This document shows positions 1 to 64,000 of a stretch of 64,000 nt of DNA, one piece after another. The stretch lies in contig CACBEJ010000003.1 in assembly GCA_902538255.1 (NCBI GenBank), forward strand, positions 1 to 64,000, read 5' to 3'. Origin of the DNA: an uncultured Pelagibacteraceae bacterium (GTDB lineage Bacteria; Pseudomonadota; Alphaproteobacteria; Pelagibacterales; Pelagibacteraceae). The notes under the pieces were generated by a model, which ran no database searches, was not told the origin of the DNA, and saw nothing but the letters and a program-made list of their open reading frames with translations. A program made the position numbers and the translations under genes. Position 1 is the first letter of the stretch; each line of letters starts with the position of its first letter.

Positions 1-175
1 TCTTTACTTAAATCACCTTTAACTAAGTAAACTTTAGTACCATCATTTGATAATTCTTTTTTTAACTTCTCAGCTTTTAATTTTGACTTATTAAAATGAA
101 TGAGGATTTCTTTATTAGGGCCAGATAATTTTTTTGCAATCGCAGCACCAATTCTTGTTGCTCCACCTGTAATAA

Positions 176-194
<19 letters not shown>
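1..194 (-). CDS. SDR-family short-chain dehydrogenase/reductase (N-terminal part, truncated by window edge)
   Basis: Minus-strand translation from ATG at 194: [44 protein letters not shown]...; Rossmann TGGxxxIG motif. Confidence 0.75.
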
Positions 195-3585
<3,391 letters not shown>

Positions 3586-3586
<1 letters not shown>

Positions 3587-4242
3587 TGAAAACAGCCATA
3601 GTATTTGGTTCCACTGGATTAATTGGTGGCCATTTAGTTAATCAATTAATTCAAGATAATTATTACACTAAAATTAAGATTTTCGTTCGCTCTCAAACTT
3701 CAATTAATAATGAAAAAGTTGAGGTTATAAATATAGATTTTAATAATTTAGCAAATCATAAAACTGAAATTACAGGGGATGATTGTTTTTTTTGTATTGG
3801 TACCACAAAGCAAAATTCTCCTGATAAAAATGATTACCAAAAAGTAGAGCTAGATATTCCAAAGGAAATTGCACAAATTGCAAAAGCTAATTCAGTTAAG
3901 TCATTTATTTTTATTTCTTCAATATATGCTAATCCAAATAGTTCTGGGAATTATGTGAAATTTAAAGGTTTAGTTGAAGAAGAATTAAAAAGATTAAACT
4001 TCTCTAAATTAGGAATATTAAGACCTTCTTTTTTAATGGGTAAAAGAAAAGAGAACAGAGTAGGTGAAAAAATAGGTATTTTTGCTTTTAGCGTATTGTC
4101 GCCTTTGTTATTTGGGCAATTTAAAAAAATAAGACCTATAAGTTCAGAAATAGTTGCAAAATCAATGATCAAAATTGCCAAACAAAATTTACAAAAAATT
4201 ACATTTGAATCTGACGAAATAGTTGAATTGACCTCAAGCTAA
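3586..4242 (+). CDS. NAD(P)-binding (atypical SDR/NmrA-like) protein
   Basis: MKTAIVFGSTGLIGGHLVNQLI Rossmann motif. Confidence 0.75.
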
Positions 4243-5256
4243 ATTAAGTCTTATTAAGGATTTTGCTGCATCAACGACCGCAATTTCAGATGCTGTAAAC
4301 TTTATTTGAAGAATTTCTTCTGCATATGACTGGTCCGTTTGCATTTTAAGACCTAAATCAGGAACCATAGTTTTTGCACTTGTGTCTATATAGCTTATGA
4401 GTTTCACCATAAAATTTGGCAATTCTCTTTTAGGAAGTTTTTTTGCATGACTTGGAATATTTTTGGCCATTATTTTTGATAACTCTAGAATACTTCTTAC
4501 TTCTGATCCAACAATCAATCTCCTGCCTCCAGCTTTTTTATTATTTAAAGATAGAACATGCGCTTTTGCAACATCTTTTACGTGAGATATCATTACTGAA
4601 AATTTTGGAGCAGCTGGATATTTTCCTTGAAGCAATTGTTTTGCATATTCCATTGAAGTACTTGTTTTTTCGTTTAAAAAATCTCCTAAAACAAATCCAG
4701 GATTGATACACGTTAGACTATTTTTAAGACCTTTACTTTCCATAAGGTCCCAGGCAGCCTTTTCTGCTCTAGTTTTAGATACAAAATAATCTGTAGTTTT
4801 ATCCCACTCTAGGTCAGTCCAATCATTTTCACCAAATGTATAGGGGTTGGACCTATTTGGTTTTCGAAACATGCATACTATAGAGGAAGTTTTTACAAAA
4901 TGTTCAACTTCTGCATTTATTCCAGCTTTTAATACTCTTAAAGTACCATCTTTTGCTGCTGGGGTGAGTGACTCCCTATCATTTGAAACTTTTAAAGGAA
5001 AAGGAGAAGCTACATGGATGATATATTTGCAGCCTTCTGCAGCTTCATTCCAGCCTTCATCCTTTAATAAATCTAACTTTAAAAAGGATAATTTTTCAGT
5101 TGAAACATTATTTTCCTCTAACGTTTTTTTTGTTTGATCAATTGAACTCAAATTCCTAACAGTCCCTAAAACTTCGTAACCTGAATTTAGTAATTCAATA
5201 GCAACATGTTTTGCAACAAACCCGCTAATACCAGTGAGTAATACTTTTTCTGACAT
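4234..5256 (-). CDS. NAD-dependent epimerase/dihydroflavonol-4-reductase-like protein
   Basis: VLLTGISGFVAKHVAIELLNSGYEVLGTVRN; extended SDR YxxSK-like region (YFVSKTRAEK). Confidence 0.85.
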   Translation of the reverse strand: MSEKVLLTGISGFVAKHVAIELLNSGYEVLGTVRNLSSIDQTKKTLEENNVSTEKLSFLKLDLLKDEGWNEAAEGCKYIIHVASPFPLKVSNDRESLTPAAKDGTLRVLKAGINAEVEHFVKTSSIVCMFRKPNRSNPYTFGENDWTDLEWDKTTDYFVSKTRAEKAAWDLMESKGLKNSLTCINPGFVLGDFLNEKTSTSMEYAKQLLQGKYPAAPKFSVMISHVKDVAKAHVLSLNNKKAGGRRLIVGSEVRSILELSKIMAKNIPSHAKKLPKRELPNFMVKLISYIDTSAKTMVPDLGLKMQTDQSYAEEILQIKFTASEIAVVDAAKSLIRLNLA

Positions 5257-5264
5257 CTTATTTT

Positions 5265-5678
5265 TTAAAATTTAAAATATTCTTTTGTATCTTTTTGAAA
5301 TAATAGGAAAATACAAGAAATCTGTAATAAAGTATTTAAAATTAAAATAGTTCTTACTGCCAATTCATTAAATCCTATTTCCGGTATAGGTCCATAAGGA
5401 GCAGCAAAACTTACATTTATTGCACCAATTAAATCTAACAAACCAATTACATTCCAAGATAGCAAAAGACCCCATAATATAGAACTTGGTTTTTTTATAA
5501 TGTAGTAAACTAAAAATAAAGCAGTTGTCCCAATAAAAAAGTCACCCACAAAAGGAACTATCCATTCAGATGGTGCCGAACGTTCATTACCAGAAAAGAT
5601 CCAAAACAAAAATAAGCCAGATCCAACTGCTCTAAATGACATCCATCCAGTCACAAAAATGATCCAATTTATTTTCAT
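5265..5678 (-). CDS. Hypothetical multi-pass membrane protein
   Basis: 137 aa ORF with several hydrophobic segments, between same-strand genes. Confidence 0.65.
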   Translation of the reverse strand: MKINWIIFVTGWMSFRAVGSGLFLFWIFSGNERSAPSEWIVPFVGDFFIGTTALFLVYYIIKKPSSILWGLLLSWNVIGLLDLIGAINVSFAAPYGPIPEIGFNELAVRTILILNTLLQISCIFLLFQKDTKEYFKF

Positions 5679-5681
5679 TTT

Positions 5682-6626
5682 TTAGTGTGATAAAAACTTT
5701 TCAGCTTCAAGAGCAGCCATACATCCCATACCTGCAGCGGTCACAGCTTGCCTAAATGTTTTGTCTTTTACATCTCCAGCAGCATAAACGCCAGGAACAT
5801 TTGTTTCAGTCGAGTCGGATTTTGTAATTAGGTATCCTTCTTTATCCATTTCTAATTGATCTTTAAAAAGCTGGGTTGCAGGATCGTGACCAATCGCAAT
5901 AAATACTCCATCAAGTTTTATTTCTTCTACATTATTTGTTTTAACGTTTTTAATTTTAATTCCTTTTACATTTTTGGGTTCCTTATCACCGATTACATCC
6001 TCAACAACAGAGTCCCAAATAATCTCTATTTTTTTATTATCCATTAATTTTTTCTGAAGCATTTTTTCAGCTCTCAAGCTATCTCGTCTGTGAATCAATT
6101 TAACTTTTGATGCAAATTTTGTAAGAAACATTGCCTCTTCAACAGCAGCATTCCCACCACCGACTACCGCAACCTCTTTATCCTTGAAAAAGAAACCATC
6201 ACATGTTGCACAAGCTGAAACTCCAAAGCCTCTAAATTCTTGTTCTGATTTTATGTTTAACCATCTTGCTTGAGCACCTGTTGAAATAATTATGCTATCA
6301 GCACTATATTTTTGTCCACTGTCTCCAATTGCTTCAAAAGGTTGTGATTTCAAATTCACAGATGCAATATGATCCTCAATCATTTCAGTTCCGACTGCTT
6401 TAGCTTGTTCTTTCATTTGATCCATTAACCAAGGACCCTGTATAACCTCTGCAAATCCTGGAAAGTTTTCAACATCAGTCGTTGTTGTTAATTGACCACC
6501 TGGCTCAGACCCATGAACTAGAATTGGATTTAACATAGCTCGAGCGGCATAAACTGCAGCTGTGTATCCGGCAGGACCAGATCCAATTATTAACACTTTT
6601 GTGTGTTTAGTTGGATTTTGACTCAT
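5682..6626 (-). CDS. trxB: Thioredoxin-disulfide reductase
   Basis: GSGPAGYTAAVYAARA, CATCDGFFF active site, GDVKDKTFRQAVTAAGMGCMAALEAE. Confidence 0.96.
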   Translation of the reverse strand: MSQNPTKHTKVLIIGSGPAGYTAAVYAARAMLNPILVHGSEPGGQLTTTTDVENFPGFAEVIQGPWLMDQMKEQAKAVGTEMIEDHIASVNLKSQPFEAIGDSGQKYSADSIIISTGAQARWLNIKSEQEFRGFGVSACATCDGFFFKDKEVAVVGGGNAAVEEAMFLTKFASKVKLIHRRDSLRAEKMLQKKLMDNKKIEIIWDSVVEDVIGDKEPKNVKGIKIKNVKTNNVEEIKLDGVFIAIGHDPATQLFKDQLEMDKEGYLITKSDSTETNVPGVYAAGDVKDKTFRQAVTAAGMGCMAALEAEKFLSH

Positions 6627-6647
6627 ATGAAAGCTATATAGTGATTA

Positions 6648-7592
6648 ATGACTAAATTAAAAGGTATTTTATTAACTCAAGGCATGCATGGAATGATAAG
6701 TCAAGTTGAGGGATTGGCTAAAGCTCTGGAAATTGAATTCACACACCACAAGGTTGAACTAAATAATTTTTGGAATTTATTACCACCAAAATTTACTCCT
6801 GTTTCACAAAATGTTTATAAAAAAATAGATCATTTGGATTTTGATATAATTATATCTTGTGGAAGAAAGAGCGTAATTCCATCAATTCATTTAAAAAGTA
6901 TTTCAAATAAAAAGGTGTTTAACATCCATATCCAAGATCCAAAAGTAGATTTAAATCATTTTGATTTTGTAATAGCCCCTGAACACGATGGAATAAAAGG
7001 TTCAAATGTAATTTCCACTAAAGGGGCCATACATTATCTTACAACAAACGAAATCGAGGACAACAAGCATTATTTAAAATCATTTATAAAAAAAGATGAT
7101 AGAAAAATTTGGTCTTTAATTTTGGGTGGGCCTACCAAGTATTATGATTATTCAACAAAAAATATGAAACATATTTTTTCAATTTTCTATAAATTGCTAA
7201 AGAAACATAACTTTCAGCTTGTTGTAATTCCTTCAATGAGAACACCATTGAATACGATCCATTATGCTAAAGAATTTTTTGGAGAAAATCACACTATTAT
7301 AATGGATGTTGATAAAAAAGCTTATTTATCAGCACTTGGTTTGTCTGAAAATATTGTAGTTACCTGTGATTCTAGCTCAATGATATCAGAAGCAGCTTTG
7401 ACTGGTAAACCTATTTATGTAGCAAATATTCTACCGAAAAAAAATGATAAGAGATTCCAAAACTTTAGAAATTTATTTAGAGAATTAAATATTACAAGAA
7501 ATTTGGGAGAAGAAATCGAAAATTGGAACTATGAAAAACTTGACGAAACTAATAGAGTTGCAAAAATACTAAAAAGTAAAATTCAAAGTTAA
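6648..7592 (+). CDS. ELM1/DUF1022-like protein (mitochondrial fission ELM1 family)
   Basis: GILLTQGMHGMISQVEGLAKAL; CDSSSMISEAALTGKPIYV glycosyltransferase-like C-terminal motif. Confidence 0.75.
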   Translation: MTKLKGILLTQGMHGMISQVEGLAKALEIEFTHHKVELNNFWNLLPPKFTPVSQNVYKKIDHLDFDIIISCGRKSVIPSIHLKSISNKKVFNIHIQDPKVDLNHFDFVIAPEHDGIKGSNVISTKGAIHYLTTNEIEDNKHYLKSFIKKDDRKIWSLILGGPTKYYDYSTKNMKHIFSIFYKLLKKHNFQLVVIPSMRTPLNTIHYAKEFFGENHTIIMDVDKKAYLSALGLSENIVVTCDSSSMISEAALTGKPIYVANILPKKNDKRFQNFRNLFRELNITRNLGEEIENWNYEKLDETNRVAKILKSKIQS

Positions 7593-8254
7593 TGTCATTT
7601 TTAAATTCAATTAAAAATAATTCGAAACAATATAATTTCCCTTTTGATCATTGGGAATATAGCAATGCTTTATCAGAGGAAGCAATTGATGAAATAGTGA
7701 AAGCAGATATTCCTGATGTGAGTAAACACAATCTTAATTACGATGGTACTAGAGCAATAGATGGTGGAGCTGCAGAATTTAGAGAAGGAATAGCCTCTGG
7801 AGGACAAGCAATAAAATTTAGATGTTTTATAAACAAAGAAAATTCCACTCAATTTCCAAATTTAGTAAAATTTATAAACGAGCTTCAATCTAAAGAAACT
7901 TATGAAACAATATCTAAAATGATAAATAAGGATTTATCAAATTCTTATGTAAGAGTTGAAGTTATATGTGATCGAGAAGGTTTTTGGCTAAAACCTCATT
8001 GCGATATAAAAGAAAAACTTATGTCAGGGTTGATATTTGTTAATAAAACAAATGAGTCTGAGGACTTAGGAACAGATTTTTATAATGAAAAATTAGAGAA
8101 GGTTAAGACACTTCCTTATAAACATAATTACGGTTATCTTTTTACCAGTGGACCTAACACTTGGCATGGTATGGAAAAGAAAAAAATTGTTAAGGAAAGA
8201 CGGTGTATTCAATTAAATTATGTTACTTTTGAAACTGATTGGAGAGTTGAATAG
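7592..8254 (+). CDS. Putative 2-oxoglutarate/Fe(II) oxygenase-like protein
   Basis: 220 aa; H-x-D-like LKPHCDIKEK and distal NTWHGMEKKKIVKERRCIQLNYV. Confidence 0.6.
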   Translation: MSFLNSIKNNSKQYNFPFDHWEYSNALSEEAIDEIVKADIPDVSKHNLNYDGTRAIDGGAAEFREGIASGGQAIKFRCFINKENSTQFPNLVKFINELQSKETYETISKMINKDLSNSYVRVEVICDREGFWLKPHCDIKEKLMSGLIFVNKTNESEDLGTDFYNEKLEKVKTLPYKHNYGYLFTSGPNTWHGMEKKKIVKERRCIQLNYVTFETDWRVE

Positions 8255-8257
8255 TTT

Positions 8258-8983
8258 TTATTTTTCCCAATCAAACCTTGGAAAAGAGTCGAAAACTTTA
8301 AAAATACCCTCAGACCATTGATTACAAACCTTTGAATAATTTTCATCCGTAATATTTAAACACTCAAGTGTAGATAGATTATCTGCATCTTTTTTTAGCA
8401 CTGCAAAATCTATTGGAGGCCCAACAGTAAGATCACTTTTTAATGTAGAATCCATTGAAATCAGAGCACATCTTGATGCATCACCGATTGAAACATTTGG
8501 TTTAATAACCCTATCAAGAATTGGTTTTCCATATTTGACCTCCCCAATTACAAGATACGGTTTACTGTCAGCTGGCCTTATATAATTTCCTTGAGGATAA
8601 ACTAAATATAATTCATGTTGCTGACCCTTAATTTGTCCGCCAACTATAAATGTTGAACCAAGTAAGACATTATCCGTATTAATTCCTTGAGGTGATGAGT
8701 GCTCAATATTTAAAGATCCTATATAAGATGCGATTTGTTCAAAATCATTACAAGTGTTTAAATTCATTATACCTGTTGTGCTTTTTAAATCTTTTTCAAT
8801 TGATTTATAAACTGCTTGAGAGGTACCTAAATTCCCAGAAGTAACTATTACAACTGTTCTATCACCTACATCGTGAGTCATCATTTTAGAATAAATATTT
8901 ACATTATCTAATCCAGCATTTGTCCTTGAGTCTGAGGCAAACACAAGACCGTCATTTGTTTTAATTCCTATGCAGTAAGTCAT
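8258..8983 (-). CDS. Proteasome-type peptidase (Anbu/HslV-like)
   Basis: MTYCIGIKTNDGLVFASDSRTNAGLDNVNIYSKM matches the Anbu N-terminal nucleophile-type family. Confidence 0.85.
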   Translation of the reverse strand: MTYCIGIKTNDGLVFASDSRTNAGLDNVNIYSKMMTHDVGDRTVVIVTSGNLGTSQAVYKSIEKDLKSTTGIMNLNTCNDFEQIASYIGSLNIEHSSPQGINTDNVLLGSTFIVGGQIKGQQHELYLVYPQGNYIRPADSKPYLVIGEVKYGKPILDRVIKPNVSIGDASRCALISMDSTLKSDLTVGPPIDFAVLKKDADNLSTLECLNITDENYSKVCNQWSEGIFKVFDSFPRFDWEK

Positions 8984-9095
8984 TCAGTAAAATAATTAGT
9001 TAACTATAACATTTTTTTAAAATCAATTAAAAGCATAACAGATATATCTAAAATGCATTTGCTTATTTTATTTAAGTATTAAACACTATAAAACT

Positions 9096-10541
9096 ATGGT
9101 CTCAAAACTTTGGAAAAACTATAACTCAAGCCATGCTTATGATGGTTATTTTACTAAAGATAATAAACTTCGAAAACACGCTGCAATAATTTCATCAATT
9201 TTAGAAAGATACGGTAAAAAAAAACTTCAAGAAATTGAAAAAAATTGTCAAAGTACAATTAGTGCTAGAGGTATTAATTTTAGAGTATATGCAGCTAACA
9301 ATAGGGCAGAAGAAAAAAAATGGCCCCTTGATATAATACCAAGAATAATACCAAAAACACAATGGAACAAAGTTTCAAAGGGTTTAAAGCAGCGTGTAAA
9401 GGCGTTAAATTTATTTATTGATGATGTTTATAATCAAAAAAAAATATTCAAAGATAAAGTAGTACCAAATGAAATTATTTTTAATTCTCCATTTTATGTA
9501 AAGGAATGTGAAGGTTTTTCTCCTAAACACAAAGCTTGGTCAAATATTTCTGGAATTGATTTAATTAGAAATACTAATGGTGATTATTTAGTTTTAGAGG
9601 ATAATTTAAGAGTACCCTCGGGTGTATCCTACATGCTTGAAAACAGGATGGTGATGAGAGATGTATTTCCTGAATTGTTTACAAGATATAAAGTTGCATC
9701 AATTCATCAATACACAAATAAATTATTTAACTGCATGGTTGAATGTATTCCAAAAAAAACTTCAAACCCTCATATGGTAGTTTTAACACCTGGTATATAT
9801 AACTCTGCTTATTTTGAGCACTCTTTCCTAGCTGAACAGATGGGCATTGCTTTGGTTGAGGGAAAAGATTTATTTGTTGAGAACGATATTGTTTATATGA
9901 AGACTGTCAAAGGTCCATTAAAGGTTGATTGTATCTATAGACGTCTTGATGACAACTTTTTAGATCCAAAAGTATTTTTCAAAAATTCACTGATTGGGGT
10001 GCCAGGATTATTTAAAAGCTGGCGCAAAGGAAATGTTGGTATAATCAATGCAATTGGGACAGGTGTTGCTGACGACAAGGTGGTTTACTCTTATGTTAAC
10101 AAAATGATTGTTTATTATCTAGGTGAACAACCTATCTTAAATCAGGTAGAAACTTACTTATGTCATAATAAAAATGAGAGAAACTATGTTATTGAAAACA
10201 TTTCAAAATTAGTCGTTAAACCTGCTAACGCATCTGGTGGTTATGGCATAATGATTGGTCCTAAAGCAGACAAAAAAGAGAGAGAAGAGGTAATAGCTAA
10301 AATCAAAAAAAATCCAAGAGAATATATTGCACAACCTCTTGAAACTCTTTCAACTGCACCAACAATTACTGAAAATGATATTGAACCAAGACATCTCGAT
10401 TTAAGACCATTTGTACTTAGTGGAAAAACTACATATGTAAGCACAGGTGGATTAACTAGGGTTGCGCTTAGGAAAGGGAGTACAATTGTAAATAGTTCAC
10501 AAGGTGGAGGGTCTAAAGACACTTTAATTGTTGATGTATAG
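9096..10541 (+). CDS. Circularly permuted ATP-grasp protein (COG2308 type)
   Basis: NTNGDYLVLEDNLRVPSGVSYMLENR, VVKPANASGGYGIMIGP, LDLRPFVLSG. Confidence 0.85.
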   Translation: MVSKLWKNYNSSHAYDGYFTKDNKLRKHAAIISSILERYGKKKLQEIEKNCQSTISARGINFRVYAANNRAEEKKWPLDIIPRIIPKTQWNKVSKGLKQRVKALNLFIDDVYNQKKIFKDKVVPNEIIFNSPFYVKECEGFSPKHKAWSNISGIDLIRNTNGDYLVLEDNLRVPSGVSYMLENRMVMRDVFPELFTRYKVASIHQYTNKLFNCMVECIPKKTSNPHMVVLTPGIYNSAYFEHSFLAEQMGIALVEGKDLFVENDIVYMKTVKGPLKVDCIYRRLDDNFLDPKVFFKNSLIGVPGLFKSWRKGNVGIINAIGTGVADDKVVYSYVNKMIVYYLGEQPILNQVETYLCHNKNERNYVIENISKLVVKPANASGGYGIMIGPKADKKEREEVIAKIKKNPREYIAQPLETLSTAPTITENDIEPRHLDLRPFVLSGKTTYVSTGGLTRVALRKGSTIVNSSQGGGSKDTLIVDV

Positions 10542-10543
10542 AT

Positions 10544-13500
10544 TTATATATCCTGAAGAGAATTAACTTCTAATTTTTTTGTTTTAAGTGATTTAATCGC
10601 CTCCAGACATGCTTGAGCTGTTGACATATTAGTACAATAAGGAACTTTATTTTTTAATGTAGCTCTTCTTAAAGCTATAGCATCACTCAGTCGGTGTTCA
10701 CTATTTCCACCCCCAGTGTTTATTACTAGCGCAATTTTTTTTGAGTCCAAAACATCGACTATATGAGGAGTACCACTACTAACTTTATTTATAATTTTAC
10801 ATTTCATTCCATGTTTTCGGATATATTCGGCAGTTCCTTTAGTTGCGCATAGTTTGAACTTAAGCTTAAGAAGTGTTTTTGCCAAATCTAATCCCTCATC
10901 TTTATGTGAGTCTTTAAGAGATATAAAAGCCAATCCATTTTTCGGCAATGAGTTAGATGCTGCGATCTGACTTTTTGCAAAAGCCATTCCAAAATTTTTA
11001 TCAAATCCCATAACTTCTCCTGTTGATTTCATTTCAGGCCCTAACAATAAGTCACTGTTTGGAAATTTATTAAATGGGAATACAGCCTCTTTAACTGCAT
11101 ACATGCCTTTGGATTTATCTCTCAAATTAAACTTAGATAATTTTTCTCCAGCCATTATTCTTGATGCAATTTTGGCTAGAGGAAGACCTTTTGCTTTTGA
11201 TACAAAAGGAACTGTTCGACTGGCTCTTGGATTAACTTCAATCACATAAATTTCATCTTTTTTAATTGCAAATTGTATATTCATAAAACCTTTAACATTT
11301 AATGCTATTGCTAATTTTTTTGTTTGATTTTCAATTTCTTTAAGAAGGTATGGTTTGATAGACACAGGGGGAAGGCTACATGCTGAATCTCCCGAATGAA
11401 TTCCAGCCTCCTCGATATGCTGCATGATACCCGCAACATGAACTTGTTTTCCATCTGATATGGCATCCACATCTACTTCCATTGCATGATCGATAAATTT
11501 ATCAATTAAAATTGGATTTTCTTCTGCAGCTTTAAATGCTTCTTCAACAAATTTTTTAAGTTGATTTTTTTCATGAACAATTTCCATTGCTCTTCCACCT
11601 AAAACATACGAAGGTCTTACCATTAATGGCAATCCTATTTTATCTGCAATTTTTATTGCCTGATTAAATGTCTTTGCAATTCCACTCTCTGCCTGCTTAA
11701 GTTTTAATTTATTTAATAATCTTCTAAATCGGTCTCTATCCTCAGCTAAATCGATAGAAGTATATTGTGTTCCTAAAATCGGAAGCTTGTTGTCATTTAA
11801 AAATTTAGCAAGTTTAATTGGAGTTTGACCACCAAATTGAGCTATTACGCCAATAAGATTTCCTTTTTCTTGTTCTTTTTTAATTATGTTAAAAACGTAT
11901 TCTTCTTTTAAAGGTTCAAAGTATAATCTATCACTTGTATCATAGTCTGTTGAAACTGTTTCAGGATTACAATTTACCATAATAGTCTCAAAACCTGCGT
12001 CTTTTAATGAAAAACTTGCCTGGCAACAGCAATAATCAAACTCAATTCCTTGACCAATTCTATTTGGTCCTCCTCCTAGAATAATTATTTTTTTCTTATT
12101 GGATGGGTCAGCCTCACATTCTGAGTTAATTGAGAAATTTCTTTGATATGTTGAATACATATAAGGTGTAAAAGATTTAAATTCAGCTGCACAAGTATCA
12201 ACTTTTTTATAAACCGGAAGTATTTTAAACGCTGATCTTTTTCTTCTAACAATTTCCTCTGATGTGTTAGTTAATTCAGAAAGTTTTTTATCTGAAAATC
12301 CTATTGATTTTATTCTATTAAATTCTGCAAAATCCTTAGGTAGTCCTTTATTTTTTATCTGTTTTTCGCTATCAACTATTTCTTTAATTTGTTCTAAAAA
12401 CCAAGGGTCTATTTTAGATAAATTGTAAATTTTCTTTAAATTTATTTTTTTTCTAAATGCTTCAGCTACTAATAATATTTTGTTTGGAATAGTTTCTTTA
12501 AGTTTCTTCTCGATCTGTTTTTTATTTAAGTCAAAAATTCTATCTAAACCAGAAAAACCAGTCTCTAGAGATACTAAAGCCTTTTGTAGAGACTCTTTAA
12601 AGTTTCTTCCAATTGCCATTGCTTCACCTACAGATTTCATAGAAGTTCCTAAAGTTGCAGGAGAAGTTGAAAATTTTTCAAATGTAAATCTAGGAATTTT
12701 AGTTACAACATAATCTATACTTGGTTCAAATGATGCAGGAGTAACTTTAGTTATTTCATTTTTTAATTCATCTAGAGTATAACCAACTGCTAATTTTGCA
12801 GCAACTTTTGCAATAGGAAATCCAGTTGCTTTTGATGCAAGTGCTGATGACCTTGATACACGTGGATTCATTTCAATAACAACCATTCGACCATTTTTAG
12901 GATTGATGGCAAACTGAACATTTGATCCCCCAGTTTCAACACCAATTTTTCTCAAACATGCAATAGACGCATTTCTCATCACCTGATATTCTTTATCTGT
13001 AAGAGTAAGAGCCGGTGCAATTGTGACTGAGTCACCTGTATGAATTCCCATAGGATCTATATTTTCAATTGAGCAAATAATAATACAGTTATCTTTCTTA
13101 TCTCTTACCACCTCCATCTCAAATTCTTTCCAACCTTCCAAACATTCTTCTACAAGAACTTGGCTTACTGGAGACTCATGCAATCCATTTTTAACAATCT
13201 TAAAATAATCTTTTTTAGTTTTAGCTATTCCTCCACCAAGTCCACCGAGTGTAAATGCAGGTCTTATAATTGCTGGTAATCCAATTTTTTTTAATACTTT
13301 TGATGCTTGGTTGTTGTTATTAACAATTTCGGATCTTGGTAAATCTAAACCAATATCTATCATATTTTTTCTAAATTTTTTTCTGTCTTCAGCATTAGAA
13401 ATTGCTTTAGAATTTGCTCCTATCAATTCAATTTTGTATTTTTTTAGAATCCCTTTTTTTTCTGCTTTCATTGCAAGGTTAAGTGCGGTTTGCCCGCCCA

Positions 13501-13768
13501 TTGTTGGCAGAATTGCATCTGGTTTTTCTTTTTTGAGAATTTTTTCTAACACATCTGGTGTAATTGGTTCAATATAAGTTTTATCTGCAACATCTGGATC
13601 AGTCATAATTGTTGCAGGATTTGAATTGATTAAAACTACATTATAACCTTCGTCTTTCAGAGCTTTACAAGCTTGCGTTCCTGAATAATCAAATTCACAT
13701 GCTTGTCCTATAATTATTGGACCAGCACCAACGACTAAAATTTTTTTAATATCTTTTCTTTTTGGCAT
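10544..13768 (-). CDS. carB: Carbamoyl-phosphate synthase large subunit
   Basis: [37 protein letters not shown]; start inside the ORF-track start of 13810 preferred. Confidence 0.96.
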
Positions 13769-14942
13769 TTTTTTTAATGTTGTTAATAAATTCTTCAAAC
13801 AAGTAAACACTATCTTGGGGTCCAGGATTAGATTCTGGATGATATTGAACTGAAAATATTGGTTTATTTTTAAGCTTTATTCCTTCAATAGTATTATCAA
13901 AAAGAGATTTATGAGTTATTTCAATTTTTTTTGGTAAAGTTTCTTCAACTACTACAAACCCATGATTTTGACTGGTAATTTCAACTTTGTCATTTACTAA
14001 ATTTTTAACAGGATGATTTGCACCTCTATGTCCTAACTTCATTTTTTTTGTTTTGCCACCTAAAGCTAATGCTAAAATCTGGTGACCTAAACAAATACCA
14101 AATATAGGTAAATTGTTTTTTATAAGTTTATTAATTATAGCGATTGAATACTTTCCTGTTGCAGCTGGGTCTCCTGGTCCATTGGATAAAAAAATTCCAT
14201 TTGGTTTCAAACTTAGTATTTTTTGTGCAGTTGTTTTACAAGAAACAACAGTAACCTTACAGTTGTAATCAGAGAAATATCTTAATATATTTTTTTTTAT
14301 TCCATAATCAACTGCAACTACATGAAATAAATTTTTATTATTCTTTTTATATCCTGTCTCTTTTTTCCAGGTTTGAAGACCTTTCCAAGTATAATTTTTC
14401 TTAGTTGAAACTACTTGTGCAAGATCTAGATTTTTTAATCCACTCCATTTAATAGTGTTATTAGTTAGTTTGCTAATATTAAATTTTCCATTTTTTGAAT
14501 AAGATATTGTTCCCTTAGGTGCCCCTTTATCTCTTATAAAGTTTGTTAGGCTTCTTGTATCTAAGCCGGTAATTCCAACAATTCTATTTTTCTTTAACCA
14601 AGCATCTAAATGTAGAAAAGACCTATAGTTTGAGGGTGACGTTATTTCTGAGTTAATTATTACTCCTTTTGCCCATATTTTATCAGATTCATGATCCTCT
14701 TTATTGGTTCCAACATTTCCAATATGAGGAAAGGTAAAGTTAATAATTTGACCCGCATATGAGGGATCAGAAATGATTTCCTGATACCCTGTTAAGGATG
14801 TATTAAAGCAAACTTCACCCGTAGCTTCTCCTTGGAATCCAATTCCAATTCCTTTAAATACCTTTTTATTTTCAAGAACTAAAACGCCTGTATTGTTTTG
14901 TGATTTTGTATTTGAGTTAATTTTTTTTGATTTTTTCTTCAA
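13746..14942 (-). CDS. carA: Carbamoyl-phosphate synthase small subunit
   Basis: [56 protein letters not shown]. Confidence 0.96.
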
Positions 14943-15067
14943 TTACAACTCATGAGTTAAAGGTTAATACAATAATTGCTTTATTATCGCAACAGAGATG
15001 TAATATAAAAATGTAAAAAAACAATTTTTCTTTTGAAGAATTTTTTCTTTAAAGTAGATTAAAAATT

Positions 15068-15529
15068 ATGTCATTAAAACAGACTATCGAAAACGAATAT
15101 AAAAATGCTCTAAAATCTATAGATAAAAATAAAATATCAACCTATAGGTTAATATTATCTTCTATTAAGGATTTGGATATTGTTAATAGATCGGGCCCCA
15201 ATAAAAAGGAGACTGATGATGAGGATATTAAGAAACTTTTGAAAAAAATGGTTAAGCAGCGAGTCGAATCGATCGATATTTATAAAAAAAATAATAGAAC
15301 AGATCTTTTAGAGGTTGAACAAAATGAATATGATATTTTAACAAGTTTTTTACCAAAGCAACTTAGTGAGGAGGAAACTAAGAAAATTTGTGCCGACACT
15401 ATTTCAAAAATTGGAGCAAATTCAATAAAAGATATGGGAAAAGTTATGGGTGAACTTAAAAAAACTCATGCAGACGAAATTGATTTTTCCAAAGCAGGAT
15501 CAATGATTAAAGAATTATTAAATAAATAA
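15068..15529 (+). CDS. GatB/YqeY domain protein
   Basis: MSLKQTIENEYKNALKSIDKNKISTYRLILSSIKD...; DMGKVMGELKK. Confidence 0.88.
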   Translation: MSLKQTIENEYKNALKSIDKNKISTYRLILSSIKDLDIVNRSGPNKKETDDEDIKKLLKKMVKQRVESIDIYKKNNRTDLLEVEQNEYDILTSFLPKQLSEEETKKICADTISKIGANSIKDMGKVMGELKKTHADEIDFSKAGSMIKELLNK

Positions 15530-17304
15530 TGAAATACCCAAAAGAATATCTTGATGAAATTAAAAATAGGTTGAAAGTTTCAACAGTTGTATCAAAAACT
15601 GTTTCTTTAAAAAAAAGAGGTAAAGAATTTGTAGGTTTGTCACCTTTCAAAAATGAAAAAACACCATCATTTACTGTGAATGATGAAAAAGAATTTTATC
15701 ACTGTTTTGCAACTTCAGAACATGGCAATATTTTTGATTTTGTAATGAAAACTCAAAATTTAAAATTTGGTGAAGCCGTTAAATATCTAGCTCAATTAGC
15801 AGGTATGCAGCCATATATGTTTTCAAAACAAGATGAAGAAAGAGAAAAAAAGTGGAACGAGTATAAATCCATTTTTACTCGATATGTAGATTTTTATCAT
15901 AATGAACTTTTAAAAAATGAAAATTATTTAATTGCTAGAGATTATCTAAAAAAAAGATCACTAGGCAAAGATGAAGTAAAAAAATTTAAAATAGGATATA
16001 TAGAAAAAAATCCCATTTTTTTTGAAAAATTAAAAAAAGATTATAATGAACAAACTTTAGTTGAGACTGGTTTATTCTACTTAGATGAGAAAAAAAAAAT
16101 TTATGTCGAAAGATTTAGAGGTCGATTAATATTTCCAATCAATAATATTTCAGGTCAACCAATTGCTCTTGGTGGAAGAATAATTGAAAATTTAGATTAT
16201 CTAGCGAAATATATTAATTCACCTGAAACAAATTTTTTTAAAAAAGGATCAAATTTATATAATTTAGATTTAGCAAGAAAATTTTCTAATAAAATTGATC
16301 ACGTTTATCTAGTTGAAGGATACATGGATGTTTTAGGTCTAAGCAAAAATGGAATTGATAATGCAGTAGCAAATCTTGGTACATCTTTAACTGACAAACA
16401 AATTTTAACTTTAAATCAATTTTTTGATGATATCATTATATGTTTTGATGGTGATGAAAGTGGATATAAAGCTGCAGTGAGAGCTGCTGAAAATTCAATA
16501 AAGGAGCTGAAACCTGAAAAACAAATCTCATTTTTATTTCTGCCAGATAAAGAAGATCCAGATAGCTATGTAAATAAAAATGGTAAAGCTAATTTTATTG
16601 AATTTACAAATAAGACTAAATTATCAATTCATCAGTTTATTTTTAGCCACTATAAAAAACAAACTAAAAACAACCCTTCATCTATGGCAATTTTTGAAAA
16701 AAAACTGAGAAATATTGCTAACACAATTAAAGATGATTTTATAAAAAAATATGTTTTAGAGTACTTTTTGGAAAAAATCGCTGAATTAACTCCATATTCT
16801 AATTATAATAATAAAAGATTTTATTCTAAAAGAACAAAATCCTTAGAAAGTACAAAGAAATATTTTCAAGAGAGCCAATCATTCTCAGGAGTTGAATTAA
16901 AAGAGTTTTCCTTATTATATTTGTTGATAAATAACTTAGACTTAATGCAAGCAAATATCCACTTGGTCGAAAATATTAAATTATTTACTGAGTTCAATAA
17001 AAAAATATTTGAAATGATAATTGAAAAATTAAAATCAGGTAAAAAATTTACCATTCAAGATCTTAATTTAGATATGCAACTATCTGAAAAAATTAATAAA
17101 TTTGCTCCGATAAAACACATCTTAAAAAATCAATCAAATGATCATCAGAAAATAATTGAATTGTTGGAGGATATTTCAAGAGATTTAATGAATTATGATC
17201 TTGAGTTTAGAATTCAAGAATTAGAATCAAAGTTTTCTCTTGATATGAGTGAGACCACATTTAATGAGCTCAAAGAGCTAAAAAAAAAGCAGAATCTCAA
17301 TTAA
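15529..17304 (+). CDS. dnaG: DNA primase
   Basis: SPFKNEKTPSFTVNDEKEFYHCFATSEHGNIFDFVM; TOPRIM VYLVEGYMDVLGL, IICFDGDESGYKAA. Confidence 0.96.
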   Translation: MKYPKEYLDEIKNRLKVSTVVSKTVSLKKRGKEFVGLSPFKNEKTPSFTVNDEKEFYHCFATSEHGNIFDFVMKTQNLKFGEAVKYLAQLAGMQPYMFSKQDEEREKKWNEYKSIFTRYVDFYHNELLKNENYLIARDYLKKRSLGKDEVKKFKIGYIEKNPIFFEKLKKDYNEQTLVETGLFYLDEKKKIYVERFRGRLIFPINNISGQPIALGGRIIENLDYLAKYINSPETNFFKKGSNLYNLDLARKFSNKIDHVYLVEGYMDVLGLSKNGIDNAVANLGTSLTDKQILTLNQFFDDIIICFDGDESGYKAAVRAAENSIKELKPEKQISFLFLPDKEDPDSYVNKNGKANFIEFTNKTKLSIHQFIFSHYKKQTKNNPSSMAIFEKKLRNIANTIKDDFIKKYVLEYFLEKIAELTPYSNYNNKRFYSKRTKSLESTKKYFQESQSFSGVELKEFSLLYLLINNLDLMQANIHLVENIKLFTEFNKKIFEMIIEKLKSGKKFTIQDLNLDMQLSEKINKFAPIKHILKNQSNDHQKIIELLEDISRDLMNYDLEFRIQELESKFSLDMSETTFNELKELKKKQNLN

Positions 17305-17371
17305 AATGACTAAATTAGTAATGGATTTTTGCAGAATTGACATTATATAAGATCTTCAAATTCAAATTACT

Positions 17372-19195
17372 GTGGAAAGAATAATTACAAAATCGTTTGC
17401 TAGACTGATGGGTCGAGGAACCCATAGAGGATTTATAACTTATGAGGAATTAAGTAAATCGCTTGGTAAAAGAAATTTATCTAATGAAAATTTAGCTCAA
17501 GCATTCATTCATATATTAGATGAAAAAGTAACCTTAGTTGAAAAAAAATCTGATTTTAAAGTTTTAAGAAAAAAAGAAAATTCAAATAAAGAAGAAGGAA
17601 AAACGATCGAGAAAAGTGATGACCCTATAAGAATGTACTTACGAGAAATGGGTGGTGTTGAACTTTTATCTAGAGAAGGTGAAATAGCAATTGCAAAAAG
17701 AATAGAGGCCGGAAAAGACGTAATGTTAATTGCTCTTTCTCAAAGCCCAATTACAGCACAACAGTTTTTTGAATGGAATGAACAACTACAAAAAGACGAA
17801 ATTCTCGTCAGGGAAATAATTGATATTGATACTAATTATATGGAAGACGAAACCACAGGACCAAGTGCCAAGCAAAAAAATGCGGGTGAAAATGATAAAG
17901 AAGAGGCCAATTCTGATGAAGAGGATGATTTTAATCCAACATTAGCTGCAATGGAGACAGAAATAAAGCCTAAAGTTTTAAAAACTGTTAATACACTTAC
18001 AAAAGAATATAATAAACTAATAAAGTACCAAAAAGAAAAACTTGATTGTGTTCTCAATTCGAAAAATTTTTCAACAGCTAAAGAAAAAAGTTACGAAAAG
18101 ATAGTCAATGAAATTTTAGAAAATATAAAATCTCTTCAATTATCCCCATCAGTTTTAGAGGAATTAGTTCAAAAACATTATGTGGAAAATAAAAAAATTA
18201 TTTCACTAGAGGGTAATCTTTTAAGACTTGCAATGGACCATAAAATACAAAGAAATGAATTTATTAAATTTTATGTTGGAAATGAGATCAATCCAAATTT
18301 AAAAAAATTCTTAGATACAAATTCAGTATGGAAGCAATTTTTTTCCAAAAATAAAGAGGAATTTAAAAATATTAGGGAAAGACTAGTTGAAACAAGTCAT
18401 AAACTTGGAATTTCAGTTACAGATTTTAAAAAATTAGTAAGTAGAATTCAAAAAGGCGAAAAAGAGTCGCGAATAGCAAAAAAAGAGATGGTAGAAGCTA
18501 ACCTAAGGTTAGTTATTTCAATTGCAAAAAAATATACAAATAGAGGCCTTCAGTTTTTAGATTTAATTCAGGAAGGTAATATTGGGTTAATGAAAGCAGT
18601 AGATAAGTTTGAATATAGGAGAGGTTATAAATTTTCTACTTATGCAACTTGGTGGATTAGGCAGGCAATAACGAGATCAATAGCTGATCAAGCAAGAACA
18701 ATTAGAATTCCAGTTCATATGATCGAAACAATTAATAAAATTGTTAGAACACAAAGATTAATACTAAGTGAGTTCGGAAGAGAGGCTACACCTGAAGAGC
18801 TTGCACAAAAATTGAGAATGCCATTAGATAAGGTTAGAAAAGTTTTAAAAATTTCTAAAGAGCCTGTTTCTTTAGAAAAGCCAGTTGGTGATGAAGAAGA
18901 CAGTAGTTTAGGAGATTTTATAGAGGATACAAAAGCCTTAGCTCCCTTAGAGCAAGCAATTAAGTCAAATCTTGGAGAAGCAACCACTAAAATTTTATCT
19001 ACACTTACCCCTAGAGAAGAAAGGGTTTTGAGAATGAGATTTGGTGTAGGAATGAATACTGATCATACTTTGGAAGAAGTGGGATTGCAGTTTTCAGTTA
19101 CAAGGGAAAGAATAAGACAGATTGAAGCTAAAGCACTTAGAAAATTAAAACATCCGAGTAGATCAAAACAATTAAAAAGTTTTCTTGAAAGTTAA
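17372..19195 (+). CDS. rpoD: RNA polymerase sigma factor RpoD (sigma70); GTG start
   Basis: [70 protein letters not shown]. Confidence 0.96.
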
Positions 19196-19199
19196 AAAC

Positions 19200-19274
19200 G
19201 GGCCGTTAGCTCAATAGTAGAGTACTGCATTGACATTGCAGGGGTAGTTGGAGCGTAACCAACACGGCCCACCA
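19200..19274 (+). tRNA. tRNA-Val(GAC) with non-canonical D/T loops
   Basis: Acceptor GGGCCGT/ACGGCCC, anticodon arm CTGCA-TTGACAT-TGCAG, T stem GTTGG/CCAAC, encoded CCA; D loop AATAGTA, T loop AGCGTAA. Confidence 0.85.
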
Positions 19275-19333
19275 TGATTTAATTATCTTTAATTGATAAC
19301 TAACAAAAAATGATATAATTAAACTAAGTTTAA

Positions 19334-19373
19334 GGGCCTGTAGCTCAGTTGGTTAGAGCAGTTCACTCATAAT
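19334..19373 (+). repeat. Truncated 5' fragment (about 40 nt) of the tRNA(CAT) at 31103
   Basis: gggcctgtagctcagttggttagagcagttcactcataat; one mismatch to 31103-31142; sequence diverges right after the anticodon loop. Confidence 0.93.
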
Positions 19374-19499
19374 TTCTTGTTAAAAAAATTTGCTTAAAAA
19401 ATCATTAATTAACAGTACTAATTTAAACATTTAAAAATGAAAAATTTTTCAACAACTATTTACCAACGAATTCATTTTAAAATTCTGTTAATTTGAAAT

Positions 19500-19913
19500 T
19501 TAAGAACTATTTTTGATTAATGATTTTGCAATTGTTTCTGCTAAAATAACAGGAACTGCGTTTCCAACTTGATGGTATGTTTCCATCTGAGTACCTAAAA
19601 AAACAAAATCGTCAGGAAATGATTGAAGTCTTGCGGCCTCTCTTACCGACAATGTTCTTGTTTCGGTAGGGTGAATATACATATATCCATCCATACCTAT
19701 ATGAGCAATTACAGTCCATGAAGGTTTATTATTAACTAATCTCTTTAACCGATCATGAAAGATGTCTTCTCTAAAGGGCAGAATATTCCTAATCTTTTTT
19801 GGTAGATCCATATATTTACTACCTTGCCTCATGTGTTTGAATACTCTCTTTGCTCTTTCATTTGTCATTCGACAAATATTATTTTTTACAGTTCCATTAG
19901 TTTTAGCTCTCAT
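19500..19913 (-). CDS. C5-cytosine DNA methyltransferase, C-terminal part (TRD region and motifs IX-X); beta chain of a split enzyme or frameshifted half
   Basis: TLSVREAARLQSFPDDFVFLG (motif IX) and YHQVGNAVPVILAETIA (motif X); overlaps the upstream ORF by 11 nt. Confidence 0.88.
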   Translation of the reverse strand: MRAKTNGTVKNNICRMTNERAKRVFKHMRQGSKYMDLPKKIRNILPFREDIFHDRLKRLVNNKPSWTVIAHIGMDGYMYIHPTETRTLSVREAARLQSFPDDFVFLGTQMETYHQVGNAVPVILAETIAKSLIKNSS

Positions 19914-20661
19914 CTTTTTTTTGATAATTATTTAAGTTATTTGATTTCGAATACTCACACTCATCAATTCTCCAATTATCAGTAATCTTAGGTAAATCTG
20001 AAATTGCATCTTTCACAGTTACATATTTTTGATTTTTTGAAAAAAGATTGTCTTCAGAAAAATATTTTATTTCTGGAATATTATATTTAAATTTCTTAAT
20101 TTTCGTTCCTATCAAAATCATTCTTTTTCTTGTTTGAGGCACACCATAGTCAGCAGCATTAAAAATTAAGTTCTTTTCATTAAGAATTTTATACCCTAAT
20201 TTTTCAATCATATTTTTTGTTTGAGTAAAAATAGAACCATTATATTTTGTCATAAAATTTGGAACATTTTCCATTACGAAATGATCAGGTTGGAAGTATT
20301 CAATGTAATTAAAGTAGTTTTTAAATAAAAAATTTCTATCATCATCAAATAAAGTGAAATTAGAATTTTTTTTGCTTTTGACAGATTTGATTTTTGCGTG
20401 ACCTATTGTTGAAAAAGTAGGACAAGGTGGTCCACCTATAATTAAATGTATTTTTTTATTTCTAATTTTTTCTTTAAATTTGTTAGGTTTAATCTTTGAA
20501 ATATCAGAGTTAATAGAAACACAATCAGGAAAGTTTAATTTATGAGTATCAATACAAGCCTTTGATACATCAATTGCACCCACACATCTATAACCAGCTC
20601 TTTCAAAACCTAGAGATAAACCTCCAGCACCACAAAATAAATCTATAAAATTTTTACCCAC
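19903..20661 (-). CDS. C5-cytosine DNA methyltransferase, N-terminal part (motifs I-VIII); alpha chain of a split enzyme or frameshifted half
   Basis: FIDLFCGAGGLSLGFERAGY (I), GGPPCPTFSTIG (IV), MENVPNF (VI), YGVPQTRKRMILIG (VIII). Confidence 0.9.
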   Translation of the reverse strand: MGKNFIDLFCGAGGLSLGFERAGYRCVGAIDVSKACIDTHKLNFPDCVSINSDISKIKPNKFKEKIRNKKIHLIIGGPPCPTFSTIGHAKIKSVKSKKNSNFTLFDDDRNFLFKNYFNYIEYFQPDHFVMENVPNFMTKYNGSIFTQTKNMIEKLGYKILNEKNLIFNAADYGVPQTRKRMILIGTKIKKFKYNIPEIKYFSEDNLFSKNQKYVTVKDAISDLPKITDNWRIDECEYSKSNNLNNYQKKDES

Positions 20662-21805
20662 AATATTTTTTAATTACTTTTGCTAATTTATAAGCCATTA
20701 AAGGAGGAACAGCATTACCTACTTGCTTATATTGTTCGGTTCTTGATCCTAGAAAAATAAAATTATCTTGGAAGGATTGTATTCTTGCAGCTTCTCTAAC
20801 AGTAAAAGTTCTCTCTTGTTTATAATCAGGATGTATAAAAAGATTTCCATCTTTGTAAAGATGAGAAACAACTGTTTTACCAGGTAAGTTATATTTTTGA
20901 ACTGTATACCTGTTGTGGAAATGCTCAGGATCATGATGAATTAAATCAGGCCTTACTTTTTTTAGGTCTCTTAGTGCCCAATTTTTTTTGCTTAAATATT
21001 TATATCTCTGTCTGTCTTTTTCATTATGTTTTCTAGCAACATGATTATAGAGAACTTTACTATTTTTTATTTTTTTTAAATAATTATTCTTGGACGAATT
21101 TTCAAATTTTAATTTTTCTTCACCCTCACCAGGTTTTAAAGAAGGTAAATCAGCGATAGCATCTTTGACTGTAAATATTTTTTTTTCTTTACTTTTGTTA
21201 ATTAATTCATCATAAATTTTTGGAACTATAAATGAATATTTTTTTAATACTCCTATAACAAATACCCTTTTTCTTACTTGAGGCACTCCGTATTCGGAAG
21301 TATCAAATACCATTTGTGATGTATTGTCTAAAGTTACATATCCAAGTTTCTTTGATAAATTAAGAATATCGTCAAAAATTTTTGTTCCATTTGGTTTTGC
21401 TGAAAGTATACCTCTTACATTTTCAAAAACATAAAATTTTGGTTTTATAATTTTTAAACATTCGAAAAAATCTTTATAAAAATAATTTCTTTTATCTTTA
21501 CGCATTGAGTATTTGTCCTGAGCCCTACCAACACTTGAAAAACTTTGACAAGGTAGACCAGCCACTACACCTTCTATAGGTGTACCATTCATCTTGCTTT
21601 TAAGAATTTTTTTAAATTTTTTTGTTGTTATATCTTCGTTAATTACATGTGTGTTTTTAAACCTATTTTTGAAAGTTTCACATGACCAAAAATTAAAATC
21701 TGCAGCAAGATATGACTTATATCCTGATTTCTCAAAACCTTCTGCAAAACCTCCACAGCCAGAGAATAGATCTATTATGTATTTGTCTTTATTTTTTTGA
21801 TACAT
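20654..21805 (-). CDS. C5-cytosine DNA methyltransferase, full length
   Basis: IIDLFSGCGGFAEGFEKSGY, AGLPCQSFSSVGRAQ, FENVRGI, YGVPQVRKRVFVIG, TFTVREAARIQSFQDNFIFLG, YKQVGNAVPPLMAYKLA. Confidence 0.95.
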   Translation of the reverse strand: MYQKNKDKYIIDLFSGCGGFAEGFEKSGYKSYLAADFNFWSCETFKNRFKNTHVINEDITTKKFKKILKSKMNGTPIEGVVAGLPCQSFSSVGRAQDKYSMRKDKRNYFYKDFFECLKIIKPKFYVFENVRGILSAKPNGTKIFDDILNLSKKLGYVTLDNTSQMVFDTSEYGVPQVRKRVFVIGVLKKYSFIVPKIYDELINKSKEKKIFTVKDAIADLPSLKPGEGEEKLKFENSSKNNYLKKIKNSKVLYNHVARKHNEKDRQRYKYLSKKNWALRDLKKVRPDLIHHDPEHFHNRYTVQKYNLPGKTVVSHLYKDGNLFIHPDYKQERTFTVREAARIQSFQDNFIFLGSRTEQYKQVGNAVPPLMAYKLAKVIKKYCG

Positions 21806-21812
21806 TTTTTAA

Positions 21813-22226
21813 ATGGATGAAACCTTTATAACATTATCTATTAACAAATTTTTAAGTGAAAACAATTACGAAGTTATTCAATGTATTCCACCAGGAGGAC
21901 AGGGTGGAATTTATTATTCATTAAAAAACAATATTATTTACCCAGATATAATATGTTTAAAAGATAAAATTCTATATATAGGTGAAAATAAAACACTCTT
22001 TAACGAATCGGATGAAAAAAAACTGATTGAATTAAGCAATGAAGAGAGCTTATTTGAAAAATCTCAAAAAATTGTTGATAACTTTTTAAAATCTAAAAAT
22101 AAACCACACGAAAAAATCGACGATATTAAGTTCTTTTTAGGCTTTTCATCTAGCTCAAAAAAGCAATCAAATGTTCATATAAACATCCTAGTAGATAATA
22201 ATGGTAAAGTTTTATTAAAAAATTAA
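21813..22226 (+). CDS. Small putative PD-(D/E)XK nuclease-fold protein
   Basis: 137 aa; YPDIICLKDKILYIGENKT fits PD-x(n)-ExK; starts 7 nt from the divergent methyltransferase. Confidence 0.6.
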   Translation: MDETFITLSINKFLSENNYEVIQCIPPGGQGGIYYSLKNNIIYPDIICLKDKILYIGENKTLFNESDEKKLIELSNEESLFEKSQKIVDNFLKSKNKPHEKIDDIKFFLGFSSSSKKQSNVHINILVDNNGKVLLKN

Positions 22227-23369
22227 AACTCCATCTTTAAAAATCATCATATCACAAAAATATCCATATATTCTCAAAGGCTTATTTTTTGTATAGGTGC
22301 AGCCGTATTGTAAATGATGAGAAATTTTAAATTGACTTTGATAATTTTCAAGCTCAGAACTTTTAAAAGGACAGTTTACATCGTAATATTTTTGATATCC
22401 TTTTGGTCCCATAACTTTTTTAATTTGAGCATCTTCACTATTTAACGGCATAAAAACTAAATTTATTTTTCTTTCCTCAACATTTCTTCCAATTCTACAG
22501 AATGCATAGTCAAATGATCCGAGCATACCAACATAAGGATCAGCAGCATGAGCAAATAGACGACTCGATTTTGTATCTGGCTGTAGTATCAATGTTTTTT
22601 CTCTAGATGTGATTCTTGAGGGCAAATTTTCTACAGTTTTATTTATCCAGTTGATATTTAGGTCTTGATAACCTTCTAAATAGTTTTTTAATTGAGAAGT
22701 ATTTATTAACTTACAGGTAGGAAGGTCTTCTATTTTGTAAATTTTTCCTTCAGTGTCATTTTTTTGTTTTTCAAATTTTATTTTCCAAGATTGACAGTCG
22801 AAAACTTTATAATCATGATTTTCAAAATTTTGATCATGATTTATGTAATCTTTTATTAAATCAAACATTTCTAACATATTTGGATGTAAAAGTTTTGGTA
22901 AGCCAGGAAAACCATCCTCATCTAAAAGAATATTGTTTGAATTTGAGTAATGAAAAAAAACAGATGGAATTTTATTAATTGAAGAAATTTTGTTTAACAA
23001 ATCATAATGTTTTGGATTAAATTTGTATGTGTATCCATCAATTTTTTTTGGACATATATAAATTGAGCAAACATCACTTTCAGCTGCTGCAATTATTCTA
23101 GGAATTCTTTGCTCGATATGTTGAGAAGCAGGTTTAGATTTTGTTATTTCAATACATAATATCGGTCTCTCAATATTTTCATTTTTTTTACTAATAATTA
23201 AATCAGGTTTATCTAATCTTAAAATATTTTTAAGTTTTTCTGGAAGATTAAGAAATTTAGGGTCTCCTGGATTTGGAATTTTTTCAAAAGTAAAGTTAAA
23301 ATCACTTGAAATACCTTTTTTAAACCAATTAAAATTAAGTTCGTTTTCTGTTCTTACAACTATTTCCAT
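22215..23369 (-). CDS. Hypothetical protein, possible restriction-endonuclease-like protein
   Basis: 384 aa; KPDLIISKKNENIERPILCIEITKSKPASQHIEQRIPRI resembles a degenerate PD-ExT/K core; in the Z1/DUF4420 gene string. Confidence 0.5.
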   Translation of the reverse strand: MEIVVRTENELNFNWFKKGISSDFNFTFEKIPNPGDPKFLNLPEKLKNILRLDKPDLIISKKNENIERPILCIEITKSKPASQHIEQRIPRIIAAAESDVCSIYICPKKIDGYTYKFNPKHYDLLNKISSINKIPSVFFHYSNSNNILLDEDGFPGLPKLLHPNMLEMFDLIKDYINHDQNFENHDYKVFDCQSWKIKFEKQKNDTEGKIYKIEDLPTCKLINTSQLKNYLEGYQDLNINWINKTVENLPSRITSREKTLILQPDTKSSRLFAHAADPYVGMLGSFDYAFCRIGRNVEERKINLVFMPLNSEDAQIKKVMGPKGYQKYYDVNCPFKSSELENYQSQFKISHHLQYGCTYTKNKPLRIYGYFCDMMIFKDGVLIF

Positions 23370-23378
23370 AATTTTTTA

Positions 23379-24365
23379 TTATTCTATGAAATTTTCATCA
23401 GAAACAAATTTTTTTATCCTATTAATATCAATTGAAAATGATACCTCATTTATTCCCTCAGCTAAATCTTCTTTTAATATTGTTGGAAATTTATTTGTTA
23501 ATTTATAAAATAGTAAAGAATTAGCTACATATTTAGTTTCATAATTTTTTTTATGTATTTCAAAATACCCATATGCACTTAGTTTTTTTTCAAAGGAAAT
23601 TTTTAAATTATTGTTGTCATTAAAAATTTTTTTTATATCATCTATAATTTCAACAAGTGTTTTTCCAGATAAATTCTGTTCTATCTCAGCACAACCAAGG
23701 TATAAATTTGAAAAAAATTTATAATTAAGCTGATCTAAATTATTTATTTTAATTTTATTTTTTCTTTTTGAATAAGTTTTAATTTCTAATAAAAATTTTG
23801 GAAATTTAAAATCATGCAATCCACCTTCAGGTCCTTCCCAATAATTCAAAATATTTGACGAATTAATATTTTTTGAAATAGCTTTATTAAAAAAAGTAAG
23901 CTCTCCAAATAATCCAATTTCTTCCTCTTTAGTTAAACCTTCGTATTTTTCATCTTCAAAACATTTTCTCCAATTTATTAATAAATTTGAAATAATATCA
24001 AAACATAATTTTTGATTATCTATGTCATAGATAGAAGTAATTATTTTTTCTAAAAGATTTTCATATGCGTCCAAAAAAGAACTATTTTTAAGATAAATTG
24101 ATAAAATTAATAAATTTTTATCGTCTTCATCATTTTCAAAACTTACCTTTATCCCTTTGGTTTCTTTAAATTCAAAATTTGATTTATTAACCAATGTTTT
24201 GTTGAAAATAAAGTTCACTGATTTGAATTTATTTTCATAAATGACTGATGCGCTAATAGGAGTTTTGCAATCTGTAAATATACTTCTTGAATATTTTCCA
24301 GGATTATTTATTTCTGAAGATATTTTTTTCCAAGCATCAATAATTTTATTAAAATCAAATTTCAT
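23379..24365 (-). CDS. DUF4420-like putative PD-(D/E)XK family protein
   Basis: EEEIGLFGELTFFNKAI...YWEGPEGGLHDFKFPKFLLEIKTYSKRKNKI; D-x(n)-EIK core; start overlaps the Z1 stop by 11 nt. Confidence 0.82.
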   Translation of the reverse strand: MKFDFNKIIDAWKKISSEINNPGKYSRSIFTDCKTPISASVIYENKFKSVNFIFNKTLVNKSNFEFKETKGIKVSFENDEDDKNLLILSIYLKNSSFLDAYENLLEKIITSIYDIDNQKLCFDIISNLLINWRKCFEDEKYEGLTKEEEIGLFGELTFFNKAISKNINSSNILNYWEGPEGGLHDFKFPKFLLEIKTYSKRKNKIKINNLDQLNYKFFSNLYLGCAEIEQNLSGKTLVEIIDDIKKIFNDNNNLKISFEKKLSAYGYFEIHKKNYETKYVANSLLFYKLTNKFPTILKEDLAEGINEVSFSIDINRIKKFVSDENFIE

Positions 24366-27300
24366 TTGATAATTCGTGTTCTGCGTAAACTGAATTCACT
24401 CTGTACTCTACAGCAGCTTTATCTCCCATTCTTGAGTATGGAAAACTAATTTGAAATCCCATTAATGGGTATTTTGTTAAGTGATCTTTATCAATTTTAT
24501 TAATATCGTTATGTCCTTTTACAACATGCTTTTTACAATTTTTTTCACAATCGCTTTTACAATTTTTGTAACCTTTGAATTTTTTAAAGGAAGATAAATT
24601 TTTTATTCCTAGAATAGGATATAAATTTAATAATCCTCTTTTTTCACTTCTATGATATCTTGCGAAACCTCTTTTGGCAGAAGTTATTGTTTGCTCCTCT
24701 GTCTGTGTATCATGTGTTTTTGTGAAATTTTCCAAACTATCTTTGTATGCTTTTAGCTCATCGCCTTCTAAACCTAGCAACTCATCTGTTGGCTGGGTAA
24801 TTACTTTAAGACTTATTTTTTTTTTATTTCTTTGATTTGACGGTGTTCTTAATATTAATTCGACATTATGTTTGTCTAATATATTTAAATTTTGTCCAGA
24901 CGAACCATTACCATGTAAACATACAGTCCAATTCGTAAGTTCATTGTATTTATTAAGATTTTCAATGTATCTTGCAAATTGAGATGTTCCCAAACTTCTC
25001 TGTTCCTCAAATCGTTTATACGTGTTCAGATAATTTATTATTTTCTCAGGATCTACATTTTTCCATAAAAAAATATTTTTCCATCTATGTAAATCATTTT
25101 CAAATTCTCCCGATATTACAGGATCACTTATTGACTCCAGAAGTTTTTCAGAAGATATAAAATTAGATTTAATTACTTCATCATCATTTACAAATGTTAT
25201 TATTTCCTCAACTTCTTGAGAAAAAGAAGTTTGTTCTACTCTTGAATGACGCATTTTAGTTTTTGATGTAATAATCAAATTTGGATTAGTTCTAACTTTA
25301 AGTCCAAATTCACTAGGAGTTGATCCTTGGGCGGCCATTATTCTAAAAGCATTTCTTAACTCTTCTGTAGCCACAGAAATATGAAAAAACCATCTAATAA
25401 CATTATCTGTTGTATATAATCTACATAAATCTTGATAGCCCATACGATAGCCAAACCATCTACCCATTTGCATTAAGGTATCATACATTGGCATTTTTGC
25501 AGATCTTAAGAAATAACTAATAGACAATCCTTCAAGAGTTAAACCTCGAGAAAGTTTGTCACCACCAATAATTATTGTATGTAATCCGAAACCATTGTCA
25601 CTTTTAAACCTTTTATACTCTAGAGTATCGTTTTTTCTTCCGTTTAAAACTTTAATATTTTGACAAATTTGATTTATAACAAAATCTAAACTTCTTTTAT
25701 CATTAATTAATTCTAACCAAGAAGGATATTTATTTTCGTTTGTATCTTTATAAATATAAAACTTTTCTTCCCAAATTTTTTTAAAAGTAGAAATTGTTTC
25801 TTCGTATTTTTCATTATCTTTATTAATTCTATTTCTAAGTAAAAAAAGATAATCGTTTACTTGTTTGTATACAATATCTTGAACATCTACAAACTTAGTT
25901 ACATGAATAAGCATTGACTTTGCATCCTCTACATAGCCTCTAAAATTTCTACAAGCAGAAGTTAAGATAAATGAAATTATTGCTTCTTTAAGAGAGGGTG
26001 GAAGATCTATTTCTGGATCATTTTTATTATTATATTCGGGCTGATGGTAACGATCATGACGAGGGGGCATCCAACCCTCACTACAATCTGGGTCATCTGG
26101 GAAAAGTGAACTGTCTTCAACTATTTGAAAAAAATGATTATCATCTATCTCTCTGTCTTGAACTTGTTCACCGTCTACAATTTCAGTATTAAATATTTTT
26201 TCTAAACCAACATGGTTAGAAGGTATTGGTAAGTCGATAATATAATCTTTTGGAAATAAATCTAATCCTTCTTCATTAGTTTTAGCTTGATTATGTATAA
26301 ATATATTTGCAAAAGGAGTTGCTGTATACCCTATGTAAACACGTTTATCGAAAATATTTAACAAAGTTCTAATTAATCGATTAATTGTTTTTGGATCGTA
26401 ATCGAGATCGAAGTTTCCTTCCTCATTAACTAATTGTTCTCCAGTATCAACAGAACCATTATCAACCTCATCATCAATAATTAAAATTGGTTTATCTTTT
26501 ATGAACGGTGGAAATGTAGAGAAGTGACCTCTTACTTTGAAAGGTTTTTGTTCTACAGTTACACCATGAACTTTAGGAGAGCTTAAGTAATACCCAATAA
26601 GTTTTTCAAGTACTGATTTATTTTTTTTCACCACAAATATTGCAGGATCGTCTGTATGAAAATTTAAGTTATCAGCAACGTTCTTTTTGAAATCTCCATT
26701 TAATTTACTATTAGTGCCACAACTAATAATTGGGAGTTTATAATTCATTCTTCTTGCTGCGAGAGGACCTTGATATATTTTAGTCCCTAAAGAACTTGCT
26801 TGAGTATCATAGGCTAGTAAACCTTCGTCCACTCTTATTTGAGTTTGTTGTCTAAGATTGTTATTTAAACCAGAAAGAACAATAATTTTTTTATAACCTG
26901 CATCGACAGCTTTATTTAGGAAACCAATAAAATTTGAAGTTTTTCCTGATTGCACACTACCTACAACCAAACCTCTAGAGTCCCAAAAGCCATCTCTATT
27001 CGGATCCTCTATACTCTTCATCATTAAGTCTGTGGTTTTATCCATAGCAGCTACAGCATCGGGAGAATATTGAAGGTCATTTTTAATATATTCTCTGTAT
27101 GTTTCCCAATAAGGTCTATCTTTTGTTGAATCATACCAATCTACATGATCACTCTTTCCTTTTATAATTGCGTGAGTAGAACTTTTAACAGTAAAATTTT
27201 CTAATAGTTGTAATATGAGTTTATCTTTGAATTCATAGTCTTTAGGTTGTTTTAAAAAATGTATAGCTTCTTCTACTACGAGTGATATTTTTTTCTTTGA

Positions 27301-27384
27301 TAAATCATTAGGTGTCACGACTTCTATTTGAGAAACACACACATTATAAAGTTTATCAAAAATTGAACTTTTCATGTTACTCAT
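24355..27384 (-). CDS. Z1 domain-containing P-loop ATPase
   Basis: GLVVGSVQSGKTSNFIGFLNKAVDAGYKKIIVLSGLNNNLRQQT (Walker A), PILIIDDEVDNGSVDT (Walker B), YIGYTATPFANIFI, GGDKLSRGLTLEGLSISYFLRSAKMPMYDTLMQMGRWFGYRMGYQDLCRLYTT. Confidence 0.93.
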   Translation of the reverse strand: MSNMKSSIFDKLYNVCVSQIEVVTPNDLSKKKISLVVEEAIHFLKQPKDYEFKDKLILQLLENFTVKSSTHAIIKGKSDHVDWYDSTKDRPYWETYREYIKNDLQYSPDAVAAMDKTTDLMMKSIEDPNRDGFWDSRGLVVGSVQSGKTSNFIGFLNKAVDAGYKKIIVLSGLNNNLRQQTQIRVDEGLLAYDTQASSLGTKIYQGPLAARRMNYKLPIISCGTNSKLNGDFKKNVADNLNFHTDDPAIFVVKKNKSVLEKLIGYYLSSPKVHGVTVEQKPFKVRGHFSTFPPFIKDKPILIIDDEVDNGSVDTGEQLVNEEGNFDLDYDPKTINRLIRTLLNIFDKRVYIGYTATPFANIFIHNQAKTNEEGLDLFPKDYIIDLPIPSNHVGLEKIFNTEIVDGEQVQDREIDDNHFFQIVEDSSLFPDDPDCSEGWMPPRHDRYHQPEYNNKNDPEIDLPPSLKEAIISFILTSACRNFRGYVEDAKSMLIHVTKFVDVQDIVYKQVNDYLFLLRNRINKDNEKYEETISTFKKIWEEKFYIYKDTNENKYPSWLELINDKRSLDFVINQICQNIKVLNGRKNDTLEYKRFKSDNGFGLHTIIIGGDKLSRGLTLEGLSISYFLRSAKMPMYDTLMQMGRWFGYRMGYQDLCRLYTTDNVIRWFFHISVATEELRNAFRIMAAQGSTPSEFGLKVRTNPNLIITSKTKMRHSRVEQTSFSQEVEEIITFVNDDEVIKSNFISSEKLLESISDPVISGEFENDLHRWKNIFLWKNVDPEKIINYLNTYKRFEEQRSLGTSQFARYIENLNKYNELTNWTVCLHGNGSSGQNLNILDKHNVELILRTPSNQRNKKKISLKVITQPTDELLGLEGDELKAYKDSLENFTKTHDTQTEEQTITSAKRGFARYHRSEKRGLLNLYPILGIKNLSSFKKFKGYKNCKSDCEKNCKKHVVKGHNDINKIDKDHLTKYPLMGFQISFPYSRMGDKAAVEYRVNSVYAEHELSNEI

Positions 27385-27410
27385 ATTAAAAAACTTAGTA
27401 TATTTTTAAT

Positions 27411-27959
27411 ATGAATTCAATTTCTTCAAAAGTTAGTAAAGTGATCAATATTATAGAAACTAAAGATTTATCCAAAAAAGAATTAATTAATTATTTTAAT
27501 AATATCAACAATTATCCATCTATATCTGAGAATGAAAGAGAAAGATTGATTGAAGTTGTTGAAAAAAAAATGAGAGTAAATTTTCCAAATACTGCAAAAA
27601 AAATATTGGGAGGTAAAAGTTCAAAAGCAAGAGAACTATTAGATAATTTTTTTAGCAAACTAATTGTTGATTTTGATTGGTCTAAAAATAAAGTTGGGAC
27701 AAGGGTTAAAGCTGGCGGTAGCATGATAAGTGGTAAAGAATATGTTTGTTGGTATATTTCCTATAAAAATGAAAAAGGCTACTCGACCGGATTACATTAT
27801 AGACAATTAACTCCCAAAACTGATCCCTACTTAGAAATTGATTTTAGAAAAGTGGGTAAACATTTTGAAAATGAAAAGAAGCTTAATAAATTTCCTGTAG
27901 AACTTAAAGATGATGCTTTTTCTCTTTTTAAAGAATATTTAATTCAAATAATAAATTAA
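27411..27959 (+). CDS. Hypothetical protein divergently linked to the Z1 operon
   Basis: 182 aa; 26-nt gap from the divergent Z1 start; no family recognised. Confidence 0.65.
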   Translation: MNSISSKVSKVINIIETKDLSKKELINYFNNINNYPSISENERERLIEVVEKKMRVNFPNTAKKILGGKSSKARELLDNFFSKLIVDFDWSKNKVGTRVKAGGSMISGKEYVCWYISYKNEKGYSTGLHYRQLTPKTDPYLEIDFRKVGKHFENEKKLNKFPVELKDDAFSLFKEYLIQIIN

Positions 27960-28019
27960 AATAATAATTTAAAATAACAATTTAAAAACATATTTAAGTC
28001 TAAATATTAACAACAAATC

Positions 28020-28123
28020 ATGCATTAATTCGAAATGCATTGGATTTCAATCCTTTTCTATCGTATTCCGCTTTTTTTAATTTCTCCCTTGTTGCGTAAT
28101 TCGATCAAAAAGAAGAGGATTGA
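28020..28123 (+). other. Candidate structured RNA/leader with two inverted repeats
   Basis: ATGCATT(28020-28026)/AATGCAT(28034-28040), 7-nt loop; TCAATCCTTTTCT(28047-28059)/AGAAGAGGATTGA(28111-28123), one G-U type mismatch. Confidence 0.35.
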
Positions 28124-28186
28124 GACCATAACCAATTACAAACTTTTAACTCTCAAAAAATCAATTAACAATAGGAGTTCCAATAT

Positions 28187-28372
28187 ATGGAAATAGGCCG
28201 TGTCTGTAAGTACTGTCACGTGAGTGCTTACGTTGCGTATGATAACTGCGACCCAGTTTATAAACAAACTTTCAAATTCGAGATATTACCAGGTGAACAC
28301 AACAGTTTAGTCTGGGATAAAATCATAAAAATATTTAAGAAAAATGGATACAAAGTGGAGCTCAAATCATGA
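28187..28372 (+). CDS. Small hypothetical protein
   Basis: 61 aa; aggag upstream of ATG; stop/start overlap with the next ORF. Confidence 0.55.
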   Translation: MEIGRVCKYCHVSAYVAYDNCDPVYKQTFKFEILPGEHNSLVWDKIIKIFKKNGYKVELKS

Positions 28373-28932
28373 AAAGAGTTTTGCTCATTTTTTTATTACA
28401 TCTATCTCTTTTTTTTATTGTATTCGCCTATCAAGCCCAAGCAGATGAAAGAAATTGGGAAATATCTAAATATGAGGGTCAAAGTTATGCCCTTGTATCT
28501 GGAGAGATTCAAAGAACAGACAAATTTTCATTTGTTTTATCTCCAGAGGGTCAGTGCCAAGAAGTAAGTTCAATGTTTTCTTTTTTTACATGGAATAACC
28601 CTGGTGATTTTGATCAATTAATAGGAAGAAAAGTTCCAATTAAATTAAATAATATTGAAACAACTGCAGAGGTATTAACGACTTTTCCTTATAAGGAAGG
28701 TTTAAAAGTAGTTTTTTATTTTGGTACATTTCCACTCAAAGAATATATCTATACGATGTATAAATTTTATGAAGAAGAGGGTATTTATCAGATTCAAATA
28801 GTTGATGGACTGAATTTTGTTGCTTCAAAGTATTTTGATATTACTGAAAATAATTGGAAATTTGATAATTTGATTACATCTATTAACGATGCTTTTGAAA
28901 TCTGTAAAAATATTAAAGATTTGAAAATTTAA
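28369..28932 (+). CDS. Hypothetical secreted/periplasmic protein
   Basis: N-terminal signal peptide MKRVLLIFLLHLSLFFIVFAYQAQADE. Confidence 0.7.
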   Translation: MKRVLLIFLLHLSLFFIVFAYQAQADERNWEISKYEGQSYALVSGEIQRTDKFSFVLSPEGQCQEVSSMFSFFTWNNPGDFDQLIGRKVPIKLNNIETTAEVLTTFPYKEGLKVVFYFGTFPLKEYIYTMYKFYEEEGIYQIQIVDGLNFVASKYFDITENNWKFDNLITSINDAFEICKNIKDLKI

Positions 28933-28935
28933 TTT

Positions 28936-29274
28936 TTACAAATCCTCGTTATGCCAGGTAAAAAGATCAGCTTCAAAAGGAATATTTCTAAATTTTAATA
29001 AAGCCTTATATTTCTCAAGTCTGTCCTCTTTTTTAGCACTTTTTAAGTATGTAAGGATTTGATCATAGGTCAAACCTTTCAAATTATCTTTTTTCACATC
29101 TACATACTCCTCATATTCCATACCTGCTATTGCATAGCCTTTATTTGGATCTATGTGTTCTGCATAACTAATGGTGTCTTCAGTTTCTTTAAGGATATCG
29201 TACCAGTGAGCAACTTGATTTTTATTATCAAAAAGATAATCTTTTCTGTAATCAAACAGTTCTAACTGCTGCAT
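28936..29274 (-). CDS. Hypothetical protein
   Basis: 112 aa ORF MQQLELFDYRKDYLFDNKNQVAHWYDILKE; soluble, no family recognised. Confidence 0.6.
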   Translation of the reverse strand: MQQLELFDYRKDYLFDNKNQVAHWYDILKETEDTISYAEHIDPNKGYAIAGMEYEEYVDVKKDNLKGLTYDQILTYLKSAKKEDRLEKYKALLKFRNIPFEADLFTWHNEDL

Positions 29275-29421
29275 ATTTTTGAAGTATTTAAATTAAGAAA
29301 ATTAACTAACAATTAATAATATAATTTTTAATTATGTCATAAGTATGATAAAATTATTTAGTCCTGATTTAGAAAATAACTCTACTTGCTAGGACTTAAA
29401 ATAAAACGCTAAAGGAGAAAC

Positions 29422-29595
29422 ATGAAAATAAAAATACAATCAATAAGAGACTTTTTTAAATCAAAAGAAAAAAAAGGTTTAAAACCTATATTTTTTGAGA
29501 GCATTGGAGATCAAAATACTTCAAGAGATGAAAGGCTTAAGAATCTGATAAAAATTCTAGAAAAAAATGGATTTAAAATTAAAAATAAAAAATAA
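29422..29595 (+). CDS. Small ORF (57 aa) absent from the ORF track
   Basis: MKIKIQSIRDFFKSKEKKGLKPIFFESIGDQNTSRDERLKNLIKILEKNGFKIKNKK; aaaggag 5-6 nt upstream of ATG. Confidence 0.5.
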   Translation: MKIKIQSIRDFFKSKEKKGLKPIFFESIGDQNTSRDERLKNLIKILEKNGFKIKNKK

Positions 29596-29668
29596 TTATT
29601 TAAATTGAAATTTATTTTTTAATTATTATATTAATTTGGTTGGTTAATAAGACTATTTATTAACGTTT

Positions 29669-29729
29669 AGGGAAGAAAAAATATGATTGTTATTTTAATA
29701 GATCTTAAACGGTGTATTTTTTCTTCCCT
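29669..29729. repeat. Inverted repeat, perfect 14-bp arms
   Basis: AGGGAAGAAAAAAT (29669-29682) and ATTTTTTCTTCCCT (29716-29729), 33-nt spacer. Confidence 0.85.
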
Positions 29730-29790
29730 TATAAATGTTTAAATTTTTTAAAGTTTTATCCAATCAACATAAAATAAATGTAACAATATA

Positions 29791-29863
29791 AAACCGTTAG
29801 GTTTGATATTGGATTCGAAGATTTATGCTTAGGATTATTGTATCCTTATTAAACTTACGGTTT
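29791..29863 (+). promoter_or_regulatory. Candidate structured 5' leader of the 29876 ORF
   Basis: Outer arms AAACCGTTAGGTTT (29791-29804)/AAACTTACGGTTT (29851-29863); inner hairpin AGGAT (29831-29835)/ATCCT (29842-29846). Confidence 0.45.
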
Positions 29864-29875
29864 GAGAAAGGATAA

Positions 29876-30136
29876 ATGAAAAAAAATAAACCTAATTTAA
29901 ATGTTAATGAAAAATTAGTTAAAATGTTTGAGGATCAAATCCCAGAAAATCGTCAACAAGTCTTGAGAGATATTGATAGTATTATGTGCAACATGTTTGA
30001 ATTGCACCCAAACGATTTACCTTGGATAAATCCTAACAAACATGAGGAAAAATGGGAAAATCTTATGAATAATTTAAGATTAATTGTTGGTAAGATAGAA
30101 TACGAAGGTAAGAGAAAAAAAAGGACGGTGCACTAA
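29876..30136 (+). CDS. Hypothetical protein
   Basis: 86 aa, coupled (1-nt overlap) to the downstream nuclease. Confidence 0.65.
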   Translation: MKKNKPNLNVNEKLVKMFEDQIPENRQQVLRDIDSIMCNMFELHPNDLPWINPNKHEEKWENLMNNLRLIVGKIEYEGKRKKRTVH

Positions 30137-30984
30137 TGATTAGTTTAAAACGAAATAGTAAAACTGGAGAATTAGTTAAAGCTACTGGTGTAACCAGTCA
30201 AAAATTTAGAATCTATACTCCTAATCAAAATAAAGATTTTACTTTAAGCAGATCAAGATTTGATGATTTTATGACTTGTGAGAGATGTTTTTATTTAAAG
30301 GTAAATAAAGGCTTTATGTCTCCTTCAACTCCTGGATGGACATTAAATACATTAACTGACACCTTGTTAAAAAAGGAGTTTGATGAATGTAGGGCAAAAC
30401 AAATTCCTCATAGGATTATGACTAAATATAATCTTAGAGATTTGGTTCCATATGCTTCAGAAAAGATCAAGGGTAAAAATGGTAGTGATAAATTATTATT
30501 GGATGAATGGAGGGATTCACTTCATTATGGAATTAAGCATAGATTTAAAGATACCAACATTATTTTGCAAGGAGGCGTGGATGATGTTTGGTTTAATACT
30601 AAATCGAAAGAATTGGTCATAGCTGATTATAAATCTCAGCATAAAAAAGATGAGGTTTCCCAAGATACTTATTTCGATGATCCATACAAAGAAGGGTATC
30701 AAAGACAACTTGATTATTATGCATATATCTTAAAAGGTATGGGTTACAAGGTTTCATCAGATGCTTATTTTTATATATGTAATGCAAAAGAAGTTGATCA
30801 AGGTTTTCATGGCAAGATGTTATTTGATGAAGTTTTAATTCATTACAAAATCAAAACAGATTATCTCGAAGATGAGATTCAAAAAATGATAGATGTGATG
30901 AATTCCTCTGAGATACCAAATTTTCATGAAAGCTGTGAGAATTGTGCTTATGCAAGACAAAGGTCAGTTATTGATAAACTGTAA
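30136..30984 (+). CDS. PD-(D/E)XK superfamily nuclease (RecB/Cas4-like)
   Basis: LSRSRFDDFMTCERCFYL; VIADYKSQHKK (D-x-K core); YQRQLDYYAYIL (QxxxY motif); ESCENCAYARQR. Confidence 0.85.
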   Translation: MISLKRNSKTGELVKATGVTSQKFRIYTPNQNKDFTLSRSRFDDFMTCERCFYLKVNKGFMSPSTPGWTLNTLTDTLLKKEFDECRAKQIPHRIMTKYNLRDLVPYASEKIKGKNGSDKLLLDEWRDSLHYGIKHRFKDTNIILQGGVDDVWFNTKSKELVIADYKSQHKKDEVSQDTYFDDPYKEGYQRQLDYYAYILKGMGYKVSSDAYFYICNAKEVDQGFHGKMLFDEVLIHYKIKTDYLEDEIQKMIDVMNSSEIPNFHESCENCAYARQRSVIDKL

Positions 30985-31102
30985 TCTACTTACCAACCGA
31001 TTTACCAACCAATGCAATTACAAAAGGAAATAAATAGAAACAAAGCAAAAACATTGATGCTTGATAAACTTTTTTTATGGTATAAAACCTAGGTTTATCA
31101 AA

Positions 31103-31179
31103 GGGCCTGTAGCTCAGTTGGTTAGAGCAGTACACTCATAATGTATTGGTCCCAGGTTCGAGTCCTGGCGGGCCCACCA
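31103..31179 (+). tRNA. tRNA with CAT anticodon (elongator Met or lysidine-type Ile2; not resolved)
   Basis: Acceptor GGGCCTG/CGGGCCC, anticodon arm GTACA-CTCATAA-TGTAT, T arm CCAGG-TTCGAGT-CCTGG, encoded CCA. Confidence 0.95.
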
Positions 31180-31180
31180 A

Positions 31181-31771
31181 TTAATTATTTGAAAATTTTT
31201 CTAGAATATCAAAAAGAACATTAATATCTTTGTCGTTTGAGTTTAATATCGAGGCAAATTCTTCTTTCTGAGTTCTTGCTAGACTAAGTCCTTCAATTAT
31301 TAAATCTCTAATTAATGGATTTTCAGAATTTTTGGTATAAATTCTCCAATCAATTTTAACCTCTGGCCTTTCTGATGTAGCAATTAATACACTATTAACT
31401 ATTGTATAATTTTTATTTAAAACTTCTTTGCCATTAACCTGTATCTCTGGGTTAGTATACTCAGCTAACCTACTAGAGAAACTTTTTAAAAAATATTCTT
31501 CGAATAATTCAGAATATTTTTGTTTTTGATTTTCATTTAGGTTTTTTCTAGCTGGTCCTAGGGAATAGTATCCTACAGCCTTAATATCAACAGTTTCTTT
31601 TGCAATGGTCTTTAGTCTGTTAATTTTTTCGTTCTTTGTAAGATTTTCAGAAAGAATTTGAGAAGCTCTATTTACTGTGGATTGAACAAAAACATCTGGC
31701 TGTATTGAATAAGCAACATTATAATTGATATTTAATATGAAAATAATGATTAAAAATTTTTTAAAATTCAT
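31181..31771 (-). CDS. mlaC: MlaC/Ttg2D-type phospholipid-binding protein
   Basis: Signal peptide; KYSELFEEYFLKSFSSRLAEY; VKIDWRIYT; IIEGLSLARTQKEEF. Confidence 0.85.
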   Translation of the reverse strand: MNFKKFLIIIFILNINYNVAYSIQPDVFVQSTVNRASQILSENLTKNEKINRLKTIAKETVDIKAVGYYSLGPARKNLNENQKQKYSELFEEYFLKSFSSRLAEYTNPEIQVNGKEVLNKNYTIVNSVLIATSERPEVKIDWRIYTKNSENPLIRDLIIEGLSLARTQKEEFASILNSNDKDINVLFDILEKFSNN

Positions 31772-31785
31772 TATTCAATTAATAT

Positions 31786-32574
31786 CTATTGTGTCTCTAT
31801 TTCTTCCCAATCGCTATCGTCTTGAGTTTCAATAATTTTATTTGTGTTTAGAATTTTTTGTTGTCTATCTTGTAAATATAAGCTTTTTACTGAAGCGTAA
31901 AAATCTATAGAATTTTTTTCTAAATTATCTATTGCATCATAATTTTTTGCTCTAAAATCTATTCCAGAAGTAACTCTTGATGCGTAATAATCAAAATCAC
32001 TAAAGTACTGAGTATCATTATTAACAGTAATATTGTACCAAGCATCCCCTCCTATAAAATTTGCAAATGATGCTGCTGTGTCCCTAACTGTACTAGGTCC
32101 TAAAACTGGTAATACCAAGTAGCAGCCAGGTCCAACACCCATTTTTGCTATTGATTGACCGTAATCCTCTTTTTCATATTCGGGCATACCAAGATGTTTA
32201 GCAACATCTATTAATCCAAGAATACCAATAGTAGAGTTAACAATGAACCTACCAGAGTTTACTCCTGCCATTTTTAAATCACCTTGTAAAATATTATTAG
32301 GAATTGTTACAAGGTTAGATAAATTATCTAAAGAATTGCTTACCCCAACTTTTACAGGAGCAGGTAAAATTCTATACATACTTGCAGCAGGCTTAAACAA
32401 CACTCCATCTAGAGCTTGGTTAAAAGCAAATGTTGCTCTATTTAAAGACTCAAAGCAATCTTTTACTTCAGACGGTTGATTTTTTTTTAAAATTAATTCA
32501 CCGTCAGAACCCGCGTTAGCATTTAGTACTGATAAAAATAATATAAATGTAGTTAGTAGTAATTTTTTAAACAT
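31786..32574 (-). CDS. mlaA: MlaA (VacJ) outer-membrane lipid asymmetry protein
   Basis: DCFESLNRATFAFNQALDGVLFKPAASMYR; RFIVNSTIGILGLIDVAKHLG; YGQSIAKMGVGPGCYLVLPVLGPSTVRDT. Confidence 0.93.
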   Translation of the reverse strand: MFKKLLLTTFILFLSVLNANAGSDGELILKKNQPSEVKDCFESLNRATFAFNQALDGVLFKPAASMYRILPAPVKVGVSNSLDNLSNLVTIPNNILQGDLKMAGVNSGRFIVNSTIGILGLIDVAKHLGMPEYEKEDYGQSIAKMGVGPGCYLVLPVLGPSTVRDTAASFANFIGGDAWYNITVNNDTQYFSDFDYYASRVTSGIDFRAKNYDAIDNLEKNSIDFYASVKSLYLQDRQQKILNTNKIIETQDDSDWEEIETQ

Positions 32575-32678
32575 ATATGCTTATATAATATATAAATTTT
32601 TAATGTAAATTAACTTAAATTTTATAAAAATGACTATAAAATGTCTAAAAATTAGCCAAAATAGTTGCTTAAACTGAA

Positions 32679-33410
32679 ATGAATACAACCCTGAATTATT
32701 CTCCAAATTTTGACCCAAATAAAAGAAGAGCAAAACAAATTAAATTTGTAATTTTTCATTACACTGGCATGCGAAGGGAAAATGATGCAATTAAAAAATT
32801 AACTTCAAAAAAATCAAAAGTTAGTTGTCATTATCTAATAAAAAGTAATGGTGAGATATTAATTTTTGTACCTGAACTATATATTGCCTGGCACGCAGGA
32901 ATTTCATTCTGGAGGAAATATAAACTGATTAATAAATTTTCTATAGGAATTGAGTTAAGTAATCCAGGTCATGACTATAATTATAAAAAATTTCCAAAAA
33001 AACAAATAAACTCTCTAATTAAGTTGAGTAAATTTTTAATTAGAAAATATAAAATTAAACCATCTTTTTTTTTAGGTCATTCAGATATAGCAGTGGATAG
33101 AAAAAAAGACCCAGGTGAAAAATTTCCTTGGAAATATTTATCTAAAAAGAAAATTGGTTTGTGGCATGATCTAAATCAGAATTTTACTCAAAAAAAAAGA
33201 AATATAGAATTAAAAAAAAATGATAAATTAAAATTTTTTAAAAATTTAGCTAAAATTGGCTATCCTAAGATAAAATTTATTTATGAAACTAGATATACAA
33301 AGTTAATTACAAAAGCATTTCAAAGAAGATTTAGACAAGAATTAATTAATGGTATTATTGATCTAGAATGCTTAGTTATCAGTGATAATATAGCAAAAAA
33401 AATAAAATAA
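32679..33410 (+). CDS. N-acetylmuramoyl-L-alanine amidase (Amidase_2, AmiD-like)
   Basis: VIFHYTGM, SCHYLIKSNGEI, AWHAGISFWR, GIELSNPGHD, GHSDIAVDRKKDPGEKFPW. Confidence 0.93.
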   Translation: MNTTLNYSPNFDPNKRRAKQIKFVIFHYTGMRRENDAIKKLTSKKSKVSCHYLIKSNGEILIFVPELYIAWHAGISFWRKYKLINKFSIGIELSNPGHDYNYKKFPKKQINSLIKLSKFLIRKYKIKPSFFLGHSDIAVDRKKDPGEKFPWKYLSKKKIGLWHDLNQNFTQKKRNIELKKNDKLKFFKNLAKIGYPKIKFIYETRYTKLITKAFQRRFRQELINGIIDLECLVISDNIAKKIK

Positions 33411-33447
33411 TTTCCCTTGATATTTTAAGCTTAAATTATAAGTTGTA

Positions 33448-33808
33448 TATGCCAGATAAATGACTTATCGCTTTAAATTATTTTAAAGAGGAAAGTCCGG
33501 GCTCTACAAGGATACAGTGCCAGGTAATTCCTGGCGGGGGAAACCCTAGGGACAGTGCCACAGAAAATAAACCGCCATAACATGGCAAGGGTGAAAAGGT
33601 GTGGTAAGAGCACACCGGTTCTATTGGTAACAATGAACGCTGGAAAACCCCACTGGGAGCAAGACTAAGTAGAGATGACATTGTTTAAAAACTAAAAGCC
33701 GTCCTTGGCTAGTCATCAGGGTTAGTTGCTTGAGCTTAAGAGTGATTTTAAGCCTAGACAAATGATAAGTTTAAATGACAGAACCCGGCTTATAGTTTAT
33801 CTGGCACT
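33448..33808 (+). ncRNA. rnpB: RNase P RNA (bacterial class A)
   Basis: GAGGAAAGTCCGGGCTC, ggggaaaccctagggacagtgccacagaaa, AGTAGAGATGACA, GACAGAACCCGGCTTAT; P1 gccagataaa (33451)/tttatctggc (33805). Confidence 0.96.
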
Positions 33809-33913
33809 CTATATTTATTATCATAAATAAGTTTCATCGTTTGTTCTCATTTTTGTACCGTAGAGTCAATTTTCTTTCTTATTAAAACAATATTAGCACT
33901 AAAATATTAGGTA

Positions 33914-33967
33914 TTGACGTCTAGTCGCAAAACCCATAATATCCCATAAATTCCCATTTATATGGGA
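33914..33967 (+). promoter_or_regulatory. mraZ promoter with three 10-nt-spaced MraZ boxes plus one inverted box
   Basis: -35 TTGACG (33914-33919), 17 nt, -10 TAATAT (33937-33942); minus strand TGGGA-N5-TGGGA-N5-TGGGT at 33956-33932; plus-strand TGGGA 33963-33967. Confidence 0.7.
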
Positions 33968-33986
33968 ATAAAGGAATTTATGTTTT

Positions 33987-34445
33987 ATGTTTTTATCAAC
34001 ATACGAAAACAAATTAGACAAAAAAGGGAGAGTATCTGTGCCTGCTAGTTTTAGGTCACATTTATCAAATCTAGGTTACAACGGCATTATTTGTTACCCC
34101 TCTTTTAATAATTATTCAATAGAAGCATGTTCTCAAGACAGAATTGAAAAAATTTCTTCAGCAATAGATTCTTTAAATCCTTTTGAGGAAAAAAGAGATT
34201 ATTTTGCAACATCTATTTTAGCTGAAAGTATAAATTTACAATTTGATACTGAAGGAAGAATTTCAATCCCTTCTAAATTATTAAAACATGCAAAAATTAA
34301 AAATAGCATGTTGTTTGTCGGGCAAGGTCAAACCTTTCAAATATGGGAACCAACAGCATTTGAAAAATTTAAGGTAACAGCAAGAAAAAAAGCAAATATT
34401 AATAGAGCTAATCTTAAATGGGAGCTTCAACAAAACAAACAATAG
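33987..34445 (+). CDS. mraZ: Transcriptional regulator MraZ
   Basis: MFLSTYENKLDKKGRVSVPASFRSHL; LQFDTEGRISIPSKLLKHA tandem MraZ repeats. Confidence 0.95.
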   Translation: MFLSTYENKLDKKGRVSVPASFRSHLSNLGYNGIICYPSFNNYSIEACSQDRIEKISSAIDSLNPFEEKRDYFATSILAESINLQFDTEGRISIPSKLLKHAKIKNSMLFVGQGQTFQIWEPTAFEKFKVTARKKANINRANLKWELQQNKQ

Positions 34446-34454
34446 GGGATAAAA

Positions 34455-35936
34455 ATGACAATTAACTTTAAAGCACCAGAGATAAAAGAGCTACAACCAC
34501 GATTACTAGTTTTAGGAGTTGGTGGAGCTGGCGGAAATGCAATTAATGAAATGATTGAAAATAATCTTCAAGGAGTAGAATTTATTGCAGTCAATACAGA
34601 CGCTCAAGATTTAAAATTAAGTAAAGCAAAAACAAGAATTCAAATCGGTTTAAATTTAACAAAAGGCTTAGGAGCAGGTGCAAAGCTTGATATTGGTCAA
34701 GCCGCTGCTGATGAATCTTTAAATGAAATTGTAAATACACTTCAGGGTGCAAACATGGTTTTTATTGCAGCTGGGATGGGAGGTGGAACAGGTACTGGTG
34801 CTGCTCATGTCATAGCAAGAGCTGCTAAAGAATTAAATATATTAACTGTAGGTGTTGTGACTCTTCCATTTTTGTATGAAGGCCCCTCTAGAATGAGAAG
34901 AGCACAACAAGGTTTGGAAGAGTTAAGAAAACATGTTGATACAATAATTGTTATTCCTAATCAAAACCTATTCAAAATAGCTAACGAACAAACAACTTTT
35001 GAAGAGTCGTTTAATCTTTCAAATAATGTTTTAATGCATGGTGTTCAAAGTATAACTGATTTGATGGTAAGACCTGGTTTAATCAACTTGGATTTTGCTG
35101 ATGTTGAGACTGTTATGGCAGCAATGGGTAAAGCCATGATGGGTACTGGTGAAGCTGAGGGAGAAGGTAGAGCTCTAAAAGCAGCCGAGATGGCAATTAG
35201 TAATCCATTAATTGATGACTACACCTTAAAAGGTGCAAAAGGATTACTAGTAAATATTACTGGCGGTAAAGATTTAAAACTTTTTGAAGTTGATGAAGCA
35301 GTAAATAAAGTAAGAGCAGAAGTTGATCCTGAAGCAGAATTAATTATTGGAGCAATCACTGATACAGAGCTGGATGGAAAAATGAGAGTTTCAATTGTTG
35401 CGACCTCATTAGATGGTCAACAACCAGAGTCAAAATCTGTTGTTAACATGGTTCATCGAATTCAAAATCGTAACCCTGGTTACTCTGATTTTTCAAATAT
35501 GGGATCTTCTCAATCCTTCAATTTTTCAAACACAATATCATCAAACCCCATTACTCATGGTGCTAATGCTCTAAAACTTGAAAATGAGATTATCCAAGAG
35601 CAACAAACTGAAAGCTCCCATAATCAAATGATGAATGAAGAGGTTGTTCAAAATACTAACAAGGAAAGTGAGAGTATTGTTGAAGATAATTCAGTTAATG
35701 AAAAGGAAAAATCTTTTACGCAAGGAGCTATGGAAACTAATCATGAAGAAAACTATGAGAACAATTTTGATGAAGAGATTTCGAATGATCTCAAGGAATT
35801 TGGAGTTGATTCTGATGCGCCAGATTTATTCAGTTCTGAATCTGAAAGCTCAAGTTCAGATGAACTTTTATCTTCTGACCAAGAGGAAGAAGATGATCTT
35901 GAGATACCAGCATTCTTAAGAAGACAAAAAAATTAA
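34455..35936 (+). CDS. ftsZ: Cell division protein FtsZ
   Basis: [31 protein letters not shown] tubulin signature, C-terminal [11 protein letters not shown]. Confidence 0.97.
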
Positions 35937-35954
35937 TGGTCTTCTTAGAAATAA

Positions 35955-36965
35955 ATGGACGCCACCATAGTACCAAAAATACAAAAGCATTATCCGGTAC
36001 TGCTAAAAGAAATTATTAGCGTTATTTCCCCTCAACATGGTGGCACATTTATTGATTGTACTTTCGGTCAAGGTGGTTATTCCAAAAAAATTTTAGATTT
36101 TAAAAATACAAAAGTTATAGCTCTAGATAGAGATTTAGAGAGTGCAAAAATTGCTAATCAATTAAAAGAAAATTTTGAAGATAGATTTATATTTAAAAAT
36201 ATTAAATTTAGTCAGTTAAGTAATTTAAAACTCAAAAATGAAAACATAAGAGGAGTAATTTTTGATCTAGGTTATTCTTATACTCAAATAAAAGACCCAC
36301 AAAAAGGATTGTCATTTTCTGATAGTGGTAAATTAAATATGCAACTAGGATTAAATAGTTATTCAGCAGAAGACGTAATTAATAAACTTGATGAAAAAGA
36401 ATTAGAAAGAATTTTTAAATTTTTTGGAGATGAAAAAGAAGCAAAATTTATTGCACGAAATATAACAAAAGAAAGATCTAAAAATCTAATTGATACTAAA
36501 TCTTTAGTTGAAATTATTGACAATTCAAAAAAAAGAAAAAATTTTAAAGTTCATAATGCGACCAAAGTTTTCCAGGCACTAAGAATATTAGTAAATAAAG
36601 AAATAAGTGAATTAATTTATGGGCTTATTAATGCCACTAAAGTTTTAAAAAAAGGGGGTGTTTTAGGGGTAGTTACATTTCATTCTTTAGAGGATAAAAT
36701 AGTAAAATATTTTTTTAAAAGTCTCTCTGAAAACAAAAGTATTTCACGATATAGCCCTGTTGTAAAACAAGCAGATATATTATTTAATTTAATTCAAAAA
36801 AAACCAATAACTCCTTCAGAAGAAGAGGTAAGCAAAAATCCATCATCTAGATCTGCTAAACTTAGATATGTAATAAAAAAAAAGGATTTTTATAATTTTG
36901 ATAATGATTTAGAGGAGCAATTCAGAAATTATATTGAAATTGAAAATTATGGAGACAAACTGTGA
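35955..36965 (+). CDS. rsmH: 16S rRNA (cytosine1402-N4)-methyltransferase
   Basis: [53 protein letters not shown]. Confidence 0.95.
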
Positions 36966-37267
36966 AAAAGTTTGCTTTAGCAGTAGTGATTTTTTTTTTA
37001 GTCCTATCAACTGCAATAATAAAAAATACGACTAAACAGATTGAAGATGAAATATTCACAGCAAAAGAGAATATAAGAGTTTTAAAGTCAGAATTTGAAA
37101 ATATATCATTGGAGTATGATTACTTAAGTTCTGCTGAAAGATTACTTGAATATCAGTCTAAGTATTTTGAGGATGAGTTAATACAAAAAAATATAAACGA
37201 TTTAAAAATTTATAATATTTCAGATGATTTAAATAAAATCCAAAATTTTAAAATTATAAGAGAGTAA
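36962..37267 (+). CDS. ftsL: FtsL-like cell division protein
   Basis: Position between rsmH and ftsI; short bitopic coiled-coil protein. Confidence 0.7.
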
Positions 37268-38958
37268 TGACAAATAATAAATTAAAATTGACTATAGAAG
37301 ACTACAAAAGTGATTTTATTTTTAAGAAAAAAGAGAATGGATTAAATATTCAATTTAATCGTGTAGCTTTTATTTTCTTTGTTTTTTTAATAATATATTT
37401 AATTTACACAATACACCTAGTTCACTTAGGTTCACGAAAGAGTAAATTAGATAAAACAAATAATCTTCCTGCATCTAAAACTCAGCTTTATCGAGCAGAT
37501 ATCATTGATATTAATGGAAATTACTTAGCTAAGACAGTTAAATCGATTGATATTGGTTTAAAAACTTCAGATATAATCAATGAAAAAAAATTACTTCTAA
37601 GTTTAAATATTATTTTTCCTAATAAAAATTTTAATGAAATTAAAAAAAAAATAAAAACTAAGAAATTTTTTTATTTAGAGAAGAAAATTTCAGAGGAAAA
37701 TTATGAAAAAATAATGAAATTAGGGGACAAATCTTTAGTTCCAGAGGAAAGAATTTTAAGAATTTATCCACAAAAAAATCTTTTTAGTCATGTTTTAGGT
37801 CAGATAGACGATGATAATAATGGTATTTCTGGATTAGAAAAATCGTTAAATGATGAACTTAGAAAATCAAAAGAGTCAATTAAACTTACCTTAGATAAAG
37901 ATATTCAGTTTTTAATAAGAAATGAATTAATTAAATATCAGGAAATTTTTAAAAGCAAAGGTAGTGCAGCAATCTTAATGGATGTTAATAATGGCAATAT
38001 TTTATCATTAGTTTCTTTGCCAGATTTTAATCCAAATGAAAGACAAAATATTATAGATGTAAATTATATTAATAGAGTAACTAAAGGAACTTATGAACTT
38101 GGGTCTGTATTTAAAGCATTTACTTTTGCTAGTGCCTTAAATGAAAAGGTAATTAAACCAGAGACTGAATTTTTAGATTTACCCAAATCAATTAAATGTG
38201 ACAAATATAGAATAGGTGAGTACGATAATGAAATACCATCAGATTTAACTGCAGAGCAAATTTTAGTTAGATCTGGAAACATAGGATCAGTAAAAATTGC
38301 TCAAAAGGTTGGCTCAGAAAAGTTTAAATTATTTTTAGAAAAAGTTGGCGTGTTAAGTGATATTGATTTTGATATTGAAGAAGTTGCTCCTCAAAAAAAT
38401 TATGATTTTGGAAAATGCAGACTGGCTACAGCTTCTTTTGGGCATGGAATAGCAACTACAATTCTTCAATTAGCAAAAGGTTATTCTGTTTTGTCAAATG
38501 GTGGGTATGAAATTAAGCCAACATTAATTTATAAAGAAAATAATTTTAATAAAAAAAATAAAAGAATATTAAACAGGGGTATTTCAGAACAAGTTGTTAC
38601 TGCTTTAAGAAAAATTGTAAATACTGAGGAAGGGACAGCTAAATTTGCAGATGTTCAAAATTATGAAATTGGTGGAAAAACAGGAACTGCTGATCAACCT
38701 GAGGGAGGAGCATATTCTGAGGCAAAAATAAATACTTTTGCCTCCATTTTTCCCACATCAAATCCACAATTTGTTTTTGTTGTAATGCTAGATACTCCAA
38801 AAAAATCTGAAGATTATTATTATAAATATAGACATCGAAAAGGAGGGTGGAAGGGCACACTTTATAATACTGCTGGCTGGACCTCAGTAGAGGTAGCTGG
38901 AAAAGTCATAGATAAAATTGGGCCTATTTTAGCCACAAAATATATAGAGGTTAATTAA
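37267..38958 (+). CDS. ftsI: Penicillin-binding protein 3 / FtsI
   Basis: TKGTYELGSVFKAFTFASAL (SxxK), SGN, GGKTGTADQ (KTGT). Confidence 0.93.
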   Translation: MTNNKLKLTIEDYKSDFIFKKKENGLNIQFNRVAFIFFVFLIIYLIYTIHLVHLGSRKSKLDKTNNLPASKTQLYRADIIDINGNYLAKTVKSIDIGLKTSDIINEKKLLLSLNIIFPNKNFNEIKKKIKTKKFFYLEKKISEENYEKIMKLGDKSLVPEERILRIYPQKNLFSHVLGQIDDDNNGISGLEKSLNDELRKSKESIKLTLDKDIQFLIRNELIKYQEIFKSKGSAAILMDVNNGNILSLVSLPDFNPNERQNIIDVNYINRVTKGTYELGSVFKAFTFASALNEKVIKPETEFLDLPKSIKCDKYRIGEYDNEIPSDLTAEQILVRSGNIGSVKIAQKVGSEKFKLFLEKVGVLSDIDFDIEEVAPQKNYDFGKCRLATASFGHGIATTILQLAKGYSVLSNGGYEIKPTLIYKENNFNKKNKRILNRGISEQVVTALRKIVNTEEGTAKFADVQNYEIGGKTGTADQPEGGAYSEAKINTFASIFPTSNPQFVFVVMLDTPKKSEDYYYKYRHRKGGWKGTLYNTAGWTSVEVAGKVIDKIGPILATKYIEVN

Positions 38959-38960
38959 TT

Positions 38961-41804
38961 ATGCTTCTAGGAAACTACTTTAATAACATAAATAAAAATT
39001 ATAAAAATTTTTCTTTTTCAGGAATTTCATTTGACACGAAGAGTATTAAAAAAAATAATATTTTTTTTGCAATCAAAGGAAATAGTACTGATGGTCATAA
39101 ATTTATACCTAAGGCAATCAAAAAAGGATCTAAAATTATTGTAACCGATAGAAAAGTAAATCCATTCCAAAATGGAATTTTGTATATTCGTACAAATAAT
39201 GTAAGAAAATTATTAGCTGAAACTGCTTTTAAAATTTATGATAAAAAACCTAAAAATTTAATTGCTGTTACTGGTACAAATGGAAAATCATCAGTTGCAG
39301 ATTTTTATTATCAAATATTAAAAATAAATAATAAAAAAGGTGCTTCAATTGGCACATTAGGCGTTAAATCAAAAAGTATGAATCTGAATTTATCTAATAC
39401 CACAATAGATCCAATCAAATTGGCCAAAATATTAAGCAAGTTAAAAAATCAAAAAATAGAAAATGTAATTATGGAAGCCTCAAGCCATGGTTTGAAGCAA
39501 AATAGATTAGATGGTTTACAGTTCAATTCAGGTATATTTACTAATCTATCCCATGATCATCTTGATTATCATAAAAATTTTAAAAACTATTTAAATGCAA
39601 AACTTTATTTATTTGAAAACCTAATCTCAAAAAGAGGAAATGTCATTACAGATCAATTAATACCTGAGTTTAAAAATATAAAAAAAATTGCAATAAATAA
39701 GAAATTAAAATTACATACACTTAATGATGAGAAAAATAATCTCGAGCTCTTATCTCATAATTTTAAAGGAGAGTGTCAATTTCTAAGAATTAAATTAAAT
39801 AGCTCAACAAGAGATATAAATTTAAATTTAATTGGAAAGATACAAATAAAAAATGTTTTGATGGCAATAATTGCAGCAAAATATAGTGGTATTAGTCTAG
39901 ATAAAATTTTAAATACAATTCCAAAATTAAAACCAGTTGAGGGAAGGTTTGAAAAAATTGGTAAAATTAAAAATCAATCAAAAGTAATTCTTGATTATTC
40001 TCATACGCCTGATGCTTTAAAAACGTGTCTTTTAAATCTTAGAGAACAATTTCCTAATAAATTAATCACAGTTCTATTTGGTTGTGGGGGAAATAGGGAT
40101 CAAAGTAAAAGATCAAAAATGGGAAAAATAGCATGTGATACTGCAGATAATATCATTCTTACAAATGATAATCCTAGGTTTGAAAATCCTCAAAAAATAA
40201 GAAGAGATATAAAAAAGGGAATTAAAAAAAAGAGAATTATTGAAATATCTAATAGAGCAATAGCAATAACACAAGCTGTTTATAATTTGAATTCAGGTGA
40301 TATCTTGTTAGTTGCCGGGAGAGGCCATGAGAAAACCCAAGATATTGGAAATAAAAAAATTTTTTTTTCAGATAGAAAGGTAATTCTAAACGCTATTAAG
40401 CATAAAAATAATAATTTATCAGATAATTTAAAATTAAATGTGGTTAAAGAGGCAGCTAAAATAAAAAAATTGTCTGCTTCCATATCTTTAAAAACAGCAA
40501 GAATTAATTCTCAAGAAGTTACTAAAAATGATATTTTTTTTGCTATTAGAGGAAAAAAAAATGACGGTAATAAATATGTTTCACAATCATTCAATAGAAA
40601 AGCATCCTTAGCTATAGTAAATAAAATTCAAAATAAATTGAATAAAAGTCGACAAATTAAAGTAAAAAATACTTTAAAATTCTTAACAGATATTTCAAAA
40701 ACTTTTAGAAAAAGTATTGATACTAATATTATAGCTATTACAGGCAGTTGTGGCAAAACCACACTTAAAGAATTGTTGGGTAAAGTATTAAGCAAAAATT
40801 CAAAAGTAAGTATTTCTCCAAAATCTTATAACAATAAATTTGGAGTTCCTTTAAGTCTTTTTAATTTAAAACAAAATGATGAATTTGGAATTTTAGAAAT
40901 TGGAATGGATAAAAAAGGTGAAATTGACTATTTGTCTAAAATTATAAAACCAGATGTTGGTGTGATAACAAATATAAGTTATGCGCATGCTAAAAATTTT
41001 AAAAATATTAAACAAATTGCTTTGGCAAAATCCGAAATTATTAACAATATAAAACCTAATGGTTATGTTGTATTAAATGCAGATGACAGCTTTTTTCAAT
41101 TACATAAAAAAATTGCCATAGAAAATAAAATTAAAGTAGTTTCTTTTGGAATTGAAAGTCAGAAATCAGACATTAAATTAATCAATATACAGCCGTTTGG
41201 AAAAAATTTTAGAATTAATATAAGATTAAATAATAAAAAAAAGTATTTTGTATTATCTAACGATTTTCGAAACAATATATACAATACACTTTCTACTTTA
41301 GCAGTTATCAGTATTTATAAAAATATATTTAAACTTAATGAAAATATTTTTCTCAATTTTAAAATTCCAGAAGGAAGAGGAGACTATTCTGTAGTAAAAA
41401 TTGATAATAAAAAAATAAATTTAATTGATCAAAGTTATAATTCAAATCCTCTATCACTAAAATCAGCAATAAAAAATTTCGATAAAATAAACTCAAAAAA
41501 ATCAAAAAAATATCTACTAATTGGTGACATGTTAGAGCTTGGTAATCATTCTAAAAAACTTCATCAATCTATTGCTCCAATAATAAATCAAACCAAGATA
41601 GATAAGTTATTTGTTAAAGGTAAAATGGCATCTATGATATTTGCAAATATTTCAAAAGCCAAAAAAGGCAAGATTTTATTAAACAATTCTCAAATTGTTG
41701 AATTTATTAGAAAAGATTTAAATAATAATGATTATTTAATGATTAAAGCCTCACTTGCGACAGGATTCAACGACATAGTAAAAGAACTGAAAGGATTGCA
41801 GTAA
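38961..41804 (+). CDS. murEF: Fused MurE-MurF (UDP-MurNAc-tripeptide synthetase and MurNAc-pentapeptide synthetase)
   Basis: Single 947-aa ORF with two Mur-ligase modules: VTGTNGKSSVADFY plus DNPRFENP (mDAP motif), then ITGSCGKTTLKELLGK plus DQSYNSNPLSLKSA. Confidence 0.94.
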   Translation: MLLGNYFNNINKNYKNFSFSGISFDTKSIKKNNIFFAIKGNSTDGHKFIPKAIKKGSKIIVTDRKVNPFQNGILYIRTNNVRKLLAETAFKIYDKKPKNLIAVTGTNGKSSVADFYYQILKINNKKGASIGTLGVKSKSMNLNLSNTTIDPIKLAKILSKLKNQKIENVIMEASSHGLKQNRLDGLQFNSGIFTNLSHDHLDYHKNFKNYLNAKLYLFENLISKRGNVITDQLIPEFKNIKKIAINKKLKLHTLNDEKNNLELLSHNFKGECQFLRIKLNSSTRDINLNLIGKIQIKNVLMAIIAAKYSGISLDKILNTIPKLKPVEGRFEKIGKIKNQSKVILDYSHTPDALKTCLLNLREQFPNKLITVLFGCGGNRDQSKRSKMGKIACDTADNIILTNDNPRFENPQKIRRDIKKGIKKKRIIEISNRAIAITQAVYNLNSGDILLVAGRGHEKTQDIGNKKIFFSDRKVILNAIKHKNNNLSDNLKLNVVKEAAKIKKLSASISLKTARINSQEVTKNDIFFAIRGKKNDGNKYVSQSFNRKASLAIVNKIQNKLNKSRQIKVKNTLKFLTDISKTFRKSIDTNIIAITGSCGKTTLKELLGKVLSKNSKVSISPKSYNNKFGVPLSLFNLKQNDEFGILEIGMDKKGEIDYLSKIIKPDVGVITNISYAHAKNFKNIKQIALAKSEIINNIKPNGYVVLNADDSFFQLHKKIAIENKIKVVSFGIESQKSDIKLINIQPFGKNFRINIRLNNKKKYFVLSNDFRNNIYNTLSTLAVISIYKNIFKLNENIFLNFKIPEGRGDYSVVKIDNKKINLIDQSYNSNPLSLKSAIKNFDKINSKKSKKYLLIGDMLELGNHSKKLHQSIAPIINQTKIDKLFVKGKMASMIFANISKAKKGKILLNNSQIVEFIRKDLNNNDYLMIKASLATGFNDIVKELKGLQ

Positions 41805-42889
41805 TGCTTTATCAATTTTTATTAAATTTTGTTGACACTTTTAGTTTTTTAAATGTTTTTAAATATTTAACTTTTAGAACAGGTTTATCTTTTTTCACCT
41901 CATTGGTTATTGTGCTGATTATTGGAGGTCCTTTTATTAAATTTTTTTCAAAACAAAAAATTTTAAATCCAATCCGGGATGATGGACCTCAAGATCATAT
42001 AGTTAAAAAAATTGGTACACCAACAATGGGAGGTTTAATAATTTTATTCGGCTTATTAATATCAGTAATATTTTGGGCAGATTTATCTAATATTAATATT
42101 TTATTTTGTGTCTATATAGCAATTACATTTGGTTTGCTGGGAGCATATGATGACTTTAAGAAGATTAAATATAGTAACTCATCAGGAATTTCTTCAAAGT
42201 TTAAAATAACCTCACAAATAATAATAGCAATTATTGGTGTAAGTTTTTTTGTCTATTTAAACGATTATCAAGATTTAAATAATTTATATTTTCCATTCTT
42301 TAAAAATTTAATTGTAAACCTTGGATGGTTTTTTATACCATTTGCAATATTTGTAATCATAGGCTCATCTAATGCTGTTAACCTTACGGATGGATTAGAT
42401 GGTCTAGCAACAGTGCCCGTAATATTAGTTGCAGCATGTTTTGCTTTTATCAGTTATGTTACTGGTAATATAGTATTTTCAAATTATTTACAGATACCCT
42501 ACATAGAAGGAACGGGAGAAGTATCAATTTTTTGTGGGGCAATTATTGGTTCTTGTTTAGGTTTCTTATGGTTTAATGCTCCACCTGCTAAAATTTTTAT
42601 GGGCGACACAGGCTCATTATCTCTTGGAGGATCTTTAGGAGCAGTAGGAATTATCACAAAGCATGAAATTGTTTTAGCTATTACTGGTGGACTTTTTGTA
42701 CTAGAGGCAGTTTCAGTAATGGTTCAGGTGATTTCGTTTAAACTTACTGGAAAAAGAATTTTTAGAATGGCGCCTATTCATCATCATTTTGAGAAAAAGG
42801 GATGGCCAGAGTCTACTGTTGTAATTAGGTTTTGGATTATCTCTATCATTCTAGCAATGATTGGTTTAGCTACCTTAAAATTAAGATAA
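41804..42889 (+). CDS. mraY: Phospho-N-acetylmuramoyl-pentapeptide transferase
   Basis: GTPTMGGLIIL, NAVNLTDGLDGLA, GDTGSLSLGG, MAPIHHHFEKKGWPE. Confidence 0.97.
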   Translation: MLYQFLLNFVDTFSFLNVFKYLTFRTGLSFFTSLVIVLIIGGPFIKFFSKQKILNPIRDDGPQDHIVKKIGTPTMGGLIILFGLLISVIFWADLSNINILFCVYIAITFGLLGAYDDFKKIKYSNSSGISSKFKITSQIIIAIIGVSFFVYLNDYQDLNNLYFPFFKNLIVNLGWFFIPFAIFVIIGSSNAVNLTDGLDGLATVPVILVAACFAFISYVTGNIVFSNYLQIPYIEGTGEVSIFCGAIIGSCLGFLWFNAPPAKIFMGDTGSLSLGGSLGAVGIITKHEIVLAITGGLFVLEAVSVMVQVISFKLTGKRIFRMAPIHHHFEKKGWPESTVVIRFWIISIILAMIGLATLKLR

Positions 42890-44184
42890 TGAATATATTT
42901 AATAATATTTTTTTAAGAAAAAAAATATTAATTTACGGTTTAGGAAAGAGTGGTATTTCATCTTATAAGTTTTTAAAAAATAAGTCTGATGTATATTTGT
43001 TTGATGACAACCAAAAAATTAAATTAAAACTTAAAAAAAAAATAATTAAACTAGAGCAAATTCAAAAAATAAATTTTGATAGAATTATTATTAGTCCTGG
43101 AATTGATATCTCAAATTGTAAATTATCAAAATTTTTAAAGAAAAATTTTAAAAAAATTCATACCGATCTTGATGTTTTGTTTTCATTTTATAATAATGAA
43201 AGTATTACGATTACCGGAACTAACGGTAAATCTACAACTGCTAAAATTTTACATGATGCTTTAATAGATCAAAAAAGAGACTCAAGACTTATTGGAAATA
43301 TTGGTAACCCAGCATTATCAGAAAAAAATATTACGAAAAAAACAATCTTTGTAATAGAGGCTTCTTCTTATCAGCTAGATTACAGTAGCGTATTTAGATC
43401 AAAATATGGGGTAATTTTAAACATTACCGCAGACCATATTGAGAGACATAAAAGTTTAAAAAATTATGTAAATGCAAAATTTAAAATATTAAAATCTCAA
43501 ATAAGGGGATCTTTTGCATACGTAAAAAAAGAGGATGAATTAATAACTAAAAAATTAAATAAAAATAAATATAGTTCAAAAATCTATAGAGTGCAGACTT
43601 CAGGTATAGATAAAAAGTTTAGTAAAATTACTAATAAATATTTTTTATCTGACGGCAATAGAGAAAATTTATCATTTATATTTAAAATTGCTCCAAGATT
43701 AAAACTTAATTACAAAAAATTAATTAAAACCATTAATAAATTCAAAGGCCTAGATTTTAGACAACAAATTATATTTGATAAAAAAAATCTCACAATAATT
43801 AATGACTCAAAATCCACAAGCTTCGCTTCGTCAGAAAATATATTAAAAAATTTAAATGATGTATATTGGATCTTAGGAGGAATTCCAAAAAAAGGAGATA
43901 AATTTAAACTATCAAAAATAAAGTGTAAAAACATTAAAGCTTTTATTTTTGGATTACATCATAAAGAATTTATAAAGATTTTAAAAAATAGATTAAAAAT
44001 TAAATATTTTAAAAATTTAAAAGAAACTCTTAAAGTTATCTTTTCAGAAATAAATATGCAGCAATCAAAAAAAAATAATATTTTTTTCAGCCCAGCTGGA
44101 GCTTCATTTGATAGCTTTAAAAATTTTGAGGATAGAGGATATTATTTTAATCAATTAATTAAAAAGTATACCAATGCAAAGTGA
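42889..44184 (+). CDS. murD: UDP-N-acetylmuramoylalanine-D-glutamate ligase
   Basis: KILIYGLGKSGISSYKFL, ITGTNGKSTTAKIL, SSYQLD, NDSKSTSFASSENIL; ATG at 42889 (MNIFNNIF) preferred over 42832. Confidence 0.92.
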   Translation: MNIFNNIFLRKKILIYGLGKSGISSYKFLKNKSDVYLFDDNQKIKLKLKKKIIKLEQIQKINFDRIIISPGIDISNCKLSKFLKKNFKKIHTDLDVLFSFYNNESITITGTNGKSTTAKILHDALIDQKRDSRLIGNIGNPALSEKNITKKTIFVIEASSYQLDYSSVFRSKYGVILNITADHIERHKSLKNYVNAKFKILKSQIRGSFAYVKKEDELITKKLNKNKYSSKIYRVQTSGIDKKFSKITNKYFLSDGNRENLSFIFKIAPRLKLNYKKLIKTINKFKGLDFRQQIIFDKKNLTIINDSKSTSFASSENILKNLNDVYWILGGIPKKGDKFKLSKIKCKNIKAFIFGLHHKEFIKILKNRLKIKYFKNLKETLKVIFSEINMQQSKKNNIFFSPAGASFDSFKNFEDRGYYFNQLIKKYTNAK

Positions 44185-45295
44185 TAGTTTTATTTACAAA
44201 TTTTATTACCAATGGTGGAAAAATATAGATAAATCTCTTTTTTTATTAATAAGTTTATTATTTATTATTGGATTATTTTTTTCTCTAGCTTCAACCTCTT
44301 TAATAGTTTCCGATAAATTAGATACAAATAGTTATTTCTTTTTTTTTAAACATTTGATTTATGTTTTAATTGGAATATCTCTTATTTTTATATTTTCTTC
44401 TTTTAATTCAGAACAATTATACAAATATTCTATTTATTTTTTTTTTATTTCTCTTATTTCTTTATTTTTAGTGCCATTCATTGGTGTTGAAGTTAAAGGC
44501 TCAAAAAGATGGATAGACTTATTTTTCTTACCACGATTTCAACCAATAGAAGTTTTAAAGCCATTTTTAATAGTAATTTTGGCAACTATTTTATGTAGTG
44601 GTAAATCAAATATATTATTTAAATATCTAATATCTACAATTTTAATATCTGCTATTTCTTTGTTTTTAATAATTCAACCTGATATTGGTCAAACCCTCTT
44701 AGTGGTATTTTCTTGGGCAGTTCTAATCTTCATATCAGGGATTAATATATATATTCTTCTGGCAATAATTGTTGCTAGCGCGTCTTTGCTTGCTTATCTT
44801 ATTATTTATGTTCCTAAGTTTGATTATATTCAAGGACGTATTTTTTCTTTTTTTAACAGAGAAATAGGCTCACATAATTTTCAATCTGATAAAGCGATAG
44901 AGTCAATTACAAGCGGAGGTTTCTTTGGAAAGGGTATAGGTGAAGGAGTTCTTAAAAACAAAGTTCCTGAAGCTCATACTGACTATATTATTTCAGTAAT
45001 TTCTGAAGAGTTTGGTGTCGTTGCCATAATGTTAATATTATTATTGTTTTTAATTTTAATTTATATGGTTTTCAAAAAAATAAGTTTTGAGACAAATGAT
45101 AAAGCTAAACTTATTTTAATTGGATCTATTAGTTTAATATTAATGCAGGCCACAATTCATATTGGAGTTAATATAAGATTATTTCCAACTACTGGAATGA
45201 CATTACCTTTTTTAAGTTATGGTGGTTCATCAATAATAAGTACATCAATATTAGCCGGTATAATTTTAAATTTAACAAAAAGGAAAATAAATTAA
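44174..45295 (+). CDS. ftsW: FtsW lipid II polymerase/SEDS protein
   Basis: GVEVKGSKRWIDL, FQPIEVLKP, QPDIGQTLLV, SEEFGVVA, GMTLPFLSYGGSS. Confidence 0.95.
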   Translation: MQSDSFIYKFYYQWWKNIDKSLFLLISLLFIIGLFFSLASTSLIVSDKLDTNSYFFFFKHLIYVLIGISLIFIFSSFNSEQLYKYSIYFFFISLISLFLVPFIGVEVKGSKRWIDLFFLPRFQPIEVLKPFLIVILATILCSGKSNILFKYLISTILISAISLFLIIQPDIGQTLLVVFSWAVLIFISGINIYILLAIIVASASLLAYLIIYVPKFDYIQGRIFSFFNREIGSHNFQSDKAIESITSGGFFGKGIGEGVLKNKVPEAHTDYIISVISEEFGVVAIMLILLLFLILIYMVFKKISFETNDKAKLILIGSISLILMQATIHIGVNIRLFPTTGMTLPFLSYGGSSIISTSILAGIILNLTKRKIN

Positions 45296-45298
45296 TAA

Positions 45299-46363
45299 AT
45301 GAAAAAAAAAGTTTTAATTTCCACAGGTGGATCTGGAGGTCATGTGATACCAGCAATTACACTTTGTAATCATTTAAAAAATACTCATGAAATCTTGATT
45401 TCTACAGATAAAAGAGGTCTTAAATATTTAGACAATAATTATAAAGCATTTGTAATCAACACTCCAAAATTAAATAATTATTTTTTACTTCCTTTTTCAT
45501 TTTTAAAAATATTTTTTCTTACTATTAAATCTTTTTTTCTTTTAAAGAAAAAAAATATTTCGATTTTAATTTCTACAGGAGGCTATATGTCATTACCACT
45601 ATGTTTGGCAGCAAAAATATTAGGAATTAATATTTTTTTAATTGAACCAAATAGAGTTCTTGGAAGAGCAAATAAATTTTTTTTAAATTTTTCAAGAAAA
45701 TTAATATGTTATTCAAAAAATTTAATTAATTTACCATCTGAAACTAATTACAAATTAACTACTATTAAACCTTTGATACGAAAAGAATATTATGAAACCG
45801 GTACGTATCAAAAACAAGATAATTTTTTTACAATTATAATCATGGGAGGTAGTCAGGGTGCAAAAATCTTTGATGAGCTTTTAAATAAATCTTTTGTCAG
45901 TGTAGCAAAACAAGTATCTATAAAAATTATTCATCAAACAAGTGAGAAAAATATAAATTTTTTAAAAGATTTTTATTTTCAAAATAATATTGAAAGTAGA
46001 GTTTTCAGTTTTGATCACAATCTTAATGAGGTTTTAAAACAAGGAGATTTATGCATAACAAGAGCAGGTGCCTCAAGTTTAGCTGAACTATCTTTTTTAA
46101 ATATCCCATTTATAGCAATACCACTTCCGTCATCAAAAGATAATCATCAGTATGAAAACGCAAAATATTATGAGGAACAGGATTGTTGTTGGATAATTAA
46201 TCAAAAAAATTTTGATGACCAAAAATTTGAGAAATTTTTATTTAAATTGACAAATAAAAGTCAGGATTACATGACAAAAAAAAATAATTTACTGAAATTA
46301 AATTATCAAAATACATGGAATAATGTTAATCAAAAAATATTAAAAATCATTAATGAAAATTAA
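45299..46363 (+). CDS. murG: UDP-GlcNAc transferase MurG
   Basis: ISTGGSGGHVIPAITL, GGSQGAKIFDELL, ITRAGASSLAEL. Confidence 0.95.
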   Translation: MKKKVLISTGGSGGHVIPAITLCNHLKNTHEILISTDKRGLKYLDNNYKAFVINTPKLNNYFLLPFSFLKIFFLTIKSFFLLKKKNISILISTGGYMSLPLCLAAKILGINIFLIEPNRVLGRANKFFLNFSRKLICYSKNLINLPSETNYKLTTIKPLIRKEYYETGTYQKQDNFFTIIIMGGSQGAKIFDELLNKSFVSVAKQVSIKIIHQTSEKNINFLKDFYFQNNIESRVFSFDHNLNEVLKQGDLCITRAGASSLAELSFLNIPFIAIPLPSSKDNHQYENAKYYEEQDCCWIINQKNFDDQKFEKFLFKLTNKSQDYMTKKNNLLKLNYQNTWNNVNQKILKIINEN

Positions 46364-47750
46364 ATTAGCAAAAACAGAACTAATACATTTTGTAGGAATA
46401 GGTGGAATAGGTATGAGTGGCTTAGCACTTATAATGAAAGGTAAAGGTTTTAAAGTTCAAGGTAGCGATATTGCAAATAATAAAAATATTGAAAGATTAA
46501 GAAAAGAAAAAATAAAAGTTTTTATCGGACATAGGAAGCAAAATATAGATAAGGGAACTATCCTAGTTATATCATCAGCTATTAAAAAAAATAATCCAGA
46601 GCTTCTTGCGGCCAAAAAAAAACAATTACCTATTTATAAAAGAGGAGAAATGTTAGCCAACATTGTCTCTTTAACAAAAAATATTGTAGTTGTTGGATCA
46701 CATGGCAAAACTACAACAACATCATTGATAGCCTCTATATTTCAAGAGACAAAAATTGACCCTACAATAATCAATGGCGGAGTAATAAATTCAATTAATA
46801 ATTCTGCCAAGCTTGGTAAAAGTGATTGGTCTATATTAGAGGCAGACGAGTCCGATGGAAGTTTCGTTTTTATACCTCCAACATATTCAATTATCACGAA
46901 TATAGATCGAGAGCATATGGATTATTATGGCACTATGGATAAATTAAATATGTATTTTGAAAATTTTGTAAATAAAGTTCCTTCATTTGGAAAATCATTT
47001 ATTTGTTTAGATGATAAAAATAACAAAAATTTAATTAAAAATATTAAAAATAAAAACTTCTATACATATGGCCTGGATATTAAATCAAATTTTTGTATTA
47101 AAAATATAAAACAATTAAAAGAGCATTCTGAGTTTGATTTAAATATAAAATTACCTAATAAAAAAAATCAATTAATTAAAAAATTCAAAATTCCTTTATT
47201 AGGAACTCATAATATTAAAAATGCTGTAGCTGCAGCTGCATTATCTTTAATTGTCGGTCTACAAATTAAAAACATAAAAAATGGACTTAAAAATTTTAAA
47301 GGTGTTCAAAGAAGATTTAATAAAATCTTCAATTTTAATAATGTAGATTTTTATGATGATTATGCTCATCATCCTACAGAAATCAAAGAGGTGCTGGATG
47401 GTGTAAAATATGTTTATAAAGATTATGAAAAAGTATGTATTTTTCAACCCCATAGAATATCAAGATTAAAAGATTTAAAAAAAGAATTTACTTACGCTTT
47501 TAAAAATGCAGATAAAGTTATCTTGTTTCCAATTTATACAGCTGGAGAGAAATTAAAGCTTGGATTTAGTTATATAAATTTTGCAAAAGAAATAATTAAA
47601 AATTCAAAAGTTCAATTATTTTTAGTAGATGATAGATTTCAATTAGCAAAATTTATTAAAGCAAACATTTTTGGAAAAAAAATTGTTATAGGAATGGGTG
47701 CGGGTACAATCTCAAGCTGGATGCGAGAATTACCTAAATTGTTATCATGA
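46353..47750 (+). CDS. murC: UDP-N-acetylmuramate-L-alanine ligase
   Basis: HFVGIGGIGMSGLALIM, VVGSHGKTTTTSLIASIF, DDYAHHPTEI. Confidence 0.96.
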   Translation: MKIKLAKTELIHFVGIGGIGMSGLALIMKGKGFKVQGSDIANNKNIERLRKEKIKVFIGHRKQNIDKGTILVISSAIKKNNPELLAAKKKQLPIYKRGEMLANIVSLTKNIVVVGSHGKTTTTSLIASIFQETKIDPTIINGGVINSINNSAKLGKSDWSILEADESDGSFVFIPPTYSIITNIDREHMDYYGTMDKLNMYFENFVNKVPSFGKSFICLDDKNNKNLIKNIKNKNFYTYGLDIKSNFCIKNIKQLKEHSEFDLNIKLPNKKNQLIKKFKIPLLGTHNIKNAVAAAALSLIVGLQIKNIKNGLKNFKGVQRRFNKIFNFNNVDFYDDYAHHPTEIKEVLDGVKYVYKDYEKVCIFQPHRISRLKDLKKEFTYAFKNADKVILFPIYTAGEKLKLGFSYINFAKEIIKNSKVQLFLVDDRFQLAKFIKANIFGKKIVIGMGAGTISSWMRELPKLLS

Positions 47751-48652
47751 AAATTGATTTAAAAGAAATGATTCCAGAATTTAATAACAATTTAAAGTTA
47801 GATTATGATCTAAAAAAAAAAAATTGGTTTAATATAGGAGGTAAAACTAAAGCTTTCTATAAGGCAAATGATTTAAAAGAATTAATTAAGTTTCTTAAAA
47901 AAATTCAACATAAAGAAAGAATATTTATATTAGGAGCTGGTTCCAATACACTTATTTCCGATAAAAGATTTGATGGAGTTGTAATAAAACTTACTCAAAA
48001 TTTTAATAATATTTCTTTACATTCTGAAGAAGTCATAGTCGCTGGTAGTGCTGTTACAGACAAATCTTTATCTGAGTTTGCAATGGAAAATAGTTTAGGT
48101 GGTTTTGAGTTTCTTTCTTGTATACCTGGAACAATAGGTGGTGGCATTAAAATGAATGCAGGTTGCTTTCAAAGGGAGTTCAAAGATATTCTTATTTCTA
48201 TTCAAGCAGTAAATAAATCAGGTCAAGTAATTACTATACCTGCAAAAGATATTAATTTTAAATATAGAGATAGTGGATTATCAGAAGATCTTATTTTTTT
48301 AAGTGCTTCATTTAAAGGTTTTAAGAAAGATAAGAGTACAATAGAGAATGAAATAAGAATACTTAAAGAAAAAAAAGATAAAGCCCAACCAACAAAAATT
48401 AGAACTAGTGGAAGTACATTTAAAAATCCAATAGATCAATCTGATAAAAAAGTTTGGCAATTAATTAAAGAGTCTGTGCCCTTAGAAAAATCATTTGGAG
48501 ATGCATCAATTTCTCAAAAACACTGTAATTTTTTTGTAAATAAAGGTAATGCTAAGTTTGAGGATATGAAAAAATTGATAAATTTTGTTTCTGAAAGTGT
48601 ATTTAAGAAAACAGGAATTAAACTAGAAACTGAAATAAAAATATTAGAATAA
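47747..48652 (+). CDS. murB: UDP-N-acetylenolpyruvoylglucosamine reductase
   Basis: NWFNIGGKTKAFYKA, LGAGSNTLISDKRFDGVVIKL, GSTFKNP. Confidence 0.95.
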   Translation: MKIDLKEMIPEFNNNLKLDYDLKKKNWFNIGGKTKAFYKANDLKELIKFLKKIQHKERIFILGAGSNTLISDKRFDGVVIKLTQNFNNISLHSEEVIVAGSAVTDKSLSEFAMENSLGGFEFLSCIPGTIGGGIKMNAGCFQREFKDILISIQAVNKSGQVITIPAKDINFKYRDSGLSEDLIFLSASFKGFKKDKSTIENEIRILKEKKDKAQPTKIRTSGSTFKNPIDQSDKKVWQLIKESVPLEKSFGDASISQKHCNFFVNKGNAKFEDMKKLINFVSESVFKKTGIKLETEIKILE

Positions 48653-48653
48653 G

Positions 48654-49568
48654 TTGAAAAAAAAAATATTAATAATATCAGGTGGAATATCGAAAGAGAG
48701 GCTAATTAGCCTTGATACGGGGCAACAGGTTGCTAACGAGCTTAAAAAAAATGGTTACACAGTTAAAATCACTGAACCAGATAATAATTTAGAAAAAAAT
48801 ATTAAATTTTTTAAACCAAATATAATTTTTAATGCGTTGCATGGCCAATTTGGTGAGGATGGATATATACAAACTATTCTAGAGAGATTTGAAATTCCCT
48901 ATACACATTCAGGAGTAATTGAATCGTCTATTGCAATGGACAAAGAAATTTCAAAAAAAATATTTATTAAAAATAAAATCAATACACCAAAATTTTTTAC
49001 ATATTCTTACGATGTTAAAAAAGATGATTTAATAAAAAAAATAAAAAAAAAATTAAGATTTCCAGTAGTAGTTAAGCCTTTGAATGAGGGTTCTAGTGTT
49101 AACGTGTATATTTGTAATGTAAAAAATTTAATTAAAACTCTTAGTTCAATAAAGCAATATAAAAAAGTTATGATTGAAGAATTTATTGGCGGAAGAGAAA
49201 TACAAGTTGCAATAATGGGAAATAAAAAACTAGGAGCAATAGAGCTAAAACCAAAAAGAAAATTTTATGATTATAAAGCAAAATATAATTCCAGCGCTAA
49301 AACAGAACATATAATTCCAGTTGATTTACCTAAAGATAAAATGAATATGGTCATGAATATGGCATATAAAGCTCATAAAGAGATTGGTTGTCAGGGTGTC
49401 ACAAGATCTGATTTTAAATTTTATAATAATAAATTTTATCTTTTAGAAATAAATACTCAACCAGGGATGACAAAACTTTCTCTTGTACCTGAAATAGCTG
49501 CGTACAAAGGAATTAGTTTTATTAAATTAATTGAGTGGATTTTAAAAGATGCGTCTACGAAAAAGTAA
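48654..49568 (+). CDS. ddl: D-alanine-D-alanine ligase (TTG start)
   Basis: NALHGQFGEDGYIQTILERFEIPYTHSGVIESSIAMDK, KPLNEGSSVNV, EINTQPGMT. Confidence 0.95.
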   Translation: MKKKILIISGGISKERLISLDTGQQVANELKKNGYTVKITEPDNNLEKNIKFFKPNIIFNALHGQFGEDGYIQTILERFEIPYTHSGVIESSIAMDKEISKKIFIKNKINTPKFFTYSYDVKKDDLIKKIKKKLRFPVVVKPLNEGSSVNVYICNVKNLIKTLSSIKQYKKVMIEEFIGGREIQVAIMGNKKLGAIELKPKRKFYDYKAKYNSSAKTEHIIPVDLPKDKMNMVMNMAYKAHKEIGCQGVTRSDFKFYNNKFYLLEINTQPGMTKLSLVPEIAAYKGISFIKLIEWILKDASTKK

Positions 49569-50220
49569 ACAAATATTAAATTATTTTATTTTATTATTCT
49601 TGTTTGGTTCCATAACCAACTTAACTTTTCAAAACAATCAATTTTTAAATTTAAAGAAAATAATTGTGTTAGGCTTAGATGAAAAGGAAAATGAAGATTT
49701 TAAAAAAAAAATATATAATTTAAAATTAAATAATATTTTTTTTATTAACGAAAATCAGATTAAAAATGTTTTTGAAACTAACTCTTTAATCGAGAGCTAC
49801 AAAATTACTAAAATATATCCCTCTACTTTAGAAATTAAAATTAATAAAACAAACTTACTTGCAAAAATAAATAAAAATGGAAAGATATTATTTGTAGGAT
49901 CAAACGGCAAACTTTCAGAAATTTTCTCTCACAATAAAAAATTACCATTTATTTTTGGAAAACCAAAAATACAAGAATTTTTAGATTTCAAAAAAGTTTT
50001 AGATGAGTCGAAATTTTCATATGATGAAGTAAAGAATTTTTATTTTTTTCCATCTAAAAGATGGGATATTGAATTAGAAAACAATATAATTTTAAAATTA
50101 CCGAGATATAATTCTAAAAATTCTCTTGATTATGTTTTTGATTTTCTAGCTCTAAAGAACTTTAGAAGTAACTTTACAATAGATGCAAGAGTTAATAACC
50201 AAATTATATCCTATGAGTAA
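49549..50220 (+). CDS. ftsQ: FtsQ/DivIB cell division protein
   Basis: Position after ddl; N-terminal TM; POTRA-like region; KRWDIELENNIILKLP. Confidence 0.82.
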   Translation: MRLRKSKQILNYFILLFLFGSITNLTFQNNQFLNLKKIIVLGLDEKENEDFKKKIYNLKLNNIFFINENQIKNVFETNSLIESYKITKIYPSTLEIKINKTNLLAKINKNGKILFVGSNGKLSEIFSHNKKLPFIFGKPKIQEFLDFKKVLDESKFSYDEVKNFYFFPSKRWDIELENNIILKLPRYNSKNSLDYVFDFLALKNFRSNFTIDARVNNQIISYE

Positions 50221-50917
50221 TGAATTTGATTTTGAAACGTATTTGAATATATCACCTAATAAAATTGGAATTTATTTATTAGATAAAAATAAATTAGTAA
50301 ATTTATATTTTAAAGAACAAAATTTTAAAAATAATAAAAATTTTATAGATATAAATTTTTTAAATGAATTTTTAGAAAATAATATTTTTAAAATTGAAAA
50401 ATTAATAGGAAGGTTCATTAAAAATATAACATTAATTCTTGATAGTGAAAATATTCTTACTCTTAACATTGGTTTAAAAAAAAAAAATTATGAAAAAATT
50501 ATAACTAAAAAATTTCTTGAAAATTCACTTACTGAATTAAAGGATTTAATTTACGAAAATTATCAAGATTATAAAATAATGCACATGCACATAATAAATT
50601 ATTTATTTGATCGCAGGTACGCCTCTGAATTTGAAGATGACGTGATTTGTAAAAATCTAGGTATAGAAATACAATTTATTTCAGTGCCAAATAAGTTAAT
50701 ATTGGAAATAGACAAAATTTTAGTAAATTTTCAAATTAAATCTAGGAATTATTTAAACCAAAATTATTTACACAGTTTATTTAAAGACCAAAAAATCTCT
50801 CTATCTGAGATGGCTTATAAGTCTCAAAAAGGTTACAATATAAATGAGGTATCAATAATTCCCAAAAACCTTAAAAAATTAGGTTTTTTTGAAAGATTTT
50901 TTCAATTATTTAGTTAA
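50213..50917 (+). CDS. Reduced FtsA-like protein
   Basis: Occupies the ftsA position (ftsQ-X-lpxC), overlaps ftsQ; ~234 aa from ATG 50213; C-terminal amphipathic GFFERFFQLFS like the FtsA membrane-targeting sequence. Confidence 0.55.
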   Translation: MSNEFDFETYLNISPNKIGIYLLDKNKLVNLYFKEQNFKNNKNFIDINFLNEFLENNIFKIEKLIGRFIKNITLILDSENILTLNIGLKKKNYEKIITKKFLENSLTELKDLIYENYQDYKIMHMHIINYLFDRRYASEFEDDVICKNLGIEIQFISVPNKLILEIDKILVNFQIKSRNYLNQNYLHSLFKDQKISLSEMAYKSQKGYNINEVSIIPKNLKKLGFFERFFQLFS

Positions 50918-50980
50918 TTTTGTTTTTTATCGTAACATTAGTTGTTTTTAATTTTGTTGTTATTAATTCTAAATTTATGT

Positions 50981-51901
50981 GTGTCTTATCTAACTCAAAA
51001 AACTATAAAAAATAAAGTTTCATTTAGTGGCATAGCTTTACATAGTGGATTAAATGTAAATGTTTGTTTAGTACCCGCGAGACCTAATACAGGAATTATT
51101 TTTAAAAGAGTTGATCTAAACAAAAATAATATAGTATATCCAAATTTTATGAACGTAACTAATACTTCGTTAAATACAACTATTGAAAATGAATTTGGTA
51201 TAAAAATATCAACTATTGAGCATTTGATGTGTGCTTTGTTTGGTATGGGTATTGATAATGTAATTGTTGAAATTGATAATGAGGAAGTACCTATTCTAGA
51301 TGGATCAGCAAAATTATTTATTGAAAAAATTATTTCAGCTGGAATTGAAGTAAGCAACGAACCTATAAAAATTATTAAAATTAATAAAGAGATTGAATAT
51401 TCTGAAGGAAAAAGATTTATCTCAATTAAACCTTCAACATTAAGTCTTGATATTGATTTTGAGTTAAATTTTAACAATCAAATAATTGGAAGGCAAAGAA
51501 ATAAAGTAAAAGTTTTTGAGGATGATCTAACCAACATATATAATTCTAGAACTTTTTGTTTGTTTGAGGATATAGAATTAATTAAAAAAAAAGGTCTTGC
51601 AAAAGGTGGAAGCTTAGAGAATGCTGTAGTTGTTAAAGGTAAGGAAATATTAAATCCTGAAGGATTAAGAAATGACAAAGAATTTGTAAATCACAAAATA
51701 CTTGATTGCATTGGTGATCTATATACATCTGGATATAGAATAGTGGCATCAATAAAATGTTCGCGTGGGGGGCACTATTTAACAAATCAATTACTAAGAA
51801 AAGTATTTCAAAATAAAGATAATTTTTCAATATTGGAAATTAAAGAAAAAAATCTGCCTCATACATTAATAAATAAAAGCCTATTAAGATCTATTGCTTA
51901 G
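50981..51901 (+). CDS. lpxC: UDP-3-O-acyl-N-acetylglucosamine deacetylase
   Basis: QKTIKNKVSFSGIALHSGLNVNV, IEHLMCALFGMGIDN, HKILDCIGDLY; GTG 50981 likelier start than 50942. Confidence 0.94.
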   Translation: MSYLTQKTIKNKVSFSGIALHSGLNVNVCLVPARPNTGIIFKRVDLNKNNIVYPNFMNVTNTSLNTTIENEFGIKISTIEHLMCALFGMGIDNVIVEIDNEEVPILDGSAKLFIEKIISAGIEVSNEPIKIIKINKEIEYSEGKRFISIKPSTLSLDIDFELNFNNQIIGRQRNKVKVFEDDLTNIYNSRTFCLFEDIELIKKKGLAKGGSLENAVVVKGKEILNPEGLRNDKEFVNHKILDCIGDLYTSGYRIVASIKCSRGGHYLTNQLLRKVFQNKDNFSILEIKEKNLPHTLINKSLLRSIA

Positions 51902-51947
51902 TTGCAAAGATAACTTTAAAATTATTTTTTGATAAATAAAAATTAAT

Positions 51948-52802
51948 ATGAATTTTATTAAATATTTCTTTGTTGTACTTGCAATAATTTTATTAACTTC
52001 TTGTAGTAAAAATGTTGAAAAAGAGTCTATAATAAAAGAAAAAAATCTCGAATCCCAAGTATATGAAGCTTATGAAGAGGGTATGAAATCATTAAATAAA
52101 GGAGATGCAATATTTGCTGCTAAAAAATTCAACGAGGCTGAAATTTTATTTCCTCAGTCATCAATGGCGCCCAAATCAGCATTAATGGCAGCGTATTCTT
52201 ATTATTCACAGAATTATTACTTGGATGCTATAGCTGAATTAGAGAGATTTTTAAGAGTGTATCCTAGTCATAAAAATATAGATTACGCAAATTATTTATT
52301 GGCAGTGTCATTTTATGAACTTATTGTAGATGAAAAAAAAGATACAAAATCAATATCTAATGCAAAAAAATATTTTACAATTGTTAAAAAAAAATATCCA
52401 AATACAGAATATGCAATCGATGCTGATTTTAAGTTAGATCTTTTAAATGATATTATTGCCTCAAAAGAAATGTATGTAGCTAGATATTATTTTCAAAGAA
52501 AAAAATGGATACCTGCAATTAATAGATTTAGAACAGTTGTTGATAAATATGATACCACAATATATGTGGAAGAGGCCCTTCATAGGCTTGTTGAATGTTA
52601 TTATACGTTAGGGCTTACAAACGAAGCACAAAAATATGCGAATGTTTTAGGTTATAATTATCAATCATCGATTTGGTACGAAAAAAGTTATAGTGTTTTT
52701 AACAAAAGCTATAAAAAACAAAAAAATAAAATTAAAGAAAATAAATCCAATCAAAATACTATTTTAAATAAAATTAAATCTATAGTTGATTTAGATGGAT
52801 AA
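51948..52802 (+). CDS. bamD: BamD outer-membrane assembly lipoprotein
   Basis: Lipobox LLTSCS; TPR-like YPQSSMAPKSALMAAYSYY. Confidence 0.9.
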   Translation: MNFIKYFFVVLAIILLTSCSKNVEKESIIKEKNLESQVYEAYEEGMKSLNKGDAIFAAKKFNEAEILFPQSSMAPKSALMAAYSYYSQNYYLDAIAELERFLRVYPSHKNIDYANYLLAVSFYELIVDEKKDTKSISNAKKYFTIVKKKYPNTEYAIDADFKLDLLNDIIASKEMYVARYYFQRKKWIPAINRFRTVVDKYDTTIYVEEALHRLVECYYTLGLTNEAQKYANVLGYNYQSSIWYEKSYSVFNKSYKKQKNKIKENKSNQNTILNKIKSIVDLDG

Positions 52803-54825
52803 AATAAAAATTAAAAAAATCTATGAAGAAAAAATAAATTTACTGTCAAAATATAACTTATTTTATTATGATAAAAGTAAACCAAAAGTTTCTGATCAAC
52901 AATACGATGGTTTAAAAAATGAGATTTTATTATTAGAAAAAAAATATAAATTTCTCAAATCAAAAAATTCTCCTGCAAAAGCTGTAGGTCATAAACCATC
53001 TAAAAATTTTGAAAAATTTCAACATAGGGCTTCTATGCTTTCTCTTTCAAACGCATTTTCTGAGGAAGATTTAAAAAATTTCGAAAAAAGAATTTTAAAT
53101 TTTTTATCTGAAAACAAAGAATTTAAAATTATTTATAGTGCCGAGCCCAAAATAGATGGAATCTCTGCTTCATTAACTTATAAAAATGGTATTTTTGAAA
53201 GAGGATTATCTAGAGGAGATGGTAAAGAAGGTGAGGATATAACTGCAAATTTATCGACAATAAAAGATATTCCAAAAAAAATTTTATACAAAGATTTTCC
53301 TAAAGATATTGATATTAGAGGCGAGGTATTTATTCAAAACAGTGATTTTGAGAGTTTAAAAGAAAAATTTGCAAATCCAAGAAATGCTGCCTCTGGTTCT
53401 TTGAGGCAAAAAAATTCTGAGGATACAAAAAAAATACCTTTAAAATTTATAGCATACACCTATGGTTTTGAGCAGGGTTTAAGACAAAAAAATCAATCAG
53501 ATTATTTGAAAAAATTAGATGAATGGGGTTTTAAAACTAATCCACTTAACAAAACAATATCAGGAGTAAAAAATTTAATTCAAAATTATAATGATATTGA
53601 GCAGCAAAGAGCTAATTTAGATTTTGATATAGATGGCATTGTTTACAAAATTAATAATTTTGAATTGCAAAAAAGATTAGGAAATGTTGCCAATGCCCCA
53701 AGATGGGCCATCGCTCATAAATTTTCCTCAGATAAAGCAATTTCTAAAATTTTAGATATTGATATTCAAATTGGAAGGACAGGTGCCTTAACCCCTGTTG
53801 CTAAAATAAAACCTATAAATATTGGAGGAGTATTAGTTTCTAATGCAACTTTACACAATGAGGACGAAATAAAAAGAAAAGATATTCGAATTGGTGACAT
53901 AGTAACTGTTGAAAGAGCAGGAGACGTAATCCCACATATTTTGTCAGTTGATTTAAAAAAAAGACCAAAAAAAAGTGCTAAATTTGTTTTTCCAAACAAA
54001 TGTCCTTCTTGTGGCTCAAAAACAGAAAAAGAATTTAATAAAATTACAAAAAAAATTGATGCTGTAAGAAGATGTCCAAGTGAGGGTTATTATTGTGATA
54101 AAATTTCTATTGAAAAATTAAAACACTTTGTTTCTAAGGATGCATTTAATATAGACGGTTTTGGGAAAAAAATAGTTGAAAATTTTTGGAAATTAAAATT
54201 GATAAAATATCCCCAAGATATTTTTAATTTAGATTTTTTGAAAATTGAAAATTTAGAAGGCTGGGGAAAACTTTCTGTTCAAAATTTAAAGTATTCAATT
54301 GAGCAAAAAAAAAATATTTCTTTAGAAAGATTTATATATTCTCTAGGTATAAGGCACATAGGTTTAGAAAATGCAAAATTATTGTCTAAACATTTTGTAT
54401 CATTTTCAAAATTTAAAAATTTATCTAAACAAACTGATTATCAAGATATGCTAAATATTGATGGAATTGGTGAAACGCAAGTCAGTTCAATTATGAGTTT
54501 TTTTTCAAATAAGGATAACAAAAAAGTTGTAAATGAATTGGAAAATGTTTTGTCAATTAAAGATGCTATTCAAAATTCATATGATGGTCTGTTAAATAAT
54601 ATGACTTTTTTAGTTACTGGTAAATTAAATGGAATTAGTAGAGCAGAAGTTAAATCTTTGATTGAGGAAAATTCTGGAAAAACAATTAGCAGTGTATCAA
54701 AAAAACTAAATTTTTTAATTATTGGTGAAAAACCAACAAAAAAAAAAGTAGATTATGCTAAACAATTAAAAATAAAAATAATTGACCAAACTGAATTTTT
54801 GAAAATGCTAAATAAAAGTAGATAA
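52795..54825 (+). CDS. ligA: NAD-dependent DNA ligase LigA
   Basis: AEPKIDGISASLTYKNG (KxDG), Cys4 zinc finger, HhH, BRCT C-terminus. Confidence 0.97.
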   Translation: MDKIKIKKIYEEKINLLSKYNLFYYDKSKPKVSDQQYDGLKNEILLLEKKYKFLKSKNSPAKAVGHKPSKNFEKFQHRASMLSLSNAFSEEDLKNFEKRILNFLSENKEFKIIYSAEPKIDGISASLTYKNGIFERGLSRGDGKEGEDITANLSTIKDIPKKILYKDFPKDIDIRGEVFIQNSDFESLKEKFANPRNAASGSLRQKNSEDTKKIPLKFIAYTYGFEQGLRQKNQSDYLKKLDEWGFKTNPLNKTISGVKNLIQNYNDIEQQRANLDFDIDGIVYKINNFELQKRLGNVANAPRWAIAHKFSSDKAISKILDIDIQIGRTGALTPVAKIKPINIGGVLVSNATLHNEDEIKRKDIRIGDIVTVERAGDVIPHILSVDLKKRPKKSAKFVFPNKCPSCGSKTEKEFNKITKKIDAVRRCPSEGYYCDKISIEKLKHFVSKDAFNIDGFGKKIVENFWKLKLIKYPQDIFNLDFLKIENLEGWGKLSVQNLKYSIEQKKNISLERFIYSLGIRHIGLENAKLLSKHFVSFSKFKNLSKQTDYQDMLNIDGIGETQVSSIMSFFSNKDNKKVVNELENVLSIKDAIQNSYDGLLNNMTFLVTGKLNGISRAEVKSLIEENSGKTISSVSKKLNFLIIGEKPTKKKVDYAKQLKIKIIDQTEFLKMLNKSR

Positions 54826-56502
54826 CCACTTTCTCTCTTTTAGATTAAGATATTTTGATATCATTGAATAAACTTCTAAATGATATTTAAACAGATAGTT
54901 TTTCTCATCTATTGTTAATAAATCATAATTTATTAAATCTTTCTCTATAGGTGCCATTGTTAAATTTTGAAATGATAAATTTTTTTTTATTTTTTTGACG
55001 TAAACTAAATTTTCAATCCTAATTCCATATTCATTGGTTTTATAGTACCCAGGTTCATTACTTAAAATCATACCTTCTTTTATTTTTACTGTATTCATTT
55101 TTGTAATAGATTGAGGTCCTTCATGAACATTAAGAAAAAAACCAACACCATGTCCTGTACCATGTGCGTAATCTAGTTTACTTTTATTTAAAAATTTTCT
55201 GGCTCTTTTGTCAATTTTTTTACCTGTATCATCTTTATTAATATTAGTCATAGCAACAGCAATATGACCTTTTAATACTTTTGTGAAAATATTTTTGATA
55301 CTATGTTTCTGTTTAGAAAAACATATTGTTCTCGTTACATCAGTTGTCCCATACTTATATTGCCCACCAGAGTCACATAGTAAAATATCATTTCTACTAA
55401 TAGTTCTGCATTTTTCTTTTTTTGCACGGTAATGTACAATAGCACCATTTTCGCCCGAGCCTGCTATTGTATCAAAACTAGGATATAGAAAGTTTTTATT
55501 TAATCTTCTAAAATTTTCTAATTTCTTAGCTGCTTCTACTTCTGTAATTTTTTTTTTATTAATTTTTTTTATCCAAAATAAAAATTTTGTTAATGCTACT
55601 CCATCTAAAATATGTGCATTAATCATATTTTTAATTTCTATTTTATTTTTGATTGCTTTTAAAAGATAAATTGGATCTTCTCTTTTTATGATCTTAAATT
55701 TAATCTTAATTAAATTTTCATAAAATATTGAACAAGATTTATCATCCACGATAAAGTTTTTTCCCTTAAGATGTAGTATTTTACTTGGTAAATTTTTGAC
55801 ATCTAAAATTTCATCTTTCTTGATAATTTTATTTTTTAATATTTGCTTACATTTTTTAAGATTACTTATAAGTAGTATTTTTTTTGATTTACTTACTATC
55901 AATCTCGAGTTGGGAATAGGACTGTTAGGCCCATCTCCACCTCTTATATTTAAAGTCCATGCAACATTTTCTGGTGCACTAATAAAAATATAATCAGATT
56001 TATTTTTTTTTAAGTATTTAGTTATTTTGTTTAATTTAGAATTAACACTTTCACCAACAATATTTTTATCTAAAGAAAAAAATGGTATTAAAGTATGTTC
56101 TCTCTGTTTTTTTATTTCATCAATTAGATTTTTTTCAACAGATTTGATTTTATTATGTTTTAAAAAATAATTTTTAATTTGAGCATTGGTAAATAACTTT
56201 GGATCTATGCCAAGTGTAAGATTTTTAAATAAACTACAATTTATTAATTTTTCAAATCCATAAATTTTAAAATTTTTTCCACTCTCAATTTTACTTTGAA
56301 TTGTATATCTTCCATCGGTAAACAAATAATTTTTATTTTTAAGAATTACGGCTAAACCAGCAGATCCGCTAAAGTTTGAGATAACCTCTAATCGATTTAA
56401 TTTTGAATATTCTGTAAAATAGTCGTCATTTTTTGGAATTACATAGCCATCAATTTCATGTTTCTTAAATTTTCTTCTCAATTCTTTTATGTAATTTTTC
56501 AT
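54808..56502 (-). CDS. pepP: Xaa-Pro aminopeptidase (M24B)
   Basis: DSGGQYKYGTTDVTRTI, AHGTGHGVGFFLNVHEGPQSI, SNEPGYY. Confidence 0.92.
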   Translation of the reverse strand: MKNYIKELRRKFKKHEIDGYVIPKNDDYFTEYSKLNRLEVISNFSGSAGLAVILKNKNYLFTDGRYTIQSKIESGKNFKIYGFEKLINCSLFKNLTLGIDPKLFTNAQIKNYFLKHNKIKSVEKNLIDEIKKQREHTLIPFFSLDKNIVGESVNSKLNKITKYLKKNKSDYIFISAPENVAWTLNIRGGDGPNSPIPNSRLIVSKSKKILLISNLKKCKQILKNKIIKKDEILDVKNLPSKILHLKGKNFIVDDKSCSIFYENLIKIKFKIIKREDPIYLLKAIKNKIEIKNMINAHILDGVALTKFLFWIKKINKKKITEVEAAKKLENFRRLNKNFLYPSFDTIAGSGENGAIVHYRAKKEKCRTISRNDILLCDSGGQYKYGTTDVTRTICFSKQKHSIKNIFTKVLKGHIAVAMTNINKDDTGKKIDKRARKFLNKSKLDYAHGTGHGVGFFLNVHEGPQSITKMNTVKIKEGMILSNEPGYYKTNEYGIRIENLVYVKKIKKNLSFQNLTMAPIEKDLINYDLLTIDEKNYLFKYHLEVYSMISKYLNLKERKWLSTFI

Positions 56503-58535
56503 TTAATTCTCTTTTGATATCTTATCCAACCAGGACTTCTTGTACCTTCTTCAATTTCAAAATCTTGATTAAAATCAAAATCATCATCATTATTAATTTC
56601 TTCATCAAAGAAGGAGTTTTTTTCTAAATGTTTTTCTGGAAGTTCATCAACAAATCTTGAAGCCATACTATCAATCCAATCTCCTTGATAAAATCTATTC
56701 ATTGAAAATGAAATGATAGCTTTTTCCTTTGCTCTTGTAATTCCTACATACGCTAACCGTCTTTCTTCCTCTAGGCCATTCTGACCTTTTTCCTCGATAG
56801 ATTTTTGGTGTGGAAATAGCCCTTCCTCCCATCCAGGTAAAAATACAACATCAAACTCTAAACCTTTTGCGGCGTGCATAGTCATCATGTTAATTTTTTC
56901 ACCATCCCATTCCTGATCTACGGAAGTTGCTAAAGAAACATGTTCTAAAAAACTTTCTAGATTGTCAAATTCTTTCATTGCACTCAATAACTCTTTAATG
57001 TTTTCTAATCTATTTTCATTATCCAAGTCTTTTTTATTTTTAAGCATTGCTGAATATCCTGACTCATCTAAAACAATTTGTAATAATTTTACATGACTTG
57101 ATTTTTTTACAATTAAATCATTTCTCCACTTCATTAAAGAATTGATAAATGTACTAAGACCAATTTTAGCTTTCGGTTTAATTAAATTTTTTTCAAGCAT
57201 TTTTATTGATGCTCTTTCTAAATTTAAATTATTTACCTTAGCAAACTCATGAATATTTTTTAAAGTACTATCTCCTATCGATCTCTTAGGGTTATTTACT
57301 ATTCTTTCAAAAGCCAAGTCATCTTTTTCTTGATGAATCAATCTCAAATACGCAACAGAATCCTTAATTTCAGCTCTTTCGTAAAATTTTGTACCACCCA
57401 ATATTCTATAAGGCATACCAATTTTAAGAAATCTTTCCTCAAATTCACGTGTTTGAAAAATGGCTCTAACTAAAATTGCAATATTATTATATGAAAACTT
57501 TTTTTTTATTTTTTTTTCAATTTCATCAGAAATCCCAATTGCTTCATCTTTACCATTTTTAAAACAGTTTAATTGCACTGGATCACCCTCTTCCATCGTA
57601 GTAATTAATGTTTTTCCAACTCTATTTTGATTATTAGAAATAAGGTCTGAAGCAACTGATAAAATATTCTGTGAGGATCTGTAATTTTGTTCTAATCTTA
57701 TTACTTTTGTATTCTCATATACTTGGTCAAACTCTAAAAAATTTTTAATTTCTGCACCTCTCCAGCTATAAATCGATTGATCATCGTCTCCAACACAGCA
57801 AATATTTTTGTGTTTTTCAGATAAAAGATTAAGCCACTTACTTTGTATAAGGTTTGTATCTTGATATTCATCAACAAGTATATATTTAAAATTTTTTGCG
57901 TATATTTCTCTTATATCTGAATTAAATTCTAAAATTTTAACAGCATGCAATATAAGGTCACCAAAGTCACAAGAGTTTAAGTCAATTAATTTTTGTTGGT
58001 AAATTTTATAAAGAGGAAGTATCGTTTTTTCGTAAAGATCTTTTTTATTTATTACTACCTCGTTAGGATAAAATCCTTTATTTTTCCAACGATCAATTAT
58101 TGCCAATATAAATCTTGGAGATAATTGTTTAATATCAATATTTTCAGCTTTACAAATGTTCTTAATAAGTCTGATCTGATCATCAGTATCAACAATAGTA
58201 AAATTAGAATTAAGGTTTGCAGCAGATGCGTGTTTTCTCAATAATTTTGCACAGATTGAGTGAAATGTTCCAAGCCAAGAAAGTCCAACAGCAGTAGAAC
58301 CAAGTATTTTGCTTACTCTGTTCTGCATTTCTTTAGCAGCTTTGTTAGTAAACGTAACTGCTAAGATTTGATTTGGAAATGCCTTTTTTTCTTTAATAAT
58401 GTTAGCAATTCTAGAGGTTAATACTTTTGTTTTTCCAGATCCAGCCCCAGCTACAATTAAGAGAGGACCATCTAAATGCAGAACAGCCTCTCTTTGAGCT
58501 TCATTTAAATTTTTTAAATAATCTTTGTTTATCAT
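56499..58535 (-). CDS. uvrD: UvrD/PcrA-family SF1 DNA helicase
   Basis: LIVAGAGSGKTKVLTSRIA, ILVDEYQDTN, GDDDQSIYSWRGA, MTMHAAKGLEFDVVFLPGWEEGLFPH. Confidence 0.95.
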   Translation of the reverse strand: MINKDYLKNLNEAQREAVLHLDGPLLIVAGAGSGKTKVLTSRIANIIKEKKAFPNQILAVTFTNKAAKEMQNRVSKILGSTAVGLSWLGTFHSICAKLLRKHASAANLNSNFTIVDTDDQIRLIKNICKAENIDIKQLSPRFILAIIDRWKNKGFYPNEVVINKKDLYEKTILPLYKIYQQKLIDLNSCDFGDLILHAVKILEFNSDIREIYAKNFKYILVDEYQDTNLIQSKWLNLLSEKHKNICCVGDDDQSIYSWRGAEIKNFLEFDQVYENTKVIRLEQNYRSSQNILSVASDLISNNQNRVGKTLITTMEEGDPVQLNCFKNGKDEAIGISDEIEKKIKKKFSYNNIAILVRAIFQTREFEERFLKIGMPYRILGGTKFYERAEIKDSVAYLRLIHQEKDDLAFERIVNNPKRSIGDSTLKNIHEFAKVNNLNLERASIKMLEKNLIKPKAKIGLSTFINSLMKWRNDLIVKKSSHVKLLQIVLDESGYSAMLKNKKDLDNENRLENIKELLSAMKEFDNLESFLEHVSLATSVDQEWDGEKINMMTMHAAKGLEFDVVFLPGWEEGLFPHQKSIEEKGQNGLEEERRLAYVGITRAKEKAIISFSMNRFYQGDWIDSMASRFVDELPEKHLEKNSFFDEEINNDDDFDFNQDFEIEEGTRSPGWIRYQKRIK

Positions 58536-58559
58536 TTAATATAATACTTTATAAGCTTT

Positions 58560-60059
58560 TTGGTTGTTATGAGTAAAAAAAATTTTTTTAAAAAATATTT
58601 AAATAACATAAGTAATTTTATTAATAATCTTTTAGAAAGTAATTTAAACAAGTTAAATTCGAAAAATTTTAGTTTTTTATTAAAAAATAATAAAATAATT
58701 TTTACTTTTGTCGCACTTTTTGTAGTTTTTATATCTTATTTATCAATACCTACTTTTTATAATCAAAATGAAATCTCAAAAAAATTAAAAAATGAGCTTC
58801 AAAATAAATTTAATTTAAATTTTAAATTTTCTAAAAAAATTAGATATAGTTTTTTTCCTTGGCCTCATTTTTCAACTTCTGATACAATAATTTTAGGTGA
58901 TCAAAAAGAAATTTCAAAAATAAGTAAATTAAAAATTTACATTTCATTAGATAATCTTTTTTCATTAAAAAATATTGATGTAAAAGATTTGATTTTAGAA
59001 AAATCTAATTTTAATTTGAGTGCAAAAAATTATAATTTCTTTCTTAAATTATTGAATAAAAATTATCAAAATGGAAATTTATTAATTAAAGATAGTAATG
59101 TATTTTTTAGAGATATAGATGAAGAAATTTTATTCTTAAGTAAAATTTTTAAAATTGAATATTATTATGACTCAAAAGAATTAAAAAATATTTTTTATTC
59201 GGAAAATGAGATATTTAATATTCCATTCTCATTTAAATCTTTTTACAGTAAAAATAATAATAAAATATTTTCTACAATCAATCTTAATTTAATGAAACTT
59301 AAAATTGAAAATGAATTAAACTTAGTTGATGAAATAAAATTTGGAAAATCCGAATTTATTTTTAAAAAATCTAAAAGAATTTTTGATTATCAACTTGAGA
59401 AAAATTCATTTAATTTTCGTATTTTTGATAAAATAGACCAACCAGAAATAAATTATAAAGGTAATTTAAATTTTAAACCTTTTTACGCTTATCTAGAAGG
59501 GCGATCAGATGAAATAAATTTAAATTATATATTTGGTTCCAATGCCATCATTGCTCAATTGTTGAAAACTGAAATATTTAATAATAAAAATATAGATTTC
59601 AAATTAAATATAAATGCAAACAATGTTTATAATAAGTCGAATTTTAAAAACATAAATTTAAATTCAAAAATTCAAGAGGGTTTAATTGATGCAGATAATA
59701 CAAAATTTAAGTGGAGAGATATTGCAGACTTTGAGTTATTAGAGAGTTTAATTTATGTTAAAAATGGTGAATTAGTTTTGGATGGAAAACTTAAAATAAA
59801 TATAAATAATTTTAATAAACTTTATAAATTTCTCTTAACACCAAAAAATTATAGAAATCAAATTAAACGAGTCGACTTAAATTTTACTTACAATTTTGAT
59901 CAAAAAATAGCAGAATTAAAAGATATAAAAGTTGACGATAAAATAAATAATAAAATTAATAAAATTCTGAATAATGTGGTTTTAAAAAAAGACGACTTAC
60001 AAAATAAAATTTATTTTAAAAATTTATTAAACGAAGCAATTAAAAGTTATGCTGGATAG
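58560..60059 (+). CDS. AsmA-like envelope protein
   Basis: N-terminal TM and [21 protein letters not shown] AsmA-type motif. Confidence 0.65.
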
Positions 60060-61435
60060 ATCATTGTTTTTGGATTAACTATTTTATCGTAATCTTTTTC
60101 TTTAACTAATCCAGTTTTTAAAGTCTCATATTTTAATGTGGTATTATTTTTAAGTGCTGTCTTTGCAATCTTCGCTGCAATGTCATACCCAATGTGTGGA
60201 GCTAGTGCGGTAACAAGCATTAATGAATTATCTAGGTGCTCTTGTATTTTCTTTTTATTAGCCTTTATTCCCCTAACACAATAAAGAGCAAAATTATTTG
60301 TACTATCTGCTATTAAATCTATTGATTGTAAGATGTTATGGGCAATTAACGGTTTAAAAACATTTAGTTCAAAATGACCGTGGGAACCTGCCATTGTTAT
60401 ACCATTATGATTGCCTATCACTTTAACACAAACCATTGTTACTGCTTCACATTGAGTTGGATTTACTTTTCCTGGCATTATAGATGAGCCTGGTTCGTTT
60501 TCAGGTAAAATTAGTTCTCCATACCCAGCTCTAGGGCCTGAACCTAAAAATCGAATATCATTCGATATTTTCATTAATGCAACTGCACAGGTATTTAATG
60601 CACCAGAAAAATTTACGATTGCATCATGAGCTGCAAGTTCAGCAAATTTGTTTGGAGCTGGTTTAAATTTTATTTTTGTAAATTTAGCAATCTCTTTAAC
60701 AATTTTTTTATCAAAATTTTTTTTAGAATTTATTCCAGTACCCACAGCAGTCCCTCCTTGAGCAAGAAATAGTATTTCTTTTAAAGCATATTCTATTCTC
60801 TCAATACTCTTTTTAACCTGAAAATGATATCCAGAAAACTCCTGTCCCAGAGATATTGGAGTGGCGTCTTGAAGATGAGTTCTTCCAATTTTAACTATAT
60901 TTTTAAATTCATTAGATTTATTTTTTAACTCTTTTTCTAAAATTTTTAAGCTTGGTAGCATTTTAGAAATAGTTTCTTTAGCAATAGAGATATGCATTGC
61001 AGTTGGAAAAACATCGTTTGTAGATTGAGATTTGTTTACGTGATCATTTGGATGAACAGGTTTTTTAGTGCCTTTTTTTCCACCCAAGATTTCTATAGCT
61101 CTGTTAGCTATAACCTCATTTACATTCATATTTGTTTGTGTACCAGAACCTGTTTGCCAGACTTTTAAAGGAAAGTTTTCATCTAATTTACCTTTAATTA
61201 CTTCGTCTGACGCTTTGATTATTGCTTTAGAAATTTTGCCATCAATTAATTTATCTTTAGCATGCACTATAGCGGCTGCTCGCTTAATAATTGCAATTGA
61301 TTTAATAATTGAAATATTTACTAAAATTTTTCCAATATTAAAAAATTTATTGGATCTTTGAGTTGATGCGCCCCAATACCTATCATTTGGAACATTTATA
61401 TTTCCAATGCTGTCAAATTCTTTTCTTAATTTCAT
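60047..61435 (-). CDS. fumC: Class II fumarate hydratase
   Basis: [56 protein letters not shown]. Confidence 0.96.
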
Positions 61436-61501
61436 TGATAATTTTTAAGTAACAAATAATTATTAACATACAATAAATTTTTAAAAACATACAGGAGCAT
61501 T

Positions 61502-61873
61502 ATGTCGAATTTTAGCAAAGTAGGCACTTTCATGAAAACTTTTGGACAGGAAGTTAAAACTAAACCATCATTTAGTACTGATAAAATTAATAAATTAAGG
61601 TTAGACCTAATTAAAGAGGAACTAGAGGAGCTTACAGAAGCTATGAATAATAAGGACTTGTTGGAAGTAGCTGATGCGCTAACAGACATATTGTATGTAA
61701 CTTATGGAGCAGGCCACGCCTTTGGTATCGATTTGGATAAATGTTTTGACGAGGTCCAAAATTCAAATATGAGTAAGTTAGATGAAAATGGAAAACCAAT
61801 TTACAATGAGTCTGGAAAAGTCATGAAAGGTCCTAACTATTTTAAGCCAGATCTATCAAAGTTTATGAATTAA
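61502..61873 (+). CDS. MazG-like / PRA-PH-fold nucleotide pyrophosphohydrolase
   Basis: LRLDLIKEELEELTEAMNNKDLLEVADALTDILYVTYG (EExxE...ExxD). Confidence 0.85.
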   Translation: MSNFSKVGTFMKTFGQEVKTKPSFSTDKINKLRLDLIKEELEELTEAMNNKDLLEVADALTDILYVTYGAGHAFGIDLDKCFDEVQNSNMSKLDENGKPIYNESGKVMKGPNYFKPDLSKFMN

Positions 61874-62703
61874 ATTTCTAACTTAAAGTCAATTGCAGGA
61901 GCGCTGTGTGTAATACTTCCTACAGAAATTCTGTTAATTCCAGTAGACGCAATAGCTTTAACAGTTTTTAAAGTTACATTCCCTGAAGCTTCAGTTTCAT
62001 AATATTTTTTAGCAATTTTAACACCATGTTTTAGATTTTTAACACTCATATTGTCGAGCAGAACAGTATTAAATTTTAGACCTAATATTGATTTAAGTTG
62101 TTTTATTGAATCAACCTCAACCGTAATTTTTTTTCCTTTTTTATTTTTTATTGCCTTAAAGACTAAAGTTTTTAAATCTGAACTAGCTATATGGTTATCT
62201 TTAATTAAATATTCGTCACTTAAATTAAATCTATGATTTGTACCACCTCCTATTTTAACAGCATATTTTTGTATAACTCTTAGATTAGGAATCGTTTTTC
62301 TTGTGCAACAAATTTTAGTTTTTTTTCCAACTAATTTAACAAACTCATTTGTTTTAGTTGCTATTCCAGAAATATGAGATAAAAAATTTAATGCTACTCT
62401 TTCAGCAATTAGAATATTTTTTGCATTCCCTTTAATTAAAGCTACTAAATTTCCTTTATTAACTTTAGAACCATCTTTTTTCTTAATAATGAATTTTATT
62501 TTATCATCAATTAATGCAAAAGTTTGTTTAGCAAACAACAATCCTGCAACAATTGCACTTTGATTTGCAATTAATTTAACTATTACAATTTTATCACCTT
62601 TAATTAAACTTGAAGTGACATCTCCTGCAGGATAAAGATCTTCGTTTAATGCTAGCTTAACAGCAGTCTTGATAAATTCTTTGCTTAATTTTATTTTTGA
62701 CAC
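61870..62703 (-). CDS. nadC: Nicotinate-nucleotide pyrophosphorylase (carboxylating)
   Basis: NEDLYPAGDVTSSLI, ALNFLSHISGIAT, TRKTIPNLRVIQKYAVKIGGGTNHRFNLSD. Confidence 0.96.
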   Translation of the reverse strand: MSKIKLSKEFIKTAVKLALNEDLYPAGDVTSSLIKGDKIVIVKLIANQSAIVAGLLFAKQTFALIDDKIKFIIKKKDGSKVNKGNLVALIKGNAKNILIAERVALNFLSHISGIATKTNEFVKLVGKKTKICCTRKTIPNLRVIQKYAVKIGGGTNHRFNLSDEYLIKDNHIASSDLKTLVFKAIKNKKGKKITVEVDSIKQLKSILGLKFNTVLLDNMSVKNLKHGVKIAKKYYETEASGNVTLKTVKAIASTGINRISVGSITHSAPAIDFKLEI

Positions 62704-62707
62704 TTAA

Positions 62708-63712
62708 TTATCTGCCAATTGCTGCCATTCTTTCAACAGATATTCTGGCTTTATCAATTGTTTCTTTGTCCATAATTATTTCGCCAGTTTCGTTCTCTAG
62801 ACAATTTAATATTTTTGGAAGTGTAATTTTTTTCATGTGAGGGCACATATTACATGGTTTAACAAAGTCTACATTTGGATTTTCTATCTGGATATTGTCA
62901 CTCATTGAACACTCAGTAACCATCATTACTTTTTTTGGTTGATTATCTTTTACATATTTTATCATTCCAGATGTTGATCCAGCGAAATCACTTGCTTCAA
63001 TTACATCAGGTGGACACTCTGGGTGTGCTATAATTTTAATTCCTGGATTATTTTTTCTTATATCCTCTATTTCTTTTTTATTAAATTGATCATGTACAAT
63101 ACAAATTCCTTTCCAAGAAATAATTTCAACATCAGTTTGAGAAGCAACATATTTAGCTAAATAATCATCAGGTAAAAATATTACTCTTTTTACTCCAAGT
63201 GATTTAACTATTTTTACTGCGTTCGCAGATGTACAACAAACATCTGTTTCAGCCTTTACTTCTGCAGACGTATTAACATAAGACACAACAGGAACGCCTG
63301 GGTATTTTTTTTTTAATAGCCTAACATCTTTACCTGTAATAGATGATGATAAAGAACAACCAGCATCCATATCAGGAAGGATAACTTTTTTATTAGGGCT
63401 CATTAATTTTGCAGTTTCTGCCATGAAATGCACGCCAGCCATTAAAATAATGTCAGCTGAAGTTTTTGAGGCTTCAATTGCTAATGCAAGAGAGTCCGCA
63501 GAAAAATCTGCAACACCATGATAAATTTCTGGAGTTTGATAATTGTGGGCCAGAATTACAGCATTCTTTTCTTTTTTTAATTTATTAATTTTATGAATGT
63601 ATGGAGCATGTACAGACCACTCAATTTCAGGCATAACCTTAGAAATTTTTTGATAAATAGGATCTGTTGCTTTACGCACTTCTTGTGTAATTTCCATGAG
63701 GATTTTTACCAA
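62708..63712 (-). CDS. nadA: Quinolinate synthase
   Basis: VILAHNYQTPEIYHGVADFSADSL, AHPECPPDVIEASDFAGSTSGMI, CNMCPHMKKITL. Confidence 0.96.
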   Translation of the reverse strand: MVKILMEITQEVRKATDPIYQKISKVMPEIEWSVHAPYIHKINKLKKEKNAVILAHNYQTPEIYHGVADFSADSLALAIEASKTSADIILMAGVHFMAETAKLMSPNKKVILPDMDAGCSLSSSITGKDVRLLKKKYPGVPVVSYVNTSAEVKAETDVCCTSANAVKIVKSLGVKRVIFLPDDYLAKYVASQTDVEIISWKGICIVHDQFNKKEIEDIRKNNPGIKIIAHPECPPDVIEASDFAGSTSGMIKYVKDNQPKKVMMVTECSMSDNIQIENPNVDFVKPCNMCPHMKKITLPKILNCLENETGEIIMDKETIDKARISVERMAAIGR

Positions 63713-63752
63713 TTTGAATCATGATTGTCATTCATTTATTATGGGACATATT

Positions 63753-63838
63753 GCGGTCGTGCTGAAATTGGTAGACAGGCACGGTTGAGGGCCGTGTGGA
63801 CCTAGTCCATGAGAGTTCGAGTCTCTCCGACCGCACCA
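63753..63838 (+). tRNA. tRNA-Leu(GAG)
   Basis: Acceptor GCGGTCG/CGACCGC, anticodon arm CACGG-TTGAGGG-CCGTG, long variable arm, encoded CCA. Confidence 0.95.
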
Positions 63839-63864
63839 AAGTGAATTTAGTAGAGGAGTTTTTG

Positions 63865-64000
63865 ATGGATAAATTGCTTTCAGTAATATTTATGATTGGG
63901 GTTTTACTTTTAGTTCTACCAAGTTTTTTACAATCAAATTCTCAATTAAAGCAATTTCTTAAAAATCTCAGTATATGGATTATTCTTGTTTTTATTATTT
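63865..64000 (+). CDS. Hypothetical membrane-anchored protein (N-terminal part, truncated by window edge)
   Basis: MDKLLSVIFMIGVLLLVLPSFLQSNSQLKQFLKNLSIWIILVFII...; open to the window end. Confidence 0.55.
   Translation, partial: MDKLLSVIFMIGVLLLVLPSFLQSNSQLKQFLKNLSIWIILVFII

What the first reader, a model, noticed from the sequence alone, without database searches (positions are those of the whole stretch)
19334..31179. Island inserted at a CAT-anticodon tRNA, leaving a duplicated 5' half instead of the usual 3' end
Seen: 19334-19373 matches the first 40 nt of the intact tRNA (31103-31142) with one mismatch and diverges just after the anticodon loop. All intervening genes are accessory. Known: most tRNA-targeting tyrosine integrases recreate the 3' part of the tRNA. 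Here the 5' half is duplicated, so the crossover lies near the anticodon arm, and the intact tRNA now reads from a 5' half and upstream sequence on the island side. No recombinase ORF is recognisable, so the element is decayed, mobilised in trans, or uses an unrecognised enzyme.
Basis: partly seen in the sequence, partly recalled or inferred. Interest (0 to 1): 0.72.

Follow-up and report, generated by a model that had tools for sequence, protein, structure and literature searches.

The report
Integrase-less SAR11 island splitting a tRNA
In an abundant ocean bacterium, an 11.7-kb block of defence genes sits inside the gene for an adaptor RNA and supplies that gene's new front half and upstream sequence, and blocks with the same ends sit at the same spot in dozens of related genomes, almost none carrying the enzyme needed to move.

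Summary
19334-19373 is the displaced native 5' half of the CAT-anticodon tRNA; 31103-31179 is intact. Relatives without the island keep rpoD - tRNA-Val - about 60 nt - one CAT tRNA - mlaC with no fragment, and the native spacer lies upstream of the fragment.

The main addition is a family. 35 units (29 complete) in Pelagibacteraceae (SAR11) sit in this tRNA with conserved ends: paired TTACCAAC repeats, usually 115/126 nt from the fragment start and 101-125 nt upstream of the tRNA, like arm sites of a lambda-type integrase. Cargo is a mosaic rich in restriction/defence genes. One unit (G447) encodes a lambda-Int-like recombinase plus a terminase small subunit; no other element holds a PF00589 gene, in one complete genome included. 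Best reading: non-autonomous islands moved in trans by an integrase recombining in the anticodon stem-loop. The trans step is inferred.

The window copy looks decayed: a left repeat and the fragment are mutated, a methyltransferase is split, and two units appear fused near 29600. 5'-fragment islands are a known minority (159 of 3919 in Islander): a new variant of a known kind.

The parts
19200..19274 (+). tRNA-Val(gac), left core flank
19275..19333 (+). native spacer and upstream region of the CAT tRNA, now stranded in front of the fragment
   Evidence: similar to the spacer in empty sites L040, L041, L058, L059, L060, L064
19334..19373 (+). displaced native 5' half of the CAT tRNA (one mismatch in the anticodon stem); left junction (attL-like)
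19374..19467 (+). conserved left end of the element; intact arm-like repeat TTACCAAC at 19460-19467, decayed partner TCAACAAC at 19449-19456
   Evidence: same layout 115/126 nt from the fragment start in most family members; close relative G446 has both repeats intact
19500..19913 (-). C-terminal part of a C5 cytosine methyltransferase split into two ORFs
   Evidence: PF00145 E=1.6e-17; a 386-aa single ORF lies at the corresponding place in G446
19903..20661 (-). N-terminal part of the same split methyltransferase
   Evidence: PF00145 E=2.7e-47
20654..21805 (-). second C5 cytosine methyltransferase
   Evidence: PF00145 E=2.2e-60
21813..22226 (+). 137-aa protein, unknown; homologue in the G446 island
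22215..23369 (-). 384-aa protein, perhaps a restriction endonuclease (inference from its neighbours and a PD..EITK motif); no recombinase match
   Evidence: no Pfam, PADLOC or NCBIfam hit; model too poor to classify (pLDDT 47)
23379..24365 (-). MzaD-like PD-(D/E)XK protein (DUF4420)
   Evidence: PF14390 E=1.4e-56; NCBIfam MzaD 136 bits, cutoff 420
24355..27384 (-). MzaC-like Z1-domain ATPase
   Evidence: PF10593 E=9.9e-72; NCBIfam MzaC 683.6 bits, cutoff 1500
27411..27959 (+). 182-aa unknown protein
   Evidence: no convincing family hit
28187..28372 (+). 61-aa small protein, recurrent in other islands
28369..28932 (+). 187-aa unknown protein with a hydrophobic N-terminus, in 5 islands
28936..29274 (-). 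112-aa family hallmark protein (F1), in 14 islands
29422..29595 (+). 57-aa small protein that directly abuts the right arm repeats in several islands
29596..29640 (.). likely fusion point of two units, with a possible decayed left end
   Evidence: G446 ends here into its right repeats; G440 sequence like 29604 onward follows its left repeats; G436 shares the fusion
29876..30136 (+). 86-aa protein (F4); longer homologues look like they carry an N-terminal ribbon-helix-helix domain (inference)
30136..30984 (+). PD-(D/E)XK nuclease, Cas4-like; related nucleases in 12 islands
   Evidence: PF12705 E=1.3e-9
30990..31009 (+). paired arm-like repeats of the right end, TTACCAACCGATTTACCAAC
31061..31086 (+). 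TTGATA - 14 nt - TATAAA, presumed island-supplied tRNA promoter
   Evidence: sequence; similar elements at this place in other right ends; missed by the 16-18-nt scan, as is the native one
31103..31142 (+). island-borne 5' half of the intact tRNA; right junction (attR-like); anticodon loop CTCATAA at 31135-31141
31143..31179 (+). chromosomal 3' half of the tRNA, followed by mlaC

Best explanation
The 19374-31102 block is a non-autonomous integrative island of a SAR11 family whose attachment site holds the 5' half of the CAT-anticodon tRNA (most likely tRNA-Ile2). A tyrosine recombinase acting in trans exchanges strands in the anticodon stem-loop between the tRNA gene and the circular island. 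The native 5' half stays at the left junction as a fragment, and the island supplies the 5' half and upstream region that restore the tRNA at the right junction. Paired TTACCAAC repeats in both ends are the recombinase's arm-type binding sites. Shown: empty sites, duplicated half, conserved paired repeats at near-fixed distances, many members with different cargo at one site, tandem units, one member with a lambda-Int-like recombinase beside its right end, and absence of PF00589 genes from the other members. Inferred: that this recombinase type moves the integrase-less members, that the repeats bind it, and that the island region drives the tRNA. The window copy itself probably no longer moves well.
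For: Empty sites and native spacer. Independent islands with the same ends and different cargo. Exact scan of TTTACCAACTATTTACCAAC over 84,980 species genomes: 35 of 36 stretches are Pelagibacteraceae, nearly all at this tRNA. In 33 genomes the paired motif never appears in the reversed control. Non-circular sample: all 14 genomes found by the tRNA half alone have the paired repeats, 11 in the canonical form and 3 as variants (G262, G265, G269). 8 of 35 fragments but 0 of 25 intact halves carry a mutation. Integrase beside the right end in G447, lambda-Int fold E=1.5e-8, with TerS and DNA polymerase A. Complete genome G409 holds an island but only one PF00589 gene, 0.43 Mb away. Island gene F1 is 88-94% identical in nucleotides between genomes whose rpoD is 79-84%.
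Against: No excised circle, attP or junction read was seen, and no viral contigs record carries the site. Only one integrase-bearing member is known, and its relatives in the sampled genomes are 32-39% identical and not shown to sit at this tRNA. PF00589 may miss a very divergent recombinase: the G447 enzyme scored only 30.6 bits. Homologous recombination could spread islands once present.
Confidence: 0.82

Rival explanations
1. The islands were each inserted by their own integrase, which was later lost; today they are fixed relics that spread only by vertical descent or flank recombination.
For: The window copy is decayed (arm repeat, fragment, split methyltransferase) and no PF00589 gene was found in its genome.
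Against: Most members lack an integrase yet keep near-invariant repeat spacing and an intact core, including compact units of 2-4 kb; shared genes are more alike than rpoD.
Confidence: 0.2
2. A chromosomal Xer-like recombinase of about 317 aa, common in the genus, moves the islands.
For: It is the only PF00589 gene in most island-bearing genomes that have one, complete G409 included.
Against: It was found in 19 of 32 island genomes and in 41 of 101 relatives (all 41 in the window's genus), so it is not clearly enriched, and it was not found in the window's genome (83% complete). Pfam shows a SAM-like and a catalytic domain but no added arm-binding domain, whereas the site looks arm-dependent.
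Confidence: 0.12
3. The fragment is an old tRNA duplication and the genes between gathered by chance.
For: The gap between tRNA-Val and the CAT tRNA also holds accessory genes without a fragment in several relatives.
Against: No empty relative has two copies; ends are conserved across unrelated cargo; the upstream sequence has swapped.
Confidence: 0.02

Closest known systems
tRNA-targeting tyrosine-integrase islands, anticodon-centred, 5'-fragment class (Islander, PMC4383910)
   Same: Displaced collinear 5' fragment upstream of a restored tRNA; dyad-symmetric anticodon stem-loop as the crossover region; tandem arrays.
   Different: Islander requires an integrase gene, which the window island and nearly all family members lack; only 159 of 3919 islands are of the 5' type.
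pTN3-like integrases of Thermococcales (PMC8371274)
   Same: Attachment site is the 5' half of a tRNA, and the restored tRNA is expressed from an element-borne promoter; the review says this is seldom met in bacteria.
   Different: Archaeal; there the tRNA is driven by the integrase promoter. Here no integrase gene is present and the upstream region is a separate conserved right end.
Tycheposons of Prochlorococcus and Methylophilaceae (PMC10872708; original paper not held)
   Same: Cargo islands of streamlined marine bacteria at tRNA genes, a tRNA-Met(cat) among them.
   Different: Described with a tyrosine recombinase (xerD) and often larger; 5'-half duplication and arm-repeat ends are not described in the passages read.
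Phage satellites (PICI, PICMI, VEIME)
   Same: Family member G447.2 has an integrase, terminase small subunit and polymerase, with no capsid gene recognised in 8.8 kb.
   Different: The window island has none of these; no packaging evidence was found.

Membership tests
tRNA-targeting tyrosine-integrase genomic island | restored tRNA plus collinear displaced fragment in the allowed configuration | tested here: met
   5' fragment upstream, same strand
tRNA-targeting tyrosine-integrase genomic island | uninterrupted site in relatives | tested here: met
   13 loci with 50-74 nt between the two tRNAs
tRNA-targeting tyrosine-integrase genomic island | integrase gene within the island | tested here: not met
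   no PF00589 in the window's genome; Pfam and PHROGs negative; present in member G447.2 only
tRNA-targeting tyrosine-integrase genomic island | excision and circular form | not testable with these tools
   no reads available
Tycheposon | tyrosine recombinase within the element | tested here: not met
   absent from the island
Tycheposon | cargo at a tRNA in a streamlined marine bacterium | tested here: met
Phage satellite (PICI-like) | integrase and a packaging gene such as terS in the element | tested here: not met
   not found in the window island; G447.2 has both
Mza defence system | MzaC and MzaD at equivalog level together with the other Mza genes | tested here: not met
   MzaC 683.6 of 1500 bits, MzaD 136 of 420 bits; other Mza proteins not detected; at most Mza-like

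The most novel reading that the evidence does not exclude
SAR11 carries a clade-wide class of obligately integrase-less cargo islands, kept mobile by conserved ends that borrow the integrase of rare terminase-bearing satellites, and each insertion replaces the upstream region and 5' half of what is probably the cell's only AUA-reading tRNA.
Probability: 0.45. Interest if true: 0.77.

Novelty: new variant of a known kind. Interest (0 to 1): 0.64.

Why it matters
[quoted passage not shown] A common attachment site with a recognisable end signature gives a direct handle: islands can be found, counted and tested in single-cell genomes without an integrase gene. It also shows what integrase-based island finders would miss, and it is a bacterial case in which mobile DNA replaces the upstream region of a probably essential tRNA.

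Tried and rejected
Viral contigs: the tRNA-half junction had no match; 118 paired-repeat hits lack any CAT-tRNA half and look like chance; the integrase, F1 and F7 gave no relatives. INPHARED phages: no match for the integrase or either PD-(D/E)XK nuclease. A hidden recombinase in the 384-aa ORF: no family hit, and the model is too poor to decide. The sigma-70 scan found no promoter upstream of either tRNA copy; both have 14-15 nt spacings, outside its 16-18 range. Island base composition does not stand out: GC 0.272 against 0.278. Relatives of the G447 integrase lie at other places (beside lpd in two genomes, near tRNA-Thr in a third), so they did not add a second integrase at this site. Arm conservation in genomes picked by the arm motif is circular; I therefore rely on islands found without it.
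Full report
Observation. ARAGORN places an intact CAT-anticodon tRNA at 31103-31179 and tRNA-Val at 19200-19274. The block 19332-19379 repeats 31101-31148 at 45 of 48 positions, with a single mismatch in the 40 tRNA nucleotides, and diverges after the anticodon loop. The tRNA is probably tRNA-Ile2: the genome has a separate elongator tRNA-Met, and this gene resembles tRNA-Ile(GAT) in its 5' half. ATA is 78 of 241 isoleucine codons in eight nearby core genes, so the gene is probably needed; only one copy was found in the 83%-complete genome.

Empty sites. In 28 relative loci around mlaC the core order is primase, rpoD, tRNA-Val, CAT tRNA, mlaC, vacJ. Thirteen have only 50-74 nt between the two tRNAs and so no room for a fragment. 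The 46 nt upstream of the fragment resemble this native spacer (39/42 with L059, 37/42 with L041, against a best of 34-35 matches in 200 shuffles); not every empty spacer is alike, L043 and L066 being different. The sequence upstream of the intact tRNA instead matches the right ends of other islands. So the left fragment is native and the restored 5' half came with the island.

A family. Genome G019 (L042) has a 4.2-kb island with unrelated cargo but the same ends, and G318 and G129 have two more. Each end holds paired TTACCAAC repeats. The left pair starts 115 and 126 nt from the fragment start in most cases (134 and 145 in a second class); the right pair lies 101-125 nt upstream of the tRNA. 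An exact scan for the left pair over 84,980 species genomes gave 36 stretches, 35 of them Pelagibacteraceae and nearly all at this tRNA. In 33 such genomes the pair occurs 1-4 times, and the reversed control never. Because those genomes were picked by the motif, the independent test is the 14 of 399 genus genomes found by the tRNA half alone: all have paired repeats, 11 canonical and 3 as variants (G262, G265, G269). This 3.5% is a lower bound: the search misses mutated fragments, the window's included. I count 35 left ends and 30 right ends, with 29 complete units of 1.2 to 19.6 kb, some in tandem arrays. A few units lack recognisable repeats at one end.

Cargo. ORF clustering shows a mosaic: C5 methyltransferases in 18 units, a 112-aa protein (F1) in 14, PD-(D/E)XK nucleases in 12, PrsW-like proteases in 10, Z1 ATPases in 8 (Pfam). 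The window cargo is an Mza-like Z1/DUF4420 pair with methyltransferases; both Mza proteins fall well below the equivalog cut-offs. F1 is 88-94% identical in nucleotides between the window and genomes whose rpoD is 79-84% identical, which fits transfer more recent than the species split.

Recombinase. PF00589 finds 21 genes in 19 of 33 genomes, but only one lies in an element: a 474-aa protein in G447, next to the right end and facing away from the tRNA, in the second of two tandem units. Its likely catalytic residues are conserved in an alignment with three relatives; the model has a beta-sheet/helix N-terminal segment and matches lambda integrase best (E=1.5e-8; mean pLDDT 65, so the fold call is modest). 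The unit also has a terminase small subunit and a family-A DNA polymerase and thus looks like a phage satellite. Of the other 20 genes, 19 are an Xer-like protein of about 317 aa elsewhere in the chromosome, not clearly enriched in island genomes. Complete genome G409 has an island at 487 kb and a single PF00589 gene at 920 kb. This favours action in trans but does not prove it.

State of the window copy. One left repeat reads TCAACAAC where the close relative G446 keeps TTACCAAC, the fragment has a mutation in the anticodon stem, and one methyltransferase is split into two ORFs where G446 has one. Near 29600 two units seem to have fused: G446 runs from the same 57-aa gene into its right repeats, G440 has the following sequence just after its left repeats, and G436 shares the fusion. 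Fragments carry mutations in 8 of 35 cases and intact halves in 0 of 25 (Fisher p=0.016), as expected if only the restored gene is under selection.

Mechanism. The most likely course is recombination in the anticodon stem-loop, GTACA-CTCATAA-TGTAT, a dyad around a 7-nt loop as in classical sites. Because 40 nt are identical on both sides the exact crossover cannot be placed. Each integration swaps the tRNA's upstream region for the island's; the island TTGATA-14-TATAAA is a plausible promoter but was not detected by the consensus scan.

Comparison. 5'-fragment islands are 159 of 3919 in Islander (PMC4383910), and pTN3-like archaeal integrases use the 5' half, with the tRNA expressed from the integrase promoter, a situation the review calls seldom met in bacteria (PMC8371274). 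Tycheposons are the nearest marine parallel (PMC10872708), but the original paper was not available, so I cannot exclude that SAR11 examples are already described there. What is new here is the combination: a SAR11-wide family, mostly without integrase, defined by its ends.

Noticed in passing
L227-L245 (e.g. L241:1456-2409): A 317-aa Xer-like tyrosine recombinase is widespread as a single copy in the genus (41 of 101 relatives sampled) in varying neighbourhoods; function unknown.
   Followed up: partly
L300 and L301, between lpd and a priA-like gene: Relatives of the G447 integrase sit downstream of lpd in G036 and G146 with a DNA-polymerase-like ORF, suggesting related satellite-like elements at another site.
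   Followed up: partly
L302:10958-12713: In G211 an integrase of the same type lies on the 5' side of tRNA-Thr(tgt), the same layout as at the CAT tRNA; no fragment was found before the contig end.
   Followed up: partly
L044, L046, L048, L054, L057, L063: The gap between tRNA-Val and the CAT tRNA holds 0.9-4.6 kb of accessory DNA without a tRNA fragment; origin unexplained.
   Followed up: no
L049, L050, L055: ARAGORN finds no tRNA-Val(gac) between rpoD and the CAT tRNA in these relatives; the gene may have moved or been lost.
   Followed up: no
L065 (G010), upstream of mlaC: Distant homologues of the 86-aa protein, the Z1 ATPase and the methyltransferases lie upstream of mlaC, but ARAGORN finds no CAT tRNA in the stretch read.
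   Followed up: no
L218 / G447 (AG-899-N21): The single-cell genome with the integrase-bearing unit is the one PMC12416821 names for phnCDEubiE transfer beside tyrosine recombinases and tRNA genes; no phn gene was recognised in the two units read here.
   Followed up: partly
window 31030-31050 and other right ends: Many right ends hold repeats like GAAACAAATAGAAACAAA between the arm pair and the tRNA, possibly accessory-factor sites.
   Followed up: no

Follow-up and report, generated by a model that had tools for sequence, protein, structure and literature searches.

To our knowledge, systems built on a Z1 ATPase and a DUF4420 protein are widespread and their mechanism is unproven. One published putative system has Z1, DUF4420 and a cytosine methyltransferase (MTase) at its core (Miller et al. 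2022, PMC9523054), and Z1, DUF4420, a C5 MTase and an EcoRII-like restriction endonuclease (REase) are found in C. diphtheriae (PMC5379612). Operons with Z1 and an E-D-ExK protein have been reported (PMC2292703). The CglI and NgoAVII systems consist of a C5 MTase, an REase (R-protein) and a Z1-type N-protein, and cleavage requires ATP hydrolysis by the N-protein (PMC4267653).

The stretch analyzed here (the window, 64,000 nucleotides) belongs to a SAR11 assembly of 1.08 Mb in 43 contigs that is 83% complete (G000), and carries one cluster of this kind, termed W. As in the anti-phage system MZA (mzaABCDE), a MzaC-like Z1 (6e-176 in PADLOC) adjoins a MzaD-like DUF4420; unlike MZA, the cluster is devoid of MzaB (GHKL) and MzaE (AIPR), it has extra C5 MTases and the proteins P384 and P137, and its MzaC and MzaD fall below the NCBIfam equivalog cut-offs (684 bits against 1500 and 136 bits against 420, respectively). 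We regard the Z1 protein as a divergent form of MzaC and the DUF4420 protein as a divergent form of MzaD. The three core genes of the Miller et al. system also stand close together in the window, which differs by its two MTases and P384/P137; the likeness was established for the core genes. A GHKL- and AIPR-less core with an added REase is likewise present in C. diphtheriae and on a Priestia plasmid (L078) with the order Z1-DUF4420-AlwI-like REase-C5 MTase, but the candidate REase of the window belongs to a family without assignment. CglI and NgoAVII share with the window a C5 MTase and a Z1 ATPase, and their separate nuclease protein may have a counterpart in the candidates P384 and P137. In contrast, their nuclease is of the PLD-B3 type, they have no DUF4420, and the window Z1 scores far higher as MzaC than as PADLOC type II helicase. 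The original prediction of a variant or possibly undescribed configuration is retained for the variant and its unassigned ORFs, but the class itself was already published (PMC9523054, PMC5379612; Priestia L078). In this variant, the cassette that accompanies the Z1-DUF4420 core varies from one relative to another.

Organization of the cluster

Eight ORFs had been predicted to form a tight cluster, and all of them were recovered in place, separated by short gaps or overlapping (Table 1). Overlaps are of 11 nt (Z1/DUF4420), 12 nt (P384/P137, convergent), 8 nt (MT2/MT1a) and 11 nt (MT1a/MT1b), and gaps of 9 nt (DUF4420/P384), 7 nt (P137/MT2, divergent) and 26 nt (Z1/P182, divergent); P137 lies antisense inside the operon. 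The predicted C5 MTase, DUF4420 and Z1 assignments were supported by Pfam, whilst P137, P384 and P182 gave no convincing match in Pfam, PADLOC, NCBIfam or PHROG. That the ORFs are chance reading frames was ruled out by dN/dS between W and the homologous cluster of the single-cell genome SAR11-SAG-MED10 (G740, locus L066; L084, JACWDH010000019.1, is the same contig). The values were 0.014/0.65 for P384 (ratio about 0.02), 0.084/0.80 for P137 (ratio about 0.1) and about 0.10/1.03 for MT2, and the ratios were well below 1 for Z1 and DUF4420.

Table 1. Coordinates of the cluster, of the island that carries it and of further island genes.
Feature	Position	Strand	Evidence
Island, 11.8 kb, inserted in tRNA-Met	19334..31102		tRNA repeat and upstream match
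MT1b, C-terminal portion of C5 MTase 1	19500..19913	-	PF00145 1.6e-17
MT1a, N-terminal portion of C5 MTase 1, catalytic	19903..20661	-	PF00145 2.7e-47
MT2, complete C5-cytosine MTase, 383 aa	20654..21805	-	PF00145 2.2e-60
P137, small PD-x12-ExK candidate nuclease	21813..22226	+	motif in 3 copies, dN/dS
P384, candidate restriction nuclease with PD-(D/E)XK-like N-terminus	22215..23369	-	model, conservation
DUF4420 / MzaD-like PD-(D/E)XK protein	23379..24365	-	PF14390 1.4e-56
Z1 ATPase/helicase-like, MzaC-like	24355..27384	-	PF10593 1e-71
P182, recurrent SAR11 defence-island gene	27411..27959	+	homologues in L028, L065, L086/L087, L088
w61 + w187 accessory pair, signal-peptide-like	28187..28932	+	recurrent around SAR11 Z1 islands
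Cas4-like PD-(D/E)XK protein, CxxC pairs	30136..30984	+	PF12705 1.3e-9

The Z1-DUF4420 core and its relatives

The catalytic-type motif foreseen in DUF4420 is intact: its E-D-ExK residues are kept across 12 aligned homologues. The Z1 protein sequence gave no usable match in the PDB, and viral contigs searched with the Z1 C-terminus and DUF4420 gave none. The predicted absence of HATPase/MORC and AIPR genes was confirmed, as no GHKL/MORC (MzaB) match was found among the cluster ORFs and no AIPR (MzaE, PF10592) match in the 83%-complete assembly; weak HATPase_c_3 (PF13589) matches are located on other contigs of the assembly (1.1e-5 and 3.3e-4).

Among 50 DUF4420/Z1 loci surveyed, most carry GHKL, AIPR or both. 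Neither was found in W, L028, L066, L029, L031, L078 and L127, nor in L030 and L129, which lie near contig ends. In the Z1 tree, W, L066, L028, L141 and L142 form one clade (support 100/100) without GHKL or AIPR that spans three SAR11 genera and comprises W, two Pelagibacter relatives and members of two other genera; a larger Z1 tree was also made without L141 and L142. The link of this clade to GHKL- or AIPR-bearing groups is weakly supported (61/79), so that loss of both genes from an MZA-like ancestor is likely rather than proven. Another GHKL- and AIPR-less Z1-DUF4420 type is represented by L029, L031 and L127, with unassigned genes whose products measure about 612, 300 and 260 aa; in L031, the 616-aa protein partially matches PADLOC PDC-M33A.

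Variation of the cassette among SAR11 relatives

The neighborhood of the Z1-DUF4420-P384 triplet, whose conservation had been proposed as a check, was compared among relatives, and the same order was found in two further records. In L066, the order is Z1-DUF4420-P384-P137 (opposite)-MT2-MT1; L085 (PCCQ01000041.1, a 7.3-kb MAG contig) has the same order and is 97.9% identical to the window at the nucleotide level, so that both orphans, P384 and P137, co-occur with Z1 and DUF4420 in the two records. L085 is binned as Neomarinimicrobiota, which may reflect misbinning or transfer. Identity between W and L066 in 300-bp bins is 96-100% across Z1 and DUF4420; beyond them, starting with P384, it is 74-93%, and this fall near the DUF4420/P384 boundary is consistent with exchange of the cassette.

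More distant relatives differ in gene content. In G404 (L028), Z1 (80%), DUF4420 (64%) and P182 (55%) are kept, the two C5 MTases are different ones (36% in the best pair), and P384/P137 give way to an HNH nuclease. In two other SAR11 genera, a minimal operon of four genes (L141:6900-12726 and L142:7087-12836) encodes a Cas4-like PD-(D/E)XK protein directly upstream of Z1, followed by DUF4420 and one C5 MTase. P384 is missing from this minimal form, and the core therefore does not need it. Combined, these comparisons show that Z1-DUF4420 is retained while the modification/nuclease cassette varies within the SAR11 clade; what matters most is that cassettes are exchanged, more than that additional ORFs occur.

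Candidate nucleases

P384 is 97-99% identical in L066 and L085. Modeling of this 384-aa product, as had been suggested, yielded a mean pLDDT of 41, with about 52-77 over the N-terminal 100 residues, where a weak model places elements in a PD-(D/E)XK-like order. The top Foldseek matches of P384 were XPF/Mus81/Hef nucleases at a non-significant E of 0.02-0.05 (none below 0.001), and its third motif is E-I-T-K, not the canonical ExK. Searches of 100 relatives and of viral contig, phage and plasmid sequences gave no usable match to P384, and neither P384 nor P137 had one by sequence in the PDB. The nuclease assignment of P384 is thus a weak one; P384 is the better nuclease candidate. The PD-ExK motif noted in the small ORF P137 is real (PD-x12-ExK, PD...ENK, invariant across 3 copies), and its nuclease role stays that of a candidate. 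Kinship between P384 and P137 was ruled out, as profile comparison shows them to be unrelated.

The C5 methyltransferases

MT1 and MT2, which are 37% identical, are the sole C5 MTases detected in the 83%-complete assembly. MT1, originally described as a split enzyme, is actually one gene, in which the reading frame shifts within a run of A at ~19913 and so separates MT1a from MT1b: it is a single intact ORF of 386 aa in L066, and in L085 its frame is open past the point where the window breaks. The length of the A-run varies among the three copies (W, L066, L085), and the break may therefore be due to misassembly or slippage, or MT1 may be an enzyme of two chains. M.AquI is a two-chain C5 MTase made from overlapping ORFs. 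A broken MT1 beside an active nuclease would be dangerous, unless the break is a misassembly, MT1 works as two chains or it is phase-variable.

Insertion in tRNA-Met

The cluster came in on a mobile island. At the left end, native upstream sequence is followed by the native 5' half of tRNA-Met (19334-19373); at the right end, a second, element-borne 5' half is fused to the native 3' half. The empty site in relatives consists of tRNA-Val then tRNA-Met with no insert. In G504, another element occupies the same tRNA-Met site with a C5 MTase-DUF4420-Z1-GHKL cargo; it has the same two ends as the window island, the right end being alike. The window island and L039 with L148 share the tRNA-Met site and nearly identical right ends and differ in Z1/DUF4420 cargo. 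No integrase was recognized in either of these two elements and no Phage_integrase (PF00589) in the window assembly; the right end of the island had no match in viral contigs.

Interpretation of the cluster

As predicted, the cluster is very probably a locus for restriction-type defence and belongs with the Z1/DUF4420/C5-MTase systems. Our preferred reading, with a probability of roughly 60%, is a C5-methylation-based restriction-modification (RM) system in which a Z1-DUF4420 motor/nuclease core is joined to an exchangeable specificity cassette (P384, P137 and the two MTases). What we observe is which genes are present, that they are conserved and under purifying selection, that the DUF4420 motif is intact, that the cassette changes between relatives and that the cluster originates on a mobile island; ATP-coupled cleavage, site recognition by an R-like protein and an anti-phage role would be expected by analogy with CglI/NgoAVII. 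MT1 and MT2 would methylate host sites, the presence of two MTases perhaps reflecting an asymmetric site. P384, perhaps with P137, would recognize the site when it is unmethylated on incoming DNA; Z1 would hydrolyze ATP and remodel or travel along the DNA, and P384 and/or DUF4420 would cut. At somewhat less than even odds, we also propose a Z1-DUF4420 branch proper to SAR11, in which exchangeable nuclease/MTase cassettes would have replaced GHKL and AIPR and of which P384 and P137 would found new restriction nuclease families.

The sharp change of identity near the DUF4420/P384 boundary might instead mark the junction of two neighboring systems, a minimal Z1-DUF4420 system such as that of L141/L142, which lacks P384 and has a single MTase, and a separate type II RM unit (P384/P137/MT1/MT2) recombined alongside, in which MT1 and MT2 would be related as a type IIS pair might be. 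We consider this doubtful: the adjacency is the same in all three P384 records, the G404 core is likewise accompanied by two MTases and a nuclease, and setting MT1 and MT2 apart would leave the core here without an MTase of its own. Decay is much less probable. The frame break in MT1 and the absence of GHKL and AIPR, present in most surveyed DUF4420 loci, could denote an inactive remnant of an MZA operon, but dN/dS is well below 1 for P384, P137, MT2, Z1 and DUF4420, MT1 is whole in L066 and in L085 its frame runs on through the point of the break, and the GHKL- and AIPR-less clade covers three SAR11 genera. RM systems are known to stabilize elements, and the cluster rides on the tRNA-Met island; a selfish role in maintaining the island by modification-dependent addiction, rather than in anti-phage defence, nevertheless seems improbable, as it is compatible with restriction without being exclusive of it and the G504 element, which occupies this site too, bears a different Z1/DUF4420 system.

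SAR11 is among the most abundant marine bacterial groups, and its small genomes retain few unused genes. Variants without GHKL and AIPR that swap the nuclease/MTase cassette could reveal what the Z1-DUF4420 core does alone, and would allow it to be tested as a platform for exchangeable specificities.

P182 and other genes of the island

Homologues of P182 were found in L028, L065, L086/L087 and L088; the gene is present in 4 of 399 genomes of the genus, in G404 and on one viral contig. The genus search did not find it in G740, whose contig ends near Z1. In W, L028 and L088, P182 adjoins a Z1 system, and in L086/L087 and L065 it lies away from Z1, which rules it out as a core gene. Its predicted membership of the system is thus reduced to that of a recurrent, non-obligate neighbor in SAR11 defence islands. 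The fold check proposed for this 27411 product gave a confident model (pLDDT 81) but no fold match below E 0.46, and its sequence had no usable match in the PDB. The L065 homologue (L065:8811-9380) sits on an IMG/VR contig bearing an integrase-like ORF.

The w61/w187 pair, or w187 alone, is also found near SAR11 islands (L028, L039, L045, L067-L069, L087). A homologue of the window Cas4-like protein lies directly upstream of Z1 in L141 (match 5e-100).
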